From: Flavobacteriales bacterium
Lineage (GTDB): Bacteria > Bacteroidota > Bacteroidia > Flavobacteriales_C > GCA-002722245
NCBI GenBank assembly: GCA_023251095.1
Contig: JAHEZL010000011.1
Location: 1-64,000 of the forward strand
Length of the DNA stretch: 64,000 bases
Direction of reading: 5' to 3'
The position numbers and the translations under genes are program-made. Below the pieces are notes generated by a model. It made no database searches. It was not told where the DNA came from and worked only from the letters and a program-made list of their open reading frames with translations. Of the stretch, positions 1 to 64,000 are shown one piece after another (within the stretch, counting starts at the first letter, position 1; each line of letters opens with the position of its first letter).

Positions 1-1363
1 TCAACATAGTCCCTCTCATTCCAATGATACCACGGGAAGGAATAACGAATTCTGTTTTAACACGTGTTCCAACAGGATACATATTCAATAACTCTCCTTT
101 TCTACGGGTTACAATATCAATTACTGTTCCTGAGCAGTCATCAGGTACATCGATAGTCAAAAACTCAATCGGCTCACATTTCTTTCCATCGATTTCTTTG
201 ACCAATACTTGTGGTTGTCCCACTTGTAACTCATATCCTTCACGACGCATTTCCTCAACAAGGATAGATAAGTGTAATACACCTCTACCATACACCATGA
301 ACGAATCTGCCGAACCCGTAGGTTCCATTTTCATCGCTAAGTTTTTCTCTAATTCTTTTTCCAGACGATCTCTGATGTGACGGGAAGTCACAAATTTTCC
401 TTCCTTACCGAAGAAAGGAGAGTTGTTGATAGAAAACAACATACTCATTGTAGGCTCATCAATAGAGATGGCCGCCATCGCTTCCGGTTTGTCAATGTCT
501 GCTACTGTATCACCGATATCAAAACCTTCCAGACCAGTAATAGCACAAATTTCTCCTGCTTCAACTTTCTCTACTTTTGCTTTACCTAATCCTTCAAACA
601 CCATCAACTCCTTCACTCTTTGTTTTACCTGAGTACCATCTCTTTTGATCAACATTACCGGTTGATTCACAGCAATAGAACCTCTGAACAATCGTCCGAT
701 AGCAATTCTACCTACATAAGAGGAGAAATCCAATGATGTGATTTGTAATTGAGTTGGACCTTCTTCCACGCGTGGAGCAGGGATATATTCAATGATTTTA
801 TCCAACAACACATTAATGTTATCAGTTTTAACTTTCCAGTCATCGCTCATCCATCCGTTTTTCGCAGCACCGTATACCACTTGGTAATCCAACTGATCTT
901 CATTGGCTTCCAAATCGAACATTAAGTCGAATACTTTTTCATTAACAGATTCAGGATCGCAGTTCTCTTTATCTACCTTGTTTACAACAACGATAGGTTT
1001 CAAGCCCAATTGCAAAGCTTTTTGCAATACGAAACGCGTTTGAGGCATAGGGCCTTCAAAAGCATCCACCAACAACAAAACGCCATCGGTCATTTTCAAA
1101 ACCCTTTCAACTTCACCACCGAAGTCACTGTGACCAGGAGTATCGATGATATTGATTTTGTAGTCTTTATAAGTTACAGAACAGTTTTTAGCACGAATGG
1201 TGATTCCTCTTTCTCTTTCCAATTCGTTGCTATCCATGATCAAATCACCAGTGTCTTTGTGGTTTGCCAAGAGTTTACCTGCTTCTAATATTTTATCCAC
1301 GAGAGTAGTTTTACCGTGGTCAACGTGTGCAATAATTGCGATGTTTCTAATCTTCATATCCAT
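1..1363 (-). CDS. typA: Translational GTPase TypA/BipA (C-terminus cut by window edge)
   Basis: This is a ribosome-associated GTPase of the EF-G family. Translating leftward gives RNIAIIAHVDHGKTTL (P-loop), then RERGITI (switch I), DTPGHSDF (G3) and NKVD (G4), followed by domain II and EF-G-like domain III/V sequence such as GRGVLHLSILVEEMRREGYE, typical of BipA. About 454 of the usual roughly 600 residues are inside the window and the rest lies to the left. Two in-frame ATGs, at 1363 and 1357, are equally possible starts. A TATCTTTG -7 element on this strand lies at 1386-1393, about 22 nt upstream. The gene is divergent from the rhlE-like helicase. BipA is generally linked to ribosome assembly and stress or cold adaptation; that role is family knowledge and is not visible here. 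Confidence 0.95.
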   Translation of the reverse strand, partial: MDMKIRNIAIIAHVDHGKTTLVDKILEAGKLLANHKDTGDLIMDSNELERERGITIRAKNCSVTYKDYKINIIDTPGHSDFGGEVERVLKMTDGVLLLVDAFEGPMPQTRFVLQKALQLGLKPIVVVNKVDKENCDPESVNEKVFDLMFDLEANEDQLDYQVVYGAAKNGWMSDDWKVKTDNINVLLDKIIEYIPAPRVEEGPTQLQITSLDFSSYVGRIAIGRLFRGSIAVNQPVMLIKRDGTQVKQRVKELMVFEGLGKAKVEKVEAGEICAITGLEGFDIGDTVADIDKPEAMAAISIDEPTMSMLFSINNSPFFGKEGKFVTSRHIRDRLEKELEKNLAMKMEPTGSADSFMVYGRGVLHLSILVEEMRREGYELQVGQPQVLVKEIDGKKCEPIEFLTIDVPDDCSGTVIDIVTRRKGELLNMYPVGTRVKTEFVIPSRGIIGMRGTML

Positions 1364-1385
1364 GCTTTTGATCTTTTTAAGGCGG

Positions 1386-1393
1386 CAAAGATA
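1386..1393 (-). promoter_or_regulatory. Putative -7 element for typA
   Basis: On the minus strand this reads TATCTTTG, a full match to the Bacteroidota TAnnTTTG element. No convincing TTG -33 element sits 19-21 nt further upstream. Confidence 0.45.
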
Positions 1394-1445
1394 GGAAAAG
1401 ACTTGAAGGTTTATGCATATTCCTAAAAGTTAACGAAAGCTTTAC

Positions 1446-1453
1446 TATCTTTG
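1446..1453 (+). promoter_or_regulatory. Putative -7 element for the rhlE-like helicase
   Basis: TATCTTTG fully matches TAnnTTTG. It lies about 72 nt upstream of the chosen ATG at 1526, so the transcript would carry a moderate 5' leader. No clear -33 TTG is seen at standard spacing. Confidence 0.4.
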
Positions 1454-1525
1454 TGCAGAATACTTCCGGGATAGTCTTCTCCACATCCCATAATGATTCA
1501 TTATAAATTCACATTAAACCATATT

Positions 1526-2761
1526 ATGTCATTTGAACATTTAAAGCTCATTGAGCCCATTTTACAAGCGTTACAATCAGAAGGCTACACAAAGCCAACA
1601 CCTATTCAGGCAAAATCAATACCTCTTATATTAGAAAAAAAAGATTTACTGGGCTGTGCACAAACAGGTACAGGAAAAACCGCGGCTTTCGCCATTCCGG
1701 TTTTACAATTGTTAAATGAAGAACCGCAAACAAGCGGACAAAGAAAAATAAGAGCACTTGTGCTTACACCAACACGTGAGTTGGCCATACAAATTAGCGA
1801 CAGCTTTGCTGCCTACGGAAAAAACCTCAACTTAAAACAAATTGTGATTTTTGGCGGGGTTTCTCAAAGCAGTCAGGTAAATGCCTTGAGATCAGGAGTA
1901 GATATTCTAATTGCCACTCCGGGAAGATTACTGGATTTGATGAACCAACGCTTTGTTCACCTCGATAACATTAAGTTATTCGTACTGGATGAAGCCGACA
2001 GAATGCTCGACATGGGCTTCATCAACGATGTAAAAAAAGTAATTGCCAAGTTGCCTCCTAAAAGACAAACCTTGTTTTTCTCAGCAACTATGCCTCCTGA
2101 AATTCAACGTTTGGCCAACACTATTCTTGTCAATCCAACTAAAGTAGAAGTTACTCCGGTTTCTTCCACTGCAGAAAAAATAACACAAGGATTATATTAT
2201 GTCGACAAACCGCAGAAAAAGCATTTATTGAATCACATTTTAAAAGATCAGTCGATTGTTACTGCTTTGGTTTTCACCCGCACAAAACACGGCGCCGACA
2301 AAGTGGTAAAAGACCTGAACAATAGCGGCATCAAAGCCGAAGCGATTCATGGCAATAAATCACAAAACGCCCGTCAGCGTGCTTTATCCAACTTTAAAGA
2401 CGGAAGCATCAGAGTACTCGTTGCTACTGATATCGCAGCAAGAGGAATCGATATTGACGAACTTTCTCACGTTATCAATTATGAATTACCCAACGTCCCT
2501 GAAACTTACGTTCACCGTATCGGAAGAACAGGAAGAGCGGGTTTAAGCGGAGTGGCTTATTCTTTCTGCGACGCAGAAGAACGTCCTTACTTAAAAGACA
2601 TTAATAAACTCATTGGAAAACAAATCCCATTATTGGAAGACAATCCTTATCCTGCTTTGATTGAAGTTGCACCACCTGCAGCTAAAAAACCTCAAGGCAG
2701 AGGCGGAAGGTCTGAGGGATCTAATCAAGGCGGACGAAAACCTTGGCAAAATAGAAGGTAA
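1526..2761 (+). CDS. rhlE: DEAD-box ATP-dependent RNA helicase, RhlE type
   Basis: This is an RNA-dependent ATPase and helicase that probably acts in rRNA maturation or RNA decay. From the chosen ATG the 411-residue protein has the Q motif (GYTKPTPIQ, ~20-28), Walker A AQTGTGKT (~45-52), [18 protein letters not shown] (~155-158), SAT (~186-188), ARGIDI and [10 protein letters not shown]. It ends in a basic Gly/Arg-rich tail ([19 protein letters not shown]), the usual RNA-binding extension of RhlE proteins. An ATG at 1493 is in frame, but family members begin at MSFEHL-like sequence, so 1526 was preferred. A strong terminator follows directly. A second DEAD-box protein without such a tail lies at 9335-10450. 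Confidence 0.93.
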
Positions 2762-2763
2762 AC

Positions 2764-2800
2764 AAAAAAAGAGGCTTGAAAATTCAAGCCTCTTTTTTTG
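2764..2800. terminator. Bidirectional intrinsic terminator between the helicase and arginase genes
   Basis: A perfect AGAGGCTTGAA/TTCAAGCCTCT stem is flanked by A7 on the left and T7 on the right. It can end transcripts from both convergent genes. Confidence 0.9.
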
Positions 2801-2814
2801 TTTTAAAATTAGAC

Positions 2815-3780
2815 TTAGTTCATTCCTTTTGTTCTTCTGATTTGATGCACGGCGATTTTCATAATATCAAAAGCCATTTCAGCCATCTTATTTCCTTTAT
2901 TATCGAGTGTTGGATTGATTTCCACCATTTCGAAACAACATACTTTAGGGTTTTTCAAAACTTCTTTCACTATTTTTTCTGCTTCATGAGCCCAGAATCC
3001 GCCCGGAACAGGAGTTCCCGTTCCAACTGAAATAGATGAATCCAAACAATCTACATCAAACGACACATATATAATATCACAACCGGAAAGATATTCTTCA
3101 ATCTCTTTTCCCATTTTTTCAACGCCTAACTGACGGAAATTATCTACTGTGTAGTTCTTCATGTGATGAATTTCCATCAATTCATCTTCTGCAGGTTCAG
3201 TATCACGAACACCAATATAAACAAGGTCTCTCGGTGAAATATCCGGTCCGTCACCACCAAGTTTTTTAAACTTTTCCCAAAAAGCAATGGTCTCTTTATT
3301 CGGATCGTGCAACTGATGCTCCTTATGATCTATCCCCAAAGACACGCAAAGTGGCATTCCATGCATGTTTCCCGACGGTGTAGTGTAAGGCGTATGGATA
3401 TCGGCATGAGCATCAATCCAAATCACTCCGATTCGTTTATCCGGAAATGCTTTTCTGATTCCCGCGATGGTTCCCGCGGCAGGCGAGTGATCTCCGGAGA
3501 TGACCACCGGAAATTTATTTTCTTCTTTCAGCTGTTTTTTAACTTCATCCGATAAACGCTCGCAAACCGTTAATATCTTATCTATCCTTCTTGCATAGCG
3601 GTAAGGAGTTTCTTCAAAAATAGTATCGTTTTCGTGCTGAATTTTTACAGATGGATATTGAAAAAAGAATGGATCCTGTAGGGTTTTAGCCACTGTTTTC
3701 AAAGCATCAACACCCATTCCCGCACCCCACTTCGCCGCTCCGATTTCTGATTTATTTTCTATCAAAATAACTGACTCCAT
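2815..3780 (-). CDS. Arginase/agmatinase family ureohydrolase
   Basis: This is a binuclear manganese ureohydrolase of 321 residues. The metal-binding motifs are complete: GDHS (~96-99), DAHADIH (~123-129) and FDVDCLD (~241-247). SGNMHGMP after the second motif is arginase-like, so hydrolysis of arginine to ornithine and urea is the likelier reaction. However, the gene is divergent from an arginine decarboxylase gene, which would supply agmatine, so an agmatinase role cannot be excluded. Its ATG is 86 bp from that of the decarboxylase. A TAATTTTG -7 element on this strand lies at 3806-3813. Confidence 0.88.
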   Translation of the reverse strand: MESVILIENKSEIGAAKWGAGMGVDALKTVAKTLQDPFFFQYPSVKIQHENDTIFEETPYRYARRIDKILTVCERLSDEVKKQLKEENKFPVVISGDHSPAAGTIAGIRKAFPDKRIGVIWIDAHADIHTPYTTPSGNMHGMPLCVSLGIDHKEHQLHDPNKETIAFWEKFKKLGGDGPDISPRDLVYIGVRDTEPAEDELMEIHHMKNYTVDNFRQLGVEKMGKEIEEYLSGCDIIYVSFDVDCLDSSISVGTGTPVPGGFWAHEAEKIVKEVLKNPKVCCFEMVEINPTLDNKGNKMAEMAFDIMKIAVHQIRRTKGMN

Positions 3781-3794
3781 ATATTTATATTAAT

Positions 3795-3802
3795 TATATT
3801 TG
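3795..3802 (+). promoter_or_regulatory. Putative -7 element for the arginine decarboxylase gene
   Basis: TATATTTG matches TAnnTTTG and lies 64 nt upstream of the ATG at 3867. It faces the opposing element at 3806-3813, so the two predicted start sites overlap. Confidence 0.5.
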
Positions 3803-3805
3803 TCG

Positions 3806-3813
3806 CAAAATTA
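3806..3813 (-). promoter_or_regulatory. Putative -7 element for the arginase-family gene
   Basis: On the minus strand this reads TAATTTTG, a full match to TAnnTTTG. It lies 25 nt upstream of the ATG at 3780. Confidence 0.5.
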
Positions 3814-3866
3814 TCAATGTAAGTAACTCGGATTTTGTTTTAATGTAATAACCCAACTCAGTTAAC

Positions 3867-5255
3867 ATGCAATCAACCTATCACGAACTACATCAAGAGA
3901 TCCTCGAGGAAAACAATCCTGAATTCGAAGTTATTGATAATGAATTACATTTTTGCAAAATTCCTTTAATGGATATTATAAAGCAGTACGGAACACCATT
4001 GCGTATTACTTATCTCCCAAGCATCAGCAAGCAAATACAACGCGCCAAAACTTTCTTTAAAGTGGCTATTGCCCGTCAGAATTACAAAGGAAGTTATACT
4101 TATTGCTATTGCACGAAAAGCTCGCATTTCTCCTTTGTTATGGAAGAAGCTTTAAAAAACGACATTCACATTGAAACTTCATCTGCTTTCGATTTACACA
4201 TTATTAAAAATCTGTATCAAAGTAAAAAACTCACCAAAGACACTTTTATCATTTCCAACGGATTCAAACGTCCGGCTTATACTCAAGGTATTGTTAAATT
4301 GATCAATGAAGGATTTAACGTGATTCCGGTATTGGATGATATTCATGAATTAAAAGCCTACGAGAAAATTAAAAAGCCTTTCAACGTTGGGATCCGCATC
4401 GCTACTGAGGAACAACCGAATTTTGATTTTTATACTTCCCGTTTAGGAGTGAATCCGAATAAAATTGTTGATTTCTACAAAGAACGCATCAAACCAAATA
4501 AACTGGTGAAGCTGAAAATGCTTCATTTCTTTATCAATACAGGCGTTCAGGACAATGACTACTACTGGAATGAGTTGAGTAAATGTTTACAGATATATGT
4601 ACAACTCAAAAAGATATGCCCTGAATTAGATTCTTTAAATATAGGCGGAGGTTTTCCTATTAAATCTTCCCTGCAATTTGAATGGGATTACGATTATACA
4701 GCAGAAGGAATTGTAGAAACCATTAAAAAAGCCTGCGACGAAGAAGACATTGATCACCCTAATTTATTTACCGAATTCGGAACCTTCACCGTTGGCGAAA
4801 GCGGAATGATGCTCTACAGCATCCTCAATCAAAAACAACAAAACGACAGGGAGTTATGGTACATGATCAACAACTCCTTTATGACTACTCTACCTGATGT
4901 TTGGGCCATTGACCAACGTTATCCAATGTTAGCTATTAATCATTGGGACAAAGAATGCCAACGTGTTTTCCTTGGTGGACTCACCTGCGACAGCGAGGAT
5001 TTTTACAATGCCGAAAAACACAACAACAAAATATTCCTTCCTAAACTACAAACAAAAGAACCGCTGCATCTTGGCTTCTTCTACACCGGCGCTTATCAAG
5101 AATCACTAAGCGGCGTGGGCGGATTGAAACACTGCCTCATCCCTGCTCCAAAACACATCATCATCAGCAAGGAAGAAGATGAAGAAGACTATACCACCAA
5201 ACTGTTTTCTAAGGAACAAAGTGCGAAATCAATGATGAAAATTTTAGGGTATTAA
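3867..5255 (+). CDS. speA: Arginine decarboxylase, short PLP fold-type III form
   Basis: This is a probable biosynthetic arginine decarboxylase (arginine to agmatine) of 462 residues. It belongs to the alanine-racemase-fold (type III) PLP enzymes. The N-terminal barrel carries YTYCYCTKSSH, whose lysine is the likely PLP Schiff base. The phosphate-binding glycine loop LNIGGGFPI and the later FTEFGTF and LGGLTCDSED segments fit the family. It is much shorter than the ~630-residue enterobacterial SpeA, as is usual in Bacteroidota. Its pairing with the divergent ureohydrolase supports a polyamine or arginine-catabolic role. Decarboxylation of a related diamino acid cannot be ruled out from sequence alone. 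Confidence 0.8.
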   Translation: MQSTYHELHQEILEENNPEFEVIDNELHFCKIPLMDIIKQYGTPLRITYLPSISKQIQRAKTFFKVAIARQNYKGSYTYCYCTKSSHFSFVMEEALKNDIHIETSSAFDLHIIKNLYQSKKLTKDTFIISNGFKRPAYTQGIVKLINEGFNVIPVLDDIHELKAYEKIKKPFNVGIRIATEEQPNFDFYTSRLGVNPNKIVDFYKERIKPNKLVKLKMLHFFINTGVQDNDYYWNELSKCLQIYVQLKKICPELDSLNIGGGFPIKSSLQFEWDYDYTAEGIVETIKKACDEEDIDHPNLFTEFGTFTVGESGMMLYSILNQKQQNDRELWYMINNSFMTTLPDVWAIDQRYPMLAINHWDKECQRVFLGGLTCDSEDFYNAEKHNNKIFLPKLQTKEPLHLGFFYTGAYQESLSGVGGLKHCLIPAPKHIIISKEEDEEDYTTKLFSKEQSAKSMMKILGY

Positions 5256-5351
5256 TCAACCCTAACGCCTCATTGAGAAAAACACATTTTTAAAATTCCT
5301 TTTGCGCCGTATTGCTTATTTTTATATTTTGCCGACTCAAAACCAGTTAAT

Positions 5352-6233
5352 ATGAAAAAGCTATTATTTGCATTACTTATTGCTACTTCCTTATTTTCAT
5401 GTGGAGAACCTGCTCCTACTGCTGCTCCCGAAACTGTAATTACAGGAACAATCTCTAATCCCGACGGCAACACCATTTGGATTGAAAACTATAAAAATGA
5501 GAAAATAAAAATTGACACCTTGAACGAAAAAGGGGAATTTGAAATCAAATTTACTCTTGGCGAACCAAGCTGTTACGAAATAGTAAACGGAAAATCCAGA
5601 TCCTATTTATGCCTCACTCCTGCCGACACGCTTTCTGTTTCTTTTGACGCCAAAAATACTTGTCAAACTATTAGCTACAGTGGAAAAGGGTTTGCATTCA
5701 ACAAATACCTTTGCGAAAGACAAAGAAACAGCGATGTTTTGATGAATGGAGAATACGACTCTTTATATTATATGACTCCCGATACTTTTCTGTTAAACGC
5801 CGATATTCTTTTTAAAACCATTACCGCGCCTTTTGAAGCCATAAAAGCCGACACCAACATCAGCAAAAAATTAATTTCTAAAGAAGAAGAAGCATTAAAA
5901 TACGAAAAAGCCGCTTTACTCCTGGATTACAACTATTACCATAAAATGATGAGAATGATAGATAGTATTTCGGGCCTGGATAAAGTAATTGTTTTAACCA
6001 AAGATATTAATCCGAACAACGCTGCGGCATTGGAATTAAAAAGCTACCGAAACTTCCTTCAAAGCTACATCAACTTCAATGCTGAAGTGATATATAAATC
6101 CGATACTACCTTACATTCCAATCCGGAAGGGATGACAAAAGCAAAGTCAATTTGCATTGACAAAATGATCAGCGATGCTGCTGTTAAAGAATATTTACAA
6201 AACAAACTCAAGGTAGAAAATTCTGCCATGTAA
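5352..6233 (+). CDS. DUF4369-like lipoprotein
   Basis: This is a 293-residue predicted lipoprotein. The signal MKKLLFALLIATSLFSCGE has a lipobox ending at Cys18. The region after it (about 30-120, TGTISNPDGNTIWIEN... KIDTLNEKGEFEIKF) resembles the DUF4369 beta-domain often found before thioredoxin-like domains in Bacteroidota. No CxxC thioredoxin domain follows; the rest is mostly helical and of unknown function. It stands alone between speA and the convergent rlmF and shares a terminator with the latter. Confidence 0.75.
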   Translation: MKKLLFALLIATSLFSCGEPAPTAAPETVITGTISNPDGNTIWIENYKNEKIKIDTLNEKGEFEIKFTLGEPSCYEIVNGKSRSYLCLTPADTLSVSFDAKNTCQTISYSGKGFAFNKYLCERQRNSDVLMNGEYDSLYYMTPDTFLLNADILFKTITAPFEAIKADTNISKKLISKEEEALKYEKAALLLDYNYYHKMMRMIDSISGLDKVIVLTKDINPNNAAALELKSYRNFLQSYINFNAEVIYKSDTTLHSNPEGMTKAKSICIDKMISDAAVKEYLQNKLKVENSAM

Positions 6234-6248
6234 GAAAGAAATAAAGAC

Positions 6249-6287
6249 ATAAAAAAACCTTCCTAAATCCGGAAGGTTTTTTTATGT
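6249..6287. terminator. Bidirectional intrinsic terminator
   Basis: The stem AAAAAAACCTTCC/GGAAGGTTTTTTT has a short loop. It serves the lipoprotein gene on the left and rlmF on the right. Confidence 0.9.
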
Positions 6288-6288
6288 C

Positions 6289-7254
6289 TTATTTATTGAT
6301 CCAGCGCTTCTTTCTCCATTCGAGCTGTTGCTCTTTGGTTAAAAAAGTCCAGGCAACAATTCTACTCACCTTTTGACCCTGCGCCATTCTTATCATTTTT
6401 ACTTCCAAAGCCTTAAAGTTTTTAAGCGCTTTATAAACTGCGGGCAAACTCAGTTTTTTCGACAAAGCCGTTGAAAACCAAAAACAAGTGGTGGGAATAC
6501 TTGCCGATTGTTCCACCATTTTTCTTGCAAACTCCGCTTCACCTCCTTCACACCACAATTCCGCATTTTGTCCGCCGAAATTCAAAGTTGATTTATCTGA
6601 TTTTTTAGGATCTAAGTTTTTCCATTTGCGCGTTGTTCCTTCTTGTTGATCAGCCAAGGATGCATGAAAAGGCGGATTGCAAATAGAGATGTCATACCAC
6701 TCCCCCGGCCTCACCACTCCGCGGTAAATCCGAGACTTTGAAGATTGCAATCTGCAATCAATTACATCTTTCAAAGTGCCATTCGACTTCACTATTTTTT
6801 TTGCTGTTTGAATAGAAACCGGATCAACATCAGAACCCACAAAACTCCATCCGTATTCTTTATTTCCAATGAGCGGATAAACACAATTTGCCCCAACACC
6901 AATATCTAAGCAGCTTACACGCTTTCCCGTGGGTATCACTCCTTCATTGCAGGAAGCCAGCAAATCAGCCATGTAATGTATGTAATCCGCCCGACCAGGA
7001 ATAGGCGGACACAAATAAGTGGCCGGAATATCCCAGTTTTCCACTCCGTAAAAATGTTTGAGTAAAGCTTTGTTCAACATTTTCACTGCAGCAGGATTAC
7101 TAAAATCAATGGTTTCCTCCTCTTTAGGATTGAGCACAATGAACTCACCCAACTCCTTACAAGCTTTCACCAGAATTTTAAAATCATAACGGGCGCGATG
7201 TTTATTGCGGGGATGTAAATCTTCTTTTTCGGAAAGCGATTGTTTTTCAGTCAT
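6289..7254 (-). CDS. rlmF: 23S rRNA (adenine-1618 N6)-methyltransferase RlmF
   Basis: This SAM-dependent enzyme methylates A1618 of 23S rRNA. The 321-residue protein starts with the RlmF-typical HPRNKHRARYDF segment. It carries NWDIPATYLCPPIPGRADYIHY, the SAM-binding loop CLDIGVGANCVYP and the catalytic ICNPPFHAS (NPPF) motif. Length and motif order match the family. Its ATG at 7254 is separated from the next rightward gene by about 200 bp with no clear shared element. Confidence 0.93.
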   Translation of the reverse strand: MTEKQSLSEKEDLHPRNKHRARYDFKILVKACKELGEFIVLNPKEEETIDFSNPAAVKMLNKALLKHFYGVENWDIPATYLCPPIPGRADYIHYMADLLASCNEGVIPTGKRVSCLDIGVGANCVYPLIGNKEYGWSFVGSDVDPVSIQTAKKIVKSNGTLKDVIDCRLQSSKSRIYRGVVRPGEWYDISICNPPFHASLADQQEGTTRKWKNLDPKKSDKSTLNFGGQNAELWCEGGEAEFARKMVEQSASIPTTCFWFSTALSKKLSLPAVYKALKNFKALEVKMIRMAQGQKVSRIVAWTFLTKEQQLEWRKKRWINK

Positions 7255-7461
7255 CGAAATATTTTAAGCGAGATAAATCTAGATAAAAAAGAAAGCTTAT
7301 AAAAGGAATTTCAATTCTGGCCCAAAAATTGAAAAGTATTTGTCCGGGTAAGTATTAGTATTGAATTTGCACGCATGGTCATTTCGACTATGGCACTCCC
7401 TTCTCTAACCATTTGTAATTGTCATCCACCAATTATTAATGCATCAAAATACCCTTTCACA

Positions 7462-7941
7462 ATGCAAGAGAACGATAATATTATCGAAGACAAATTAGCT
7501 GTAGTAAGAGCCTTATTAAATCTTGAAAAAGTTTTAATGACGCAACAGGATTTTTCGGAGAAGACGCGCATACTCGATGAAATCAAAGAAAAGCTCTCTG
7601 AACTGGAAATGATATTTCGGGCCAAAGGAAATACTTCTGAAAAAATAAGTGAACTGAGCACCTTTAAAATTCTGACAGATGACGATTGGGAAAAATTTAA
7701 AAATTTATTTGAACAAATCTACAAAGGCTTCTTCTTCAAATTAAAAAATGAAATTCCGGGAATCACCAATTCCGAATTGCGCTTATCGGCTTTGATCAAA
7801 CTGAATTTAAATAGCAATGAAATTGCGCAAATGATAGGAATATCAACTGAAAGCGTAAAGAAAACCAGACAGCGCCTTCGACAAAAAATGGAATTAAAAC
7901 CCAGTGAAAGTCTGGACGACAGAATAAAATCAATTTTTTAA
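7462..7941 (+). CDS. Small LuxR/sigma-region-4-like HTH protein
   Basis: This is a 159-residue protein. The C-terminal half contains ITNSELRLSALIKLNLNSNEIAQMIGISTESVKKTR, a helix-turn-helix of the type that ends many large Bacteroidota TPR or sensor regulators. The N-terminal half is a charged coiled-coil-like helix (~10-60). No TPR or sensor domain is present, so this is a free-standing version. The open frame extends upstream to 7375, but MQENDN at 7462 is the more natural start. It precedes the T9SS-exported protein at 8049 by about 107 bp; whether it controls that gene is unknown. Confidence 0.7.
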   Translation: MQENDNIIEDKLAVVRALLNLEKVLMTQQDFSEKTRILDEIKEKLSELEMIFRAKGNTSEKISELSTFKILTDDDWEKFKNLFEQIYKGFFFKLKNEIPGITNSELRLSALIKLNLNSNEIAQMIGISTESVKKTRQRLRQKMELKPSESLDDRIKSIF

Positions 7942-8048
7942 ACCAATCCGCTTCTTATGAATTTTGTACTCCATATTGTACCCCCTTAGCTTAAAAGTAG
8001 TCCCCTTTTTTGCAAATACTTTTAAACAAACAAAATATACCCCTTATT

Positions 8049-9269
8049 ATGAAAACAAAAACTTTACTCTTATCGGCCATAGTTGGCTTGTTCCAACTAT
8101 CGGCTAATGCACAATGGACCGACTTAACGAGTCCGATTAGCAATGATTTAAATTCTATAGATTTTACCGATGCCAACAACGGCTGGGCAGTGGGTCGACA
8201 AGGAAAAGTCATTCACACCACCAATGGCGGAACAAGCTGGAGCGAACAAAACAGCAGTACCACCGAAGATCTCAACAAAGTATTTATGGTGAGTAATTCG
8301 GTAGGTTACGCCGTGGGAAACAAAGGAGTTGTACTAAAATACACCGGCGTATTTTGGATAAAACTGAACATCAATTACACACAAACCATGATGGGCGTTT
8401 ACTTTCTGGACGCCAACACAGGATGGGTTTCCGGAGATTGGGGACGCATCATGAAAACAACAGATGGCGGAAGCAACTGGACTACCGAAATGAACAACTC
8501 CATTTACACCAATCAGTTCAACGACCTTTATATGTTCAGCGAAACAGAAGGCTGGGCTGTTGGAAGTTATGGAAGAGTGTTGAAATACAACGGCACAAAC
8601 TGGGTGAATTTCTCTTACTCCAATCCAAACAACGATGCTATCAACGCTGTGCATTTCAACAGCAACGATGACGGATTCATGGTTGGAGAAAGTTCAACTG
8701 TTTTTCATTACGACGGTAGTTCATGGACACAACAAAACACTAGCTTGGCTACAAACGATTATCACGTTACCGATGTGGTTTCTATTGACGCCAACACCGC
8801 TTACCTCACAGCCAATCCGGGTTACGGAGGTGCGGGAACAATTTTAAAATACAACGGAAATACATGGAGTAAAGATTACGAATACACAGGCATGTACGAT
8901 GAATTTTTCGACGGACTTACTTTCGTCGGTTCTAAAGGATTTACTGTTGGAGCAGGTGGTGGAATCAAAACAATGGGAGCCGGTTCGGGAACCAATGGGA
9001 TTGCAGATGTAAAAAGTGACAAAACCAATCTTTATCCGAATCCTTTTGTAAGCGATGTTGCTCTGCGTTATTCATTAACAGAAAATGCTGCAGTAAACAT
9101 TAAAATATTTGATATTACAGGAAGAGAAGTTGCAACGCTTGTCAATCAAAATCAAGCTGCAGGTGATCACGTGTTTAATATCAGCGGTGCAAAATTGGAA
9201 AACGGAGTTTACTTCGTTCAAAAAACAATCAATAACAGCACTGAAACAATTAAGTTGATTAAAGAATAA
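8049..9269 (+). CDS. Secreted YCF48/BNR-type protein with T9SS C-terminal domain
   Basis: This is a 406-residue exported protein. It has a signal peptide (MKTKTLLLSAIVGLFQLSANA). Repeated units of about 45 residues follow with NGWAVG, GYAVG, TGWVSGDWG and EGWAVGSYG, typical of YCF48/BNR-type beta-propellers. The last ~80 residues (NLYPNPF... IFDITGREV... LENGVYFVQ) form a type-A T9SS sorting domain, so the protein probably leaves the cell or is anchored to the surface. The start at 8049 was preferred over an in-frame start at 8010 because it begins at the signal peptide. Its target or ligand is unknown. Confidence 0.88.
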   Translation: MKTKTLLLSAIVGLFQLSANAQWTDLTSPISNDLNSIDFTDANNGWAVGRQGKVIHTTNGGTSWSEQNSSTTEDLNKVFMVSNSVGYAVGNKGVVLKYTGVFWIKLNINYTQTMMGVYFLDANTGWVSGDWGRIMKTTDGGSNWTTEMNNSIYTNQFNDLYMFSETEGWAVGSYGRVLKYNGTNWVNFSYSNPNNDAINAVHFNSNDDGFMVGESSTVFHYDGSSWTQQNTSLATNDYHVTDVVSIDANTAYLTANPGYGGAGTILKYNGNTWSKDYEYTGMYDEFFDGLTFVGSKGFTVGAGGGIKTMGAGSGTNGIADVKSDKTNLYPNPFVSDVALRYSLTENAAVNIKIFDITGREVATLVNQNQAAGDHVFNISGAKLENGVYFVQKTINNSTETIKLIKE

Positions 9270-9285
9270 GAATCATTTGAATATT

Positions 9286-9328
9286 AAAATGGGATAACAA
9301 AACTGAAAAGTTTATTATCCCATTTTTG
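9286..9328. terminator. Bidirectional intrinsic terminator
   Basis: AAAATGGGATAA pairs with TTATCCCATTTT across a ~15-nt loop. It lies between the convergent T9SS-protein and helicase genes. Confidence 0.75.
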
Positions 9329-9334
9329 TTTTTA

Positions 9335-10450
9335 TTACTTCGCCTCAAGTATCGAAATCCCTAAATTCTTTTCAATAAATCTTAAGTTTTTCATTTCATC
9401 TTTCATCACTAAACTCAAAGACAAGCCATATTTCCCGGCGCGGGCTGTACGTCCGCTGCGATGAGTATAATATTCAATCTGATCGGGCAATTGGTAATGT
9501 ATTACATACGACAATCCTTCCACATCAATGCCTCTTGCTGCCAAATCAGTAGCCACTAAAACCTGTAATTTTTCACCTTTAAAAGCACGCATTACTTTTT
9601 CACGATCCCTTTGTTGCATATCTCCTTCAATGGCGTCTGCCGGAATATTTTTTGCCATTAATTGCTTTGCTAAAACCTGTGCATTAGATTTTGTTTTGCA
9701 AAAAACCACTCCCCTGTTGGTTCCCTGCGTTTTCAAAAAACGAAGCAATACATTTAATTTATCTGAAGGATCGGCGCAAGTAATAAACTGATGATCGATG
9801 TGTTTATTCACCACATTGTCTTTATCAATTTCCACCTTAAAAGCATCGGGTGCCATGTACTTACCGATGATGTCTTTTATTTCTTTCGGCATAGTTGCCG
9901 AAAACAGCCAGGTATATCGCTTTCCTTTGGTATGTGTAAGCACCATATCCAATTCTTTTTTAAATCCCATGCTCAGCATTTCATCTGCTTCATCCAAAAC
10001 AATGGTTTGCACATCGCTTAAATCAATGGCTTTTCTTTCCAGTAAATCAATGAGTCGGCCGGGAGTAGCCACCACTATATGTGTAGGACGATTCAAGCGC
10101 GCAATCTGAATATCAATTTTTTCTCCGCCGTAAACTGCTTCCACAAAAATTTTGTCGCTGAATTTTGTAAACCTGAACAATTGCTTGGCAATTTGTTGTC
10201 CGAGTTCGCGCGTTGGCGACAAAATTAGCGCCTGTACTGTATCTTTTTTAGGATTTACCTTCATCAGCAAAGGCAATCCAAACGCAGCTGTTTTACCTGT
10301 TCCGGTTTGTGCCTGACCGATGAAATCACTTCCTTTTTCCAGTAAAAAAGGAATGGTTTTTTCCTGAATTTCAGTTGGTGTAAGTATTTTCAATTCGGTT
10401 AATCCTTTGATTAGAGATTCCGAAATACCAAGATCTGCGAAGGTTTTCAT
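9335..10450 (-). CDS. DEAD-box ATP-dependent RNA helicase, CshA/DeaD-like core
   Basis: This is a second DEAD-box helicase, 371 residues long and restricted to the two RecA-like domains. Visible motifs are the Q motif (LTPTEIQ), [42 protein letters not shown] and HRSGRTARAG. It has no C-terminal RNA-binding extension, unlike DeaD or CshA of other phyla, so it may rely on partners for specificity. The ATG at 10450 follows a near-consensus TATCTTCG (10476-10483, this strand) by 25 nt. Subfamily assignment is tentative. Confidence 0.88.
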   Translation of the reverse strand: MKTFADLGISESLIKGLTELKILTPTEIQEKTIPFLLEKGSDFIGQAQTGTGKTAAFGLPLLMKVNPKKDTVQALILSPTRELGQQIAKQLFRFTKFSDKIFVEAVYGGEKIDIQIARLNRPTHIVVATPGRLIDLLERKAIDLSDVQTIVLDEADEMLSMGFKKELDMVLTHTKGKRYTWLFSATMPKEIKDIIGKYMAPDAFKVEIDKDNVVNKHIDHQFITCADPSDKLNVLLRFLKTQGTNRGVVFCKTKSNAQVLAKQLMAKNIPADAIEGDMQQRDREKVMRAFKGEKLQVLVATDLAARGIDVEGLSYVIHYQLPDQIEYYTHRSGRTARAGKYGLSLSLVMKDEMKNLRFIEKNLGISILEAK

Positions 10451-10566
10451 CTGGAGACTTTTTTTTAATGAAGCACGAAGATAAAGGAAGTATTGTTAAT
10501 ATGTAGTTTAAAAATAATTGCGCTCAAAAAAGAAAAAACTCTTAAATTAGGCCAACCTTACAACCT

Positions 10567-11235
10567 ATGAGATTACTAGACCTCTTCAAAAAGAAAAATA
10601 ATCGTGTTTCAGGTGATAGCTATATAGCCTATAGAAATCAATGGAGTCAGCGCATTGAGAACCTTGAAGAAGTTTACGGAACTGATGCTAAGGCATTAAT
10701 TTACAACAAGAATTTCAATCTCGAATTTTTTCAAAAATTTGAATCGGCTCTATACCTAAGAGAGCTGGATACCACTGCCACCTACGAGGAAAATTTCACG
10801 CAAAGAAATCCTTTAAATTTTCCCGGCCCCTTTTACACTTTAGAAACCGACAATTGCGGAACCGGTCAGCCGGAAGCACCTGAAAATATTTTGTGCGACA
10901 ACGAAGGTCGCGAGCACATTTTTATGCAACCGCGCACCACCAAAGAATTGTCGAATATTTTAACCGCTTCTTTGATAGATCCTTTTGGAAGCTACGCCAT
11001 CAACGGCAACGAACACTGGAATCTTAAACTCATTAAAGAATGGTGGCGCAACAAACACCGTTTGATTGACACTTTGCTTTCCAGTGATTTTGAAGAAAAC
11101 AATAAGGGCCAAAATTTTGTTTACATCGAATACTTAAAAGGTCCGGCAAAACTGGATTTACAACGTTATGCTTATTTTTTAGAGACCGGAAAATATCCAA
11201 GCGACGAGATAATTAATCTCCCTGAAATTGACTAA
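10567..11235 (+). CDS. Conserved-looking hypothetical cytoplasmic protein
   Basis: This is a 222-residue protein that I do not recognise. It has no signal peptide or membrane segment. It begins MRLLDLFKKKNNR, contains a short Cys-bearing loop (DNCGTGQPEAPENILCDNEG, about 98-117) and has a Trp-rich segment (NEHWNLKLIKEWWRNKH). Codon use matches its neighbours and the ATG is clear. It is probably a single-gene unit between the helicase gene and a lipoprotein gene. No function is proposed. Confidence 0.65.
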   Translation: MRLLDLFKKKNNRVSGDSYIAYRNQWSQRIENLEEVYGTDAKALIYNKNFNLEFFQKFESALYLRELDTTATYEENFTQRNPLNFPGPFYTLETDNCGTGQPEAPENILCDNEGREHIFMQPRTTKELSNILTASLIDPFGSYAINGNEHWNLKLIKEWWRNKHRLIDTLLSSDFEENNKGQNFVYIEYLKGPAKLDLQRYAYFLETGKYPSDEIINLPEID

Positions 11236-11343
11236 CACCTTTTTCTTCCCCGCTCCAAAATATTTTATCCTTTCAAAACCTGTTTTCACTAAATCAAAGT
11301 GATGCTTCGCTAATTAGCACTATCCGCGCCTTTGTCTTTCACT

Positions 11344-11351
11344 TAGTTTTG
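11344..11351 (+). promoter_or_regulatory. Putative -7 element for the ARPP-1-like lipoprotein gene
   Basis: TAGTTTTG matches TAnnTTTG and lies 23 nt upstream of the ATG at 11375. No -33 TTG is at normal spacing. Confidence 0.4.
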
Positions 11352-11374
11352 ATTCATAACTAAAAAAAGATCTT

Positions 11375-12544
11375 ATGAAAAAGGCGATCCAACAAGGCTT
11401 CAAACAAATTCTCTTTGCTTGCATAGGGATAAGTATAATTATTTTAGGCAACAGTTGCAGTGCCGAAAACACAGCAGCCGATGAACCACTCACATCGGAA
11501 CATTTGAAAAACAACTGGGAACTTGGGAGCATGGTAACATATAAAAACCTCCAGGTATTTTTAATTAAAGGAGCAACAACTCTCAGTAATAAAAAATACG
11601 TCACGCTCAACAATGCATTAAACAAAAAAATGGTAGAGGTGATTGAAACAGGAAATGTTGGAGAACTGAGCATTAACAACAATTCCGGTGAATATGTTTT
11701 TATTCATGCCGGAGATATAGTGAAAGGCGGAAGACAAGATCGCACCGTTCGTTTTGATATGATTATTGAACCTCATGCGCAAAAAACCGCACTCACCAGC
11801 TTTTGCGTGGAACACGACCGCTGGCAACAAAGAGGAAGCGAAAGCTCGGCAACCTTCACCAAAAGCGAAAACACCATCACTTCAAAAAAATTAAAAATTG
11901 CTGCACGCTATAAAAACGATCAATCGGATGTATGGCAAAATGTGGCGAAAGAACAAGAAAAATACAACACCGAAATATCAAAAAAATGCAACACCGCTAT
12001 TGATGTTAAAGACAATGCATCGGGAAGCAGTTTACAACTCACGCTGGAAAATGATTCGCTGATGAAAATGAAAAGCGAGTACAAAAAACATTTTGAAAAT
12101 CTTTTGAAAGAAAATGCAGGAAGCATTGGAATGGTGGTCTTCATCAACAATGAAATTTCTGAAATAAATATCTACAACAACGGGCAATTGTTTACCGACT
12201 TATGGGACAAGCTCATCGATGCAGCCATACTGGAAGCAATAGCAGAAGGAGAAAAAGCAAAAACAAATACTGAATCAGGATTAGATCAAATCACCACCAT
12301 GCTCAATGCCGATGTGAAAGCCGATACATCTTATTCTGAAAAATCAAACAGCATCACAAAAATCATCACTACAGAAAACAAAAAAAACGGAGTGTTGTTT
12401 TTTGAAACTCAGGATTTAAAAGCTAATGGCTTTTGGATTCACTACAATTATTTAAAAGCCGATGCTGTTGATTTCGAAAGCAAACAAGCACGAAACTATG
12501 ACAACACTTATCAAATAAGATCAAGCCATCCCATAAGAAATTAG
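11375..12544 (+). CDS. Lipoprotein with an ARPP-1 (DUF6569)-like domain
   Basis: This is a 389-residue predicted lipoprotein with lipobox ILGNSC near residue 27. The segment YKNLQVFLIKG... VGELSINNNSGEYVFIHAGDIVKGGRQDRTV resembles the ARPP-1/DUF6569 domain, in which a short-lived ligand-binding role has only been guessed. A Lys/Glu-rich helix follows, then LFTDLWDKLIDAAILEA. The function is unknown and the domain assignment is from memory of the motif, so moderate. A strong terminator follows. Confidence 0.65.
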   Translation: MKKAIQQGFKQILFACIGISIIILGNSCSAENTAADEPLTSEHLKNNWELGSMVTYKNLQVFLIKGATTLSNKKYVTLNNALNKKMVEVIETGNVGELSINNNSGEYVFIHAGDIVKGGRQDRTVRFDMIIEPHAQKTALTSFCVEHDRWQQRGSESSATFTKSENTITSKKLKIAARYKNDQSDVWQNVAKEQEKYNTEISKKCNTAIDVKDNASGSSLQLTLENDSLMKMKSEYKKHFENLLKENAGSIGMVVFINNEISEINIYNNGQLFTDLWDKLIDAAILEAIAEGEKAKTNTESGLDQITTMLNADVKADTSYSEKSNSITKIITTENKKNGVLFFETQDLKANGFWIHYNYLKADAVDFESKQARNYDNTYQIRSSHPIRN

Positions 12545-12551
12545 AGCAAAC

Positions 12552-12590
12552 AAAAATGCCGTCCATCAGTCGACGGACGGCATTTTTTAT
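12552..12590. terminator. Bidirectional intrinsic terminator
   Basis: AAAAATGCCGTCC pairs with GGACGGCATTTTT. It lies between two convergent lipoprotein genes. Confidence 0.85.
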
Positions 12591-12601
12591 TTAAAAGACT
12601 A

Positions 12602-13399
12602 TTATCCTCCTTTACCGATAAAGCCAAAAACAGCTTTACCATTTTTATTGGCTACTCTGTATTCCCAGCCGATTTTAACTTTTTTACCTTCGGTAGAAGT
12701 TATTTTAAAATAAGCGAAACGCTCATCCCCTTCGGTTTCCGTTCCAACAAATTGAATTTTTTCTATTTCAATAAAATCAACACACACAATTTGTTCACCC
12801 AACTCTTCTCCTTTTATTTCATAGCCGCAAAACTGTTCATTCATACAACGCGCAGTATCGTTTTCCAAAGCACTTACACAATGTCGCATCACATAAGCCG
12901 AATCATAGAAATACAACATATCGTTAATATTTCCATTTTGAACATAAGCCACAAAAGAACGAAAGAAATTATTGGTGTCAATTTTCTCGAAAGCAATTAC
13001 AGAAGAATAAGATTCTTCGGATTTTTCAGATGAACCGATATTGGATATCACTTTAAAACCTGTATACACAAATGTTTTCACCAAATCGCCATCTTCTCCA
13101 AAAGGTTGTTTTTCCTGATAAAAATTTCCGGTAAAATCAATGCAACCTCCCTGTATATTCTCTAAAGCCAGCTTCACACTGTCGTTGGCAGGAAGCAACT
13201 GATAACACTCATCTTCGCAAGTCACTGCAGTAGGATCCGATTTTACTCTCACCCATCCTTTGCACTCGCAGGAGTCGGCTGCTTTTTGAAAAGAATTGGT
13301 AGTGGTGTCCTCATCCAAATCCTTTGAAGGTTCGTGGGAACAGGCTGTCCAACCCAAAAACATAACAGCAATAAAAAATATAAATTTCATTTTTTCCAT
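12602..13399 (-). CDS. Hypothetical lipoprotein downstream of truA
   Basis: This is a 265-residue predicted lipoprotein. From the ATG at 13399 it reads MEKMKFIFFIAVMFLGWTACSHEP, with a lipobox ending at Cys20. A second ATG at 13390 is equally likely. The mature part holds several cysteines (SCECKGW, VTCEDECY, MNEQFCGYE) that could form disulfides. It starts about 10 nt after the truA stop, so the two genes are probably co-transcribed. The reading frame is open further upstream into truA, but that part lacks any signal and was rejected. No family is recognised. Confidence 0.72.
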   Translation of the reverse strand: MEKMKFIFFIAVMFLGWTACSHEPSKDLDEDTTTNSFQKAADSCECKGWVRVKSDPTAVTCEDECYQLLPANDSVKLALENIQGGCIDFTGNFYQEKQPFGEDGDLVKTFVYTGFKVISNIGSSEKSEESYSSVIAFEKIDTNNFFRSFVAYVQNGNINDMLYFYDSAYVMRHCVSALENDTARCMNEQFCGYEIKGEELGEQIVCVDFIEIEKIQFVGTETEGDERFAYFKITSTEGKKVKIGWEYRVANKNGKAVFGFIGKGG

Positions 13400-13409
13400 A
13401 AGTTTAAAC

Positions 13410-14144
13410 TTAAAAATTATACTCCACTTTTGAAAGGTACAAGCCATGAGCAGGAACTGAAATTCCGGCTTTACCTCTGTCTCTCGATTCAATTATTTTT
13501 TTAAACTCTTCAATAGTAACCGTCTCTTTGCCTACCTCTATCAATGTTCCCACGATAGCGCGCACCATGTTGCGCAAAAAGCGATTGGCCCGAATACGGA
13601 AAATCAATCCCTTTTCATTTTCTTCAAAAACAGCCAACTGAACATCACAAAGAAAATGTGCCACATCGGTATTCACTTTTGAAAAACATTCGAAATTTTT
13701 AAAGGTGGGAAGCAAAGCCGCCGCTTCTTTCATTTTTTCTACATTCAACGGAAACATATACTGATAAGCTCTTTCAATTTGAAAAGGATCTTTTTTGAAC
13801 AAAAGACAATATTCATATTCGCGCCATTGGGCATCAAAGCGGGCATGTAAATTATCGGCCACTTTAAAAACTTTGAAAACCGAAATATCGGGAGGCAAAA
13901 AGCGATTGAGCTTGTGCGTGAAATCTTCTTCTGTAAAAGGAAAATCGTCCACATCCATATGCGCGTAATAATCTTTTGCATGCACACCGGTATCGGTTCT
14001 GCCACAGCCGAGCACTTCCACTTCTTTGCGCAACATGGAACTGATGCAATGCTCTAGTTGTTCCTGAACAGTAATGCCGTTCAACTGACGTTGCCAGCCG
14101 TGGTATTTTGTTCCGCAATAACTTAAGTGAATGAAATAGCGCAT
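13410..14144 (-). CDS. truA: tRNA pseudouridine(38-40) synthase TruA
   Basis: This is a 244-residue tRNA pseudouridine synthase that modifies positions 38-40 of the anticodon arm. Visible family motifs are SYCGTKYHGWQ at the N-terminus, the catalytic GCGRTDTGVHA (Asp is the nucleophile), FHARFDA-like HARFDAQWREYEY and the C-terminal RANRFLRNMVRAIVGTLIEVG. The ATG at 14144 was chosen; a TTG two codons upstream also opens the frame. A TATCTTTG element (14148-14155) ends only 3 nt before the ATG, so the transcript may be leaderless. Confidence 0.94.
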   Translation of the reverse strand: MRYFIHLSYCGTKYHGWQRQLNGITVQEQLEHCISSMLRKEVEVLGCGRTDTGVHAKDYYAHMDVDDFPFTEEDFTHKLNRFLPPDISVFKVFKVADNLHARFDAQWREYEYCLLFKKDPFQIERAYQYMFPLNVEKMKEAAALLPTFKNFECFSKVNTDVAHFLCDVQLAVFEENEKGLIFRIRANRFLRNMVRAIVGTLIEVGKETVTIEEFKKIIESRDRGKAGISVPAHGLYLSKVEYNF

Positions 14145-14147
14145 GCT

Positions 14148-14155
14148 CAAAGATA
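14148..14155 (-). promoter_or_regulatory. Putative -7 element directly before truA
   Basis: On the minus strand this reads TATCTTTG, then AGC and the truA ATG. A start site 4-6 nt downstream would fall on or inside the start codon. Confidence 0.5.
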
Positions 14156-14176
14156 AAATCTATCCACATTCTTTCT

Positions 14177-14184
14177 TACTTTCG
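14177..14184 (+). promoter_or_regulatory. Putative -7 element directly before the DMT transporter gene
   Basis: TACTTTCG has one mismatch to TAnnTTTG. It is followed by CCAT and then the ATG at 14189. It lies in a 44-bp divergent gap shared with truA. Confidence 0.4.
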
Positions 14185-14188
14185 CCAT

Positions 14189-15055
14189 ATGTATTTTTAT
14201 CTCGTCATCAGTATTCTTTGTTCAGCGCTGACATTCGTGGCTTTTAAGCTTTTCGCGAAATATAAAATCAACACTTTTAACGCTATTGTAGTCAATTACA
14301 TCGTTGCTGCTTCATTGGCGGCAATGATCAGCAAGGGGAAGGTCTTCTCTGATTTTATTCATTCCGAATGGCAATGGCTGAGCATCCTTCTTGGGTTCAT
14401 CTTCATAGGTTTGTTTAATGTAATGGCCAAATCCTCACAGGAAGCAGGCGTGGCTGTTACCGGTGTGGCCAATAAAATGTCATTTATCGGACCGATTATT
14501 TTTGGCGTATTTATCCTGCATGAAAATTTCTCAGGCTTACAAAGCTTCGGGGTATTACTCGCAATTGTCGCTGTGTTTTTAACGTCCTTCGCCAAACAAG
14601 ATAAAGAAGGAGAGAAAAAAATGCTGCTGCCGATTATTTTGTTTTTTGGAGGAGTGGCGCTCGACACTCTGTTAAGCGTTGCGCAATCGGGAATTTTCGG
14701 AACGATTGACACCCTCTCTTTTACCGGAAGTATTTTTGGAATGGCAGCCCTCATTGGATCAATCATCCTGATTTTCCTTTCTTTAAAAACAAAAAAACTA
14801 CCCGCTAAAAAAGATCTGCTTGCGGGAATTTTACTGGGAATCCCGAATTTTTTATCCATTTATTTCTTTCTTCATTCTCTCGATTTTAAAGAATTGGACA
14901 GCTCTCAGATTTTCCCCGCTTTTAACCTCAGTGTTATTTTGCTAAACACCTTGGTAGGACTCCTTCTCTTCAAAGAGAAACTGCAATTATTCAATTATAT
15001 TGGTATTATATTAGCCGTCGTATCCATATTTTTAATTGTATTTATCCAATCATAA
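14189..15055 (+). CDS. EamA/DMT-family membrane transporter
   Basis: This is a 288-residue integral membrane protein with about ten hydrophobic segments in two halves, as in the drug/metabolite transporter (EamA) superfamily. Examples are FYLVISILCSALTFVAFKLF and NYIGIILAVVSIFLIVFIQ. The first half ends with a short Lys/Glu loop (AKQDKEGEKKML) and the second begins at LLPIILFFGGVALDTLLS. The substrate cannot be told. The gene is divergent from truA across only 44 bp. Confidence 0.82.
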   Translation: MYFYLVISILCSALTFVAFKLFAKYKINTFNAIVVNYIVAASLAAMISKGKVFSDFIHSEWQWLSILLGFIFIGLFNVMAKSSQEAGVAVTGVANKMSFIGPIIFGVFILHENFSGLQSFGVLLAIVAVFLTSFAKQDKEGEKKMLLPIILFFGGVALDTLLSVAQSGIFGTIDTLSFTGSIFGMAALIGSIILIFLSLKTKKLPAKKDLLAGILLGIPNFLSIYFFLHSLDFKELDSSQIFPAFNLSVILLNTLVGLLLFKEKLQLFNYIGIILAVVSIFLIVFIQS

Positions 15056-15101
15056 AAACAACTAAAAAAATAAATTACGTCTTAATAGCAGACAAAGAAA
15101 A

Positions 15102-16901
15102 ATGATTCGTGTTTTAGTCCTGATACTCCTTTGCAATATTGCCTTTGCTCAAAAAACAGAGAGCAGAAGCACTCCCTATGCCATCGACGAAATAAAAACA
15201 CAATCGTATTCTTTTCCTGCTTATGAATTCCCGAACAATGAAAAACAAATTGCACAATACCTCTCTCAAAAAATCACTAATCTTTCTTCACCGCTCTCCT
15301 CTTTAAATCTTTTATACACAAAGGAAAGCATGGGCGGAAAACATTTCTGTTTCAATCAAAGCATCAATGGAATCAATGTATACCGCACACAAATAAAAGT
15401 GAACATATTAAACAACAAGAAAGCAGTACAGGTTTTTGCCCTCACTTTTTCTCCTGAAATAATTTCCTCCGAAAATTTTTCTGATGCTGATCCGTCAGCG
15501 AAATTCATTCAATCTTACCAAGATGTTTCAAAATCCAACAGTACTAAAATTTACTATTTCCATCAAAGTAAATTAATTCCTGCCTACCATATTTACATTG
15601 AAAAAAAAGGTTGTTTAAGTTTTGAATATATCTTGAATTCAAACGGCACAATAATTTACAACAACGATCTACTCTCTTACTCAGGAAAGAAAGACAGCGC
15701 TGTGGTTTTTACTGTTTTTAATCCCGACCCCATTACTTCAGCACAAACAACTTACGGAACACCGTATGCAGACAATAGCAATGCCGATAATGTTTCTTTG
15801 CACAATGAACTGAAACAAAAAAACCTGACGGTAAAATTTGAGAACGATACTTTTTATCTGGAAAACGATTATTACACAATCGCCGATGTTGACTCACCAA
15901 ACAACACTCCTACCACATCAAAAACCAATTCATTCAACTTTAACAGATCTGAAGGCAGCTTTGAAGATGCCAATAGTTTTTACCACATCAACATTTACCG
16001 CAATCATTTAAAAGCATTGGGATTCAACAATCTTGTTGATCATCCTTTATGGATTGACGCACACGCTCATGCCGGTTCCGACAATTCTTCTTTTAATGAA
16101 TATTCTTCACCCGTTACTTTGCTGTATGGCGACGGCGGAGTGGACGACGCTGAAGATGCAGATGTGGTGGTACATGAATTCGGACATTTCATTTCGGCAC
16201 AGGCTTCCCCTTTTTCAAATAGCGGATCAGGCGGAAGAAGCGCTATCGACGAAGGTTTTGGTGATTACCTAGCAGCCTCCTATTCCCGTTCCATCAGTGA
16301 ATATCAATGGTCGGATATTTTCAATTGGGATGGCCACAATGAATTCTGGACCGGCAGAACCGCCGCAACTACCAATCATTATCCCGAAAATTTTAAATCT
16401 AATAAATGGTCGGATGGGCAGATGTGGTCTTCCACACTCATGCAGCTACAGGATGACATTGCTCCTTACACTCTCGACAGTATTGTTTTTCAAGCCTTGT
16501 ATGGCCAGGCGCAAAACACCTCTATGCCCGATGCCGCATACTTATTGCTGGATGCCGATACCGCTTTATTCAATGGAAAACATACTGCTGTTATTTCATG
16601 GCGACTGGCAACACGAGGATTTATTCCGTCAAATGATACTCAAGAAATTACTACCGAGCCAAGCATTGAAGTATTCAATTCATATGCTTTCAGCAAAGGA
16701 GGCGCATTAAATATTTCCTTTCAGAAACCCGAAGATGCCACTCTGGAATTATATGATGTATCGGGTCGCTTGATTGAAAAGACGAGTATTTCCAATACCA
16801 ACCAAGCTACATACTCCACAAATAACATCGATAGCGGAGTTTATCTTCTTAAAATCTCCACCTCCGTAAAATCCCTTACTATCAAGCTTTTAAGGTACTA
16901 A
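15102..16901 (+). CDS. Secreted zinc metallopeptidase with T9SS C-terminal domain
   Basis: This is a 599-residue exported protein. A signal peptide (MIRVLVLILLCNIAFA) is followed by an FTP/PepSY-like propeptide (SMGGKHFCFNQSINGINVYRTQ, ~75-115). The catalytic domain has HEFGH (HExxH, ~358-362), then AIDEGFGDYLAA, whose glutamate is the likely third zinc ligand. This fits gluzincins of the M4/M36 type. The last ~80 residues (LELYDVSGRLIEK... IDSGVYLLKIS) form a type-A T9SS sorting domain. It is probably a surface or secreted protease activated by propeptide removal. Exact peptidase family is uncertain. Confidence 0.82.
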   Translation: MIRVLVLILLCNIAFAQKTESRSTPYAIDEIKTQSYSFPAYEFPNNEKQIAQYLSQKITNLSSPLSSLNLLYTKESMGGKHFCFNQSINGINVYRTQIKVNILNNKKAVQVFALTFSPEIISSENFSDADPSAKFIQSYQDVSKSNSTKIYYFHQSKLIPAYHIYIEKKGCLSFEYILNSNGTIIYNNDLLSYSGKKDSAVVFTVFNPDPITSAQTTYGTPYADNSNADNVSLHNELKQKNLTVKFENDTFYLENDYYTIADVDSPNNTPTTSKTNSFNFNRSEGSFEDANSFYHINIYRNHLKALGFNNLVDHPLWIDAHAHAGSDNSSFNEYSSPVTLLYGDGGVDDAEDADVVVHEFGHFISAQASPFSNSGSGGRSAIDEGFGDYLAASYSRSISEYQWSDIFNWDGHNEFWTGRTAATTNHYPENFKSNKWSDGQMWSSTLMQLQDDIAPYTLDSIVFQALYGQAQNTSMPDAAYLLLDADTALFNGKHTAVISWRLATRGFIPSNDTQEITTEPSIEVFNSYAFSKGGALNISFQKPEDATLELYDVSGRLIEKTSISNTNQATYSTNNIDSGVYLLKISTSVKSLTIKLLRY

Positions 16902-16918
16902 ATCGCGAATTTTTGTAT

Positions 16919-16948
16919 TTGCTTTTTTCTCATTTTTATTTATCTTGC
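16919..16948 (+). promoter_or_regulatory. Promoter of the 938-residue surface protein gene
   Basis: TTG (16919-16921), 19 nt, then TATCTTGC (16941-16948) fits the Bacteroidota promoter with one mismatch in the -7 element. The ATG is 34 nt downstream. Confidence 0.55.
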
Positions 16949-16982
16949 GAATAACAAAGCACGGGGGTGCTAAATTTTTACT

Positions 16983-19799
16983 ATGAAAAAACTACTAACG
17001 GGTACCATGCTGTGCATGGCTATTACCACGCAATCACTTGCTCAGGATGAAGTATGGTATTTTGGTGGCTGGAACACCAATCCAACCACATCCGCCGGAA
17101 TCGAATTCAACGGCAATTCTCTCCTCAACAGAAACAATGAAGCCGCTTATACTTTTTACGAAGCCAGTTCGGTGGTCTCCGATGGCGCCGGAAATGTTTT
17201 GTTTTATAGCGACGGTTTAACTGTATGGAATAAGAACCACACCGTTATGACTAACGGAAACGGATTGATCGGCAGCAATGAACCCGGAAATACCACGGGA
17301 AGCGGTGTTCAGGGAGTACTCTCTATTAACGATCCCGGAAATGCTAATCGCTATTATGTTTTCACAGGTCCTTCCGTAGAACAAACAACCAACAATGTAG
17401 GTTTTCATTACAACGTAGTGGATCTTTCGGTTGGCGCTGCAGGAAGTGTTACCACCAAAAATCAAACGCTGATCAACGGAGCTACCACAAGAATTGCGGA
17501 AGCAATGGCTGCAATAGCTAAATCCTGCGACACTACCTGGGTGATTGTTCACGGAGCTACCAACAATAATTTTTATGCTTTTGAAATAACGGCTGCAGGG
17601 ATTAACACCACACCTGTTATTTCTTCAGCAGGCCCTACGCTTTTAGGAACTCAGTTTGCGCAGGGTTCTATGGACTTTGCCCCGCATGGGGATCGCTTGG
17701 CTTATTCTTCGGGCTACGGATTGTATCTTTTTGACTTTAACATTAAAACAGGAGTAGTCAGCAATTCCCTACCTGTTGCTTCCACCACCAGTTACTGGGG
17801 TACTGAATTTTCTCCCGACGGAAGTAAATTGTATTATTCACAATACACTCTGGGAGAATTGCGACAATATGATATTTGTACAGGAACCATCACTCTTTTA
17901 GATGCTTCGGTAACTACTTTGGGAGAACTGGCAACAGGAAAAGACGGTAAAATATATGGAGTGTACAATGGAAACAACGCTTTCTCGGGAAGAAACCTCC
18001 TGTGTATCAACAATCCTGACAACGCCGGTGCCGCCTGTAATGTAAATATCAGCGCTTACAATACAGGAATGGATCTCGGTCCGGGGTTGCCTCAAATGTA
18101 TTTTTCTTCTCCTTTTTTAAACAAAGGAAGCGTTCAGGCCGACATCACCCGAACGATACCCGACACTATTTGCGACAGCTATATTCCTGTTTGCATGAAT
18201 TTATCAGCAACACCTTCAGTGGCCGGAATATGGAGATCAGTACCGTCGGGATTTGTTAATTCTCACGGAGTATTTAATCCTTCTGCCAACACAAAAGATA
18301 CCACAGTAGTAAAAGTATTTTTCGGAATGGGTACTTGTGTAAAAGAAGATTCAACCACCATTGTGGTGATCAACTGCTGCAAAAAAATCAACACCAATCC
18401 TCCCGCAGGCTCTATTTGTCCGGGAGACTCCGTTAACCTCAACGCCCTTCTTACCGACGGTATCGGAAGCTGGAGTATTTTTCAAAAACCGGCAGGGTCA
18501 AAACCGGCAACAATTGCTGCTCCATGGTTTAAAACAAAATCATTCAGTGATGCAGGAACTTATAAAGTCACTTTCAAATTAACCACTTCTGTAAACGGCT
18601 GCAAGGACAGCACCATTGAAAACATTGTTGTAAAAGCACGCCCTGCTGCACCTGCAAATTTAACGGCTAAATATTGCATTGGCGATTCTACTACTATTAC
18701 TGCAGGCGACTTAAGCTACACTTATCTTTGGAATCCGGGAGGATCAACAAGCAACAGTATCACTGTGAAAAGTGTAGGAAATTATATTGTTAAAAAAACA
18801 TCACTCATCACAACCTGCTCTGCGCTTGACACCATTGTTGTTTCGTCATTGGCACTTCCTACAGGAAGCATCAGCGACACTTCTGTTTGTGCTGGCGGAA
18901 CCATCACTGTAAATGCCGGAGCATGGCTCTCGTACAGATGGGATAATGCTGCTACTTCACAAAGCAACAGCATCTCGTCAACAGGCAAGCATTGGGTCAT
19001 TGTGGAAAACAACAACAATTGCAAAGACACTATTTTTGTTCAGGTAAATGCAGGAAATAAACTCAAGGTATCTCTTGGTAATCCCGGCGCTTTATGTACA
19101 GGATCCACGCTTACTTTAAACGCATCCGTAACGGGAATACAGGCAGCTCCATTATCATACAGCTGGGATGGCACTGCCGGTGCTTCTTCAAAAGTTTTCT
19201 CTACCACTGGCGATCACGGAGTGGTGGTGAGCGACGGAAGAAATTGCAAAGGAGGTGACACAGTTACCATTGCACAAGCTACTTTACCTAAAGTCAATTT
19301 AGGAAAAGACACCAGCATGTGTTTTAACGAAGACGCCATTTACAAAGCGGTGATACCCGATACTTTTACCACTATCTTATGGATGAATGGCAGCAGTGAT
19401 TCTTCTATCAGCATCAACAAACCTCAATCTGTAATTGTTACTGTTTCCAATGCCAGCTGCAGTGCAAGCGACACCGCTATAGTGAGTGAATACTGCAAAC
19501 CACTGGTATGGGATTTCCCAAATTGGGTGAGTCCGAACGGCGATGGAAAAAACGATCATTTTTATCCTAAATACGTGAACGATTCGGCCAAAGACAAACT
19601 CAAAACAATTTACTTCGTTGTTTACGACAGATGGGGATTAAAAATGTATGAAAATTCACAAGTGATTGAAGTACCGCAATGGGATGCTACATTCAACGGC
19701 AAAACCGTTGCCAACGGAGTGTACTACTGGATAGTAAGATGGACAGATACTTCAGACACACCGGGAGAACAAACAGGATGGATGGAAGTAATGAATTAG
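16983..19799 (+). CDS. Large surface protein with gliding-motility-associated (T9SS type B) C-terminal domain
   Basis: This is a 938-residue exported protein with a signal peptide ending at QSLAQ. The first ~370 residues (VWYFGGWNTN... YSDGLTVWNKN... GTEFSPDGSKLYYSQ) look like a beta-propeller of the kind seen in large Bacteroidota adhesin-like proteins. A series of Ig/PKD-like modules follows, with paired Cys and repeated SWDG and SYRWDNAATSQSN motifs. The last ~90 residues (NWVSPNGDGKNDHFYP... VYDRWGLKMYEN... NGVYYWIVRW) are the gliding-motility-associated/T9SS type B sorting domain. A surface structural or adhesive role is likely; the name does not prove a role in gliding. Confidence 0.85.
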   Translation: MKKLLTGTMLCMAITTQSLAQDEVWYFGGWNTNPTTSAGIEFNGNSLLNRNNEAAYTFYEASSVVSDGAGNVLFYSDGLTVWNKNHTVMTNGNGLIGSNEPGNTTGSGVQGVLSINDPGNANRYYVFTGPSVEQTTNNVGFHYNVVDLSVGAAGSVTTKNQTLINGATTRIAEAMAAIAKSCDTTWVIVHGATNNNFYAFEITAAGINTTPVISSAGPTLLGTQFAQGSMDFAPHGDRLAYSSGYGLYLFDFNIKTGVVSNSLPVASTTSYWGTEFSPDGSKLYYSQYTLGELRQYDICTGTITLLDASVTTLGELATGKDGKIYGVYNGNNAFSGRNLLCINNPDNAGAACNVNISAYNTGMDLGPGLPQMYFSSPFLNKGSVQADITRTIPDTICDSYIPVCMNLSATPSVAGIWRSVPSGFVNSHGVFNPSANTKDTTVVKVFFGMGTCVKEDSTTIVVINCCKKINTNPPAGSICPGDSVNLNALLTDGIGSWSIFQKPAGSKPATIAAPWFKTKSFSDAGTYKVTFKLTTSVNGCKDSTIENIVVKARPAAPANLTAKYCIGDSTTITAGDLSYTYLWNPGGSTSNSITVKSVGNYIVKKTSLITTCSALDTIVVSSLALPTGSISDTSVCAGGTITVNAGAWLSYRWDNAATSQSNSISSTGKHWVIVENNNNCKDTIFVQVNAGNKLKVSLGNPGALCTGSTLTLNASVTGIQAAPLSYSWDGTAGASSKVFSTTGDHGVVVSDGRNCKGGDTVTIAQATLPKVNLGKDTSMCFNEDAIYKAVIPDTFTTILWMNGSSDSSISINKPQSVIVTVSNASCSASDTAIVSEYCKPLVWDFPNWVSPNGDGKNDHFYPKYVNDSAKDKLKTIYFVVYDRWGLKMYENSQVIEVPQWDATFNGKTVANGVYYWIVRWTDTSDTPGEQTGWMEVMN

Positions 19800-19811
19800 G
19801 AAATCCTTAAA

Positions 19812-19850
19812 ACAAAAAAGGCTCTGAGTTTTCAGAGCCTTTTTTGTTTT
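19812..19850. terminator. Bidirectional intrinsic terminator
   Basis: AAAAAAGGCTCTGA pairs with TCAGAGCCTTTTTT across a 4-nt loop. It lies between convergent genes. Confidence 0.9.
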
Positions 19851-19866
19851 GTAGTAGTAGTGAAAT

Positions 19867-20442
19867 CTATTTTTTTGTTTTGATATAAGTGGTCAGATCA
19901 TCAATACTTCCTTCGAAAGTAAAGCCGTCGTTCACTTTATAGTAATTCTTTTTATCAGTGGTTTTATCATAGCAGTATTTAGCTATATCCAATTTTTGTT
20001 CTTCATAAGTAAAAAGAGCCATCAACTGTTTCACCTGATCTGCTGAGAAACAGTTGTTATCCACAATTTGTTTGGCAACCGTCATTTTTGAATCTGCAAA
20101 AGTTTTTGATTCTATAGAAGATTTCGCGCTGTTGAAATCATCAGAAGACATTGGGAAACAAGAATTGTCAACAGGTGCCGATTGAGTAACTACAGCATTG
20201 TTATTTGTCCCCGCACTGCCATTACCGGCTGAAGAAGAAGATGATGAACTTGACGTTGTTGTAGTAGTGGTGGTCGTGTTTGTTTGAGTGCCCGCTCCGG
20301 TAACATTGATATTCATATTCATGCCGTTGGTACCGTCATTCACATTCATATTAATATTAACATCGTCCTGAGCATTCACAGATGTTGATATCGCCATTGA
20401 AGCAACTATCATGGTTGATAATAAAATGGTATTCCTCTTCAT
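19867..20442 (-). CDS. Secreted DUF4476 protein with Thr/Ser-rich linker
   Basis: This is a 191-residue exported protein. The signal peptide is MKRNTILLSTMIVASMAISTSVNAQ, and the ATG at 20442 was chosen for it. A short Asn/Met-rich part (NINMNVNDGTNGMNMNIN) and a homopolymeric Thr then Ser tract of about 17 residues follow. The C-terminal ~95 residues (DDFNSAKSSIESKTFADSK... CFSADQVKQLMALFTYEEQKLDIAKYCY) match the DUF4476 pattern, a Bacteroidota domain of unknown function. The simple-sequence tract could vary in length between strains. Confidence 0.8.
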   Translation of the reverse strand: MKRNTILLSTMIVASMAISTSVNAQDDVNINMNVNDGTNGMNMNINVTGAGTQTNTTTTTTTTSSSSSSSSAGNGSAGTNNNAVVTQSAPVDNSCFPMSSDDFNSAKSSIESKTFADSKMTVAKQIVDNNCFSADQVKQLMALFTYEEQKLDIAKYCYDKTTDKKNYYKVNDGFTFEGSIDDLTTYIKTKK

Positions 20443-20613
20443 AGTATTTATTTTTTGGTTGTGTTCTGGTAATTTCAATATCTGTGCCAAAATAAAAATC
20501 ACTTTTTATTATTTTTCTTTTTTACAAAAAGAAAGATAGGTTGAGTTTCTTTTCTGAATGGCGCTAAGATTAAACAAAGCAATAAAAAAGCGGAAGTAAT
20601 GAAAAGAATCATA

Positions 20614-20687
20614 ATTCTGAATTTAGGTTTATAGCACTGATGATTGGGTTTACGACCATTCAATGAAATGGTTATAAAATTCAGAAT
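20614..20687. repeat. Nested inverted repeat downstream of the 523-residue gene
   Basis: Outer arms ATTCTGAATTT (20614-20624) and AAATTCAGAAT (20677-20687) enclose an inner hairpin ACCATT/AATGGT (20655-20672). It begins 11 bp beyond the stop codon of the leftward gene. No T-run follows, so it is not a normal intrinsic terminator. The rest of the 256-bp gap to 20442 shows nothing else. Confidence 0.5.
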
Positions 20688-20698
20688 AAATTCGTTTT

Positions 20699-22270
20699 TC
20701 AGTAATTTTTTGCGTTTTGACTCACTACCCTCTTCAGCACTTTTGCTTTGATAATTTCCTGAACGGGCTTATGAAAAATTTTCGATTCGAGCCAGGAGAT
20801 AATATCAAAATACATGAAAGCCCTCTTTTCATAAGGGTTTCCGGTAAGAGGAGCCAACTGGTCGCGCAACTCTTTGAAGGCAGTGCGAAGCTCCTTATCG
20901 GTACGAACCATATTGAGTTTTTTAAGGAAGCGAATGATTCTCGTTTGGAAAAGATGCAAATCTTCTTTCTTGCTGAGGAAGCGATAAGTCGACTTAACAT
21001 AGTAATCCACCAGATCATTGTTTTTCAATTCGTAGTGACAAATCAAATTTAAAATCCGGGCAAAACTCAAAATATCGGCACGCAAATCAACATCTTTGGT
21101 GTTGATGATTTCATTTAAGAAATGAACAGCTTCTTTATACTGATCATTCCCAAAATACATACAGGCAAACTTGTAGTAGAAAAGCAGGAGATCATATTGA
21201 TTCAACTTATCCTTAAATAAAATCAGCTCATCCGCTATTTTATCTACCTCCAGCGCACCTTTGTCGAATTCCCCCAACATGAAATAACATTCAATTTTAT
21301 GCTTGGACGAATATTTAAACAACTGAATACTTACGTTATCGGGAATATAAATATCAGGCAGACTTTTAACCTCTTCAAACTTGCGATTGGTATCTAAAAA
21401 GTCGTTGAACAAACTCAGCTTGGATTGCGACTTCAGTAAGCTGTTCACTCCCTTGATGTACATTTCCAGCTTTGAAATAATCAAACTTGGATTTTCATCA
21501 AACAAAGCCACCCACTTTTTCGCGTAATCATAGCCCCTGTTGTAATCCTGAGTGAAGAAATAATAACCAACCAGAGAATCAAACAAATGAATCTTCTCTT
21601 CTGTGGACAAAAGTGTCTCCTGAAAAACAGGCAATGTGGAATACAAAAAACTATTGGCCAATTCGAAGTCTTTGCTGTTACGTATAAATCCTATTTTAAG
21701 ATAGAAAGCGTACAGTTTCATTGATAAATTAGAGAAAGTATTTATGTTGTTCAACTGAGATTGTAAGCGCTCTCCTTCGGGAATCAACTCCTCTACTCTT
21801 CCCTGAATATTTCGTTTTACAAACTTGGTCACCAGCTTCTTTTCCATCTCATGAATATCTAGCAACAATACGGTTTTACCGTACTTTTTAGCCATCTCTT
21901 TGGCTTTCTCCAAAATCTTTGAACTCTGCTGATACAAACATTTGTTGTACAAAATACCGGCGTAATCTATCTGCTCCCTGATTTTTAAATCCAAATCATT
22001 AGAGGCGTGCAGCATGCGCAAACTCTGCATGATTTGCTTATACAGATGCTGTTTAAGATTAGGCAATTGGGAAGGACTGATTGCTTTTTCTTTTTCGAGT
22101 ATCTTCTCTTCGTTGTAATTCGACATGGCGTCAATCAAGTCGAAAAGCTTTAAAAACTTAGCATTCTCGCCCCCTTTGTGACGGGTAACCACTAATTTAA
22201 AATGCCTTTTTTCCCCCTTACTCAAGGTCTTAATCAATTGATAAAGCTGGTCGGAATTCTTTATAGACAT
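20699..22270 (-). CDS. Uncharacterised helical-repeat protein
   Basis: This is a 523-residue cytoplasmic protein with no signal or membrane segment. It is almost wholly helical, with repeated amphipathic helices of TPR-like spacing (for example KIREQIDYAGILYNKCLYQQSSKILEKAKEMAKKYG cut into units). The start MSIKNSDQLYQLIKTLSKGEKRHFKL is distinctive. I know similar proteins as conserved hypotheticals in Bacteroidota but no function. A perfect TATCTTTG -7 element lies 64 nt upstream. It ends with a basic tail (IIKAKVLKRVVSQNAKNY). Confidence 0.75.
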   Translation of the reverse strand: MSIKNSDQLYQLIKTLSKGEKRHFKLVVTRHKGGENAKFLKLFDLIDAMSNYNEEKILEKEKAISPSQLPNLKQHLYKQIMQSLRMLHASNDLDLKIREQIDYAGILYNKCLYQQSSKILEKAKEMAKKYGKTVLLLDIHEMEKKLVTKFVKRNIQGRVEELIPEGERLQSQLNNINTFSNLSMKLYAFYLKIGFIRNSKDFELANSFLYSTLPVFQETLLSTEEKIHLFDSLVGYYFFTQDYNRGYDYAKKWVALFDENPSLIISKLEMYIKGVNSLLKSQSKLSLFNDFLDTNRKFEEVKSLPDIYIPDNVSIQLFKYSSKHKIECYFMLGEFDKGALEVDKIADELILFKDKLNQYDLLLFYYKFACMYFGNDQYKEAVHFLNEIINTKDVDLRADILSFARILNLICHYELKNNDLVDYYVKSTYRFLSKKEDLHLFQTRIIRFLKKLNMVRTDKELRTAFKELRDQLAPLTGNPYEKRAFMYFDIISWLESKIFHKPVQEIIKAKVLKRVVSQNAKNY

Positions 22271-22334
22271 AGTATTATAATAAAATTTTAAGAGTTGTTA
22301 AACAACTGTAAATCAAATAATTATTTAACTTAAA

Positions 22335-22342
22335 CAAAGATA
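22335..22342 (-). promoter_or_regulatory. Putative -7 element for the 523-residue protein gene
   Basis: On the minus strand this reads TATCTTTG, 64 nt upstream of the ATG at 22270. No clear -33 TTG is at normal spacing. Confidence 0.45.
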
Positions 22343-22415
22343 ACAAAAAGTTTGAACGTAATTAAATATAAGAATATGAATCCTCAATTTTTTCAAAACA
22401 AGAAAAGCAATTGTA

Positions 22416-22423
22416 TAGTTTTG
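22416..22423 (+). promoter_or_regulatory. Putative -7 element for leuA
   Basis: TAGTTTTG matches TAnnTTTG, 32 nt upstream of the leuA ATG. No Leu-codon-rich leader peptide or attenuator hairpin is visible between it and leuA. Confidence 0.4.
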
Positions 22424-22455
22424 ATTCACGGGACAGCTTATAACCTAAAATTAAT

Positions 22456-23598
22456 ATGATTAATAAAGTTGACATTTTTGATACCACCTTACGCGACGGC
22501 GAACAAGTGCCGGGCTGTAAATTAAATACTGAGGAAAAAATTATTATCGCCAAGCAATTAGAAGAATTGGGCGTTGATATTATAGAAGCAGGATTTCCGG
22601 TATCGAGTCCGGGCGACTTCAGATCAGTTGTTGAAATTTCCAAAGCAATTAAAAATCCTATTGTCTGCGCATTATCCAGAGCAGTTGAGCAGGACATTAA
22701 AGTTGCTGCAGAATCTTTGTCGTATGCTAAAAGAGGAAGAATCCATACAGGAATCGCCACTTCTGAAATGCACAGAGTACATAAATTAAGATTAACAGAA
22801 GAACAATTGTTAGAGAAAGCCGTGTTTTGCGTCAAGTACGCCAAAACCTTTGTGGAAGATGTAGAGTTTTACGCAGAAGATGCAGGAAGAACCGACAATG
22901 TTTTTTTAGCGAAGGTCATTCAGGCTGTGGTCAACGCAGGAGCAACAGTTTTAAACATCCCTGACACAACTGGATATTGCCTTCCTCAACAATACGGAGA
23001 GAAAATAAAATTCTTAAAAGAAAACGTGAAAGGCATTGAAAAATGCACTCTTTCCACCCACTGCCACGACGACCTTGGCTTATCCACCGCTAACTCAGTA
23101 AGCGGTGTTTTCAACGGAGCACGACAAGTAGAATGTACCATCAACGGTATCGGCGAACGTGCCGGAAATACTGCTTTGGAAGAAGTAGTTATGATTTTAA
23201 AACAACACAGTCACTTAGGATACGACACGAACATCAACACCAAATTGCTTTCTAAAACAAGTAAAATGGTAGCCGATATTATGAAAATGCCGGTACAGGC
23301 CAACAAAGCCATCATCGGCGACAATGCTTTCGCGCACTCTTCAGGCATCCATCAGGATGGCGTGATCAAACACCGCGAAAACTACGAAATCATGAATCCT
23401 TTGGACGTTGGCGTTGACCAAAGCACCATCACCCTCACCGCCCGTAGCGGAAGAGCTGCCGTTGCTTACAAAGCCAAATTACTGGGATACAATGTAACCA
23501 AAGATGAGCTGAACGTAATTTACGCGACATTCATCAAAATAGCCGATAAGCAAAAAACAGTAACTGACGAAGATCTTTTGTCAATTCTGAAAGGCTAA
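22456..23598 (+). CDS. leuA: 2-isopropylmalate synthase, short form lacking the regulatory domain
   Basis: This enzyme condenses 2-oxoisovalerate with acetyl-CoA in the first step of leucine synthesis. The 380-residue protein has the DRE-TIM motif [13 protein letters not shown] at the start, [12 protein letters not shown], HxH metal ligands in [11 protein letters not shown] and [15 protein letters not shown], then a linker with [17 protein letters not shown]. It ends soon after, so the ~130-residue C-terminal leucine-binding domain of full-length LeuA (~510 residues) is absent. Feedback inhibition by leucine in the usual way is therefore unlikely. Homocitrate- or citramalate-synthase activity is an alternative, but leuC, leuD and leuB alongside favour leucine. 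Confidence 0.9.
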
Positions 23599-23639
23599 TT
23601 CATCACTATTTTTAAACTTAACCGAGAACTCATACCTAT

Positions 23640-25043
23640 ATGGCTGGAAAAACTTTATTCGATAAAATCTGGGAAAAGCACGTCGTTACAACCATTCCCG
23701 ACGGACCGGAGGTTTTTTATATCGACGTACAATACATTCACGAAGTAACCTCTCCTCAGGCTTTTGATGGCTTGAGAAAAAGAGGCATTCCTGTTTTCAA
23801 CACCAAACAGATTGTAGCTACACCCGATCACAACGTACCTACTTTAGAACAGCATTTGCCTATCAAAAATGATTTATCGCGCAAGCAGGTAGATCAACTG
23901 ATTAAAAACTGTGCTGATTTCGGTATTGAATTGTACGGATTGAATCATCCTTACCAAGGGATTGTTCACGTAGTTGGACCGGAATTAGGCATCACCAAAC
24001 CGGGAATGACAATGGTTTGCGGCGATAGTCACACTTCTACCCACGGTGCTTTCGGCTGTATTGCTTTCGGTATCGGAACCAGTGAAGTGGAACAGGTTTT
24101 GGCCACTCAATGTTTGTTGCAAACCAAACCGAAAAGAATGCGCATCAACATTGAAGGAGAATTACAAAAAGGTGTTTATTCCAAAGACATTATTTTATAC
24201 CTGATCGCCAAATTAACTGCCGGCGGCGGAACAGGCTATTTCATTGAATTTGCAGGATCAGCCATTCGTTCATTATCAATGGAATCCCGTATGACCATTT
24301 GTAACATGAGTATTGAAATGGGTGCCCGCGGCGGATTAATTGCTCCGGATGACACTACTTTCAACTATGTTAAAGGAAGAAAATTTGCACCACAGGGAGC
24401 TGATTTCGATAAAGCAGTTACCGAATGGAAAAAATTATTCAGTGATGCTGATGCCGTATTTGAAGCTGAATTCACTTACGATGCTGCCGACATTGCTCCA
24501 ATGATTACTTACGGAACCAACCCGGGAATGGGAATTAAAATTTCCGAAAATGTTCCGAATTCTAAAGACATTAAAGACGTGAAAGAACAGGAATCTTTCG
24601 ATAAAGCTTTGGAATATATGGGCTTCCATTCCGGTGATAAATTAATTGGAAAACCAGTGAACTACGTATTTGTAGGAAGCTGCACCAACGCGCGTATTGA
24701 AGATTTCAGAATAGTAGCTGAAGTAGTGAAAGGGCGGCAAAAAGCCGCCAATGTTAAAGCTTATATCGTTCCGGGGTCGAAACAAGTGGAGAAACAAATT
24801 TATGCGGAAGGCATCGACAAAGTATTGGAAGCCGCAGGTTTCCAAATCCGTCAGCCGGGATGCTCTGCGTGTTTGGCGATGAACGACGATAAAGTTCCTG
24901 CGGGAGAATATTGCGTATCTACCTCCAACAGAAATTTTGAAGGCCGCCAGGGTCCGGGAGCAAGAACATTATTGGCCAGTCCTGCAACAGCCGCTGCCAC
25001 AGCCATCAATGGCTATATTACTGATGTTAGAGATTTAATTTAG
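23640..25043 (+). CDS. leuC: 3-isopropylmalate dehydratase large subunit
   Basis: This is the Fe-S catalytic subunit of isopropylmalate isomerase, 467 residues, at full family length. Motifs include [44 protein letters not shown] (first cluster Cys) and [11 protein letters not shown] (the CxxC cluster pair), followed by [22 protein letters not shown]. It starts 41 nt after leuA and ends 11 nt before leuD, so the three are one operon. Confidence 0.97.
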
Positions 25044-25054
25044 TAACAGAAATT

Positions 25055-25639
25055 ATGGAAAAGTTTATATCATTAACCACCACAGCAGTTCCTTTGTCGA
25101 TTGAAAACATTGACACCGATCAAATCATTCCTGCGCGCTTTTTAAAAGCAACAACACGTGACGGATTCGGAGAAAATTTATTCAGAGACTGGAGATACAA
25201 CTCTGATAACACTCCGAAAGATTTTGTGCTGAACGACAAGAAATATTCAGGAAAAATATTGGCAGCCGGGAAAAACTTCGGATGCGGATCAAGCAGAGAA
25301 CACGCCGCATGGGCTATTCACGATGCGGGATTCAAAGTAGTAATATCCAGCTTCTTCGCTGATATTTTTAAAAACAATGCATTGAACAACGGCTTACTGC
25401 CCATCACGGTGAGTCCTGAATTTTTGCAAAAAATATTCAATGCAGTTGAAGCGAACCCGAAAGCAGAAATCAAAGTTGATTTGGAAAACCAAATCGTTCA
25501 GATTGTTGCTTCAGGAGAAAAAGAAGCTTTTGAAATCAATGCTTACAAAAAAGTATGCATGATCAATGGTTTTGACAACATTGACTACTTATTGAGCATC
25601 AAAGATAAAATCAAAGAATACGAAGCAAAAAGAGCATAA
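25055..25639 (+). CDS. leuD: 3-isopropylmalate dehydratase small subunit
   Basis: This is the swivel-domain partner of LeuC, 194 residues. It shows [15 protein letters not shown] near the N-terminus and the substrate-recognition segment [15 protein letters not shown] (~80-95). Length is normal for bacterial LeuD. It is the last gene of the leuACD transcript and is followed at once by a strong terminator, so leuB must be expressed from its own promoter. Confidence 0.97.
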
Positions 25640-25671
25640 CAAAAAAGGAGCGGATTCCGCTCCTTTTTTGT
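25640..25671. terminator. Bidirectional terminator after leuD
   Basis: AAAAAAGGAGCGG pairs with CCGCTCCTTTTTT across a 3-nt loop. It ends the leuACD transcript and the convergent lipoprotein transcript. Confidence 0.92.
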
Positions 25672-25673
25672 TT

Positions 25674-26063
25674 TCATTGTTTTTGCAATTCATAAGTTTC
25701 GGTTACTTCCGTATTCCAGTCGGTGTATTTTCTTTCCCATATTTGGTTGCCATACCCACTCCGAAGCACAGTATAACTAAGTGATTTTTCTTTTTTGGTA
25801 ATGGTTATCATATTATCCGTAACCGACCAGGTGATAGGATCAGAATCATTATCAGAATAATAAACTCCTGTAAATCCTTCTTTATCAAAAAAATAAAAAT
25901 TGGCAGGAGGAGAATAGATGTTCTCATGATTGTTGTACGACGTGGTAATTTTCACCACTTTCCATCTTCCTCCATCCAATTCGTTTCTAAGCATGACCTC
26001 CTTCCTGCAGGAGCTTAGCATTACGACTATCAGTCCCATGGCTAAAAGAAAATTTTGTTTCAT
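25674..26063 (-). CDS. Small lipocalin-like lipoprotein between leuD and leuB
   Basis: This is a 129-residue predicted lipoprotein with lipobox VMLSSCRK (~18). The mature part (ELDGGRWKVVKITTSYNNHE... TGVYYSDNDSDPITWSVTDNMITITKKEKSLSYTV) has the GxWxv start and alternating strands of the lipocalin-like lipoproteins common in Bacteroidota. It runs against the leucine genes, and its product has no evident link to leucine synthesis. Fold assignment is by pattern only. Confidence 0.7.
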   Translation of the reverse strand: MKQNFLLAMGLIVVMLSSCRKEVMLRNELDGGRWKVVKITTSYNNHENIYSPPANFYFFDKEGFTGVYYSDNDSDPITWSVTDNMITITKKEKSLSYTVLRSGYGNQIWERKYTDWNTEVTETYELQKQ

Positions 26064-26117
26064 AATATTAGTTTTTTGATTAATAGGATAATTATTATTT
26101 CAAATCTTGCAAATTGC

Positions 26118-26125
26118 TATCTTAG
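26118..26125 (+). promoter_or_regulatory. Weak putative -7 element for leuB
   Basis: TATCTTAG has one mismatch to TAnnTTTG. It lies 21 nt before the ATG and has no -33 TTG at normal spacing. Confidence 0.3.
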
Positions 26126-26146
26126 CAACCTTAAAAAACTATACCA

Positions 26147-27220
26147 ATGAATTTTAAAATAGCTGTAATTAAAGGTGACGGTATCGGACCGGAAATCATC
26201 GATCAATCCATAAAAGTCTTGAACGCCATAGCCAAAAGATTCAACCACAATTTTCAATATACAGAAGTATTGATGGGCGCTTGCGCAATTGATGCCACAG
26301 GTGTTCCTCTTCCCGACGAAACTTTGGAGGTTTGCAAAAATTCTGACGCCATTTTATTTGGCGCTATCGGTCATCCAAAATACGATAACGACCCTAACGC
26401 CAAAGTTCGTCCGGAACAAGGTTTATTAAAAATCAGAAAAGAACTGGGCTTATTCGCCAACATCCGTCCGGTGGAATATTTTCCGGCATTGGCACATTTA
26501 TCCCCTTTGAAATCAAGCGTGATTGAAGGATCTGATTTTGTTGTAATTCGCGAATTGACAGGCGGAATTTATTTCGGAGAAAAAGGGAAATCAGCAGATG
26601 GAAATACCGCTTTCGACAATTGTACTTATTCCAAACATGAAATAGTAAGAATCACTAAAGTTGCTTTTGATTTAGCAATGAAACGTCGTAAACACGTTAC
26701 TTTGGTTGATAAAGCTAACGTTTTGGAAACTTCAAGATTATGGAGAGAAGTGGTGAAAGAATTTGCTGCAGGATATCCTGAAGTGACTTTGGAAATGATG
26801 TTTGTAGACAACGCTGCAATGCAACTGATTCAAAATCCAAGAAGATTTGATGTGGTGTTAACCGAAAATATGTTTGGTGATATTTTAACCGATGAAGCTT
26901 CTGTAATTACAGGATCCATTGGATTATTGCCTTCAGCATCTACAGGAAATAAAGTTGGTTTATACGAACCAATTCACGGTTCATACCCACAAGCTGCAGG
27001 AAAAAACATTGCCAATCCGATAGGAACAATTTTATCGGCAGCACTAATGATTGAATCTGCTTTCAACTTAAACGAAGAAGCAAAAGCCATCAGAAAAGCC
27101 GTTGCTGAAGCGATTTCTGCAAATTGTTTGACGGAAGATTTGATTAAAACCAATGCGAAATCAACTACTGAAGTAGGTGATTTTATTACACAAAAAGTTT
27201 TGGAAGGAGTGTTGGCTTAA
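26147..27220 (+). CDS. leuB: 3-isopropylmalate dehydrogenase
   Basis: This NAD-dependent oxidative decarboxylase carries out the third step of leucine synthesis. It is 357 residues, the full length. Motifs include KGDGIGPEI, AIGHPKYDND, REQG-like RPEQGLLKIRKEL, FVVIRELTGGIYFGEKG, VDKANVLETSRLWREV, FVDNAAMQLIQNP and the NAD-site GSIGLLPSAS and EPIHGSYPQAAGKNIANP. It is separated from leuD by the antisense lipoprotein gene. A TATCTTAG element at 26118-26125 may be part of its own promoter. Confidence 0.97.
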   Translation: MNFKIAVIKGDGIGPEIIDQSIKVLNAIAKRFNHNFQYTEVLMGACAIDATGVPLPDETLEVCKNSDAILFGAIGHPKYDNDPNAKVRPEQGLLKIRKELGLFANIRPVEYFPALAHLSPLKSSVIEGSDFVVIRELTGGIYFGEKGKSADGNTAFDNCTYSKHEIVRITKVAFDLAMKRRKHVTLVDKANVLETSRLWREVVKEFAAGYPEVTLEMMFVDNAAMQLIQNPRRFDVVLTENMFGDILTDEASVITGSIGLLPSASTGNKVGLYEPIHGSYPQAAGKNIANPIGTILSAALMIESAFNLNEEAKAIRKAVAEAISANCLTEDLIKTNAKSTTEVGDFITQKVLEGVLA

Positions 27221-27238
27221 ACATCCATAGTTCGTCAC

Positions 27239-27374
27239 TGCCCTCTACGTCATTGCGAAATTTTTGTACTCAAAAATGAAGCAACCTCATTTCACAATGA
27301 GTTTGCTTTTTTAGTTACTACCCCTAATGAGTTTGCTTCATTTTTGAGTACAAAAATTTCGCAATGACGTATTT
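27239..27374 (+). repeat. Dispersed inverted-repeat element A, copy 1
   Basis: Perfect 38-bp arms lie at 27247-27284 and 27333-27370, starting ACGTCATTGCGAAATTTT. The ~48-bp centre contains TTTTTTAGTTACT. A second copy lies at 51721-51847 in the opposite orientation, with a similar centre and the shared flank TGCCCTCTACG. It contains no ORF and fills most of the gap between leuB and the aminopeptidase gene. The GTCATTGCGA...GAAGCAA layout resembles a repeat style common in many bacterial genomes. Confidence 0.9.
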
Positions 27375-27396
27375 AGTGTTGAAGTGAGAATAAGAT

Positions 27397-28431
27397 TTAC
27401 AACGTCGAATACCTCGACTTCAAATACGTCAGATATTCCTTAAAATTCGAATGGAACTTCGTTCTGAATTCCTCTTCAAATAAATTTTGCTCTTGGCGGT
27501 ACATCACATAAGTGAGAAAGAAGTTGTTGTTGGCTTCAAAACCGGGAGAAAAAACCTCTGAAAATCTGTCTTTATTGTAAAAGGAAATGGTATCAGCAGC
27601 CAAAGTAATTTTTTTGATCATCTCTGATTTCTCCAGTTTTTTCTGCTCTTCCGGAAGACTGATAAATCTTTCGCTTTGGTACAAAAGCTCCAATTCTTTC
27701 ATTCCTGAAAGAACATGATTTGAAAATTTTTCAATATCAGTGATGTTCCCCAAATAATCTTTCATCTCTTTGGATTGCTCGCCATATTTAAATTTCAAAA
27801 ACAAAACCGCGCCCTGATCCCCCACAAAAGTGGCCAGATTTTCATTGTACGTCACACTGTCTTTAATATACAACGTGCCGTGAGTAAGTTCATGAATGAT
27901 GAGTCGGGCGATGGATCCCGGCGGACTCTTCAGCATTCCCGACAAAACAGGATCCTTGAACCATCCCAAAGTAGAATACGCTTTTGCGGTACCCAACTCA
28001 ATATCATAACCTTCTTCTTTTAATTCGGCCAATTCTTTTTCGGCCTTCTCTTTTTTGAAATATCCCTTGTAAGTGAATTTTCCCAGAAAAGGAAAATGCC
28101 ATTCGTAAGGCTTAAATTCATAAGGCTTACAAGCCGTGATCACCCACATGATGGGCTCTCCTTTTTGATCGTAAACAGTAGTGTAATTTTCGCTTTTATA
28201 AATCCCTAAAGAATCAACAGCAAACTTTTTAATTTCCTGAATGAGGCGCAATTTCGCTTTTAAAGAATCAGGGAACGCAGTATCGGCAAGCACTTCCTCA
28301 ATTGGTTTGGCTTCCCGAACAATTTTAACTTGTCCGATTCCCTGATTGATTCCATACAAAATAACATTGCAGTTCCATGCGCAAAATGCGATGACGATCA
28401 ATAAAACGGTAAGGAGAATTTTTTTAAACAC
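27397..28431 (-). CDS. Predicted zinc aminopeptidase (PF10023-like)
   Basis: This is a 344-residue protein with an N-terminal membrane anchor or signal (FKKILLTVLLIVIAFCAWNC; the cysteine could be lipidated). The signature LGWFKDPVLSGML... ARLIIHELTHGTLYI (HExxH, ~180) and YNENLATFVGDQGAVLFL (a likely third zinc-ligand glutamate) matches the predicted-aminopeptidase family PF10023. No ATG is near the start; GTG at 28431 and TTG at 28437 are the candidates. GTG was chosen because a TATATTTG element ends just 3 nt before it and would overlap the TTG. Confidence 0.8.
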   Translation of the reverse strand: MFKKILLTVLLIVIAFCAWNCNVILYGINQGIGQVKIVREAKPIEEVLADTAFPDSLKAKLRLIQEIKKFAVDSLGIYKSENYTTVYDQKGEPIMWVITACKPYEFKPYEWHFPFLGKFTYKGYFKKEKAEKELAELKEEGYDIELGTAKAYSTLGWFKDPVLSGMLKSPPGSIARLIIHELTHGTLYIKDSVTYNENLATFVGDQGAVLFLKFKYGEQSKEMKDYLGNITDIEKFSNHVLSGMKELELLYQSERFISLPEEQKKLEKSEMIKKITLAADTISFYNKDRFSEVFSPGFEANNNFFLTYVMYRQEQNLFEEEFRTKFHSNFKEYLTYLKSRYSTL

Positions 28432-28434
28432 GAG

Positions 28435-28442
28435 CAAATATA
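28435..28442 (-). promoter_or_regulatory. Putative -7 element before the aminopeptidase gene
   Basis: On the minus strand this reads TATATTTG, then CTC and the proposed GTG start. It also argues against the upstream TTG start. Confidence 0.45.
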
Positions 28443-28448
28443 AAAATA

Positions 28449-28506
28449 AACCCCTGCTATTGTCAAAACCAGGAAGAAGAGGATCGGACAGTCAATAGCA
28501 GGGGTT
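28449..28506. repeat. Perfect 14-bp inverted repeat in a divergent gap
   Basis: AACCCCTGCTATTG (28449-28462) and CAATAGCAGGGGTT (28493-28506) are exact complements with a 30-nt loop. They lie between the divergent aminopeptidase and helicase genes. Read leftward, the second arm is followed by TTATTTTTATATTTG, which is terminator-like. The rest of the gap, 28507-28600, shows nothing definite. Confidence 0.75.
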
Positions 28507-28624
28507 AGCTGGATTTAAAAAGAACAGGTACGATTACTTATACATAAGACAAGCAAAAAATAAAGAGGTTGCCTGAATTTTAAATAAATCTTTTTTAAAG
28601 TTGAAAAATTCGTACTTTTCAAGG

Positions 28625-31600
28625 GTGGAAATACAAGAGAAAAAATTTCTGGTTTATAGATCATCTGCGGGTTCCGGCAAAACTTTTACCCTCGTTAAAG
28701 AATATTTATTGATTCTTTTAAAAGAAGAAAGTCCCTACTCTTTCCGCCACATTTTAGCCGTTACCTTCACCAACAAAGCTGCCAATGAAATGAAAGAAAG
28801 GGTGTTGAGCAGCTTAAATGCTTTTGCCAACAAGGAAGTGCTTTCCCCGGGTGAAAAAACAATGATGAGTATCCTTAAACATGAACTCTTTGTTGGCGAA
28901 GAATTCATCCGCGAAAAAGCAAAGGGAATCATCACTGCCATCCTCCACAATTACGGGGATTTTAATATCAGCACCATTGATAAATTTATGTTGCGCGTGG
29001 TACGTGCCTTTGCGCATGAACTGAAACTACCGGTAAACTTTGAAGTAGAGCTGGATGAAAAATCACTAGTTTCAAGAGCTGTAGACGGATTGATTGCCAA
29101 AGTAGGCGAAAATGAAGAACTCACGGCAGCACTTTTAAAATATTCCAAATTCCAGGCAGAGGAAGAAAAATCATGGAACATTGAAAAAGAACTGAAAGAA
29201 GTGGCGCCGCAACTTTTGAAAGAACAAGGTTACCGCCACATTCAAAAACTAAAAAATTTCGATCTCACCCACTTTGTTGAATTGAACAAAGAGTATTCGG
29301 AAAAAATAAAAGCTTATGAAAATAAGCTGAAAACACTGGCTATTAAAGGACTTCAACTGATCCATCAACAAGGATTAAGCGGCGAAGAATTTTACAAAGG
29401 GAAAAACGGAATTCACGGCGTATTGAAAAAAATAAGTGTTGTCAATTTTGAAAAACTAAAAGACAATGCCTCTTTCACTGCAGTTGAAGAAGACAAATGG
29501 TATGCTGCCAAAACAAGTAAAGACGACGCACAAAAAATTGACGCGATAAAAGACGATCTCAAAAAAATAGTTGCCGAAATAGTTCAAGTCATTAGTGAAG
29601 AACAAAAAGACTATGAACTAAATCTTCTTATCAGTCAGAATTTATACGCCGTAGCTTTACTCAACGAAATTGAAAAAATCATTGACGAATTGCGATCGGA
29701 AAACAACTCGGTACACATTTCAGAGTTCAACAAAAGAATTTTAGACATAGTCCTCACCCAGCCCATTCCCTTTGTTTACGAGCGAATTGGTGAAAAATAC
29801 AAACATTATTTAATCGACGAGTTTCAGGATACTTCGGTGTTGCAATGGCAAAATTTATTGCCGCTCATTGATAATTCATTGGCCTCAGGCAATAAAAATT
29901 TAGTGGTTGGAGATGCCAAACAAGCCATTTACCGCTGGCGGGGCGGTGATGTGGAACAATTCGCAAGCATAGGCTCCGCTGCTGATTCCAGCAATCTTAA
30001 TGTTCAGGAAAGACTGGATGCCATCAACAGAAATTTTGAAGAAAAGATATTGAGTCAGAATTTTCGTTCTACTAAAAATGTGATCGCTTTCAATAATTTA
30101 TTTTTTGAAAAAATACTGAACATCCTTCCTCAAAAGCTAAAAGAATTTTACAAAGATTATTTCCAGGAAGATGATTTCGCGCAGGATGGCGGCTTTGTTC
30201 GCTTAACAAAGCTGGAAGAAAAAAATGAAGAATACGTCGACAAAACACTTCAGGAAATTAAAACTCTTATTGAAAATGCTTTGAGCAGAGGCTATGCTTA
30301 TTCCGACATCGCCGTGCTCAGCAGAAGAAATGAAAACGGAAATATTGTTGCCGATTTTCTCACTGAAAACAACATTCCTGTGGTTTCATCGGAAAGCTTG
30401 CTTTTGCATAAAAACAAACTGGTACAAGTGATTATCGCGTTGCTGGAGCTTTCCTTCAATCCGCAAAATAAACCCGCACTGATCAAAGCCATCAGCATTC
30501 TCCACAGTATTGGATTTATCAAAGGAGAGCTGCACATAGAATTTGAAAAACAAAGTCAGTCGCCAGAAGTTTTTTATACCCTCCTGAAAGAAAACGGCAT
30601 CGATTTAAAACACTTTCAACACCTCTCCCTGCCTGAAATTGTTCAGCATTGGGCCAACAAACTACAACTGAATAACAACGATCCTTACCTCGTACAATTG
30701 TTTGATTGCATCAGTCAGTACGCCATTCAGAATGGTCCGGATACCGGAAGATTTTTAGAGTGGTGGCAGGAAAACAACGAAAAACTGTCGGTTCAAATGA
30801 GCGATGAAGAGAACGCCGTGAAGATAAGCTCCATCCACAAATCAAAAGGATTGGAATACCCCATTGTGATTTTACCTTTTACCGACACCAAGATATTCCG
30901 AACCGATAACATCTGGCTCGATCAGGAAAACGAAGCCCTGCCATCGGCCTATGTTAAAGCAAAAAAATCTTTGGAAGAAACCGATTTTGCAGGCACTTTC
31001 AGCGATGAGCAAAACAAAATGCTTTTGGATCAGATCAATGTGCTGTATGTAGCGATGACGCGTTGTAAAAACGAAATGTACATTTTCACAAAACCGGGAA
31101 AAGTAAGCGACCATCCTCAAAACACAGCCGATTTGCTGGAGTTGTGCTTCAGTGAAAATCCGTCCTTGATTTTTGAGATGGGCAAGCGAACGACTCATGC
31201 CAAAGAAAAAGCCCCGCATCCCGAAAAAATCACGCCCTCACCTTATGTTTCCATCAACTGGAGAGAGCATATTAAAATAAGTCGGCAGGCCCCTACCCTA
31301 TGGGATTCTGTGAGTCCGAAAGAATACGGAAATATCATCCACTCCATTTTAGCCAAAATAAATTATGCGCATGAAGTGGACGCTGTGCTAACGGAAGCCT
31401 TGTCGGAAGGGCTGATTGATCAAAGTAAAGGCACCGAACTAAAACTCAGGATTCAGGCCCTCATTAGCAAAACAGAAATTCAGCCTTTGTTTAAGGAAGA
31501 CGCCCTCATCAAAAAGGAGCAGGAAATCATAAGTGATCAGGGCGAAATCATCCGTCCCGACAGGGTTGTGGAGTTGGAAAAAGAAATTTTTATTCTCGAT

Positions 31601-31738
31601 TTCAAAACCGGGGAAGCCAATGAAAATCACAAAAAACAAATCAAAAAATACGCCTTTCATTTATCCAAAATCAGTCGCAAACCCATCAAAAGCTATTTGC
31701 TGTATCTGGAAAACAATGAAATTATTGAAGTCGACTGA
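28625..31738 (+). CDS. AddA/RecB-like UvrD-family helicase-nuclease
   Basis: This is a large (~1037 residues) superfamily 1 helicase with a C-terminal nuclease. SSAGSGKTFTLVKEYL is Walker A; AVTFTNKAANEMKER is motif Ia; YLIDEFQDTSVLQW is Walker B; VVGDAKQAIYRWRGGD is motif III; ISSIHKSKGLEYPIVILPF is motif V; LYVAMTRCKNEMYIF is motif VI. Near the end, RPDRVVELEKEIFILDFKTG fits a PD-(D/E)XK RecB-type nuclease. Double-strand-break end processing is the likely role. The frame opens at TTG 28601, but GTG at 28625 better fits family N-termini, and TACTTTTC ends 4 nt before it. No AddB-like gene is adjacent. Confidence 0.88.
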   Translation: MEIQEKKFLVYRSSAGSGKTFTLVKEYLLILLKEESPYSFRHILAVTFTNKAANEMKERVLSSLNAFANKEVLSPGEKTMMSILKHELFVGEEFIREKAKGIITAILHNYGDFNISTIDKFMLRVVRAFAHELKLPVNFEVELDEKSLVSRAVDGLIAKVGENEELTAALLKYSKFQAEEEKSWNIEKELKEVAPQLLKEQGYRHIQKLKNFDLTHFVELNKEYSEKIKAYENKLKTLAIKGLQLIHQQGLSGEEFYKGKNGIHGVLKKISVVNFEKLKDNASFTAVEEDKWYAAKTSKDDAQKIDAIKDDLKKIVAEIVQVISEEQKDYELNLLISQNLYAVALLNEIEKIIDELRSENNSVHISEFNKRILDIVLTQPIPFVYERIGEKYKHYLIDEFQDTSVLQWQNLLPLIDNSLASGNKNLVVGDAKQAIYRWRGGDVEQFASIGSAADSSNLNVQERLDAINRNFEEKILSQNFRSTKNVIAFNNLFFEKILNILPQKLKEFYKDYFQEDDFAQDGGFVRLTKLEEKNEEYVDKTLQEIKTLIENALSRGYAYSDIAVLSRRNENGNIVADFLTENNIPVVSSESLLLHKNKLVQVIIALLELSFNPQNKPALIKAISILHSIGFIKGELHIEFEKQSQSPEVFYTLLKENGIDLKHFQHLSLPEIVQHWANKLQLNNNDPYLVQLFDCISQYAIQNGPDTGRFLEWWQENNEKLSVQMSDEENAVKISSIHKSKGLEYPIVILPFTDTKIFRTDNIWLDQENEALPSAYVKAKKSLEETDFAGTFSDEQNKMLLDQINVLYVAMTRCKNEMYIFTKPGKVSDHPQNTADLLELCFSENPSLIFEMGKRTTHAKEKAPHPEKITPSPYVSINWREHIKISRQAPTLWDSVSPKEYGNIIHSILAKINYAHEVDAVLTEALSEGLIDQSKGTELKLRIQALISKTEIQPLFKEDALIKKEQEIISDQGEIIRPDRVVELEKEIFILDFKTGEANENHKKQIKKYAFHLSKISRKPIKSYLLYLENNEIIEVD

Positions 31739-31781
31739 GGCAACCATTGCATTTCAATAGCGTCTATCGCGCATAAAGTAA

Positions 31782-31789
31782 TATATTTG
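31782..31789 (+). promoter_or_regulatory. Putative -7 element before the first paralogous lipoprotein gene
   Basis: TATATTTG fully matches TAnnTTTG and is followed by TACC and the ATG at 31794. This is another candidate leaderless start. Confidence 0.45.
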
Positions 31790-31793
31790 TACC

Positions 31794-32597
31794 ATGTATC
31801 TTAAAAAGCCGATAGCCTCTTTCACCCTGATTCTTTTCATAGGATTGGCTATTAGTTCCTGCTTCAAACCCAGAACTGACGCGAATGACACAGACACTTC
31901 CCTCTCTCAGAATTACAGTTACGTTGAACAAAACAACAACGAAATCAACAATATTGTTATTGAAGTAATTGAAAAAGACACCATCACCTCTTTAAAAACC
32001 GATGATGTAAGCGATCTTTTATCTTCTTGTGTGCATTTCACAAAAACAAGTTCCCAAGACAGCATCACTGTTATTATTGATTTCGGAACAAGCAATTGCC
32101 TTTGCAACGACCAGAAATACAGAAGAGGAAAAATCGTTATACATGCGCTTGCCAACAAAACATGGGCAAAAGCAGAAACAGTTAATTTTTACGTAAACGA
32201 CAACTTGATTGAAGGAACAAGAATAATTGCCAGAAGTTCCATCCTGGAAGTAAGTGTTAAAGGTTCTACCAAAATCACTCTTGGCGACAGCGCTACCATT
32301 TCCGAAGATTTTAACAGAAGCATCACTCTTACCGAAGGTTACATGACTCCTAGTGTAAGCGACGACGTTTTTACCATTACAGGTTCCACTACCGGAGTTT
32401 CCAAAAAAGGTGCTTACACTACTGAAATTGTTTCTCCTTTAAAAAGAAAAAGAACCTGCGCCAATATCGTAAGCGGAGTATTGAAAATTAAGATTGAAAA
32501 CAAACTCGATCGTTTGATCGATTTCGGAAGCGGTGATTGCGATAATCTCGTGACTTTATCTATTGGAAAATATTCCAAGATAATTGCGCTGCAATAA
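31794..32597 (+). CDS. Lipoprotein of unknown function, paralogue 1
   Basis: This is a 267-residue predicted lipoprotein (lipobox AISSCF, ~23). It is related over its length to the next gene. Shared features are an acidic N-terminal part with SLKTDDVSDLL, then ITVIIDFGTSNCLCNDQKYRRGKIVI, DDVFTITGSTTG, PLKRKRTCANIVSGVLKI and the C-terminal IDFGSGDCDNL with IGK. The recurring DFGxGxC segments look like strand-turn units in a beta-rich fold. No known domain is recognised. The gene is probably a product of tandem duplication. Confidence 0.7.
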   Translation: MYLKKPIASFTLILFIGLAISSCFKPRTDANDTDTSLSQNYSYVEQNNNEINNIVIEVIEKDTITSLKTDDVSDLLSSCVHFTKTSSQDSITVIIDFGTSNCLCNDQKYRRGKIVIHALANKTWAKAETVNFYVNDNLIEGTRIIARSSILEVSVKGSTKITLGDSATISEDFNRSITLTEGYMTPSVSDDVFTITGSTTGVSKKGAYTTEIVSPLKRKRTCANIVSGVLKIKIENKLDRLIDFGSGDCDNLVTLSIGKYSKIIALQ

Positions 32598-32688
32598 AAA
32601 CAAAATCATCCTATTATTTTTTTATTTCATCGGCAACCATTTAAAATTGGTCGTGTCTTATTAAAAAAAACTAATCATTTAAAGAATT

Positions 32689-33519
32689 ATGAAAAATCAA
32701 AAACTTATCAAAGGCGGGGTAATCCTATTAACCTCTTTCGGATTGTTACTTACTTCTTGCGCAAAAGAAGACGACAGCACAACAGCTGCTGAATCACATG
32801 CTGTTTCAGAACAAAGCAATGATGACATTGATGCTATTTCCGACGAAGCAGAATCATCAAACAAACTTTCTTCTTTCAAAACAGATGACGCAAGTGGAGT
32901 TTTAACAGATTCTGTTGTCATCACTAAAACAATGAAAGGTGACACAGGCACTGCAATTGTTGATTTTGGTACAGGAGGCATCACTTGTAAAGATGGTAAA
33001 GTAAGAAAAGGGAAAATTAAATTAGTTCGAATTGGCAATCCATTAAACCAAGGTTCAGTAAGAACAATTACAACTGATGGGTATTCTGTTGATGGGAATT
33101 CTATTGAAGCAACAAGAACAGTAACTTTCAATGGCTTACAAGCAACTAACGGTCACCCAAGTTGGAACATTTCAGCAAGCTATACCATTACTTTTGCTGA
33201 TGGATCAACTGCCTCAGGTACTACTACAAGATTAAGAGAATGGTCGGAAGGATCATCAACTTTAGACAACAGAACAGATGATGTATTTATTGTGTCAGGA
33301 ACTGCTTCCGGAACAAAAGCATCTGGTACTTCTTATGAAGTTGAAATTACTACTCCATTAAAAATAAAAGTTGCTTGCCACCAAATTGTAAGTGGTGTTA
33401 TTAAAATTACTCCTTCAGGAAAAGCAGCAAGAACAATCGACTTCGGAACAGGAGATTGTGATGGTACAGCAACAGCAACCATTGGAAAAGTGACTAAAAC
33501 AATTACTATTAAAAAATAA
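32689..33519 (+). CDS. Lipoprotein of unknown function, paralogue 2
   Basis: This is a 276-residue predicted lipoprotein (lipobox LLTSCAKED). Compared with paralogue 1 it keeps SFKTDDASGVL, TAIVDFGTGGITCKDGKVRKGKI, TDDVFIVSGTASGTK, PLKIKVACHQIVSGVIKI and IDFGTGDCDGTATATIGK. It is richer in Thr/Gly, and an extra segment (NGLQATNGHPSWNISASYTITFADGST) enlarges its middle. The 91-bp gap lacks a terminator, so the pair may be one transcript. Function is unknown. Confidence 0.7.
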   Translation: MKNQKLIKGGVILLTSFGLLLTSCAKEDDSTTAAESHAVSEQSNDDIDAISDEAESSNKLSSFKTDDASGVLTDSVVITKTMKGDTGTAIVDFGTGGITCKDGKVRKGKIKLVRIGNPLNQGSVRTITTDGYSVDGNSIEATRTVTFNGLQATNGHPSWNISASYTITFADGSTASGTTTRLREWSEGSSTLDNRTDDVFIVSGTASGTKASGTSYEVEITTPLKIKVACHQIVSGVIKITPSGKAARTIDFGTGDCDGTATATIGKVTKTITIKK

Positions 33520-33549
33520 TCATTCTCCGCACAGCACACGGATAATATT

Positions 33550-33580
33550 TGAAAAACCCCGAGAAATCGGGGTTTTTCTT
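33550..33580. terminator. Intrinsic terminator after the lipoprotein pair
   Basis: GAAAAACCCCGA pairs with TCGGGGTTTTTC across a GAAA loop and is followed by TTTTG. The 120 bp from here to trxB show no firm promoter. Confidence 0.9.
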
Positions 33581-33702
33581 TTGTATTAAAGGGACCGATA
33601 AAAAATCTCTATTCACAAATTGAGATTAACTTTTCCACATTCTGCTCACACTCGCTTTTTTGTTTTTAAATTCGTTGCTATTCAAATTAGATAAATAGCA
33701 TC

Positions 33703-34638
33703 ATGATAAAAGAACACCACGAATGCCTTATTATTGGCGCAGGACCGGCAGGATATACAGCAGCAATTTATGCAGCACGCGCAGATTTAAAACCTGTAAT
33801 GTATGTAGGCATGCAGCCTGGCGGACAGTTGATGGACACCACAGAAGTTGATAATTTCCCGGGCTATCCGAAAGGCGTTGAAGGTCCGCAAATGATGGAA
33901 GATTTCCGCGGACAAGCAGAAAGATTCGGAACCGATGTGAGAACAGGTGTAGCCACTCAGGTGTTTTTTAACGAAACTCCAAAAAGAATACTCATTGAAG
34001 ACAAAGCTGAAATCACAGCCGATACCGTAATTATTTGCACCGGAGCCACTGCAAAATGGCTGGGTTTAGAATCAGAAGAAAGATTGAAAAGCGGCGGAGT
34101 TTCTGCCTGCGCGGTATGCGACGGATTTTTTTACCGCAACCAGGTAGTAGCCATTGTTGGTGCAGGAGATACCGCTTGTGAAGAAGCATCTTACCTTGCT
34201 AAAATTTGCAAGAAAGTAATTATGCTGGTAAGAAAAGAAGAATTCCGTGCTTCAAAAGCAATGCAGCACCGCGTAAAAAATACGCCGAATATTGAAATAC
34301 ATTTCAGCACAGAAACAGTGGAAGTTTTAGGACAACAAACTGTGGAAGGCGTGAAAGTAAAAAACAATGTAACGGGCGAAGAAAAAACCATTGAAGTAAC
34401 AGGATTCTTTGTGGCTATCGGTCACAAACCAAACACTGATATTTTCAAGGGGCAGCTGGAAATGGATGAAAATGGTTATTTAATTACCAAACCGGATAGC
34501 ACCCACACCAACATTGAAGGCGTATTTGCTGCGGGCGATGTACAGGATCACAAATACCGTCAGGCGGTTACTGCTGCGGGAACGGGCTGTATGGCTGCGT
34601 TGGATGCAGAGAGATGGTTAGCGGCTAAAGCGGATTAA
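33703..34638 (+). CDS. trxB: Thioredoxin-disulfide reductase
   Basis: This FAD/NADPH flavoenzyme reduces thioredoxin. At 311 residues it has normal length. IIGAGPAGYTAAIYAAR (~10-26) is the FAD motif, the redox-active CAVC lies at ~136-139, VAIVGAGDTACEEA is the NADPH motif, and GVFAAGDVQDHKYRQAVTAAGTGCMAA is the C-terminal FAD-binding segment. It is a single-gene unit followed by dispersed repeat B. Confidence 0.96.
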   Translation: MIKEHHECLIIGAGPAGYTAAIYAARADLKPVMYVGMQPGGQLMDTTEVDNFPGYPKGVEGPQMMEDFRGQAERFGTDVRTGVATQVFFNETPKRILIEDKAEITADTVIICTGATAKWLGLESEERLKSGGVSACAVCDGFFYRNQVVAIVGAGDTACEEASYLAKICKKVIMLVRKEEFRASKAMQHRVKNTPNIEIHFSTETVEVLGQQTVEGVKVKNNVTGEEKTIEVTGFFVAIGHKPNTDIFKGQLEMDENGYLITKPDSTHTNIEGVFAAGDVQDHKYRQAVTAAGTGCMAALDAERWLAAKAD

Positions 34639-34650
34639 TTTATTACAGAA

Positions 34651-34815
34651 AATCCCTCTTGCCATCACACAGAATTCCCTCGCACTCTCCCTTTTTTCAA
34701 AGGGAGAAGTGCAGTACTCATCCATTTTCACAAATTACTTCAGGAAATGCCGGCTAACTAACTTCCTCCTTTGAAAAAGGAGGAGTGCGTTGATTGCGCG
34801 AGGGGAAGGAGGATT
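34651..34815 (+). repeat. Dispersed repeat B, copy 1
   Basis: This is a ~165-bp element between trxB and the TonB receptor gene. It has two hairpin modules, CTCCCTTTTTTCAAAGGGAG and CTCCTTTGAAAAAGGAG. A copy in inverted orientation at 47411-47577 matches over nearly its whole length. It holds no ORF. It ends 3 bp from the receptor stop codon. Confidence 0.92.
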
Positions 34816-34818
34816 TTC

Positions 34819-37239
34819 TTACAACTTCACCTGCAACGTCACATAAAAACTTCTGGCATCGGAAGGAATGATTCCCGGACCCGGATAAGCCTCTGCTCTT
34901 CTGGTGAAATAACGATTGTCCAATAAATTATTGATACTTCCTTCCAGCGTTAATTTCCTGTAAGTGTACGACAAGCTGAAATCCATTACATTATAAGCCG
35001 GAATCAATCCGTTCACGGCATTGGCTGTAAAAGTTGAATTGGTAGCATCTGTAAATTGCTGAGCAGTGTAAGAGTATTGATAAGACGCACCAAACTTTTT
35101 GTATTTGTATTTCACTCCCGACTTAAACAATATCGGAGGAACCAGCTCCACTTGCTTGCCTTCAAACGCTTTTTCTTTACTTCCGTTGTAAACCGCATTC
35201 ATCCATGAAAAATTACTGAAAACAGAAATCTTCATGTCTTTATTTCCTTTGATGAGCCACTTGTAAAAATCCACTTCAATCAAGGTTTCAAAGCCATAGG
35301 TTTTAGAATCAGAAACATTGGTGCGCAATAAATAAACGGTAGAATTAACGGTATCGGTTTTCAGAACCGAACCGATACGGTTGTTGTAGCCTAAGTAAAA
35401 GAAGGTTGCATCGAAGTACAAAAAGTTTTTATACGTTCCTCTGTAGCCCAAATCATAGGTGAATCCGGTTTCATCTTTTAAATTAGGATCCACCTGAAAA
35501 TTAGGATTCACCACACGCATGTCATTGAAATTAATGGAACGATAATTTTGTGAAAAGTTAGAATACAACTCAGTAGCTTTTGATGGATGCCAGCTCAAAC
35601 CCACACCTGCCAAAACAAATGAACGCTGACTCACCCTGTTGTCCTGATACTGCTGTTTGAAAATTACCTGTCCGGCTAAATTTTTATTTTCAACATTGTA
35701 ATAGCCGCTTGAACGGGTGTCAATGTATTCAAAACGAAGGCCCGGTGTAATGCTTAAGTTTTTAGTAAGTTTAAAAATATTTTCACTGAACACAGAAATG
35801 TTTCTGCTAGGAAAAGTATAAGCTGAATATTCGGGATTGGCACCATTTAAAAATGAAAAATGCGGCTGATTCGTACTATCCGCTAAGCCTTGCTTTCTAT
35901 CGGTATAGCCTTGATAATATCTTCCACCGATTAAAAACACAGAAGGAATTTTCAGCAGTGAATAATAATGCAGCAAACGGATTTCACTTCCGAAGTTTTT
36001 GTATTGATCGCTCAGCAGATTTCTTTCTTTACCGTCATCGGCGCGATTGATCTGATTGAGTGTTCCCAAAGCATCACGCGACGCAACGAGTCCGAAAGTT
36101 CTCACATTCAATCTTGTTTTTTCACTGAACTCATAATCGAGAGTGAAAGCCATTAGGTTCCAGTTGACATTGAACCAGTTTCGCACACGAATAGATTGTT
36201 GCGGATCTTGTTTAAACATTCCATCTGTCAATCCTCCCGGCTGATGCGCCAGATATTGCATAAGGGTATATTCCAATCCGATTTTAAACTTAGCAGAGAA
36301 TTTATATTGTAGGGAAGCATAGCCCGAATTCACATAAAAATCGGCGTTAGGTCTCCAGCCATTTCCCTGCTTTCTTTGTGCGTAAGCATAGTAAGTCAAT
36401 TTCCCAACGGTACCGCCAATGCTGTTGAATGAATTGATGAAGCCCCATGAACCCATGGTTTGACGGGTGGTTAACTCGAACTTTTTGTTTTCCGGACCTT
36501 TCTTCAGATTAAAATTAAGGAAGCCGCCAAACTGCGTTCCGTATTGTAAAGATGCGGCGCCACGCACAATTTCAATTTTGTCGATGGCCTCTGAAGGCGG
36601 ACTGTAATAGCTTTCGGGATAACCCAAAGCATCGGCACTGATGTCATAACCATTCTGGCGCGTATTGAAATTTGAAACACGATTGGGATTTAAACCTCTT
36701 CCGCCAATGCTCAGCTGAATACCCGCGCCATCACTTTCCCAGATATTTAATCCGCTGATTTTGCCGTAAATTTCACGGGCATTGTTAGTAGATTTATTGC
36801 CCGGCGTGGCATTCACATCAATCACCTCCGATTTTTTTCCTTCGTAAATAGAAGTTCCTTCTACCGAATTCAATTTTCCTACATTAAAGTTTTTTGATTT
36901 TTCAATAACGATGGGCGCAGTTTTAACAATGGATTTTGAAAATTTAAAATTCAGCCAAATGTCATTATTACTCACTGTTACTTTTGCATTTTGCACTTCT
37001 CTTTCCTCATAAAAAAGTGCCACAGTGTAATTTCCAGCAGGAATATTTTCAAAATAAAATTCACCTTTTTTATCAGTGAACACAAAAAGATTCAACTCTT
37101 CAACAACAACACGAACATGCTCTACATGGGTTGAATCTTCAGCAGAAATCACCTTTCCCGAAATAGAAAAAGAAAATGCAGAAAGAGGTAACAAAAGTAA
37201 AACTGCAAGACGGATACTATGAAGCAAAAACTTATTCAT
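34819..37239 (-). CDS. TonB-dependent outer-membrane receptor, probably for a metal complex
   Basis: This is an 806-residue TonB-dependent receptor. A signal peptide is followed by a CarboxypepD-like domain (SISGKVISAEDSTHVEHVRV... GEFYFENIPAGNYTVALF, ~25-95). The plug has YGKISGLNIWESDGAGIQLSIGGRG and IEIVRGAASLQYGTQFGG, and a ~22-strand barrel ends in aromatic-rich RSFYVTLQVKL. The plug and barrel are of the FecA/siderophore kind and not SusC. The ATG at 37239 shares one base with the stop of the imelysin-like gene (TGATG), implying translational coupling. A metal-chelate ligand is inferred from these neighbours. Confidence 0.88.
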   Translation of the reverse strand: MNKFLLHSIRLAVLLLLPLSAFSFSISGKVISAEDSTHVEHVRVVVEELNLFVFTDKKGEFYFENIPAGNYTVALFYEEREVQNAKVTVSNNDIWLNFKFSKSIVKTAPIVIEKSKNFNVGKLNSVEGTSIYEGKKSEVIDVNATPGNKSTNNAREIYGKISGLNIWESDGAGIQLSIGGRGLNPNRVSNFNTRQNGYDISADALGYPESYYSPPSEAIDKIEIVRGAASLQYGTQFGGFLNFNLKKGPENKKFELTTRQTMGSWGFINSFNSIGGTVGKLTYYAYAQRKQGNGWRPNADFYVNSGYASLQYKFSAKFKIGLEYTLMQYLAHQPGGLTDGMFKQDPQQSIRVRNWFNVNWNLMAFTLDYEFSEKTRLNVRTFGLVASRDALGTLNQINRADDGKERNLLSDQYKNFGSEIRLLHYYSLLKIPSVFLIGGRYYQGYTDRKQGLADSTNQPHFSFLNGANPEYSAYTFPSRNISVFSENIFKLTKNLSITPGLRFEYIDTRSSGYYNVENKNLAGQVIFKQQYQDNRVSQRSFVLAGVGLSWHPSKATELYSNFSQNYRSINFNDMRVVNPNFQVDPNLKDETGFTYDLGYRGTYKNFLYFDATFFYLGYNNRIGSVLKTDTVNSTVYLLRTNVSDSKTYGFETLIEVDFYKWLIKGNKDMKISVFSNFSWMNAVYNGSKEKAFEGKQVELVPPILFKSGVKYKYKKFGASYQYSYTAQQFTDATNSTFTANAVNGLIPAYNVMDFSLSYTYRKLTLEGSINNLLDNRYFTRRAEAYPGPGIIPSDARSFYVTLQVKL

Positions 37240-38336
37240 CAATCGCCATCATTGTCCTGATAAGAAATTAGCACTCCCAGTTTGGAAGGCATATCCACTT
37301 TCAAAGGAAGAACTACTTTTTGCAACTTTGAATAAACAGCTTCTACTGAAGACTGATTATTAATGATAGTTTGCGACAAGGCACCATTAAGTGCCGAACA
37401 GGCCAACAATGCATCAGCCAATTTACTTTGCATATCCTGATCAATGGCAACACCATCAAAAGCAACAAGATGATCATCCAAACCCAAACCGTTCACTGAG
37501 CCATATTTGCCTAAATACAAATTTTGAAAAGCTGTAACACTTGCAACAAGCATATCCACTGAATACCCACTATAATACGCTTCTACTTGTTTAGGCAAAG
37601 GAATACCTAAAGATTTTACTCCTACTGGAATACCTATTTTACCATCCCTAACATAACGCTCAAAATATTTATTCATGGCATTGATCAGCATACTTAAAGA
37701 CCCTCCAACACTGTAACTTGTATTTGCCACAAAATTTGGATAATACGAATTCCAGCTACTTACCACTTCATCTACCTTGCCTTTAATAGCCAATGTTAAT
37801 GCAAGTAAATAATTTTTGCGATTTGTGTTATTTATTCCCGACGAGTATAAAACCAACAACGCCGAATCACTTACGTTTTCTCCGAACAACAAATAATCTA
37901 TGGCAGGAAAACCCTTTGTGTCGGAATTAATTAATTGATCCAAGTTAAAATTACCTGCACTAATATTGCTTTCTATTTTAGAAGTGTTAACCGGATAAAC
38001 ATTTAAATTAGCTCGCAGCGCAAGCCCTTCTGCCGGACCAAATTCAAAAACATCGCATTTCTGCCATGAAATATATGCTGCCCTATACTTTGCTCTAACT
38101 TCAACAAGATTTTCTTGATTTATATTTGCAATAAAACTATCAACGGAAACACTCAATGCATTCACGTTAACTTGCAATTCGTTATAGGAAGGCAAAATGA
38201 TGTTCTTCCCTACATTTTCAAGCATTCCCTTTAAATCAAAATTCTTTTCTTCAACTTTTGACTTTGGGACACAGGCATAAAGAAATAGAGAAAATCCACA
38301 TACCGATGCTATAAATAGTTTCAAATGCTTCATCAT
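37239..38336 (-). CDS. Imelysin-like (peptidase M75 family) lipoprotein
   Basis: This is a 365-residue predicted lipoprotein (lipobox SLFLYACV). The helical domain carries YRAAYISWQKCDVFEFGPAEG and TKGFPAIDYLLFGE, the pattern of imelysin-like (IrpA/PF09375) proteins that take part in iron uptake in Bacteroidota. The GxHxxE motif of classical imelysins is replaced by GFPAIDY, as in IrpA-like members. Its ATG overlaps the DUF4856 stop by one base (TAATG) and its own stop overlaps the receptor ATG. It sits in the outer part of the periplasm, presumably feeding or serving the receptor. Confidence 0.85.
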   Translation of the reverse strand: MMKHLKLFIASVCGFSLFLYACVPKSKVEEKNFDLKGMLENVGKNIILPSYNELQVNVNALSVSVDSFIANINQENLVEVRAKYRAAYISWQKCDVFEFGPAEGLALRANLNVYPVNTSKIESNISAGNFNLDQLINSDTKGFPAIDYLLFGENVSDSALLVLYSSGINNTNRKNYLLALTLAIKGKVDEVVSSWNSYYPNFVANTSYSVGGSLSMLINAMNKYFERYVRDGKIGIPVGVKSLGIPLPKQVEAYYSGYSVDMLVASVTAFQNLYLGKYGSVNGLGLDDHLVAFDGVAIDQDMQSKLADALLACSALNGALSQTIINNQSSVEAVYSKLQKVVLPLKVDMPSKLGVLISYQDNDGD

Positions 38337-39487
38337 TACAAAGTTGCTTTAATAGATTCAAAGCCATAACGCGCAGCTAAAAAATCTTTGATATCGTTTA
38401 ACCCTTGGTTAGTAACATTCCACAGATTTTCGCCCAATTTATTTTTGATCAAATCCTCCACTTCTATCAAAGTCACTTTTCGTTTTGATGGGATATTGTA
38501 TTGCAAAGCTTTTATAAAACCTAGCATTTCTGACAATTCGTGCAATCTATTTCCTTGATTAGTTTCAATTAAAACTTCATTGGCATAATGAATTACACAG
38601 GCTGCAGTGAGTTTTTCCAACTCTAAATAAAGTATGTCGCGTTGTTCATTTTTGGTTTTGTTGTCTTTATTAGTAATCGCAGCTCTCATTTTTTTGAAAG
38701 CATTCATAATTTTATCATTGCTTCCTAATGAGGCATCTAACTCGTTGCTATAACTTGCCCAGTAACGAAGAGTTCCTGTTCCGGTGTAATTGGATTTAAA
38801 ATCGGCAGGTGCACCAAAATAACCAAAAGCCTCATCTGCATGATGTTCTAACAAAGTATAATTTTTACCGCTAATGATAGCAGAATTATCCACAGCATCA
38901 TCCAATTCATCCGCCAAGTAAGAATTATATAATTGATATAATATCACTGCACCCATCAGCCCCTTTTGATTCAACTGGGTAAACTCAACACCATTCTCGT
39001 CCACCAAAATTGTTGCGTTATTGCTCCTTTTAATTAAACCAGCTTTTCCACTGGAAGCTAAAGCACCAACAGCCCCACTATCGCTAGCTAGGGCAGCCTT
39101 ATCATAAAGAGATTCAAAAATTGATTGATCTAAAAAGAAAGTGTTTTCCTTCAATTGATGCTCAGAGGTGAAGGAGAAATTTCCGGCGCCATTTCCATCC
39201 GTATTGGCATACATATCCTTCAGAACTTGCGTGCTCAGTGCTTGTCCGGCATCACCAGTTTTCATTTTAGTATTTAATTCTACCAATTGATTAATTAAGT
39301 CGCTTTGTTCCTCTAAATTAACAGAAGAAGAATCAGATCTTAGAAAAGAATAAGTCGCAGGAACTTCATATGAATCGTCGTCTGCAGGAATCTTAGGATC
39401 TTTTTTACAAGAGGTGAAAAGTAAAGCTGCCGATAAAATTCCTGTTGCTGATAAACCCAGCCATTTTGTTGTTGTAAATTGACGCAT
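38336..39487 (-). CDS. DUF4856 lipoprotein
   Basis: This is a 383-residue predicted lipoprotein (lipobox LLFTSCKK). YEVPATYSFLRSDSSSVNLEEQSDLINQL, NGVEFTQLNQKGLMGAVILYQ and LLEHHADEAFGYFGAP are typical of DUF4856, a Bacteroidota family regularly found with imelysin-like proteins and TonB receptors. The paired histidines in LLEHHADEAFGYF could bind metal. It is translationally coupled to the imelysin gene and starts 48 nt after the small Cys-rich peptide gene. Confidence 0.85.
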   Translation of the reverse strand: MRQFTTTKWLGLSATGILSAALLFTSCKKDPKIPADDDSYEVPATYSFLRSDSSSVNLEEQSDLINQLVELNTKMKTGDAGQALSTQVLKDMYANTDGNGAGNFSFTSEHQLKENTFFLDQSIFESLYDKAALASDSGAVGALASSGKAGLIKRSNNATILVDENGVEFTQLNQKGLMGAVILYQLYNSYLADELDDAVDNSAIISGKNYTLLEHHADEAFGYFGAPADFKSNYTGTGTLRYWASYSNELDASLGSNDKIMNAFKKMRAAITNKDNKTKNEQRDILYLELEKLTAACVIHYANEVLIETNQGNRLHELSEMLGFIKALQYNIPSKRKVTLIEVEDLIKNKLGENLWNVTNQGLNDIKDFLAARYGFESIKATL

Positions 39488-39535
39488 TGTTTTTTAATTT
39501 TAAGGTTCGATTAAATAGTGATGGGAAAGTCTTGA

Positions 39536-39670
39536 TTAGTGTTTCGGACACTTTTTACAGGCTTTCCCTTTTTTGTACTTTTTACAGCAATCTTTCTTTT
39601 TGGAATCACAGGCCTGCATAATCTGAAGGAGGATGCAAGATGGTCCGTTTTGTTTTTCCGTAAAAGTCAT
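39536..39670 (-). CDS. 44-residue Cys/Lys-rich peptide, first gene of the metal-uptake operon
   Basis: This is a small peptide with six cysteines (12, 21, 28, 29, 38, 41) and a C-terminal His: the second half reads ACDSKKKDCCKKYKKGKA, then CKKCPKH. There is no signal peptide. The ATG at 39670 was chosen because the promoter at 39694-39724 lies just upstream and would exclude the longer frame starting at 39724. It is followed by DUF4856, imelysin-like and TonB receptor genes on the same strand. A metal-binding or sensing role is inferred from composition and context. It could instead be a regulatory leader peptide. I know no family for it. Confidence 0.6.
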   Translation of the reverse strand: MTFTEKQNGPSCILLQIMQACDSKKKDCCKKYKKGKACKKCPKH

Positions 39671-39693
39671 AACACTATATTTTAAGTACGACA

Positions 39694-39724
39694 CAAATGT
39701 ATCTCCGAAACGTTGGGGGTACAA
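39694..39724 (-). promoter_or_regulatory. Consensus promoter of the Cys-rich peptide/DUF4856/imelysin/TonB operon
   Basis: On the minus strand TTG (39724-39722), 20 nt, then TACATTTG (39701-39694). Both elements match the Bacteroidota consensus at correct spacing. The predicted start is about 15-20 nt before the peptide ATG. No Fur-like 19-bp palindrome was recognised here. Confidence 0.7.
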
Positions 39725-39778
39725 TACCTAAAAAGTGGTATAATGAGATGAGGGGTTCTTTTGTTGAAGAAATCTAAA

Positions 39779-39786
39779 TAGCTTTG
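39779..39786 (+). promoter_or_regulatory. Putative -7 element before the fatty acid hydroxylase gene
   Basis: TAGCTTTG matches TAnnTTTG and is followed by AATCA and the ATG at 39792. The spacing implies a leaderless or nearly leaderless transcript. Confidence 0.4.
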
Positions 39787-39791
39787 AATCA

Positions 39792-40718
39792 ATGGAAAAG
39801 ATCCTGAAACCCATACAACATGCCCTCCTTTATTTTTCGCAACCCGATGAGCGGATTTATTACCCTTACCTCATCAGCAGCGCCATTATTGCGGCACTTT
39901 TGTTTTTAACTTATAACAAAAGCTTTAAAGGTTTGCTAACCTATGTTTTTCCATATAAGAGGCTGATTCATATTTCATCGCTGAATGATATTTTGCTTTT
40001 GATCATTAATCACGTCATCAACGTGGTATTCTTCCTTCCTTTTTTAATCAATTCCATTTTACTGGCTTACCTTATACAGCAATGGATGAATGATTGGTTT
40101 GGGGAATCCGGCATACAAATTTCGGATACGGAAGCGATAGTATATTATGCTGTAGCTTATTTCATCATCAGCGATTTCAGCAGATATGTGCTGCACTTTC
40201 TGTTGCACAAAATTTCTTTTTTGTGGGAATTTCATAAAGTGCATCATTCGGCGGAAGTACTTACTCCTATTACCTTATACAGAGTTCATCCGGTGGAGAG
40301 CATGTTGTTTCAATTGCGGTCGGTATTTATTGGCGGATTGGTTTCGGGCGTATTTTTGTGGATTTATCCTTATTCCATCACACCTTATGTAGTTTGGGGA
40401 GTTCATGTGGGCACTTTTGTTTTTAATTTGCTGGGCGCAAACCTTCGCCATTCACATGTTTGGTTGTCGTTTGGAAAATATGTGGAAAGAATTTTCATCA
40501 GTCCGGCACAACACATCATTCACCACAGCAACGATCCCAAACACTTCAATAAAAACATGGGATCGGAACTGGCCATATGGGACTGGCTTTTCAAAACGCT
40601 TTACATCACCAAAGAAAAAGAAGACATCAAATTCGGTGTGGAAGAAAGTAAAGAACACAGGAGTTTGGTGAAAATTATTTTTCAGCCTTTTGGAAAAGTA
40701 TTTAGAAGAAAAAAATAA
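39792..40718 (+). CDS. Fatty acid hydroxylase/sterol desaturase family membrane enzyme
   Basis: This is a 308-residue di-iron membrane enzyme of the fatty acid hydroxylase superfamily. The His motifs are HFLLH, HKVHHS, the HSH of LRHSHVW, and HIIHH. Four or more hydrophobic segments flank them (for example YPYLISSAIIAALLFL and VINVVFFLPFLINSILLAYL). Such enzymes hydroxylate or desaturate lipid chains; in Bacteroidota several relatives are linked to carotenoid or hydroxylated-lipid synthesis, but the substrate cannot be told. It converges on the next gene with only 5 bp between stop codons and no terminator. Confidence 0.85.
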   Translation: MEKILKPIQHALLYFSQPDERIYYPYLISSAIIAALLFLTYNKSFKGLLTYVFPYKRLIHISSLNDILLLIINHVINVVFFLPFLINSILLAYLIQQWMNDWFGESGIQISDTEAIVYYAVAYFIISDFSRYVLHFLLHKISFLWEFHKVHHSAEVLTPITLYRVHPVESMLFQLRSVFIGGLVSGVFLWIYPYSITPYVVWGVHVGTFVFNLLGANLRHSHVWLSFGKYVERIFISPAQHIIHHSNDPKHFNKNMGSELAIWDWLFKTLYITKEKEDIKFGVEESKEHRSLVKIIFQPFGKVFRRKK

Positions 40719-40723
40719 TACTA

Positions 40724-43700
40724 TCACTCCCCTCCCAACACCGTCACATGTCCGATTTTAGTGGTGAGCAACTGATTGCCATTCACTTTATTTTCCATAT
40801 AACTGATTTTCCAAACATACACATCCACCTGAACAGGACGACCTTTAAACGTTCCATCCCAAACATCATCAGGATTATAACTTTCAAAAATCAACTCGCC
40901 CCAACGGTTAAATATCATCATGCTGTATTGATTGGAAGGCACATTACCATATACTTTCAAGGAACCATTCGGCCCGCCTTTGCCAATAATCAAAGCATTG
41001 GGAACATAAAAATTAGTAGGACAATATTCTTTTATTTTGATTTCATCTTTTACCATCGGACAAACTCCGTTGCTGATAAACACCTCATATCTGCCTTCTC
41101 TTAAAACACCAATAGAATTTGATTTCTCCTTGTTCAGCTCTCCGTTGATAAACCAAGTGTAAATTAAATTCGGATCGTCGTTGGCTCTTAGCACATGATT
41201 TCTTTCCAACTCAAAACACGGCGCAATCTCACCCAAATCACTATTTTTAAGTGTTGACACAGGAGTGCTTTCCACTTTTACTTCAATGGTGTCGGAAGCC
41301 GAACAGGAACCGATGGAAACTTTCACGAAATAAGTTCCTTCGTCGGTAACGTAAATACTTCTGCTGGTTTGAGCAGTCGACCATAAATAAGTCACATTTG
41401 ATTTATTGGCATAACCCGCATTTAAATCCAATCCCGCTTCACAAACCGTTGTGTCTTTTCCTAAGTTCACAACAGGAACCTCTGTATAGGCAACATTAAC
41501 GGTATCTGCATGAGAACACAAAGTTGTGGGATCGGTCATTTTCAACCAATAAGATCCAGCGGTATTTATAGTTAAATTTTGACTTGTTGCACCGGTATTC
41601 CATTTGTAATCCATTCCCGTTAATAAAATAGAAGGCAATAAATTCATTGTTGTTCCTGAACAGGCAATCAGTGAATCGTTGGCAAAATCGAAAGCAGGAA
41701 TGGGAGAAACAATTAATAAAGTACTGTCCTTGCTTTTACATTGTGTTGTGCTATTGGTAGCTGTCACCAAATATTTTCCGGCCGTTTTCACAAAAATAGC
41801 GCTGCTTGTTTTTCCGTTTTGCCAAAGTACATTCACGCCATTTCCAACACTGGCAGTAATCGCAACACTGTCGCTGGTGCAAATTCTATAATTGGGAGCA
41901 ATAGTAATGACAGGGAGTTGGTTCACTTTAATGTCGATATCCGCCGAACCTTTACACCCGTTTTTTTCAATATCCAAAGTATATTTTCCAGCTGTTTTTA
42001 CCGAATAAGTTTCATTGCTTCCCGCTCCGCTCTGCCATGAAAAAGTATAACCATTGCTCTTTTTAAAATTAGGTTCAGAAAGAATTAACGAATCTCCGGC
42101 ACACAATTCTTTGTCGGTATCTGAACTTTTAATATTTACCGACAATGAATTGCTCACCGCTACAACAGCTGTATCATAAGCCACGCAGCCATATTTGTTT
42201 TTCAGGACAACGTACACTTTTCCTCCGCCTACAATAAAAGCATCGTTAGCAGAAACAGCAGCTATTGCAAAAGCATCAGCAGTGGATGCATCCTGCCACA
42301 CATATTGATAAGGTCCGTTTCCATCATTGAAAGTTTTCAATTCATTGAACTGAACATCCAAACCTTCACACACTGTTTTATCTTTCAGTAAGCCCGAAAT
42401 ATTTGGCGCCGAATAAATAGAAACTTTCACTGTATCGGCAGCCGAACAAGAGTTTTGATCGATGGTAGTAACGCTGTAATCATTAGCAGAAGTCACTAAA
42501 AGTGAATTTTTATTTGTTCCCGAAACACCCGTGCTCCAAACATAATTTTTAAAAGTAGCAGCCACAGAAAGCGTCATGGATGCACCACACAAAGCTGTAT
42601 CCTTTCCTAAATCAGGTTTAACAGGTATTATGGTATTGACCAACATGGAATCAGAACTTTTACAACCTTGCGCATCTGTTACATTGATTGTGATTTTCGG
42701 ACTTCCATCCCAAACAATGCTATCTACTTTCGCACCCCATTTCCCGGTGCTCCAGGAGTAAAAAGAGTAATCATCCTGTACTGAAATGCTGTAAGTCTGA
42801 CCTTTGCAAATACTTGTATCTGCAGGTAATTTAACCTGCTCCACCGCATTTAAATTTACTTTTAAAGTATCAGAGAAAGTACATCCGTTTTTATCTGTCA
42901 CTTTAATCTGATAAGTGCCTGCGGTTTTAAATTTCACTCCCGTTATACTATCATTAGCCGTTGTATAATTTGTTGTGTTTGATCCTTTTTCCACATTTAC
43001 TGAAAACGCGGGAGATCCTGTTAATTTAAAAGTAAGCGACAAAGAATCTCCTTCGCAAATTGTTTTATTTCCCAGTACCGATAAGGTCGGCGGAGTGTTC
43101 ACTTTATATTTCACGGTATCCGAAATCGCCATGCATAAAGAGTCGTTCGGACTCACCGTATCGGTAATCACCAACTGATAATTCCCTTTTCCGGTGTTCA
43201 CAAAATCGTATTCTTCCAATCCTGATTTTTTCAAAACACCATCTTTATACCATCTGTATTCATAGCCCTTGATGTGATTTCCTTTGAAAGTAAAAACACT
43301 GTCTTTACACAAAGAAAGAGACCCCGGAGTGATCACGCTGGAATCGGGTTTTACACAATCCACATGACATTTGAAAGGCACCAAAACCGTATCTTTCAAA
43401 GTACACAAAGGATGCAGCGTGTTGGTGGCAACAACAGTATAAATTTTATCAACGAATTTTGATTCGGTAACATTTACAGGTGTTCCTGTCATATTCCCGG
43501 GTGTCCACAAATAAGTATAAGGATCGGGCGTGAAGGGACAATTTGCAGTGTATTCAAAAACAAAATAATCAACCAGCTGTTTGATGGCTCCGGCTTTAAT
43601 TGTATCTCTGCGAATTTCTTGACCATCAGGCCCTACCAACCACACCTGATATCTGCTGGCTTGTCGGTTTACTGCATCGGTACGGTGCGGATCACAAGAA

Positions 43701-45811
43701 CCAGAAGCAGGTAAAATATGTCCTTCCACTTTCAATTTATCACCGGTACACAAAGAGAATTTTTTACTCACTACTGTATTGGTATTTTGAAACACATTTC
43801 CACGGAAAGTTTCGTAACCGCCGGTAGATGGAATGATGTCGAAAAACACATAACGCTCCCAGCGATCAGGAGAAATTTCCTCCATGTTCACAGTGTAATC
43901 GCAATGACAATTGGTTTGTTCTACTACGGCTTTTAACTTGGCATCGCATTCGTGCAAAGTTTGAATAGATGCAGTGAGTTTATTGTTCATCGGCACATCA
44001 TATTTCACTTCCTGCGACAAAAGGAATTTACAGGTCGGATCGGTTTTATCCGTGATGGTGATATTGTAAACGCCATCCACCAAACCTGTGATAGATACCG
44101 TTGCTCCGCTACCATTGATGGTTCCTTTAGACGGTCCGTCATAGGCAACAGTATAATTGGCAGCACCGTTAACATTTAAATTGATGATGCCTTTCGGACT
44201 GTTCTGACAAGGCGTATTCACCGAAGTTGACGTAGCGAGTAAGTTACAAACCTTACAATTTGAAACATGAATTCTCATAAAACAATTCGCATCAGCACAA
44301 CCGCCTTCTTTCGGATTACAAACATTGAGGTTAATCATATAATCACCAACCGTATTCGATGAGAAATTAAATAAACTATCGGTTTTTCCGGCTTGAACCA
44401 CTCCATTAACCGACCATTTATATCCTAAATTCGGACCCTCACCCCCATCAATTACGGCAGCAGCTACTAAAGTCTGACCGATACAAATCGTATCTTTTTT
44501 CAAATTTCTGTTTTCAATGTGAGAAGCCGGAGCATAATTTCCCGGACAACGCGAAAACCAGTTTCCTCTATAACCATTTGGTGTTGCATCATCATGCAAA
44601 GAACCCATCAAAGGAACTTCTTTAGGGAAAGCCAAAATGATTTCATCCACCACCGGTCCCATTCTTTTAAAGTTAACAGTACCTCCGCCACCTAACTGAT
44701 CAAACACCGCTTTCACTCTTTTTTTAACCGCAGCATTTTTCACGGGATCAACCGCCAGACTATATTCCCAATAAAAATTACAAACAGTATCGATATAAGC
44801 CGATACATCCGACCATTGATAAAGACAATCGAAATCGGCCAGTTTTTTATGGTTTTGAGTTCCCGCAGGCTTATTGTTTTGCTCACTCAACACAGGATAT
44901 TGATATTGGCAATAGGAAGTATTTCCCTCGAGTACCGACATGTTCCAACCCAATACATCAGGATAAAAGCCCACTGTTCCGGCTAAATCCCAACAGTTCC
45001 AGGTAGCAGCAACAGCCCTTCCGGTGTAAAAATTCACTTTAGGATCATACAAGCCCGCAATGTTTTGATAAATCCCACCTATCCAGCTGTTCCAGCCCAC
45101 TGCCAACAGTTTTTCATAGGCATAGGGATCACAGGCCGGATTTTCAATGATTTCCCATAAACGCGTATTCCATGAATATTCCAATGTCATGTGATTGTAC
45201 ACATTTCTATAAGTTAATGCAATAGCCTGTGTTTCAAAACGGTGAGCCGGAATATTGGCATTAAACCCGTTACAAGGAAAACGGTAAGGCAAAATCTGAT
45301 TGAGCTGTCCCCAGGCGTTGTATTCCTCCATTTGGAAACAACCTTCATGGGGATTGGAGAATTTACATTTGGTGTCCCAGTTGTCGAATCGTTGGGAAGT
45401 CCAGGGCCAGGATGCAGTATCAAACTGAGCCGAACAAGTACAGGCCAAACCTGTTTCTATACCGAGGATACCTAAGTAATAAGAAATCTTAGGATAATTG
45501 ATTTTACCTATATAATTACGATGCAAATTCCAGGCGTGAGCGATACCGAGCGCCCATCCCGGTTTGTTGTTAGGCAAAACCAACCACATCGGACTCTCTA
45601 AATTCAAACCATCTACCCCGGCCTGAGGCAAACGGATTTCACCATAAGGCTCAGCCGTTTTTATTAAACAGTTTTTGTCCCATGAATCATATAAAGGAAA
45701 TTGCGGGCAATCGAGTTTGATCGGCGCGTCATCCGCAGGCACAATTCCGGTTTGCCCGAACACGGAATTTGCCATCAGAATGAACAGGAATAAGTAGTAA
45801 GTTTTCTTCAT
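40724..45811 (-). CDS. Giant secreted protein: possible lysozyme-like head, Ig/PKD-like repeats, T9SS type B C-terminus
   Basis: This is a 1695-residue exported protein with a signal peptide ending at NSVFG. The N-terminal ~430 residues form a Trp/Tyr/Cys-rich domain with ISYYLGILGIETGLACTC, HEGCFQMEEYNAWGQL and LLAVGWNSWIGGIY. A Glu in IETG followed by a GxxQ-like GCFQ resembles lytic transglycosylase/lysozyme-like folds, but this is a weak pattern call. From ~430 to ~1580 come more than a dozen Ig/PKD-like modules with recurring SxxDTxxV and YxWSTG motifs and paired Cys. The end (FYVPNALIIGKGG... IFNRWGELIFES... VDVYVWKISY) is the gliding-motility-associated/T9SS type B domain. Confidence 0.85.
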   Translation of the reverse strand: MKKTYYLFLFILMANSVFGQTGIVPADDAPIKLDCPQFPLYDSWDKNCLIKTAEPYGEIRLPQAGVDGLNLESPMWLVLPNNKPGWALGIAHAWNLHRNYIGKINYPKISYYLGILGIETGLACTCSAQFDTASWPWTSQRFDNWDTKCKFSNPHEGCFQMEEYNAWGQLNQILPYRFPCNGFNANIPAHRFETQAIALTYRNVYNHMTLEYSWNTRLWEIIENPACDPYAYEKLLAVGWNSWIGGIYQNIAGLYDPKVNFYTGRAVAATWNCWDLAGTVGFYPDVLGWNMSVLEGNTSYCQYQYPVLSEQNNKPAGTQNHKKLADFDCLYQWSDVSAYIDTVCNFYWEYSLAVDPVKNAAVKKRVKAVFDQLGGGGTVNFKRMGPVVDEIILAFPKEVPLMGSLHDDATPNGYRGNWFSRCPGNYAPASHIENRNLKKDTICIGQTLVAAAVIDGGEGPNLGYKWSVNGVVQAGKTDSLFNFSSNTVGDYMINLNVCNPKEGGCADANCFMRIHVSNCKVCNLLATSTSVNTPCQNSPKGIINLNVNGAANYTVAYDGPSKGTINGSGATVSITGLVDGVYNITITDKTDPTCKFLLSQEVKYDVPMNNKLTASIQTLHECDAKLKAVVEQTNCHCDYTVNMEEISPDRWERYVFFDIIPSTGGYETFRGNVFQNTNTVVSKKFSLCTGDKLKVEGHILPASGSCDPHRTDAVNRQASRYQVWLVGPDGQEIRRDTIKAGAIKQLVDYFVFEYTANCPFTPDPYTYLWTPGNMTGTPVNVTESKFVDKIYTVVATNTLHPLCTLKDTVLVPFKCHVDCVKPDSSVITPGSLSLCKDSVFTFKGNHIKGYEYRWYKDGVLKKSGLEEYDFVNTGKGNYQLVITDTVSPNDSLCMAISDTVKYKVNTPPTLSVLGNKTICEGDSLSLTFKLTGSPAFSVNVEKGSNTTNYTTANDSITGVKFKTAGTYQIKVTDKNGCTFSDTLKVNLNAVEQVKLPADTSICKGQTYSISVQDDYSFYSWSTGKWGAKVDSIVWDGSPKITINVTDAQGCKSSDSMLVNTIIPVKPDLGKDTALCGASMTLSVAATFKNYVWSTGVSGTNKNSLLVTSANDYSVTTIDQNSCSAADTVKVSIYSAPNISGLLKDKTVCEGLDVQFNELKTFNDGNGPYQYVWQDASTADAFAIAAVSANDAFIVGGGKVYVVLKNKYGCVAYDTAVVAVSNSLSVNIKSSDTDKELCAGDSLILSEPNFKKSNGYTFSWQSGAGSNETYSVKTAGKYTLDIEKNGCKGSADIDIKVNQLPVITIAPNYRICTSDSVAITASVGNGVNVLWQNGKTSSAIFVKTAGKYLVTATNSTTQCKSKDSTLLIVSPIPAFDFANDSLIACSGTTMNLLPSILLTGMDYKWNTGATSQNLTINTAGSYWLKMTDPTTLCSHADTVNVAYTEVPVVNLGKDTTVCEAGLDLNAGYANKSNVTYLWSTAQTSRSIYVTDEGTYFVKVSIGSCSASDTIEVKVESTPVSTLKNSDLGEIAPCFELERNHVLRANDDPNLIYTWFINGELNKEKSNSIGVLREGRYEVFISNGVCPMVKDEIKIKEYCPTNFYVPNALIIGKGGPNGSLKVYGNVPSNQYSMMIFNRWGELIFESYNPDDVWDGTFKGRPVQVDVYVWKISYMENKVNGNQLLTTKIGHVTVLGGE

Positions 45812-45912
45812 AAGTTAGTCCCCTTGGATAACTTGAAGATACAACCGGACAGCGCCAGGACAATGGTTTTTATTGCAATGTCAGTGTTTTGTCCGTGGAA
45901 TAAACTGACCTT

Positions 45913-47370
45913 TTATTTTTTGTCGGGAGAGGGCAAATTCTTTATCTCATAAACCCTCCAGAAATGGGTGCGATCCACCCAATGAAAAGCATTAAAACTC
46001 TTCAGCCATTCGGGTAAGGAATTGTATACTATTTCATTGTTTTGTTTTACCAAAGCTTCCTCCTCTTTATTATCGGTTGCAAAAAGAACGATGGTATCTT
46101 TCGGCAAACGAAGTTCATCGAATGAAGCAATTTTCTGAACCCTTAAATTTTCTCTTTTGTAATAAAACACATCCCTCGCCCGAGAATAAGGATTGTTGCT
46201 AATGTAATACATCACCGTTGGCTGAGAATAGTTATCATACACCTTTTCGTAAAGCGTTACCTGCGAATCGGCGGCTTTAAAAGCAACAAAGCAAAGGAAG
46301 ATGCCATTTTGCACCCAAAACAAAAGCACAAACACTTTAAACCATTTCTTTTGAAGTATGCCCTGCCATTTTTCATTAATGATTTCTCCGGCCTCAACAG
46401 CCAGTAAAGGAAGGAAGCCTAAAACCGGAAACAGGAAGCGCAATTCCTTATGACCGATGTAAAAATGAATGAGTAAAAAAGGAAGGATGATCCACACCAA
46501 AGGATTTTTCCAACGATAAATCAGCAATAACAAAAAGGGAACAATGAAGAGCAGACTGAAAGGAGGAATTCCTTTGTTAAAAATCTGAACGAAATAATAA
46601 TACCAGGGCGACAATCCGAAGCCGTCCATTTTTTCCTTCAAAATATTTTCGTCGAAATAATTCCAGGTGCTCAGCACCCATTCTCCATAAAACCATTTAT
46701 CAATGACGATCCCAACACCAAACAACAATAAAATTCCTGAAGCCAATAAAACAATATCGCCGATTTTGCTTTTGTTGATGAAGAACAGCCAAGGCACAAA
46801 ACCAACAAATAAAAATGCATTTTGATAACGGAAAAGAAAAGACAAGCCAAGAATCAATCCCAGAATGAAATACTGTTTTCGATTTAAATCTTTCCAGATC
46901 ACAAAGAGCGCGAAAGCGATCACAAACAATCGTCCTGCAATGTTTTCCGATGAAAAGCGTACGCTGTTAAACACTGCAAACCAAAGGAAAAACGACAAGA
47001 GCACGAAAGTCATTTTTAATTTTTCGCCCTGAATTTTATCAATGAAAGCTTTAATTAAAAGATGAATACTTAAAAACGACAGGGCTGCTGAAAACAAGCG
47101 CAAAACAAAAGCCATTGCAAAGGGACTGTCCATAGCAACCAATCCGAAAACCTTGTGCGCTACATACAACATAAAAGGCTGAATGGCCGGTCGCATTTGT
47201 GCCGCAAACTCCCACGAAAGATCTTTCTCCTGAGTTAAGCCCAGCTTCCAGCCCGCAAATTCCATTACTTGCGTATGCTCATCAAATTGAAAAAATCCTG
47301 CGGAGAAATAGGCTGTTACTGCAAAGAGGATGGCAGCGAGGAGATATATTTTTTTGTATTGGGCAAGCAT
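45913..47370 (-). CDS. GT22/ALG9-like polyprenol-dependent mannosyltransferase
   Basis: This is a 485-residue integral membrane protein with about ten hydrophobic segments. YFSAGFFQFDEHTQVMEFAGWKLG contains the DE motif in the first periplasmic loop, and HFYIGHKELRFLFPVLGFLPLLAVE matches the HKExRF motif of GT22 (PIG-B/ALG9-like) glycosyltransferases. It probably transfers a sugar from a polyprenyl phosphate to a glycolipid or glycoprotein. The open frame continues 22 codons upstream, but that part is encoded by dispersed repeat B. The ATG at 47370 follows TACCTTCG by 4 nt and is preferred. Confidence 0.82.
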   Translation of the reverse strand: MLAQYKKIYLLAAILFAVTAYFSAGFFQFDEHTQVMEFAGWKLGLTQEKDLSWEFAAQMRPAIQPFMLYVAHKVFGLVAMDSPFAMAFVLRLFSAALSFLSIHLLIKAFIDKIQGEKLKMTFVLLSFFLWFAVFNSVRFSSENIAGRLFVIAFALFVIWKDLNRKQYFILGLILGLSFLFRYQNAFLFVGFVPWLFFINKSKIGDIVLLASGILLLFGVGIVIDKWFYGEWVLSTWNYFDENILKEKMDGFGLSPWYYYFVQIFNKGIPPFSLLFIVPFLLLLIYRWKNPLVWIILPFLLIHFYIGHKELRFLFPVLGFLPLLAVEAGEIINEKWQGILQKKWFKVFVLLFWVQNGIFLCFVAFKAADSQVTLYEKVYDNYSQPTVMYYISNNPYSRARDVFYYKRENLRVQKIASFDELRLPKDTIVLFATDNKEEEALVKQNNEIVYNSLPEWLKSFNAFHWVDRTHFWRVYEIKNLPSPDKK

Positions 47371-47374
47371 AAAG

Positions 47375-47382
47375 CGAAGGTA
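47375..47382 (-). promoter_or_regulatory. Putative -7 element before the mannosyltransferase gene
   Basis: On the minus strand this reads TACCTTCG (one mismatch), then CTTT and the ATG at 47370. Confidence 0.35.
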
Positions 47383-47410
47383 ATAAAGATATCTATAATC
47401 ATATTCAAGA

Positions 47411-47577
47411 AATCCTCCTTCCCCTCGCACCATCAACGCACTCCTCCTTTTTCAAAGGAGGAAGTTAGTTAGCTGGCATTTCCTGAAAACCATCATTGAA
47501 AATGGATGAGTAGCGCAACTTCTCCCTTTGAAAAAAGGGAGAGTGCGAGGGAATTCTGTGTGATGGCAAGAGGGATT
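47411..47577 (-). repeat. Dispersed repeat B, copy 2 (inverted relative to copy 1)
   Basis: This is a ~167-bp element nearly identical in reverse complement to 34651-34815. It has CTCCTTTTTCAAAGGAG and CTCCCTTTGAAAAAAGGGAG hairpins. It lies between the mannosyltransferase start and the ABC-F stop, ending 1 bp from that stop codon. Its left end supplies spurious N-terminal codons to the mannosyltransferase frame. Confidence 0.92.
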
Positions 47578-47578
47578 T

Positions 47579-49459
47579 TTACCCCTCCTTCTCCGACAAC
47601 TCCAGCCATCTCACTGATTTTGTACTTACCGCAGCAGCAATATTCGCCAGCTCTATAGAAGAGAGATTAATTTGTTCTCCCGTCATTGTTCCCGATCCCA
47701 ACTCATTGGCAATTTCCGCTTGTCGCGCTTCCAGTCCCGCAATTTCTTTTTCTAAACTTTCCAGCTCCAGCTTCTCCTTATAAGTGAGTTTCTTTTTTCC
47801 TTCAGGCGATTCTGCGGCTTTTTGCACTTTTTCTTTTTTCTCTATTTCATAATCTTTTCGGGCGGAGAGGTCTTTTATACTTTTGCTTTCGCGCCACTGA
47901 GAATAATTTCCGGGAAAATCCTGAATCTCGCCGTCTCCTTTAAATACCAGGAGATGATCCACTACATTATCTAAGAAATATCTATCGTGAGAAACCACAA
48001 TAACACAACCTTCAAAAATTTGCAAATACTGCTCAATAGCCGCCAGAGTGGATAAATCCAAATCGTTGGTAGGCTCATCCAAAATCAAAAAATTAGGATT
48101 TTGTATCATCACCGTCAGTAGTTGCAAACGCTTGCGTTCACCACCGCTTAAGCTTTCCACGAGATTGGTTTGTTTTTTCAGATCAAACTGAAACTGCAAC
48201 AACAACTGGTTAATCGACATAGTTCTTCCACCCGCCATTTGCACCACTTCCGAATAATCTCTCAACACATCAATCACCCTTTTGCCGGGTTTGTATTTTT
48301 CCAGTTGCTGGGAATAGTAACCAATCACTACGGTATGCCCCGTTTCCACCCTTCCTGAAGTAACCTCTTCAATTCCCTTGATAATATTGAGTATGGTAGT
48401 TTTTCCCGTTCCGTTTTTACCGATGATGCCTACCTTTTCCCCTTTTTTGAAAACATAAGTGAAGGGTTTTAAAATCACTTTGTCGCCATAGGATTTAGTG
48501 ACATTGTGCAATTCCAGAATTTTATTTCCCAGTCGCGACATATTACTCGCTTCAATCTCTACCTGTTTTTCAGCTTTGAAAGAACTCGCCACTTCACGTA
48601 TTTCCTCCACCGCATCAATTCTGTATTTCGCCTTAGTGGTGCGGGCCTTGGGCGTTTTTCCTAACCAATCCACTTCCTTACGCAAGGTATTTTTTGCTTT
48701 GTCGGCAACTACCTTTGAATTGTGCATGCGCTCAGCTCTTTTCTCCAGATAGTACTCGTAATTTCCGTAATAGGTATATAAAGTGCCCTGATCAATTTCA
48801 ATGATTTTTTTACACACGTTATCCAAAAAGTAACGGTCGTGGGTAATCACCAGCATGGTGATATCAGAAGATCCTAAAAACTTTTCCAGCCATTCCACCA
48901 TATCCAGATCGAGGTGATTGGTAGGTTCATCCAGCAAGAGCAGTTCGGGTTGTTCAATCAATACTTTGGCGAGCGCGAGCCGGCGTTTTTGTCCTCCCGA
49001 CATCACCGAAGTTTTTTGTGCGGGGAAGTTCAGGTTCAAACTCGACAATACCTCCTGAATTTTATTTTCAATGTCCCAGGCATTGAGCTTATCAATTTGA
49101 GTCAGTACTTTCTCCATCTCCTCATCGTCGGTATTGCCCGAATCCAACATGGCCTGGTACTTTTTAATCAGGGAAATTCGCGGATTGTTGGAAGAGTAAA
49201 TATATTCTTCAATGGTTTGTCCCTCTTCAAAATGAGGATCCTGCTCCAGCCAGCCCACTTTAATTTCATCGCGAAAAACAACCTTGCCTTCGTCGGGTAA
49301 CACAGTCCCCATCAGCATTTTAAACAGCGTACTTTTTCCCGCACCGTTTTTTGCAACGAGGGAAACCTTATCGCCTTTTTCTATTCCGAAAGCCAGCCCT
49401 TCAAATAAAACTTTATCGGCAAAGGCCTTCCCTAAATTTTCAACACTTAAATAAATCAT
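47579..49459 (-). CDS. ABC-F family ATPase, Uup-like
   Basis: This is a 626-residue soluble tandem-ABC protein that acts on ribosomes or nucleic acid, not a transporter. Two Walker A motifs (VAKNGAGKSTLFKML, ~35-50, and IGKNGTGKTTILNII), two signatures (MSGGQKRRLALAKVL and LSGGERKRLQLL) and LLLDEPTNHLDLD/LILDEPTNDLDLS are visible, with the ABC-F linker between the domains. The C-terminal Lys/Glu coiled coil (KKLTYKEKLELESLEKEIAGL) is characteristic of Uup. TACCTTCG lies 4 nt upstream of the ATG. Other ABC-F types lack this C-terminal domain, so Uup is the best match. Confidence 0.9.
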   Translation of the reverse strand: MIYLSVENLGKAFADKVLFEGLAFGIEKGDKVSLVAKNGAGKSTLFKMLMGTVLPDEGKVVFRDEIKVGWLEQDPHFEEGQTIEEYIYSSNNPRISLIKKYQAMLDSGNTDDEEMEKVLTQIDKLNAWDIENKIQEVLSSLNLNFPAQKTSVMSGGQKRRLALAKVLIEQPELLLLDEPTNHLDLDMVEWLEKFLGSSDITMLVITHDRYFLDNVCKKIIEIDQGTLYTYYGNYEYYLEKRAERMHNSKVVADKAKNTLRKEVDWLGKTPKARTTKAKYRIDAVEEIREVASSFKAEKQVEIEASNMSRLGNKILELHNVTKSYGDKVILKPFTYVFKKGEKVGIIGKNGTGKTTILNIIKGIEEVTSGRVETGHTVVIGYYSQQLEKYKPGKRVIDVLRDYSEVVQMAGGRTMSINQLLLQFQFDLKKQTNLVESLSGGERKRLQLLTVMIQNPNFLILDEPTNDLDLSTLAAIEQYLQIFEGCVIVVSHDRYFLDNVVDHLLVFKGDGEIQDFPGNYSQWRESKSIKDLSARKDYEIEKKEKVQKAAESPEGKKKLTYKEKLELESLEKEIAGLEARQAEIANELGSGTMTGEQINLSSIELANIAAAVSTKSVRWLELSEKEG

Positions 49460-49463
49460 GGCG

Positions 49464-49471
49464 CGAAGGTA
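49464..49471 (-). promoter_or_regulatory. Putative -7 element before the ABC-F gene
   Basis: On the minus strand this reads TACCTTCG (one mismatch), then CGCC and the ATG at 49459. Confidence 0.35.
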
Positions 49472-49531
49472 CGATAATCGTTAAATAAAGTAAATCTATT
49501 CCTCTAACCCTCCATACTTCTAAAAAAGAAA

Positions 49532-49539
49532 TATCTTTG
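49532..49539 (+). promoter_or_regulatory. Putative -7 element before the metallophosphoesterase gene
   Basis: TATCTTTG fully matches TAnnTTTG, 13 nt upstream of the ATG at 49553. A very short leader is predicted. Confidence 0.5.
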
Positions 49540-49552
49540 GCAAAATTGAAAA

Positions 49553-50800
49553 ATGAATCACAGTAAATTCGTAGGCTTCTTCTTTATTGTAGCATCTGTA
49601 ATGATATTGGCCGATATTTATTTCTACTTCGGAATAAAATCAAGGCTTTCCCGAAAATGGAAAATCGTTTATCTCATTGTAAGTATCCTTACTTTGAGCT
49701 TTGTGTTGTTCAATACTTACTCTTATTTCACAGGAGCACAAATTCCAAAGTTCCTGAAGATTCAGGTGTTCGGCAGTATTTTTTGTTTGTATGTATGTAA
49801 ATTACTCGGCTGTGTATGGATATTGATCGATGATTTGCGCCGCTTATTTAAATTTGTGACGGCCAAAATAACTTCCAACAATACTTCTATTGAAAATGGA
49901 ATACCGCGTAAAAAATTCCTGCAATTGGGCGCACTGGGAACCGTGGGCTTAATGTTCTCTACTTTTGTTTACGGCATCGTAAAAGGCGGCTACAACTACA
50001 CCATTCACACTGTTTCATTGAAATTAAAAAATCTGCCTAAAAACTTTGAAGGATTAAAAATTGTGCAGATTTCCGATATGCATGTAGGTAGTTTTTTAAA
50101 CTCCGAACCTTTGGAAGAAGCCTTTAAAATGGTGGCCGAGCTCAATCCCGATCTTATTTTTTTTACAGGCGATTTGGTGAACGACATCAGTGAAGAAGCG
50201 CTGCCGCATCAGGAAGCGCTCAAAAAATTAAAAGCGAAATACGGAGTGTATTCTATCTTGGGAAATCACGATTACGGCGATTATGTGTACCATGAAGGAA
50301 TGCCCGACTACCACGAGAAAAAAGCCCACAACAAAGAATTGATTCAAAAAATTCACCGCGAAGCAGGTTGGGATTTGTTGCTGAATGAAAGCAGAGAATT
50401 TAAAATCGGCGATGAAAAAATTTCCATCATAGGCATTGAAAACTGGGGCGAAGGTCGCTTTGCAAAATATGGCGACATGAAAAAAGCGATGGCCGGTGTT
50501 GACAAAGACACCGTTAAACTTTTGCTCTCTCACGATCCTTCGCATTGGGACGCACAGGTACGAAAGTATCATCCCGAGATTGACGTTGCTTTTGCCGGCC
50601 ACACACACGGCATGCAATTCGGAATTGAAACCAAGTTTTTCCGTTTCAGTCCGGTGCAATGGCGCTATGACCAATGGGCCGGTTTGTACGAAAAAGGTGA
50701 GCAGCAAATTTATGTCAACCGCGGCTTAGGCTTTGTTGGTTATCCCGGCAGAGTGGGTATTTCTCCTGAAATCACTTTGATCACTTTGGGGAGAGCGTAA
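49553..50800 (+). CDS. Membrane-anchored calcineurin-like metallophosphoesterase
   Basis: This is a 415-residue protein with three N-terminal transmembrane segments, one more near residue 120, then a calcineurin-like phosphoesterase domain. The metal motifs are in order: ISDMHVGSF (DxH), FTGDLVND (GDxxD), LGNHDYGDYV (GNHD), LLSHDPSHWD and AGHTHGMQFG (GHTH). This layout is the YaeI/YkuE-like type of membrane-proximal phosphodiesterase. The substrate is unknown; lipid headgroup or UDP-diacylglucosamine hydrolysis are only possibilities. Confidence 0.88.
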   Translation: MNHSKFVGFFFIVASVMILADIYFYFGIKSRLSRKWKIVYLIVSILTLSFVLFNTYSYFTGAQIPKFLKIQVFGSIFCLYVCKLLGCVWILIDDLRRLFKFVTAKITSNNTSIENGIPRKKFLQLGALGTVGLMFSTFVYGIVKGGYNYTIHTVSLKLKNLPKNFEGLKIVQISDMHVGSFLNSEPLEEAFKMVAELNPDLIFFTGDLVNDISEEALPHQEALKKLKAKYGVYSILGNHDYGDYVYHEGMPDYHEKKAHNKELIQKIHREAGWDLLLNESREFKIGDEKISIIGIENWGEGRFAKYGDMKKAMAGVDKDTVKLLLSHDPSHWDAQVRKYHPEIDVAFAGHTHGMQFGIETKFFRFSPVQWRYDQWAGLYEKGEQQIYVNRGLGFVGYPGRVGISPEITLITLGRA

Positions 50801-50806
50801 ATCCCT

Positions 50807-50885
50807 CTTGTAGAGACGCAAAATTTTGCGTCTTCAATAATGCACTTCTATCTCTGAGACGGAAAATCTTTCGTCTCTACAAGAA
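50807..50885. repeat. AGACGCAAAA palindrome element, site 1
   Basis: A perfect 20-nt palindrome of AGACGCAAAA and its complement (50814-50833) is followed by a weaker GAGACG/CGTCTC hairpin (50856-50877). Both sit within CTTGTAGAGACG/CGTCTCTACAAG outer arms. A related palindrome lies at 59412-59440. It may work as a transcription terminator for the upstream gene but lacks a T-run. Confidence 0.85.
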
Positions 50886-50956
50886 ATATGATTTCCCAAA
50901 AAAAGTTAAGAGCTGTTACTTCCTGCATTCATCGGTGTTCCCTTAAAAACTTATTT

Positions 50957-51700
50957 ATGGAGAAATTCTTAATGCTTGGATTAATCAGCGCATTCTGCTG
51001 CGGCTGCAATGCACAAACAGAAAAAAAGTACTCAACGGTAGATACATACTACGAAAAAAACAAAGGCGATTCCCTTCCCAGTCAATCCACAGGAACTTAC
51101 TCGAAAGGCGCGTTAATCAATGGAAAGATGATGCCCTTTCACGGCGACAATTTTACCTACTTTAGTGAAACCAGCTATTTGAGCGGAAGGGCCTGCGTAC
51201 ATTCAAAAGTAAAAACTTCGGTACTCGCTACTTATTCCAAACTAGCAAAATTGCATCCGGGAAGAATTTTCGGACTCATGGAATGCTCCAATAAAAAAGG
51301 TGGAAAACTATGGCCGCACCACACCCATCAAAATGGTTTAAGCATTGATTTTATGATGCCTCTTCTTCAAAACGGAAAAGCTTATTATGAGCTGGACGAC
51401 AAAGGCCCTGATCATTATTTACTGACCTTCAACGACAAGGGCCAATACATTAAAGACACTACTGTTTCCATAGATTTTAATTTAGTAGCTCAACATATTT
51501 TATTGCTGGATGAACAAGCCCGGAAAAATGGTTTGCATGTAAAAAAAGTAATCATAAAAATTGAGTTGAAAGATGAATTGTATGCCACCACTTTCGGGAA
51601 GAAATTAAAGGCAAAAGGGATTTATGTGGTGCAGGCTCTGACTCCGCAAATCAATAACATTCATGATGATCATTTTCACATTGATTTTGATGGGTTGTGA
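50957..51700 (+). CDS. M74 (MepA)-like murein endopeptidase lipoprotein
   Basis: This is a 247-residue predicted lipoprotein (lipobox ISAFCCGCNA from the ATG at 50957; the frame opens earlier at 50888 but without a signal). It contains LWPHHTHQNGLSIDFMMP, with His ligands and SxDxxxP, and the C-terminal DDHFHIDFDG (HxH). These are the zinc ligands of LAS-type peptidases; spacing fits the penicillin-insensitive murein endopeptidase (M74) group. It probably cleaves D-Ala-DAP crosslinks in the periplasm. The M15 family is the alternative. Confidence 0.75.
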   Translation: MEKFLMLGLISAFCCGCNAQTEKKYSTVDTYYEKNKGDSLPSQSTGTYSKGALINGKMMPFHGDNFTYFSETSYLSGRACVHSKVKTSVLATYSKLAKLHPGRIFGLMECSNKKGGKLWPHHTHQNGLSIDFMMPLLQNGKAYYELDDKGPDHYLLTFNDKGQYIKDTTVSIDFNLVAQHILLLDEQARKNGLHVKKVIIKIELKDELYATTFGKKLKAKGIYVVQALTPQINNIHDDHFHIDFDGL

Positions 51701-51720
51701 AAATCATGCGCCATTGTTCT

Positions 51721-51847
51721 AATACGTCATTGCGAAATTTTTGTACTCAAAAATGAAGCAAACTCATTAAGTATAAGTAACTAAAAAAAGGATGATGAGG
51801 TTGCTTCATTTTTGGGTACAAAAATTTCGCAATGACGTAGAGGGGCA
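51721..51847 (-). repeat. Dispersed inverted-repeat element A, copy 2
   Basis: 38-bp arms lie at 51724-51761 and 51801-51838 with one mismatch. Relative to copy 1 at 27239 it is inverted, as shown by the centre (AGTATAAGTAACTAAAAAA) and the GTAGAGGGGCA flank. It contains no ORF. Confidence 0.9.
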
Positions 51848-51903
51848 ATAGTGTTCTGATTAAATTGACTTATCAAATAATTTCCTCTATTTTAGAAACA
51901 GCG

Positions 51904-52449
51904 ATGCAACACACTTCTAAAATAAAAATGTCGTTCACTTGCAATGAAAAATGGAGCAAGATGAAAAAAACCACCAATGGCAGATTTTGCGGTGCATGCC
52001 AACATGAAGTGATTGATTTAACAAAAATGAGTTTATTTGACATCCATCAACTCAAAAAAGAAAACGATAAACTTTGCGGACAACTCAATTACGATCAGAT
52101 AGAAAACGACGAACAGGCCATTGAATTCAACTTTTTCAAAAAATCATTTGCCCTCGCCTCTACTTTATTTGTACTGCAAACTACAGATGCAACGGCACAA
52201 AATTCAGAGGCCGCAAAAACAGAACAAACTTCAGTGAAATCCTGCAGCAAAAATGATTCGCTTTCCTCCGAAAAAAAGTCTGCTCAACAAAATATTGAAC
52301 AACGGGATTTAGGTAATTCTGCTGCTTACAAAAGAAAACGACGTTACATTCATTTGTTTTCCGTTGGCGAATACAATGTGCGAATAGTAAAATATTTTCC
52401 TTATCTCTCCATCGGGAGAAAACGCAGTCGCGGAATGATAGCGTTTTGA
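51904..52449 (+). CDS. Small membrane protein with N-terminal Cys motif of a Bacteroidota envelope family
   Basis: This is a 181-residue protein. The first ~65 residues (SFTCNEKWSKMKKTTNGRFC, GACQHEVIDLTKMS) match a Cys-rich module that in Bacteroidota usually precedes a membrane segment and a carboxypeptidase-like regulatory domain. A hydrophobic segment (FFKKSFALASTLFVLQTTDA) follows, but then only a Lys/Ser-rich tail. The expected extracellular domain is missing, so it may be a shortened family member. The ATG at 51904 was preferred over TTG at 51865. It lies next to repeat A copy 2. Confidence 0.62.
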   Translation: MQHTSKIKMSFTCNEKWSKMKKTTNGRFCGACQHEVIDLTKMSLFDIHQLKKENDKLCGQLNYDQIENDEQAIEFNFFKKSFALASTLFVLQTTDATAQNSEAAKTEQTSVKSCSKNDSLSSEKKSAQQNIEQRDLGNSAAYKRKRRYIHLFSVGEYNVRIVKYFPYLSIGRKRSRGMIAF

Positions 52450-52481
52450 TATTTAAGAACTGCGATGCAAAACTCCTCTAT

Positions 52482-53207
52482 TCACTCCGGGGATTTATCT
52501 TCCTTATAATGATAAATAATCTCCTGCTCCATTTTTTTTCGTGCTTCTTCTTCCCTCTTTTTTTCATCCCAATAATATTTACCAAAGCGTAATTCATTGC
52601 GGGTATCGTCGTCGTCCACCGGAAAAACTTCCCGCTGCGGACCTTCTTTGCGGAAATAAATTGCGAGAACGATTCCTGCTAAAAGTCCCGACAAATGTCC
52701 TTCCCACGAAATATTGGGTTGAGTTGGTAAAACTCCCCACACCATTCCCTGATGCGCAAAAATCACCAGAAAAGTAAGGGCCATTAAATTTTTATTTCTG
52801 CGGATCAATCCACTCAACGCCAAAAAAGAAAAGAGTCCGTAAATAATTGCACTCGCTCCTATGTGCACACCACTGCGCGCCAAACTCCACGTCCATATTC
52901 CCGACATGAAAAACACCCACATAAAAACGGTAAGCGCAATTTCCCTGTAAAAGAAAAACAACATCGTTCCCAGCATTAAAAACGCAAATGAATTGTTGAG
53001 GAGATGCTGAACATCACCATGCAAAAAAGGCATAAAAACAACGCCTCTCAAGCCTTTCCATGATCGTGGCTGAATGCCGTACTCCGAAAAACTTTCGTGA
53101 AAATAAATCTCCAATCCAAAAACAATCCAGCACACTGCTAAAAAAAGAAGCGGTAAAATTGCGCTTCTCAATACAGCTGATCTTAATTCTTTAACCGGAT
53201 TTTGCAT
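52482..53207 (-). CDS. Rhomboid-family intramembrane protease
   Basis: This is a 241-residue membrane protein with six hydrophobic segments. HLLNNSFAFLMLG holds the conserved HxxxN, VHIGASAIIYGLFSFLAL carries the nucleophile serine in a GASA version of GxSG, and WEGHLSGLLAGIVLA carries the catalytic histidine. The C-terminal tail is charged and cytoplasmic. The ATG at 53207 overlaps the TamB stop by one base (TGATG), so it is translationally coupled to it; a GTG one codon earlier is also possible. Confidence 0.82.
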   Translation of the reverse strand: MQNPVKELRSAVLRSAILPLLFLAVCWIVFGLEIYFHESFSEYGIQPRSWKGLRGVVFMPFLHGDVQHLLNNSFAFLMLGTMLFFFYREIALTVFMWVFFMSGIWTWSLARSGVHIGASAIIYGLFSFLALSGLIRRNKNLMALTFLVIFAHQGMVWGVLPTQPNISWEGHLSGLLAGIVLAIYFRKEGPQREVFPVDDDDTRNELRFGKYYWDEKKREEEARKKMEQEIIYHYKEDKSPE

Positions 53208-56200
53208 CACTTACTTTTTTTCCACAATTCGGAAATGGAATCGAATTCTTTTCTGAAAAACACACCCGCTCCCTGCGTTGGAATAGAGCCGTCCTGATCC
53301 TTTTGATTTTGCTGCGATTTACGGAAAGCCTTTAAAGTAATGTCCTGCGATAATTTATATTGCACCTCCATATCCGACGCGTCTTTACCCAAATCAAAAG
53401 TACCGCTGACCACTACTTTATCGTTGAGGAAATTTTTATTTACCGTTACCGACACGTTCGATAAACTATCGGCTGCCGCACCGTTGTAATCAAAGCCCAC
53501 ATTAAAAGCTTCACCGGTTATCTGCGACAAATAATTATTCACCTGTCCGGTTAAAAACTGTTTGGCATTCGACAAGCCTGCGTTCAACACCGAAGCCCCT
53601 GCCACAGCAGTTTTACTATTGTCGGGAACAATAAACGATCCCTGCATCAGCAAGGAAATGGCCTGTTTTGTTTTTTCACTTTCTCCCAAAATATTATCGT
53701 TTACAATTTCCTGAGCACGCGGATTACTGGAGCTCACCTCCAAATCCAAAGTAGGTGTAGGATTCCACAAATTACCGTTCAGATTCATCACCACATTTAC
53801 GGGAACGGTAGAGCTCATGGCATCAATTTGTTCCAGACTGTATTTCCCCGGATCCATGAGGCTGCTCACCTTGGTGCGCACTTTGTAGATCGCTTTTAAA
53901 TCAATAATAGCCTCCATCGGATTGCCCATCCAGGTAATGGTTCCACCCCTACTCACCAAAAATTTCTTAGCGATAATATTTTTCACAGTAAAGAAATATT
54001 CTCCTTTCTCCACTTCATAAGTGCCGTTCATCGTAAATTTTCCGTTGGAAGTAATTTGAAACTGCATATCGGCATTTCCCTGAGCCGTAATTTCATCCCC
54101 CACACGCGAATCAAAAATCATTTTCACTTTTGCGTCGGGAGTAATTTTAAAATCAAAAGTCATATCGAGCCACGGCACTTCCAACTCTTCTACAATCTTC
54201 ATTTTTCTTGTGCGGGTAGTATCGCCTTCTTTCACAAATTCAACAAAATCATACAAGGGCAATTCCGATGCCTGATCCAGCGGCAATTCAATACTGGTGT
54301 ACTCTACAATGCTGCCGCGTTCAAATTTTTCGGTTTTAAGATTTGCATACATCACCACATTGGAAGTTGATCCACCAATGTTTACCGTTCCGCTCACAAA
54401 AGCCTTTCCGTAGTAATTTAAGTTATCGGTTACACTCGTATGCAAAGCAATTAATTTTTTGGTTTTTATTTCCAGATTGAAAAACATGTCTCTAAAACGA
54501 TTGTGCATAATCACACCGTTGATATAGCCCACACCTTCTTCTTTATCGGCATGATAATAAGGTGCGGCGCCCTTCATCATAAAGTTTTCAAAATAAATTC
54601 CATCGGCTTTAAAAACAACTTTATCATTTAAATCATAACTCACATTGAGGTAATCAACGGTAGGTGTAAAATCGCGAAACTGCAATTCACCCAACACCAA
54701 CGGAGCGCTGAGTTCCCCTGTAATATCCAATGTTCCGTAAACTTTAGCTTTTCCTATATTCGATAATATTCCTTCAAAATAAGGTTGCAGCAAGGAGATT
54801 CTGAAATTTTTAAAATCCACCGAACAATGCAATTGTTCTTTTTCCCTGAACGGAAAATAATCACCCGAAAGCTGCATCAGATAACCTTCTTCTCCTTCGG
54901 TAATGCGTTTTACTTTAAGATTGATATTTACCTTTTCCTCATCAGGAAGATAGTTGGTAGAAATTTGTGTTTCTCCGAATTTTTGTTTGTTCACCAGTAA
55001 ATCCTTCACGAGTAAATCCGAATTTAATTTAGGTTTATTCAAAGCCGACGAAAGCTTAACATCGCCCGTAACATGGCCCGAAATTTCAACAGAAGGAAGA
55101 ATTACATTTAAAAACGCCAATGAAAGTCCGTTGAAAGAAAGACCCAAAACATCGCTGTCTTTTTCACCTATCACACCCGCAACCTTCATGGTTTTGTCTT
55201 CCATGGTGAGTAATAAATTAGTGATCTCTGCTTTGTTTTTCGACCAGAATATTTCGTTATCGGAATTAATACTCCATAGCTTATCATCCAGATAAAAATG
55301 AGTGTCGTGTAAATTCAGCAGAATACTATCGGCGGAAGAAACGGCAATGCTTCCCGCAATGTGCGCATTGTTTTTAACAGCAGCATCATTGTTCCAGTCG
55401 CATATAAAATTCACACCGTTATTTTGCGCAGCGGCAGAAAAATCAAATTTATTTAAAGGAATCTTATTGGCCGGCGAAACCGAAGCTGCAGCCACATGAA
55501 CCTTGAAATTTTTATCCTCGGGAAAACCCTGCAACTGTAAATTTTTAACGCCCACTCCGGGGAAAGACGCACTGTCAGACACCAGAGAAAGCTGCACTCC
55601 GTTTTTATCGTTGTAAACAAAAACAACTTCCGAATTTTTAGCCAGAAAATAATCGGGTAAAAACAATCTTTGTATGGGTTTAAAATCTTTTATTCTTGCA
55701 CTTAAATTAATGCTCTGACCTTTTTTCACCACATATTTTTCGGGAAGCAAATGATTGGAATAGCCTGCAAAATAAGCACTAATCAACTCATCAGCTTTTT
55801 CCATACTGAATTTCCCGCTGAGGGAAGCATCGACAACCGAGCTGCTCAAATCAATTTTTCTGCTGCCGTTAACATGCGAAGCTTTAAAAATAACTTTACC
55901 TAAATCCTCATCAAAAATTCCTTCCTTCCAGCGCAAACCTTTAATAACTGCTGTTCCTTCCATTTCATCCAAAGTATTTCCTTTGAGATTTACTTCTGAA
56001 TTTGCACTCACCACTAAACTGGTGTCTCTGTCGACCAGCTTCAATTTCGTTAAGTAGGCTTTGTTGACATCCGCTTTGAAATGGTAAGCAATGCTATCGG
56101 AAGCCAGATTCACCTCACCGCTAAAATCCAAATCGCAATACTTGTCTTTAATGCTCATCTGGCCCGAAAAATTTTGTCCATTCATAGCAGCATCCAGAGT

Positions 56201-57661
56201 AATACCGCTGTAGGAATAACCGTTAAAATCGAAGCGGTAAATTTTACCATCAAAATTCGCGCTGATATTTTTACCGAAATTAATATTGGTATGTCCGTCC
56301 AAAACCAAATTTCCAAGGGTTTCATTGCTTAGCAATCTTCCCAGTTCAAAATGCGGAACGCTGATCTTACCGCTTAAATTTTGCGTTTTATTTTTATCCA
56401 CTTTCAGCTGAACGTCGGTGATGACAGAGCCTAAATCGGAATTCAGTTTTCCATAGGCCACAAATTCTGTGATAAATCCGGTGAACTCTCCTTTAAAATT
56501 AATGGCTCCTAATTTCTTCATCACATCGGGCAAAGGCAAGGTTGCAAAGCCCGAATCGGAAGGATAAGAGAGAGAATGTAAATCGTTGTAATTGGTTTTT
56601 AAACTTTTCAGATCCGCAAAAATGAAAGTATTGTTAATGTCGGGAAGACCCTCCATTTCTATGTTTCCGTTCAACAAAGTAGAAGTGCCTGTTTCCAGAA
56701 AAAGATTTTTTATGTTAAGGCTGCTCACTTTTCCCGTGATTTTTCCTTTCAAATAAACCTGCTGTTTCCAGTGCATCAAAGCCGGAGCAAAATAACCTAA
56801 ATCACTCATGAAAACATTTGATTCCTTAATGTCCACCAGCATTCTCACTTTATTCACAAAATCGCTGTAATCATCGTAATTATCATAGTTCAGGGCGATA
56901 TCGCCTTTCAAGGAAGTAGCATTATAACTAATGAAAAAATGTTTCAGCTCCAGAAAAGAAGAACAGTTTTTTATGTCGGCAGTCATGTCGTGCAAATCAA
57001 ATCCGCTTTTGTCTTTAGCCGACATTCTTTCAAGATGAGTAGTAAGGGTATCTCCGTCAAAACGAATCTCATTCAATTGCGCATTCACAGCGCTAAGCGC
57101 CAAATGTGCATAATCAATCCCGACAGGACTTGCGACTTCATTGGCATTATTGAACCTAACTTCAAAATCTTGCAGCTTCAGTTTTCCGGCAGAGATATTC
57201 CAGGGCGCTGATGCAGCGGTATCCTGTGGCACAAACTCATTCAGGAAAAAAGCAAGATTGGTCAAGGTATCTCCTTTGTAAATCTTAATATCCAGCAAGC
57301 CTTTGTCAATATCAAAAAGTCGGGCGTCTATATACTGTTTTTCCAAACTGAAGGAATCCACATCAAAGGCGATTTCATTGAGATAAAGCAGGGTATCTTT
57401 TTTATAATCCAGCACCAAAACCCCTTCCAGCGAAAGCGCATTGTCGAAAGGGTTAACATCTACCCCTTCCACCGATATTTGGGATTGGTGATCTTTATTG
57501 AGATAATCGGTGATTTTTTGAACCAGATAAGTTTGCACCGCCGGACTCCTGAACACGAGATAAGCAAAGCCCAGCAATAGCAACAGCAAAACACCCAGCG
57601 AAATCAGTATCCGCTTGAGTCGTTTTTTCCATTTGCTTTTTGGCTTTGGTTCTTCTACCAT
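53207..57661 (-). CDS. tamB: TamB-like translocation and assembly module protein
   Basis: This is a 1484-residue envelope protein with one N-terminal transmembrane anchor (RILISLGVLLLLLLGFAYLVF) and a very long beta-repetitive AsmA/TamB region. The C-terminal DUF490 domain (DMQFQITSNGKFTMNGTYEVEKGEYFFTVKN... VVMNLNGNLWNPTPTLDLEV... AGLSNAKQFLTGQVNNYLSQITGEAF) is clear. TamB-type proteins form a periplasmic bridge for outer-membrane protein insertion or lipid transport. The usual partner, an Omp85 protein (TamA/TamL), is not adjacent. It is followed by the coupled rhomboid gene. Confidence 0.88.
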   Translation of the reverse strand: MVEEPKPKSKWKKRLKRILISLGVLLLLLLGFAYLVFRSPAVQTYLVQKITDYLNKDHQSQISVEGVDVNPFDNALSLEGVLVLDYKKDTLLYLNEIAFDVDSFSLEKQYIDARLFDIDKGLLDIKIYKGDTLTNLAFFLNEFVPQDTAASAPWNISAGKLKLQDFEVRFNNANEVASPVGIDYAHLALSAVNAQLNEIRFDGDTLTTHLERMSAKDKSGFDLHDMTADIKNCSSFLELKHFFISYNATSLKGDIALNYDNYDDYSDFVNKVRMLVDIKESNVFMSDLGYFAPALMHWKQQVYLKGKITGKVSSLNIKNLFLETGTSTLLNGNIEMEGLPDINNTFIFADLKSLKTNYNDLHSLSYPSDSGFATLPLPDVMKKLGAINFKGEFTGFITEFVAYGKLNSDLGSVITDVQLKVDKNKTQNLSGKISVPHFELGRLLSNETLGNLVLDGHTNINFGKNISANFDGKIYRFDFNGYSYSGITLDAAMNGQNFSGQMSIKDKYCDLDFSGEVNLASDSIAYHFKADVNKAYLTKLKLVDRDTSLVVSANSEVNLKGNTLDEMEGTAVIKGLRWKEGIFDEDLGKVIFKASHVNGSRKIDLSSSVVDASLSGKFSMEKADELISAYFAGYSNHLLPEKYVVKKGQSINLSARIKDFKPIQRLFLPDYFLAKNSEVVFVYNDKNGVQLSLVSDSASFPGVGVKNLQLQGFPEDKNFKVHVAAASVSPANKIPLNKFDFSAAAQNNGVNFICDWNNDAAVKNNAHIAGSIAVSSADSILLNLHDTHFYLDDKLWSINSDNEIFWSKNKAEITNLLLTMEDKTMKVAGVIGEKDSDVLGLSFNGLSLAFLNVILPSVEISGHVTGDVKLSSALNKPKLNSDLLVKDLLVNKQKFGETQISTNYLPDEEKVNINLKVKRITEGEEGYLMQLSGDYFPFREKEQLHCSVDFKNFRISLLQPYFEGILSNIGKAKVYGTLDITGELSAPLVLGELQFRDFTPTVDYLNVSYDLNDKVVFKADGIYFENFMMKGAAPYYHADKEEGVGYINGVIMHNRFRDMFFNLEIKTKKLIALHTSVTDNLNYYGKAFVSGTVNIGGSTSNVVMYANLKTEKFERGSIVEYTSIELPLDQASELPLYDFVEFVKEGDTTRTRKMKIVEELEVPWLDMTFDFKITPDAKVKMIFDSRVGDEITAQGNADMQFQITSNGKFTMNGTYEVEKGEYFFTVKNIIAKKFLVSRGGTITWMGNPMEAIIDLKAIYKVRTKVSSLMDPGKYSLEQIDAMSSTVPVNVVMNLNGNLWNPTPTLDLEVSSSNPRAQEIVNDNILGESEKTKQAISLLMQGSFIVPDNSKTAVAGASVLNAGLSNAKQFLTGQVNNYLSQITGEAFNVGFDYNGAAADSLSNVSVTVNKNFLNDKVVVSGTFDLGKDASDMEVQYKLSQDITLKAFRKSQQNQKDQDGSIPTQGAGVFFRKEFDSISELWKKSK

Positions 57662-57746
57662 AACCCTACTAAAATAAAAGTAATTTAGGGAGATTGCTAT
57701 TTAATGTTGTTAAGCAAGAGAAAAATTACAGAACTTGGCAGAAAAT

Positions 57747-58451
57747 TCAACATCTCGAAGTTTTATATCCTTCATAAATTTTTTCCTCATTTGACTTTTC
57801 TCCAAAAAGATGCTGTTTTAAAACTCGTTGTACTTTTCTTTTTTCTCTTGTTCTTTCTAGTTTTCTCCACCATTTCGGACTATTAGAAAATCTGCCATAA
57901 AACTGAACATAGAATTCAGTTTCCATTTTATTTTCAATCAATTTCATTTCGCTTTCCAGCTCCGAATCAATAATTTTTCTTTTGTAGATGTAAGCCCTTG
58001 AAACTTTAAAATTGAAATAAAACGCAGGAAGAATTGAAATATAAAGTGTTTCAAAATACCCTGGCGTATACATTTCTCTCTGTCTTTTGATAAAAAAACG
58101 CTTTGCCTTATCACTTAATTTATCATACTCTTTTTGAGGAAGAGCACTGATACCCGGATACTGAATTCGTTTGTTGTTTTTCGACTGCTCACCCCAGGCT
58201 TTTTCCAAACGCTTTTTTGAGCTTCCCCACTTTACCACTTTTGTAGCTTCAAGAATTTCTAAATAAACTGGTACCTCCTTACGCTTTAAAATATCTTCCC
58301 TAAAAACAAGTTCCTTGTAAAAACCATGTCGGATAGGCTTTTTCAGATAGGTCCAACCCAATTCTCTTTTAGCTTTCCTTAGAAGCAAAAGCTTCTTCAA
58401 TAACTTCCTGAATTCTTTTACTTTTGATTCATATTTATGTGTCGGTTTCAT
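57747..58451 (-). CDS. Uncharacterised highly basic protein, last gene of the rtcB-prfH operon
   Basis: This is a 234-residue protein with very many Lys and Arg residues spread along its length, plus many Tyr/Phe/Trp. Basic clusters include EFRKLLKKLLLLRKAKREL near the start and WWRKLERTREKRKVQRVLKQ near the end. The middle, REMYTPGYFETLYISILPAF then YFNFKVSRAYIYKRKI, is more hydrophobic and could be a folded core. No signal or recognised domain is present. It starts 14 nt after the 77-residue gene. RNA or ribosome binding is suggested by charge and operon context only. Confidence 0.75.
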   Translation of the reverse strand: MKPTHKYESKVKEFRKLLKKLLLLRKAKRELGWTYLKKPIRHGFYKELVFREDILKRKEVPVYLEILEATKVVKWGSSKKRLEKAWGEQSKNNKRIQYPGISALPQKEYDKLSDKAKRFFIKRQREMYTPGYFETLYISILPAFYFNFKVSRAYIYKRKIIDSELESEMKLIENKMETEFYVQFYGRFSNSPKWWRKLERTREKRKVQRVLKQHLFGEKSNEEKIYEGYKTSRC

Positions 58452-58465
58452 TAATTCTATTTGTT

Positions 58466-58699
58466 TTAGTCTTCATCTTGAAATTCTTTTTCATGCATTA
58501 CTTTATCCATTATTTCCTTTTCAATTGCAGCAGCACCTTCGTAACGCACATCTTTTTCAAAGAGTGCATTTAAAAACTTCGCTATGCGGATCAGTCCTTT
58601 TTTAATCCCTTGAAGCAGTAAAAGAATTTTTCTTTTACCTGGAAATAATATTATTTCATTGGCATTTTTTTCGTCTATTTCAATTTGAAGCTTTTTCAT
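58466..58699 (-). CDS. Uncharacterised 77-residue protein in the rtcB-prfH operon
   Basis: This is a small soluble protein. It starts MKKLQIEIDEKNANEIILFP, then has an amphipathic basic helix (GKRKILLLLQGIKKGLIRIAKFLNALF) and ends with an acidic helix (EKEIMDKVMHEKEFQDED). It starts 15 nt after the prfH stop and ends 14 nt before the basic protein gene. Its acidic tail could contact the basic partner, but that is a guess. No family is known to me. Confidence 0.68.
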   Translation of the reverse strand: MKKLQIEIDEKNANEIILFPGKRKILLLLQGIKKGLIRIAKFLNALFEKDVRYEGAAAIEKEIMDKVMHEKEFQDED

Positions 58700-58714
58700 T
58701 TCAGTAATTTTTAT

Positions 58715-59395
58715 TCAATCGTCTTTTTCAATTCTTGTTTCTCGTATTAACTTTTGTTTTCGGGTGGAATCGGTAAAATCATCGCCATAAAAAATTCTGA
58801 TCGGATTCCCTCTTTCCAGTCCGTTGTGTTGTTGCCAGGTGTTTTGCTGCATCAGCTTTATTTGGTTTAAGTTTTCAGCCTGCAAGATCAAAACCAGCTT
58901 CTCTCTCGCGTTCTTTTTATTTTGATGCTGCGATCGTGATTCATTGCTTACCGCACTTATTCCGCTTGGCAGATGAATGGCCCTTACTGCCGTTTCAACT
59001 TTGTTAACATGTTGTCCGCCCGGACCACCCGACCGAAAAGTTTCATAGCGTACATCCGCTTCTCTAAAACTTTGATCAAGTAATTTTGAGCTTTCCACCT
59101 TTTCAATTCCAATGAACCAGTTTTTCCTTTTGTGAAATTTCCTGAAGCGGCTTTGTCCAATCCATTGAACTGTACCCACCCATTTCACAAGGAATTTTTG
59201 AACTTCCTTTCCTTCAATTAAAATCATTGAAGAAAACAAAGTGTGTTTTTCCGGTCCGTTTTCCTTGCTCAAAACATTGGCAATTAAACCTTGAGCCCTC
59301 GCCTCTTTTAAAAAGACACTCGTAGCCTGAGCCACTGCCCAGCAGCATTCTGCGGGGCCGCGACCACTTGTGATTTGTATGATTTCCTTTTCCAT
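58715..59395 (-). CDS. prfH: Peptide chain release factor homologue PrfH
   Basis: This is a 226-residue release-factor-like protein. It has the catalytic GGQ loop ([24 protein letters not shown] at ~126-128) and the helical segment [16 protein letters not shown] after it, but lacks the large codon-recognition domain of RF1/RF2. Short length and the neighbouring rtcB identify it as PrfH. In characterised systems PrfH hydrolyses peptidyl-tRNA on ribosomes damaged in the 16S decoding centre, so the RNA can be religated by its RtcB partner. It is separated from rtcB by 49 bp that hold an AGACGCAAAA palindrome. Confidence 0.92.
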
Positions 59396-59411
59396 AATAT
59401 TTTACTTTTTG

Positions 59412-59440
59412 GCACAGACGCAAAATCTTGCGTCTCTACA
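59412..59440. repeat. AGACGCAAAA palindrome element, site 2, between rtcB and prfH
   Basis: AGACGCAAAATCTTGCGTCT (59416-59435), with flanking GGCAC and TCTACA, forms a 9-10 bp hairpin in the message between the two genes. It resembles the palindrome at 50814-50833 and lacks a T-run on either strand. Confidence 0.75.
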
Positions 59441-59444
59441 ATTT

Positions 59445-60848
59445 TTAATTTTTATCCATCCTCACAATTTTTGGATAGAATTTCCCTTCTATGTTCACTA
59501 AATGCTGCTGACTTTTCATCACGTCATCAATGTTTTTGTAGGCCATTGGTGCTTCATCCAATCCACCGCCGATCAAAGTGATTTTCTCTTTTTTGAGAAT
59601 TTTATTCATCTCACTTTTGGTGGTAGATTCACGCGCTCTGCTTCTCGACATTTCTCTTCCCGCACCGTGCGCCGCTGAATTGATTGATGCTTCCACGCCC
59701 TTGCCACTCACAATGTATCCCGCATGAATCATGGACCCCGGAATAATCCCCAACTCTCCCTGATGCGCAGGTGTGGCGCCTTTGCGGTGCACAATCAACT
59801 CTTTGCCTTCTACCATTTCCTTCCACGCAAAATTGTGGTGATTTTCAATTTTGAAAATTGAGGATTCACCAAGTAATTTCGACAAGCGTTGATGAATGTG
59901 ATCGTGACAAGCCTTGGCATAATCACCCGCCAGATTCATCGCCAACCAATATTCCATTCCTTCTTCGCTATCTAAATTGAGCCAGGCCAAATGCTGCACT
60001 TCACGTGGCAATAAACATTTTTCTATTGCCAACTTTGTGTAGTGTGTAGCCACCGCTGCGCCCAATCCGCGCGAACCCGAATGTGACAAAACACCCACAT
60101 ATTCACCCGCAGGCAAAGCCATACAATTGTTTGGCGGAAGAGCCACCACTCCAAATTCAACAAAATGATTTCCGGATCCTGAAGTCCCGATTTGAAATCT
60201 CGCCTTATTCAGCAAGGGTTTCAGGAAGGGAACTTCTTTAAATTCCGGTCGGTCAAATAAATCATCATCTATAGGGTCGTCAAATCCCACACCTGTTCCA
60301 AACCGGGTTTGAGCTATCATCCCTCGGGTTAATTGAAAGTTATATCGATCTAAATAGGACGGCCTGATATCATAAATACTCAAACACATTCTACAACCTA
60401 TATCAACCCCAACACCGTATGGAATGACCCCGTTTTCAGAAGCAAGTACTCCGCCTATCGGCAAACCATAGCCCTGATGTGCATCGGGCATCAATGCGCC
60501 CTTCACTGCAATTGGTAATCGCATTACCTGATCCATCTGTTGAATTGCGTTGGAGGAGATATGCTCCCTGCCAAACACGTTGTATGCACCACTCTCTTTT
60601 TTGATTTTAAGTTCCTCTTTGAACCCTACTTCTACCACCACACAAAATTCTGCGGCGATAGCACCAAAAACATCGTGATTTTTGTACTTCTCAGCATTTA
60701 AAAGAACGTCATTTAGCAAGGATAATTTTTCGTTTTTTGAAAAATGTTTGTAATGCTTTTGCATCACGTCCATTGCTCTACTTTTTGATTCTGGTGTGGT
60801 AAAACCCAACTTACTTAAGTCTTTACCACGAATTATTTCTTTTGCCAT
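59445..60848 (-). CDS. rtcB: RNA ligase RtcB, ribosome-repair (RtcB2-like) type
   Basis: This is a 467-residue GTP- and Mn-dependent RNA ligase that joins 2',3'-cyclic phosphate to 5'-OH ends. Conserved elements are PDAHQGYGLPIGGV (~121-134), GVDIGCRM (~147-154), GSGNHFVE (~223-230), HSGSRGLG (~255-262), HHNFA (~336-340), HRKGATPA (~353-360) and AAHGAGREMSRS (~391-402), whose His393 corresponds to the guanylated histidine. Adjacency to prfH argues for 16S rRNA repair over tRNA splicing or rtcA-type roles. The ATG at 60848 is preceded by TAATATTG and 4 nt, a possible own promoter, and 94 bp further by the leader terminator. Confidence 0.95.
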   Translation of the reverse strand: MAKEIIRGKDLSKLGFTTPESKSRAMDVMQKHYKHFSKNEKLSLLNDVLLNAEKYKNHDVFGAIAAEFCVVVEVGFKEELKIKKESGAYNVFGREHISSNAIQQMDQVMRLPIAVKGALMPDAHQGYGLPIGGVLASENGVIPYGVGVDIGCRMCLSIYDIRPSYLDRYNFQLTRGMIAQTRFGTGVGFDDPIDDDLFDRPEFKEVPFLKPLLNKARFQIGTSGSGNHFVEFGVVALPPNNCMALPAGEYVGVLSHSGSRGLGAAVATHYTKLAIEKCLLPREVQHLAWLNLDSEEGMEYWLAMNLAGDYAKACHDHIHQRLSKLLGESSIFKIENHHNFAWKEMVEGKELIVHRKGATPAHQGELGIIPGSMIHAGYIVSGKGVEASINSAAHGAGREMSRSRARESTTKSEMNKILKKEKITLIGGGLDEAPMAYKNIDDVMKSQQHLVNIEGKFYPKIVRMDKN

Positions 60849-60941
60849 TACACAATATTATACACCGCTATAACACTTGAATTAACAAGCACTACAAGCA
60901 ATAAATTAAATTACTTTGATTTTTTAGAGATGTACCGAAGG

Positions 60942-60973
60942 CAAAAAAAAAGCCCGATCGGCTGATCGGGCTC
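60942..60973 (-). terminator. Intrinsic terminator upstream of rtcB
   Basis: Read leftward, AGCCCGAT pairs with ATCGGGCT, extended by a C-G pair around an AGCC loop, and is followed by T8-9. It would stop leftward transcripts 94 bp before the rtcB ATG. Directly upstream is a second hairpin TCAAGAA/TTCTTGA (60972-60988). Confidence 0.88.
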
Positions 60974-60996
60974 AAGAAAAATTCTTGATGTTGGAG

Positions 60997-61044
60997 CTAA
61001 CTCCTTCCGACCAATTTTATATATGGGTGTTGCATTTTATACAT
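60997..61044 (-). CDS. Possible 15-codon leader ORF in the rtcB leader
   Basis: The frame encodes MYKMQHPYIKLVGRS and stops at UAG inside the first hairpin (GGAG-UUAG-CUCC). A second in-frame ATG lies at 61035. The codons for K-L-V-G contain the UUGGUCGG segment able to pair with the terminator arm, so translation could mask it. It is too short to be judged coding by statistics and may be chance. Confidence 0.3.
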   Translation of the reverse strand: MYKMQHPYIKLVGRS

Positions 61045-61075
61045 GTGCTATTTTTATTTTATTATTTGATGAAGA

Positions 61076-61105
61076 CAAAAGTAATTATGATTTTGTAATT
61101 TCCAA
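61076..61105 (-). promoter_or_regulatory. Consensus promoter of the rtcB leader RNA
   Basis: On the minus strand TTG (61105-61103, within TTTGG), 19 nt, then TACTTTTG (61083-61076). This fits the Bacteroidota TTG-N19-TAnnTTTG consensus in every fixed position. It drives transcription toward rtcB and away from the OmpA-like gene. Confidence 0.72.
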
Positions 61106-61212
61106 ATATTTTGAAATTTTATTTTGTTATTTAGAATAAATCAAGATAATGGAGAGCCGAATAATTTTAAGTAATATCATGATTATCTTTAGTCCAACTA
61201 AATAAAATTGCA

Positions 61213-61698
61213 ATGAACAAAATTTTTATTCTTTTCATTATTGGCTTATTTTCTTTCATCTGGAGTTGCAGCAGTTCAAAAAGTAATTTCTCATTAAATG
61301 ACAAGTCGGTTAAAACAAATGCCACATATATTGTTCCTTTTCGATTTTACAATTTAAGCGCACAAATCGAAGAGGTATTTGAAAAGAATAAAGCTGAAGT
61401 GGATTCCATCATTTCATTTATCAACAAGCACCCAAAATATATTTTTGAAATCGGGGTATATACCGACTACAGAGGAGCCGATGCATTAAATTTAAAAGTC
61501 AGTGAAAAACAAGCAATATGCTTTGCCCATTACTTAATAACAAAAGGAGTAAATACCGCTCAGTTAAAAATAAAAGGATATGGTGAGACGAACTTAATTA
61601 ACGACGAAACAAAAATCAATAGCCTTCAAAGCGAAGAAGAAAAAACGAATGCCCATCTTGAAAATGGAAGAATAATCATTAAAGTCTTGAAAAAATAA
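61213..61698 (+). CDS. OmpA-like peptidoglycan-binding lipoprotein
   Basis: This is a 161-residue predicted lipoprotein (lipobox LFSFIWSC). The mature part is a single OmpA C-terminal-like domain: IISFINKHPKYIFEIGVYTDYRGADALNLKVSEKQAICFAHYLITKGVNTAQLKIKGYGET in outline, with YTDYRG replacing the usual HTDxxG and GYGE present. The late NAHLENGRIIIKVLK corresponds to the family's NRRxE-like end. It would tether the outer membrane to peptidoglycan. A TATCTTTA element lies at 61184-61191. Confidence 0.85.
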   Translation: MNKIFILFIIGLFSFIWSCSSSKSNFSLNDKSVKTNATYIVPFRFYNLSAQIEEVFEKNKAEVDSIISFINKHPKYIFEIGVYTDYRGADALNLKVSEKQAICFAHYLITKGVNTAQLKIKGYGETNLINDETKINSLQSEEEKTNAHLENGRIIIKVLKK

Positions 61699-61706
61699 AA
61701 CAAGAT

Positions 61707-61916
61707 ATGAAACCCGGAATATACAAACACTACAAAGGCAACAACTACAAAGTAATTGACAGTGCCACCCACTCCGAAACACTGGAAGAATATGTGGTTT
61801 ACCAACCTTTATATGGCGAAGGAAAACTATGGATCCGTCCGGCGGCAATGTTCAATGAAGAAGTTTTGGTGGATGGGAAAATGGTGAAGAGATTTGAGTG
61901 GGTAAAAGAAATCTGA
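61707..61916 (+). CDS. DUF1653 small protein
   Basis: This is a 69-residue soluble protein matching the short DUF1653 pattern: MKPGIYKHYKGNNYKVIDSA at the start, YVVYQPLYGEGKLWIRPAAMF in the middle and RFEWVKEI at the end. Its function is unknown in all organisms as far as I know. It starts 8 nt after the OmpA-like stop and is probably co-transcribed with it. Confidence 0.88.
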   Translation: MKPGIYKHYKGNNYKVIDSATHSETLEEYVVYQPLYGEGKLWIRPAAMFNEEVLVDGKMVKRFEWVKEI

Positions 61917-61987
61917 TAATTTATTCCAACTTTTCTCGTTATTGTGATCTTTATTAGAGAAATTTAATGCCAATCAACGCCGAAACT

Positions 61988-64000
61988 ATGTACAAAAAAA
62001 TAATACTTTCCATACTGCTGGGTCTATTGGGAGCAGCTATTTTCGCCTTCAACTTTGAATCCACTTTATTGGATTATGAATTTGAACCTGTAAAACAGGA
62101 AAAATTATATGAAAAGGAATGGAAGTCGATAGCAGCAAAAATCGATTCCGGCTTGCCAAAATCGGCATTAAAAATTGTAGATGTCATTTTAAGCAAAAGC
62201 ATCAAAGAGCAACAACATGCCCAAATTATAAAGGCTCTGGATTTAAAGCTCACGCTGACCAAACAAACGCTGGATGGAAATCATTATGATTACGCCTTAA
62301 AATATCTTCAAAAACTGGACTCTTCTTTGGTTTTTCCTTCCAAAGATTTTGCGCAGTTAATGCTCACCAATCTGCTTGCCGAATATTACAACAACAATTC
62401 CTGGAGAATGAGCAGAAACACCAATGCAGGAGAAGTAAGCAGCGATTACAAAGAATGGAACCGACAAAATTTTGTGGACACGATCGTTGCTTTGCATTTA
62501 AAAATTCTGAAAAACGAAAGCCAACTACAGCACTTAAGTGCTAACAGCTTGGATTCTATTGAAAAATCCATGCTTCACGCCAATCCTTCCCTCTTTGATA
62601 TTGTAGTACGAAAAATGCTGACGACACAAGAAAAACTAAAAAACAACAGTCCTGCTTCATCTTATGATTTGTCGGCGGAAAATCTCCGCATCCTCTTCAG
62701 CAGCGATGCATCCTTCATTAACATCGCCCTGCCCGAAGATGCCGAAAAAAATTATTTCGACTTATACCTGTATCAAAAATTAGAGAAATTTCATTCCGAT
62801 AAAAAACCACAATCGGCTTATGTTAATGTCATGCTTTTGCGAATGGAATATGTCAACACCCACTTTGAAATTGAAAATAAAAAAGCGATTTATCTGGATG
62901 AATTAACTTACATAAGTTATGCTTATCAAAATAATTATTTTCTGGATGAAGTATTTATCAAAATCGCTAAACAATACATAGAAGCAGGCAATACAGAAAA
63001 ACATTCTTCCAACTATATCTATGCACTAAGCAATTTAAAAACAGCGCAAGAAGAAGCCGACAAGCATAAAAAATACACCATAGCCAACATTGAAATCTCT
63101 CACTTAAGAGAAAGAATTCTTGCTCCTTATGTTTCATTGATCTGCGAAAAAACTGTTCTTCCCAACAAAAATTTCCTTGCTAAAGTTTCTTTTAAAAATC
63201 TTCAGAATTCAGCAAAAGAACATTTCATGTATGTGAAAATTTACAAGCACGACATTCATTCTTTGAAAAAATACAGCAAAGTACAAGACACCGGAATCGA
63301 CACGGCCTGGTTTAAAAAATGTACTACTCAAAAAATAAAACTCTTCAATAAACACGATTACAATGAATACTCTACTTTCATTGAATTGCCTGCATTAGCT
63401 AGCGGATACTACTCGGTTTTTTACAGCAGCGATGAAAATTTCAGTAAAGAATACAAAGAAAACAGAGTGGGGCATTCTTTCATTGGAGTTAATTCTATTG
63501 CAGCTTCCATCGCACAAACAGGAAATGGAAAAGTGGAAATAAAAATTAAAAACAGTGAAACCGGACTTCCCTTAGCCAACGCTAAAATCAACACGTATTA
63601 CTTTCGGGAATACAGCAATCAGGAAAAAATTAAAAACTCTTACGTCAGCGATTCAGCAGGCATTATCAGCGTGCAGGCCACAGACTACTACAACTTTGCA
63701 TTTACGGCGGAAGCCAATGGCGAAAAGGTTTTCTTTCTGGATTATTTTTCTTTTTATGATCAGAACAATACAGAATATACGATCAATAAAATATTTACCG
63801 ACAGAGCCATTTACCGTCCGGGACAAAAAGTATTTTATAAAGTAATTTCCACATCACAGAGCCAGCAGCCCTTTTCAAACAAACCAACTGTTTCATTGCA
63901 ACACAAAAGCATTCGTATTATACTAAACGATGCCAATTATCAAAAAGTAACAGATACTGTTTTAAGCACCAATGAATTTGGTTCCTGCTCGGGAAGCTTT
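61988..64000 (+). CDS. Alpha-2-macroglobulin-like protein (C-terminus beyond window)
   Basis: This is the first 671 codons of a large exported protein starting MYKKIILSILLGLLGAAIFAF. A helical region of ~400 residues is followed by beta-sandwich segments. At ~600, IFTDRAIYRPGQKVFYKVI is the MG2/MG3-type signature of bacterial alpha-2-macroglobulins, with ETGLPLANAKINTYYF just before it. The bait region and any thioester (CxEQ) would lie to the right of the window. Such proteins are thought to trap proteases in the periplasm; Bacteroidota homologues of this long-N-terminal kind are poorly characterised. Confidence 0.8.
   Translation, partial: MYKKIILSILLGLLGAAIFAFNFESTLLDYEFEPVKQEKLYEKEWKSIAAKIDSGLPKSALKIVDVILSKSIKEQQHAQIIKALDLKLTLTKQTLDGNHYDYALKYLQKLDSSLVFPSKDFAQLMLTNLLAEYYNNNSWRMSRNTNAGEVSSDYKEWNRQNFVDTIVALHLKILKNESQLQHLSANSLDSIEKSMLHANPSLFDIVVRKMLTTQEKLKNNSPASSYDLSAENLRILFSSDASFINIALPEDAEKNYFDLYLYQKLEKFHSDKKPQSAYVNVMLLRMEYVNTHFEIENKKAIYLDELTYISYAYQNNYFLDEVFIKIAKQYIEAGNTEKHSSNYIYALSNLKTAQEEADKHKKYTIANIEISHLRERILAPYVSLICEKTVLPNKNFLAKVSFKNLQNSAKEHFMYVKIYKHDIHSLKKYSKVQDTGIDTAWFKKCTTQKIKLFNKHDYNEYSTFIELPALASGYYSVFYSSDENFSKEYKENRVGHSFIGVNSIAASIAQTGNGKVEIKIKNSETGLPLANAKINTYYFREYSNQEKIKNSYVSDSAGIISVQATDYYNFAFTAEANGEKVFFLDYFSFYDQNNTEYTINKIFTDRAIYRPGQKVFYKVISTSQSQQPFSNKPTVSLQHKSIRIILNDANYQKVTDTVLSTNEFGSCSGSF

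Follow-up and report, generated by a model that had tools for sequence, protein, structure and literature searches.

Iron release from bacterioferritin is understood through bacterioferritin-associated ferredoxin (Bfd), whose gene lies near that of an iron-storage protein and is induced at low iron, and in which the cysteines follow the pattern C-x-C...C-x2-C. We know of no release partner for the common heme-free ferritins. FbpA, FbpB, and FbpC of Bacillus subtilis are Fur-regulated small basic proteins, and to our knowledge they have no Cys core. In Riemerella, genes for a TonB protein, a gamma-carboxylase-like protein, an imelysin, and a hypothetical protein go up under iron limitation and appear in the list of Fur-regulated genes (PMC5609570, Table 4), and a Fur box sequence with EMSA is given in the same report (PMC5609570). 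A regulator mutant of Bizionia is reported to have lowered levels of both a tiny Cys-rich iron-uptake protein and an imelysin-like gene (PMC9478572). Bfd is described as moving electrons into the ferritin shell (PMC7760384).

The window locus

The window (the whole stretch of DNA analyzed, 64,000 nucleotides of a Flavobacteriales contig) contains a peptide gene followed on the same strand by genes for DUF4856, imelysin-like, and TonB-dependent receptor proteins (Table 1). Most of what the first-pass annotation had described here was recovered: a promoter with TTG at 39722-39724, a 20-nt spacer, and TACATTTG at 39694-39701; a minus-strand ORF of 44 codons (ATG 39670 to stop 39536) encoding six Cys and a terminal His; the three downstream genes, all borne out by Pfam; and the one-base overlaps TAATG and TGATG. 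The Lys content was corrected from 16 to 12 by a count on the sequence.

Table 1. Coordinates of the promoter, genes, and gap at the peptide locus of the window.
Feature	Position	Strand	Basis or remark
TonB-dependent receptor, start ATG within TGATG overlap	34819..37239	-	PF00593 E 6.8e-35, PF07715
Imelysin-like lipoprotein	37239..38336	-	PF09375 E 8.9e-38
DUF4856 lipoprotein	38336..39487	-	PF16148 E 2.3e-42
Gap between peptide and DUF4856, 48 nt, no hairpin	39488..39535	-	Folding energy 0.0
44-aa Cys/Lys-rich protein (MTFTEKQ...CCKKYKKGKACKKCPKH)	39536..39670, stop included	-	ORF, core, purifying selection
-7 element TACATTTG	39694..39701	-	Sequence; same layout in L076 and L077
Operator ATACC-N8-GGTATTG (class B)	39722..39741	-	Exact at 2 places in own genome
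Fatty acid hydroxylase, divergent	39792..40718	+	PF04116; marks orthologous locus in G006 (L228), peptide-less

An operon headed by the peptide, as proposed, is plausible within the window, where the short gap holds neither a hairpin nor, as judged by eye, a second -7 box, and the peptide and imelysin operon are probably co-transcribed because both belong to one regulon. The window operon corresponds to the DUF4856-imelysin-HTTM-TonB iron locus of Bacteroidota, but without HTTM. The peptide does not regularly belong to that locus, and a place as the general first gene of such operons was refuted: DUF4856 was found in 52 of 237 genomes, and a search of about 1.5 kb on each side at 30 loci outside the window found the peptide at none. 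In a genome of the same genus (G006), the orthologous DUF4856 operon lacks the peptide, which is encoded at another place, and a separate copy of the operator accompanies each of the two. From these comparisons, the peptide ahead of the DUF4856-imelysin-TonB operon is a local arrangement.

The peptide gene and its family

The 44-aa ORF is a genuine gene and not a chance reading frame, since the peptides of its nearest relative (G007) and of G006 are 84% and 63% identical to it, dN/dS against G007 is 0.09, and a single-sequence query gave a match at E<=0.1 in 47 of 198 Bacteroidia genomes (of the 51 match rows, 8 include stop codons and probably arose by chance). Of 15 pairs within the family, 6 gave a finite, non-zero dN/dS, all within 0.03-0.12; the remaining pairs had saturated synonymous sites or zero amino-acid change. 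Members were sampled from Bacteroidota and Gammaproteobacteria; they have about 25-60 residues, are basic (median pI 9.7, n=59), and share a C-terminal core, CC-x8/9-C-x2-C-P, which in the window reads CC-x8-C-x2-C-P. Its four Cys are invariant in 32 aligned cores drawn from both groups. The regular expression for the peptide missed three loci, of which L087 and L112 hold a member and L125 apparently none. Most Bacteroidia members stand alone among unrelated, often convergent neighbors.

The family is uncatalogued. With a cutoff of E 10, neither the window peptide nor four relatives matched Pfam, the best NCBIfam match (E 0.26) was not significant, and the PDB was matched neither by the window sequence nor by the core profile. 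An AlphaFold model of the peptide (mean pLDDT 57.7) was too poor for use or for a fold search. Ribosomal protein bL38 was rejected as an identity, the PDB search being without a match and a literature search returning one Borrelia paper. A mobile or phage gene was likewise rejected, as plasmids queried with the 24-aa Halochromatium core and phages queried with the window peptide gave no match.

Operators and promoters

In the window, the operator TACC-N8-GGTA covers the -33 element, which is the TTG of the operator itself. Of 35 operator matches in the window's own genome, 19 were examined; with one mismatch, the operator also lies before sufA (C9:10213) and feoAB (C16:110570). In 10 of the 12 genomes searched, a stricter pattern precedes a sufA-like gene (one such gene checked by Pfam, the others by near-identical sequence), and in these 12 genomes the operator also precedes feoB, imelysin, DUF4856, TonB, and HmuY genes. 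Sites of the form TACC-N3-TTTW-N-GGTA numbered 52 in the 12 genomes against 63 for the reversed control; there is no excess, and the signal would lie in the identity of the following genes and not in the number of sites. The exact operator occurs in 13 of 58 peptide promoters (0.02 in shuffles) and in none of 488 other upstream regions. By this operator, common to suf, feo, and imelysin promoters, the window peptide falls in the iron regulon, and TACC-N8-GGTA would be an iron-linked operator of Bacteroidota.

Membership of the Bacteroidota Fur regulon would call for the Fur box ATTTAGAATTATTCTAAAT close to the start codon; in the window, the only match has two mismatches, lies at -108, and was judged to be chance. 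Among the relatives, TTTAGA-N5-TCTAAA with at most two mismatches was found in 20 of 58 peptide promoters (1.58 in shuffles) compared with 10 of 488 other regions. Pedobacter strains, P. rhizosphaerae (L041) among them, have promoters of this Fur-box type. Neither operator was detected, even at lax thresholds, in 19 of the 58 Bacteroidota peptide promoters. Palindromes of class A, sought genome-wide in 10 genomes, gave a mixed list of 14 distinct sites: one before a sufA-like gene, two or three before TonB-receptor-like genes (one divergent to an AraC-type regulator), one before a ferredoxin-reductase-like gene, and the remainder without an iron link. This list alone is no proof of an iron box because reversed-pattern controls are equally frequent; better grounds for one come from the published EMSA and from the promoters of DUF4856 genes. 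Loci L035, L037, and L038 (duplicate genomes) and L036 and L039 (Halochromatium) were left out of the neighbor, promoter-layout, and operator counts, as were the three loci missed by the regular expression. The promoter-operator count also left out L113, with too little upstream DNA, and took in 28 of the 30 DUF4856 loci (L256 and L261 omitted because of a misplaced start codon). Judging by its promoters (TACC-N8-GGTA or Fur box), the Bacteroidia peptide behaves as an iron-starvation gene, and the conserved trait of the gene, as read from these genomes, is its regulation and not its operon position.

Ferritin linkage and possible functions

Of 51 Halochromatium-order genomes that have the family, 43 carry a ferritin gene directly upstream of the peptide gene (26/30 and 17/21 in two sets); the other eight have no adjacent ferritin. 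In locus L335 of the second set, a ferritin is present and the peptide was not placed. The order comprises purple sulfur bacteria of the Gammaproteobacteria, and the ferritin is of the FtnA type. Another gammaproteobacterium (G735) shows the same arrangement, as do two genomes from a single Bacteroidota genus (g78), where a Fur-box-like palindrome lies between ferritin and peptide. Among 61 Bacteroidota peptide loci scanned for ferritin, in flanks of up to about 7 kb that in some cases ended at a contig edge, only the g78 lineage was positive; a search near Bacteroidota peptides for E. coli Fur or ferritin gave no Fur and one ferritin case. No E. coli-type Fur box was found upstream of 23 Chromatiales ferritins, the best matches equaling those of shuffles (20 of the 43 were unscored, their start not being located), and because of this a storage role fits equally well in Chromatiales.

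A link to metal had been proposed for the peptide and, with iron as the metal, is strongly supported by the operator common to suf, feo, imelysin, and DUF4856 genes together with the ferritin linkage in relatives; a metallochaperone or metal-binding protein is likely. Both the regulation and the ferritin linkage are read from sequence, and we infer metal binding, ferritin docking, and a direction of iron flow. The explanation we prefer, to which we give about even chances, is an accessory protein for iron traffic at ferritin that is regulated by iron, probably binds metal, and works like Bfd without being related to it. Both proteins are small, have four conserved Cys, and are encoded near an iron-storage protein, in the case of the peptide in the 43 Halochromatium-order and two Bacteroidota genomes and not in the window. 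The Cys patterns differ (CC-x8/9-C-x2-C in the peptide), the proposed partners of the peptide, unlike that of Bfd, are FtnA-type ferritins, and the peptide falls outside the Bfd-type [2Fe-2S] domain, since no Pfam model matches it. The Bizionia protein is similar in size, Cys richness, and connection to iron uptake; the peptide differs from it in that its core sits in a Lys-rich tail, it has no Pfam match, and it was not seen beside feoB. FbpA/B/C resemble the peptide in size, charge, and iron regulation.

Control of the operon by a leader peptide had also been suggested; in such a leader peptide or attenuator, translation of the Cys codons would sense cysteine or metal and set downstream expression. 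The peptide is indeed the first reading frame of the window transcript, 48 nt ahead of DUF4856, and in 23 of 59 relatives the ATG lies only 3-8 nt past the -7 box, so that the transcript is possibly leaderless. An attenuator would call for a constant downstream target and a terminator or hairpin, whereas the gene following the peptide in most relatives is unrelated and often convergent, the window gap has no hairpin, the 30 other DUF4856 loci examined lack the peptide, and amino acids are conserved beyond the Cys codons alone; this explanation is not supported and is very improbable. A small basic protein that binds zinc or RNA in an iron-sparing response, comparable to the Fbp proteins of Bacillus subtilis, with the Cys forming a zinc knuckle and the Lys binding RNA, would account for the strong basicity, the four Cys, and the iron operators, but ferritin linkage in most family-bearing genomes of another phylum is unexpected for an RNA chaperone, and we consider it unlikely. 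Somewhat doubtful is a chaperone for iron or Fe-S, in which the Cys would bind Fe(II) or Fe-S intermediates and hand iron to ferritin or Suf, the peptide acting as a metallochaperone and not as a redox partner: it suits the operator common with suf and the ferritin tandem in Chromatiales, where no low-iron signal is detectable, whereas the palindrome in g78 fits release over loading.

In the preferred accessory role at ferritin, the four Cys would hold a metal or small Fe-S cluster, and the Lys-rich surface may dock onto an acidic protein, for instance ferritin. The peptide could then link ferritin with the cytosolic iron pool by passing electrons or iron between them, so that ferritin iron would supply Fe-S assembly once uptake fails, a role like that of Bfd but for heme-free ferritins. 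A tentative, more specific form is a minimal shuttle, redox or iron, that serves heme-free FtnA-type ferritins, about 25 residues at its smallest and an unrelated counterpart of Bfd in Bacteroidota and purple sulfur bacteria. If true, such a shuttle would explain how iron is retrieved from ferritin in bacteria that lack a Bfd partner. A tiny four-Cys protein encoded behind ferritin in one group and under iron-type control in another offers a direct candidate for purification and testing.

A conserved four-cysteine core

Coordinates of the peptide gene and its promoter elements in the window
Feature	Position	Strand	Detail
Peptide ORF	39536-39670	minus	product MTFTEKQNGPSCILLQIMQACDSKKKDCCKKYKKGKACKKCPKH, 44 aa
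TTG (-33 element)	39722-39724	minus	sequence
TACATTTG (-7 element)	39694-39701	minus	sequence

The first-pass annotation had described a Cys/Lys-rich peptide of 44 residues behind a consensus promoter; its length and six Cys were upheld, and a recount gave 12 Lys in place of 16 (pI 9.5). The promoter was recovered, with TTG and TACATTTG separated by 20 nt and the ATG 23 nt beyond TACATTTG, as were the downstream DUF4856, imelysin, and TonB receptor genes with their TAATG and TGATG overlaps. In 23 of 59 rows of Bacteroidota peptide loci, the ATG lies only 3-8 nt past the -7 box, which suggests, by the usual start-site rule, near-leaderless mRNAs for these rows.

The peptide belongs to a real family. 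A search with the single window sequence matched 47 of 198 Bacteroidia genomes at E<=0.1 (8 of its 51 match rows hold stops and are probably chance), and with a 26-row profile, 27 of the 395 genomes searched across the phylum passed E<=0.01, the five matches outside the class Bacteroidia being weak. Conservation lies mainly in the C-terminal half; all 32 cores compared share the four Cys of CC-x8/9-C-x2-C, and Pro comes next in nearly every core. The dN/dS between the window peptide and that of its near relative G007 was 0.09, and a Pedobacter pair (L045 and L046) differed by 13 synonymous and zero amino-acid changes. No match to the peptide was found in Pfam or PDB, and the best NCBIfam match had an E of only 0.26. 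Neither a description of the family nor a paper containing the string CCKKYKK was found in the open-licence papers searched.

Position relative to the DUF4856 operon

The peptide is no fixed part of the DUF4856 operon. Among 59 Bacteroidota loci, DUF4856 lies downstream on the same strand only in the window and in G007 (L076). A DUF4856-imelysin-HTTM-TonB locus is divergent from the peptide and 187 nt away at L044, and imelysin-HTTM-TonB lies upstream at L081 (HTTM presumably being the correct label in both). Other loci have lineage-specific, often convergent neighbours (DAHP synthase, glycine dehydrogenase/DnaJ, M42 peptidase, the acpP region), named by eye from the sequences rather than by Pfam. 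No short Cys-rich ORF of this kind was found at other DUF4856 operons, none of 30 loci having the peptide within about 1.5 kb. In G006, of the same genus, the orthologous operon has the same divergent hydroxylase, the operator, and the -7 box; the peptide was not found there and is located close to a contig end, with its own operator copy.

Two neighbouring window ORFs of similar length (31794-32597 and 32689-33519), with lipoprotein-like starts and beside a thioredoxin-reductase-like gene, had no significant match in Pfam; the second has relatives close to the peptide of G006 (L077).

Iron-linked operators

In the window promoter, ATACCACTTTTTAGGTATTG spans the -33 element. ATACC-N8-GGTATTG occurs exactly at two sites in the same genome, the peptide promoter and G000:C38:122390-122409 (L129, outside the window), which lies ahead of a gene for a NarL-type response regulator (Response_reg and GerE in Pfam). 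With <=1 mismatch, 35 sites were found versus 9 reversed controls; the 19 examined were mostly in coding sequence, the promoter-like ones including sufA and feoAB. Across 12 peptide-bearing genomes, TACC-N3-TTTW-N-GGTA gave 52 sites versus 63 for the reversed control and lay upstream of a sufA-like gene in 10 of the 12. Further sites precede feoB (G028, G084), imelysin (G006, G007), DUF4856 (G006, G038), TonB receptors, and a HmuY-domain protein, Pfam being used in naming genes behind operator sites.

Exact TACC-N8-GGTA was present in 18 of 28 DUF4856 promoters (shuffle mean 0.04), which independently confirms the operator pattern. It was present in 13 of 58 peptide promoters (shuffles 0.02), a figure with some circularity, the motif having first been noticed there, unlike the suf, feo, and DUF4856 results, and in 0 of 488 other upstream regions of the same loci. 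By regulon content only, one candidate factor for this operator is MliR, an iron-responsive MerR-like activator of Bizionia (PMC9478572).

TTTAGA-N5-TCTAAA is the core of the EMSA-supported Riemerella Fur box ATTTAGAATTATTCTAAAT, and the Riemerella imelysin locus is listed as Fur-regulated (both from PMC5609570). This core was found with <=1 mismatch in 21 of 28 DUF4856 promoters (shuffle mean 0.10). With <=2 mismatches it was found in 20 of 58 peptide promoters (shuffles 1.58), two of which, at -107/-108 in the window and L076, probably arose by chance, and in 10 of 488 other upstream regions of the same loci. One peptide promoter (G1153, L316) carries both operators; 19 of 58 carry neither by these thresholds. 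In the DUF4856 promoters L240-L269, TACC-N8-GGTA often accompanies a Fur box and is then the upstream one, a pairing that suggests two iron-linked regulators per DUF4856 promoter. All the operator counts given here are pattern matches.

Ferritin linkage and a possible role

A named-genome scan gave two matches in Halochromatium, with the core directly behind a ferritin gene. Sampling of its class matched 5 of 321 genomes at E<=0.01, those of G567 (Halochromatium) and G735 being convincing and behind ferritin and the other three weak. In its order, the family occurs in 51 of 195 genomes (E<=0.001), and 43 of the 51 (26/30 and 17/21) have an FtnA-like ferritin directly upstream on the same strand, the distance from ferritin stop to peptide start being -4 to 157 nt where both were placed. 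Upstream of the 23 scorable Chromatiales ferritins, no Fur box of the E. coli type was detected. Two Bacteroidota genomes of one genus, G114 and G895, have ferritin, then a Fur-box-like palindrome (followed in G114 by a -7 box), then the peptide; they are among 4 of 46 genomes matched in their family, and ferritin was present at only one of 61 scanned Bacteroidota loci, that of G114.

The evidence for iron regulation and that for ferritin adjacency stem from different lineages, and both point to a small, basic protein with four Cys that acts in iron traffic. The bfd gene, for bacterioferritin-associated ferredoxin, adjoins the bacterioferritin gene, an arrangement that the G114 and G895 layout resembles. 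Bfd is a [2Fe-2S] protein that frees iron from bacterioferritin, where iron stays locked without it (PMC7760384). From this likeness and the iron release by Bfd, it is proposed that the peptide would play a Bfd-like role at heme-free ferritins; we infer metal binding, docking, and the direction of iron flow. The main rival would reverse that flow, with the peptide loading iron into ferritin. When membership was tested, the peptide fell outside the Bfd family.

Eight gammaproteobacterial copies are without adjacent ferritin (L270, L273, L275, L291, L322, L323, L336, L337), and L270 and L291 adjoin a RecN-like ORF (by eye). The four-Cys core runs in frame into the following ORF, whose product has a signal-like segment, in L036, L039 (Halochromatium), L280, L282, L285, and L287; what follows the core in L272, L274, L276, and L284 is a separate gene, an ORF whose start region is similar.

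Follow-up and report, generated by a model that had tools for sequence, protein, structure and literature searches.

The window, by which is meant the whole stretch of 64,000 nucleotides analysed here, carries on its minus strand an operon that begins with rtcB (59445..60848; RNA ligase RtcB; PF01139, 5.6e-76) and continues with prfH (58715..59395; peptide chain release factor H; TIGR03072, 229 bits, above the cut-off) and then with the genes for two uncharacterised proteins. One of these, a protein of 234 aa (57747..58451, minus strand), is a recurring operon partner and appears to be an unknown third partner of RtcB-PrfH. Its homologues are found at 44 of 137 prfH loci, and they include a protein of about 248 aa (27% identity, E 3e-9) encoded upstream of rtcB in many Flavobacterium operons. 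It has no match in Pfam, NCBIfam or PADLOC, and a PADLOC search with the proteins of the operon matched nothing.

Between rtcB (start at 60848, minus strand) and a divergent OmpA-like gene (61213, plus strand) lies a leader, also on the minus strand. It opens with a promoter of the Bacteroidota housekeeping type, TTG-N19-TACTTTTG (61076..61105), identified from its sequence, which has equally placed counterparts in the related loci L002, L003 and L004. This is followed by an ORF of 15 codons, MYKMQHPYIKLVGRS (60997..61044 including the stop), for which a second ATG at 61035 is an alternative start; this ORF has no Shine–Dalgarno (SD) sequence, and its C-terminal codons can be aligned with the leader ORFs of L081, L156 and L161. 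The last codons of the ORF contain element 2, UUGGUCGG (61007..61014; UUGGUCGGG in L002–L004). Folding places the UAG of the ORF in the loop of a hairpin, P1 (GGAG-UUAG-CUCC, 60993..61004), and predicts a second hairpin, P2 (UCAAGAA/UUCUUGA, 60972..60988; AAGAUAUAUCUU instead in L003 and L004). Then come element 3, CCGAUCAG (60962..60969), which comprises the 5' arm of the terminator and the start of its loop and is the partner of element 2, and element 4, GAUCGGGC (60952..60959), which is the 3' arm of the terminator and of which element 2 is nearly a copy. The intrinsic terminator itself (60943..60973; stem 60973-60950, then a U run), whose core is identical in L002–L004, ends about 94 nt upstream of the rtcB ATG. 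The parts reported in the first-pass annotation, namely a promoter, a 15-codon ORF ending in a hairpin and a terminator 94 bp before rtcB, are therefore all present, and so is the complementarity that it described between the ORF (UUGGUCGG, 61014-61007) and the 5' arm of the terminator (CCGAUCAG, 60969-60962).

Within the window, some of these parts, taken individually, do not exceed chance. The promoter pattern occurs twice, compared with 2.2 expected occurrences, and the alternative pairing 2:3 is only modestly beyond chance (p = 0.014). The terminator ranks first among ten terminator-like sites between 57000 and 64000, and the leader folds better than its shuffled versions (z -3.56). It is the comparison between genomes that lifts the predicted leader far above chance.

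In the window's family, represented by 10 genomes, leader and rtcB occur together in four and are both absent from six. In the genus-mate L002, the DNA identity is 87-100% from the promoter through the ATG (in 30-nt windows); directly upstream of the promoter, the identity between L001 and L002 collapses from about 0.97 to about 0.5 (0.53), and since this is where the neighbouring gene differs, the leader is part of the operon. In the second genus of the family (L003 and L004; rtcB identity 69-70%), the leader sequence has for the most part changed, but the promoter, AAUUGGUCGGGAGGA and the terminator GCCCGAUCAGCCGAUCGGGC are kept. Both the stop-codon hairpin and the second hairpin are present there with sequences different from those of the window, and element 2 is lengthened so as to form nine pairs with element 3. 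Conservation in close relatives, on which the first-pass annotation had made its proposal depend, is thus borne out for the promoter, element 2, both hairpins and the terminator, which are kept in all three relatives. The frame of the ORF through element 2 (UUGGUCGG in the window) differs between the two genera; consequently, translation of the window's own ORF is argued by analogy.

The leader extends well outside this family. About 175 non-redundant Bacteroidota rtcB loci were sampled, and a terminator was counted when it was intrinsic, lay 20-300 nt upstream of rtcB and could not be attributed to the upstream gene. Such a terminator was found at 59 of 90 free-standing rtcB-prfH operons versus 4 of 100 control genes from the same loci (p = 3.5e-21); an earlier and looser control set gave 15 of 133, mostly first genes of rtcB operons. 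No terminator was detected in about one third of the free-standing operons, around 10 of which still have the leader ORF; at a few rtcB loci, the terminator is placed farther upstream and, at many loci whose operon begins with a different gene, it is this first gene that the leader precedes. A search of 61 Flavobacterium genomes with the Flavobacteriaceae leader model gave 16 strong matches, every one of them upstream of an rtcB operon, and these matches cover all 14 PrfH-positive genomes of the set.

This distribution bears on the idea that the unit is a stand-alone sRNA of about 130 nt which lies upstream of rtcB by chance, rtcB being expressed through leakage or from a weak lower promoter. 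A promoter and a terminator do bound a compact RNA, and a one-mismatch TAnnATTG is found 12 nt upstream of the rtcB ATG. However, the region between the terminator and rtcB holds no consensus promoter, the candidates there being one-mismatch sequences that lack a -33 element at the proper spacing, and the unit follows the rtcB operon throughout the phylum and shifts to the front of longer operons. Nor would a simple sRNA be expected to have a covarying pairing that breaks its own terminator or a conserved reading frame (see below), and we regard this explanation as very unlikely.

The pairings themselves point to an attenuator. Around 70 Flavobacteriaceae loci have covarying stems like those of trp (1:2, 2:3 and 3:4), in which element 1 sits just 5' of the leader ATG and has element 2 as its partner. 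The covariation scores of these three stems, like those of 2:3 and 3:4 in leaders of the window type, exceed all 500 shuffles and each slid control. Changes on both sides were counted in 6 of the 9 pairs of the Flavobacteriaceae stem 1:2 (for example CUGAAG/CUUCAG, CCGAAG/CUUCGG and ACAAAGC/GCUUUGG) and, for the window type, in 3 of 7 pairs of 2:3 and 4 of 7 pairs of 3:4, the pair-count alignments (A3 and A4) being small, with registers set manually or so as to give the best pairing, and with relatedness only partly controlled. These counts are based on anchored elements, since element 1 varies in its spacing and was wrongly placed when 56 leaders were aligned with MAFFT; the RNAalifold-based model R1 comprises the terminator stem only. 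The problem of register choice does not affect the swap test, in which exchanging the element 3 arms between loci of the window type made the pairing with element 2 poorer (n = 14, permutation p = 5e-5), and partner swaps between Flavobacteriaceae loci were found to weaken 1:2 and 2:3 far beyond chance. A partner of element 2 corresponding to element 1 was sought in the window type, and nothing rose above the shuffles. Most related leaders have a hairpin at the position of P1, immediately after element 2 and of unrelated sequence (Stouffer z -6.9).

In folding predictions, RNA extending through element 3 adopts the antiterminator (-19.8), the full RNA adopts the terminator (-29.5) and masking element 2 likewise yields the terminator. 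The antiterminator shares an arm, element 3, with the terminator, and the covariation and swap tests agree on this. Terminator and antiterminator are accordingly predicted to be mutually exclusive, as the first-pass annotation had supposed, and both covary in relatives; the covariation analysis that it had suggested for the hairpins and the alternative pairing upstream of rtcB-prfH speaks for a translation-coupled attenuator.

The involvement of translation is indicated by the geometry of the leader ORF. Of 71 Flavobacteriaceae leaders, 69 have a distance of 54, 57, 60 or 63 nt between the ATG and element 2, and the distance from element 2 to the stop codon is mostly 18, 21 or 24 nt; the element-1 spacer and the spacer between stop codon and terminator can have any length, with no step pattern. 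Since the ATG-to-element-2 distance changes in steps of three, the reading frame matters in the Flavobacteriaceae. Element 2 lies about 5-16 nt before the stop codon in the window type and about 10-21 nt before it in the Flavobacteriaceae, that is, within reach of a terminating ribosome, which would cover it. The expectation of synonymous-biased change in the mini-ORF failed in the Flavobacteriaceae set: the peptide is not conserved, pN/pS is about 0.75 and other frames give similar values. No amino acid or codon is universal at codons 2-15 of these leaders. The absence of visible selection on the peptide and of a universal amino acid suggests that it is translating itself that matters rather than its product, and what the leader requires seems to be an ORF with its stop codon shortly after element 2, not a particular peptide sequence.

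SD sequences are rarely used in Bacteroidota, and a cut in the 3' end of 16S rRNA removes the anti-SD. Many related leader ORFs nevertheless have an SD upstream. Strong ones are found in Cytophagales-type leaders (L069, L072, L092, L151, L161, L197, L198, L200 and others), and in a count of strong SDs, 12 of 24 motif-selected leader matches had one versus 5 of 181 rtcB starts. The motif ACAUAUC is enriched in leaders of the Cytophagales type (e.g., L069, L088 and L151); it is kept in two different reading frames and therefore probably acts at the RNA level.

The preservation of ACAUAUC as nucleotides, together with the unconserved peptide, would suit a switch to which translation of the ORF is irrelevant, operated by a ligand, as in a riboswitch, or by an RNA-binding protein such as RtcB or a ribosomal protein, and the alternative pairing by itself is compatible with any ligand. 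Such a switch would not, however, explain why the ATG-to-element-2 distance shifts by whole codons only, why the ORFs remain open and stop just after element 2 or why an SD precedes many of them. Moreover, no Rfam class matches: with Rfam 15, nothing in the window scored above the gathering score (there were weak sub-threshold hits only), and there was no hit over the leaders of twelve relatives. We consider this possibility highly improbable.

A third explanation is that the leader, like those of trp or his, acts as an attenuator specific for a codon or a tRNA and senses the loss of one tRNA to an anticodon nuclease. Its hairpin logic would be the same, and RtcB enzymes also religate breaks in tRNA. 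A codon-specific signal is nevertheless disfavoured because no amino acid, and no codon, occurs in the early part (codons 2-15) of every Flavobacteriaceae leader, and the codons that are shared, LRG/LRD, fall in element 2, which a ribosome stalled on them would mask. In the absence of a regulatory codon common to the leaders, this explanation was ruled against, and we rate it as extremely unlikely.

We therefore favour, with a probability of about 0.8, a reading of the leader (61105-60943, minus strand) as a ribosome-mediated transcription attenuator of the rtcB-prfH operon. In sequence terms, it has what is expected of such attenuators, including a short ORF that adjoins or overlaps the regulatory stems. 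RNA polymerase would start at the leader promoter and transcribe the short ORF with element 2 in its last codons. A ribosome that reaches the stop codon would open P1 and mask element 2, whereupon element 3 would pair with element 4, and the resulting terminator would keep rtcB-prfH off. If the ribosome were to stall early or, in the window type, if there were no translation, element 2 would pair with the newly made element 3, the antiterminator thus formed would enclose P1 and P2, and the polymerase would continue into rtcB-prfH. In this way, ribosomes that cannot elongate, for example because their decoding centre is cut, would cause the enzymes of rescue and religation to be made. In the Flavobacteriaceae type, stem 1:2 would keep the operon off unless a ribosome had started and then stalled. 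The proposal of the first-pass annotation that an absent ribosome allows read-through can thus be retained for the window type, which lacks element 1 and should be switched on by an absent or an early-stalled ribosome, but not for the Flavobacteriaceae type, where the covarying stem 1:2 should keep the operon off. Lacking element 1, the window type would also respond to a generally low level of translation.

The comparison of genomes reveals, in the sequences, a conserved layout, covarying exclusive pairings, a conserved frame in the Flavobacteriaceae and a linkage to the operon; from these, we infer a switch that operates in vivo, takes translation as its input and is naturally triggered by ribosome damage. 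Colicin E3 cuts 16S rRNA, and E. coli is protected against it by PrfH and RtcB2 (PMC9223846); cut ribosomes are for this reason the natural candidate. A sensor that responds to blocked elongation in general would be indistinguishable from a damage sensor. The chances are evenly balanced that these leader RNAs are, phylum-wide, sensors of ribosome damage, with ribosomes cut in the decoding centre starting a decoy ORF on which they cannot elongate, so that element 2 stays free, ribosome integrity is read directly by the cell, and RNA religation and rescue are turned on only when needed, and with leaders of a similar plan in Enterobacterales. If the leader does couple transcription to decoy translation, the ribosome would be both the sensor and the client of its repair system; if true, this would offer a simple genetic reporter of ribosome damage for Bacteroidota and would add a widespread class of attenuator to a phylum in which control by leader peptides is little studied.

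No earlier description of an rtcB-prfH leader was found in the openly readable main texts of papers on PrfH, of surveys of attenuation or of studies of flavobacterial transcriptomes, and the papers that were found do not describe switching of RtcB-PrfH; this agrees with the first-pass annotation, which knew of no such attenuator, as does the Rfam result. The nearest known systems are the trp, his and ilv attenuators, which likewise have a short leader ORF and a terminator and an antiterminator with a common arm, the stems 1:2, 2:3 and 3:4 of the Flavobacteriaceae relatives being those of trp. The rtcB-prfH leaders differ in having no run of regulatory codons and in the genes regulated, which are those of ribosome repair, and the window type differs further in that its leader stop codon lies in a hairpin and stem 1:2 is missing. 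In the tylosin-dependent leader of Bacillus subtilis, blocked translation of a leader peptide leads to the expression of a ribosome-protecting gene (PMC6851288). The rtcB-prfH leader would resemble it in that a block to translation of the leader permits expression of a ribosome-protective gene, but it has no visible conserved arrest peptide, and its operon acts by repairing cut RNA, not by methylation of rRNA. In Flavobacteriales, rpsU is autoregulated in an SD-dependent manner (PMC9976891); there too, an alteration of the ribosome shifts the expression of a ribosome-related gene, and related rtcB leaders have a strong SD, but the control of rpsU is translational and involves no terminator, and the leader ORF of the window is without an SD. 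The promoter of the window's leader, of the Bacteroidota housekeeping type, contrasts with the sigma-54 promoter of rtcBA operons under RtcR control, which have rtcR as a neighbour.

The RtcB2-PrfH system of E. coli, in the description of which an attenuator is nowhere mentioned (PMC9223846), consists of the same enzyme pair. An ORF of 15 codons with the SD AAGGAGG is found 67-112 nt upstream of rtcB on the E. coli plasmid pCP127 (L267; MTNPLSMTLCRPFQD) and in Proteus mirabilis (L269; MTTTNMNTLCGQSQK), with a hairpin at the stop codon (GCAGAC/GUCUGC or GCGGACA/UGUCCGC), and in E. coli CUCUUUGCAG is in addition a folding partner of the SD region. Unlike in the window, an intrinsic terminator looked for upstream of the E. 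coli gene was not found. A leader switch may, on this resemblance, exist outside Bacteroidota.

Flavobacterium rtcB operons without prfH (L082, L089, L094 and L122) have a different type of leader, with the terminator AAGCCCGGT...CCGGGCTT, and two leader ORFs of this type end in HIPL. At L204, a Flavo-1 RNA (RF01705; 1157-1233, minus strand) lies immediately upstream of the rtcB leader on the opposite strand, which is probably a coincidence.
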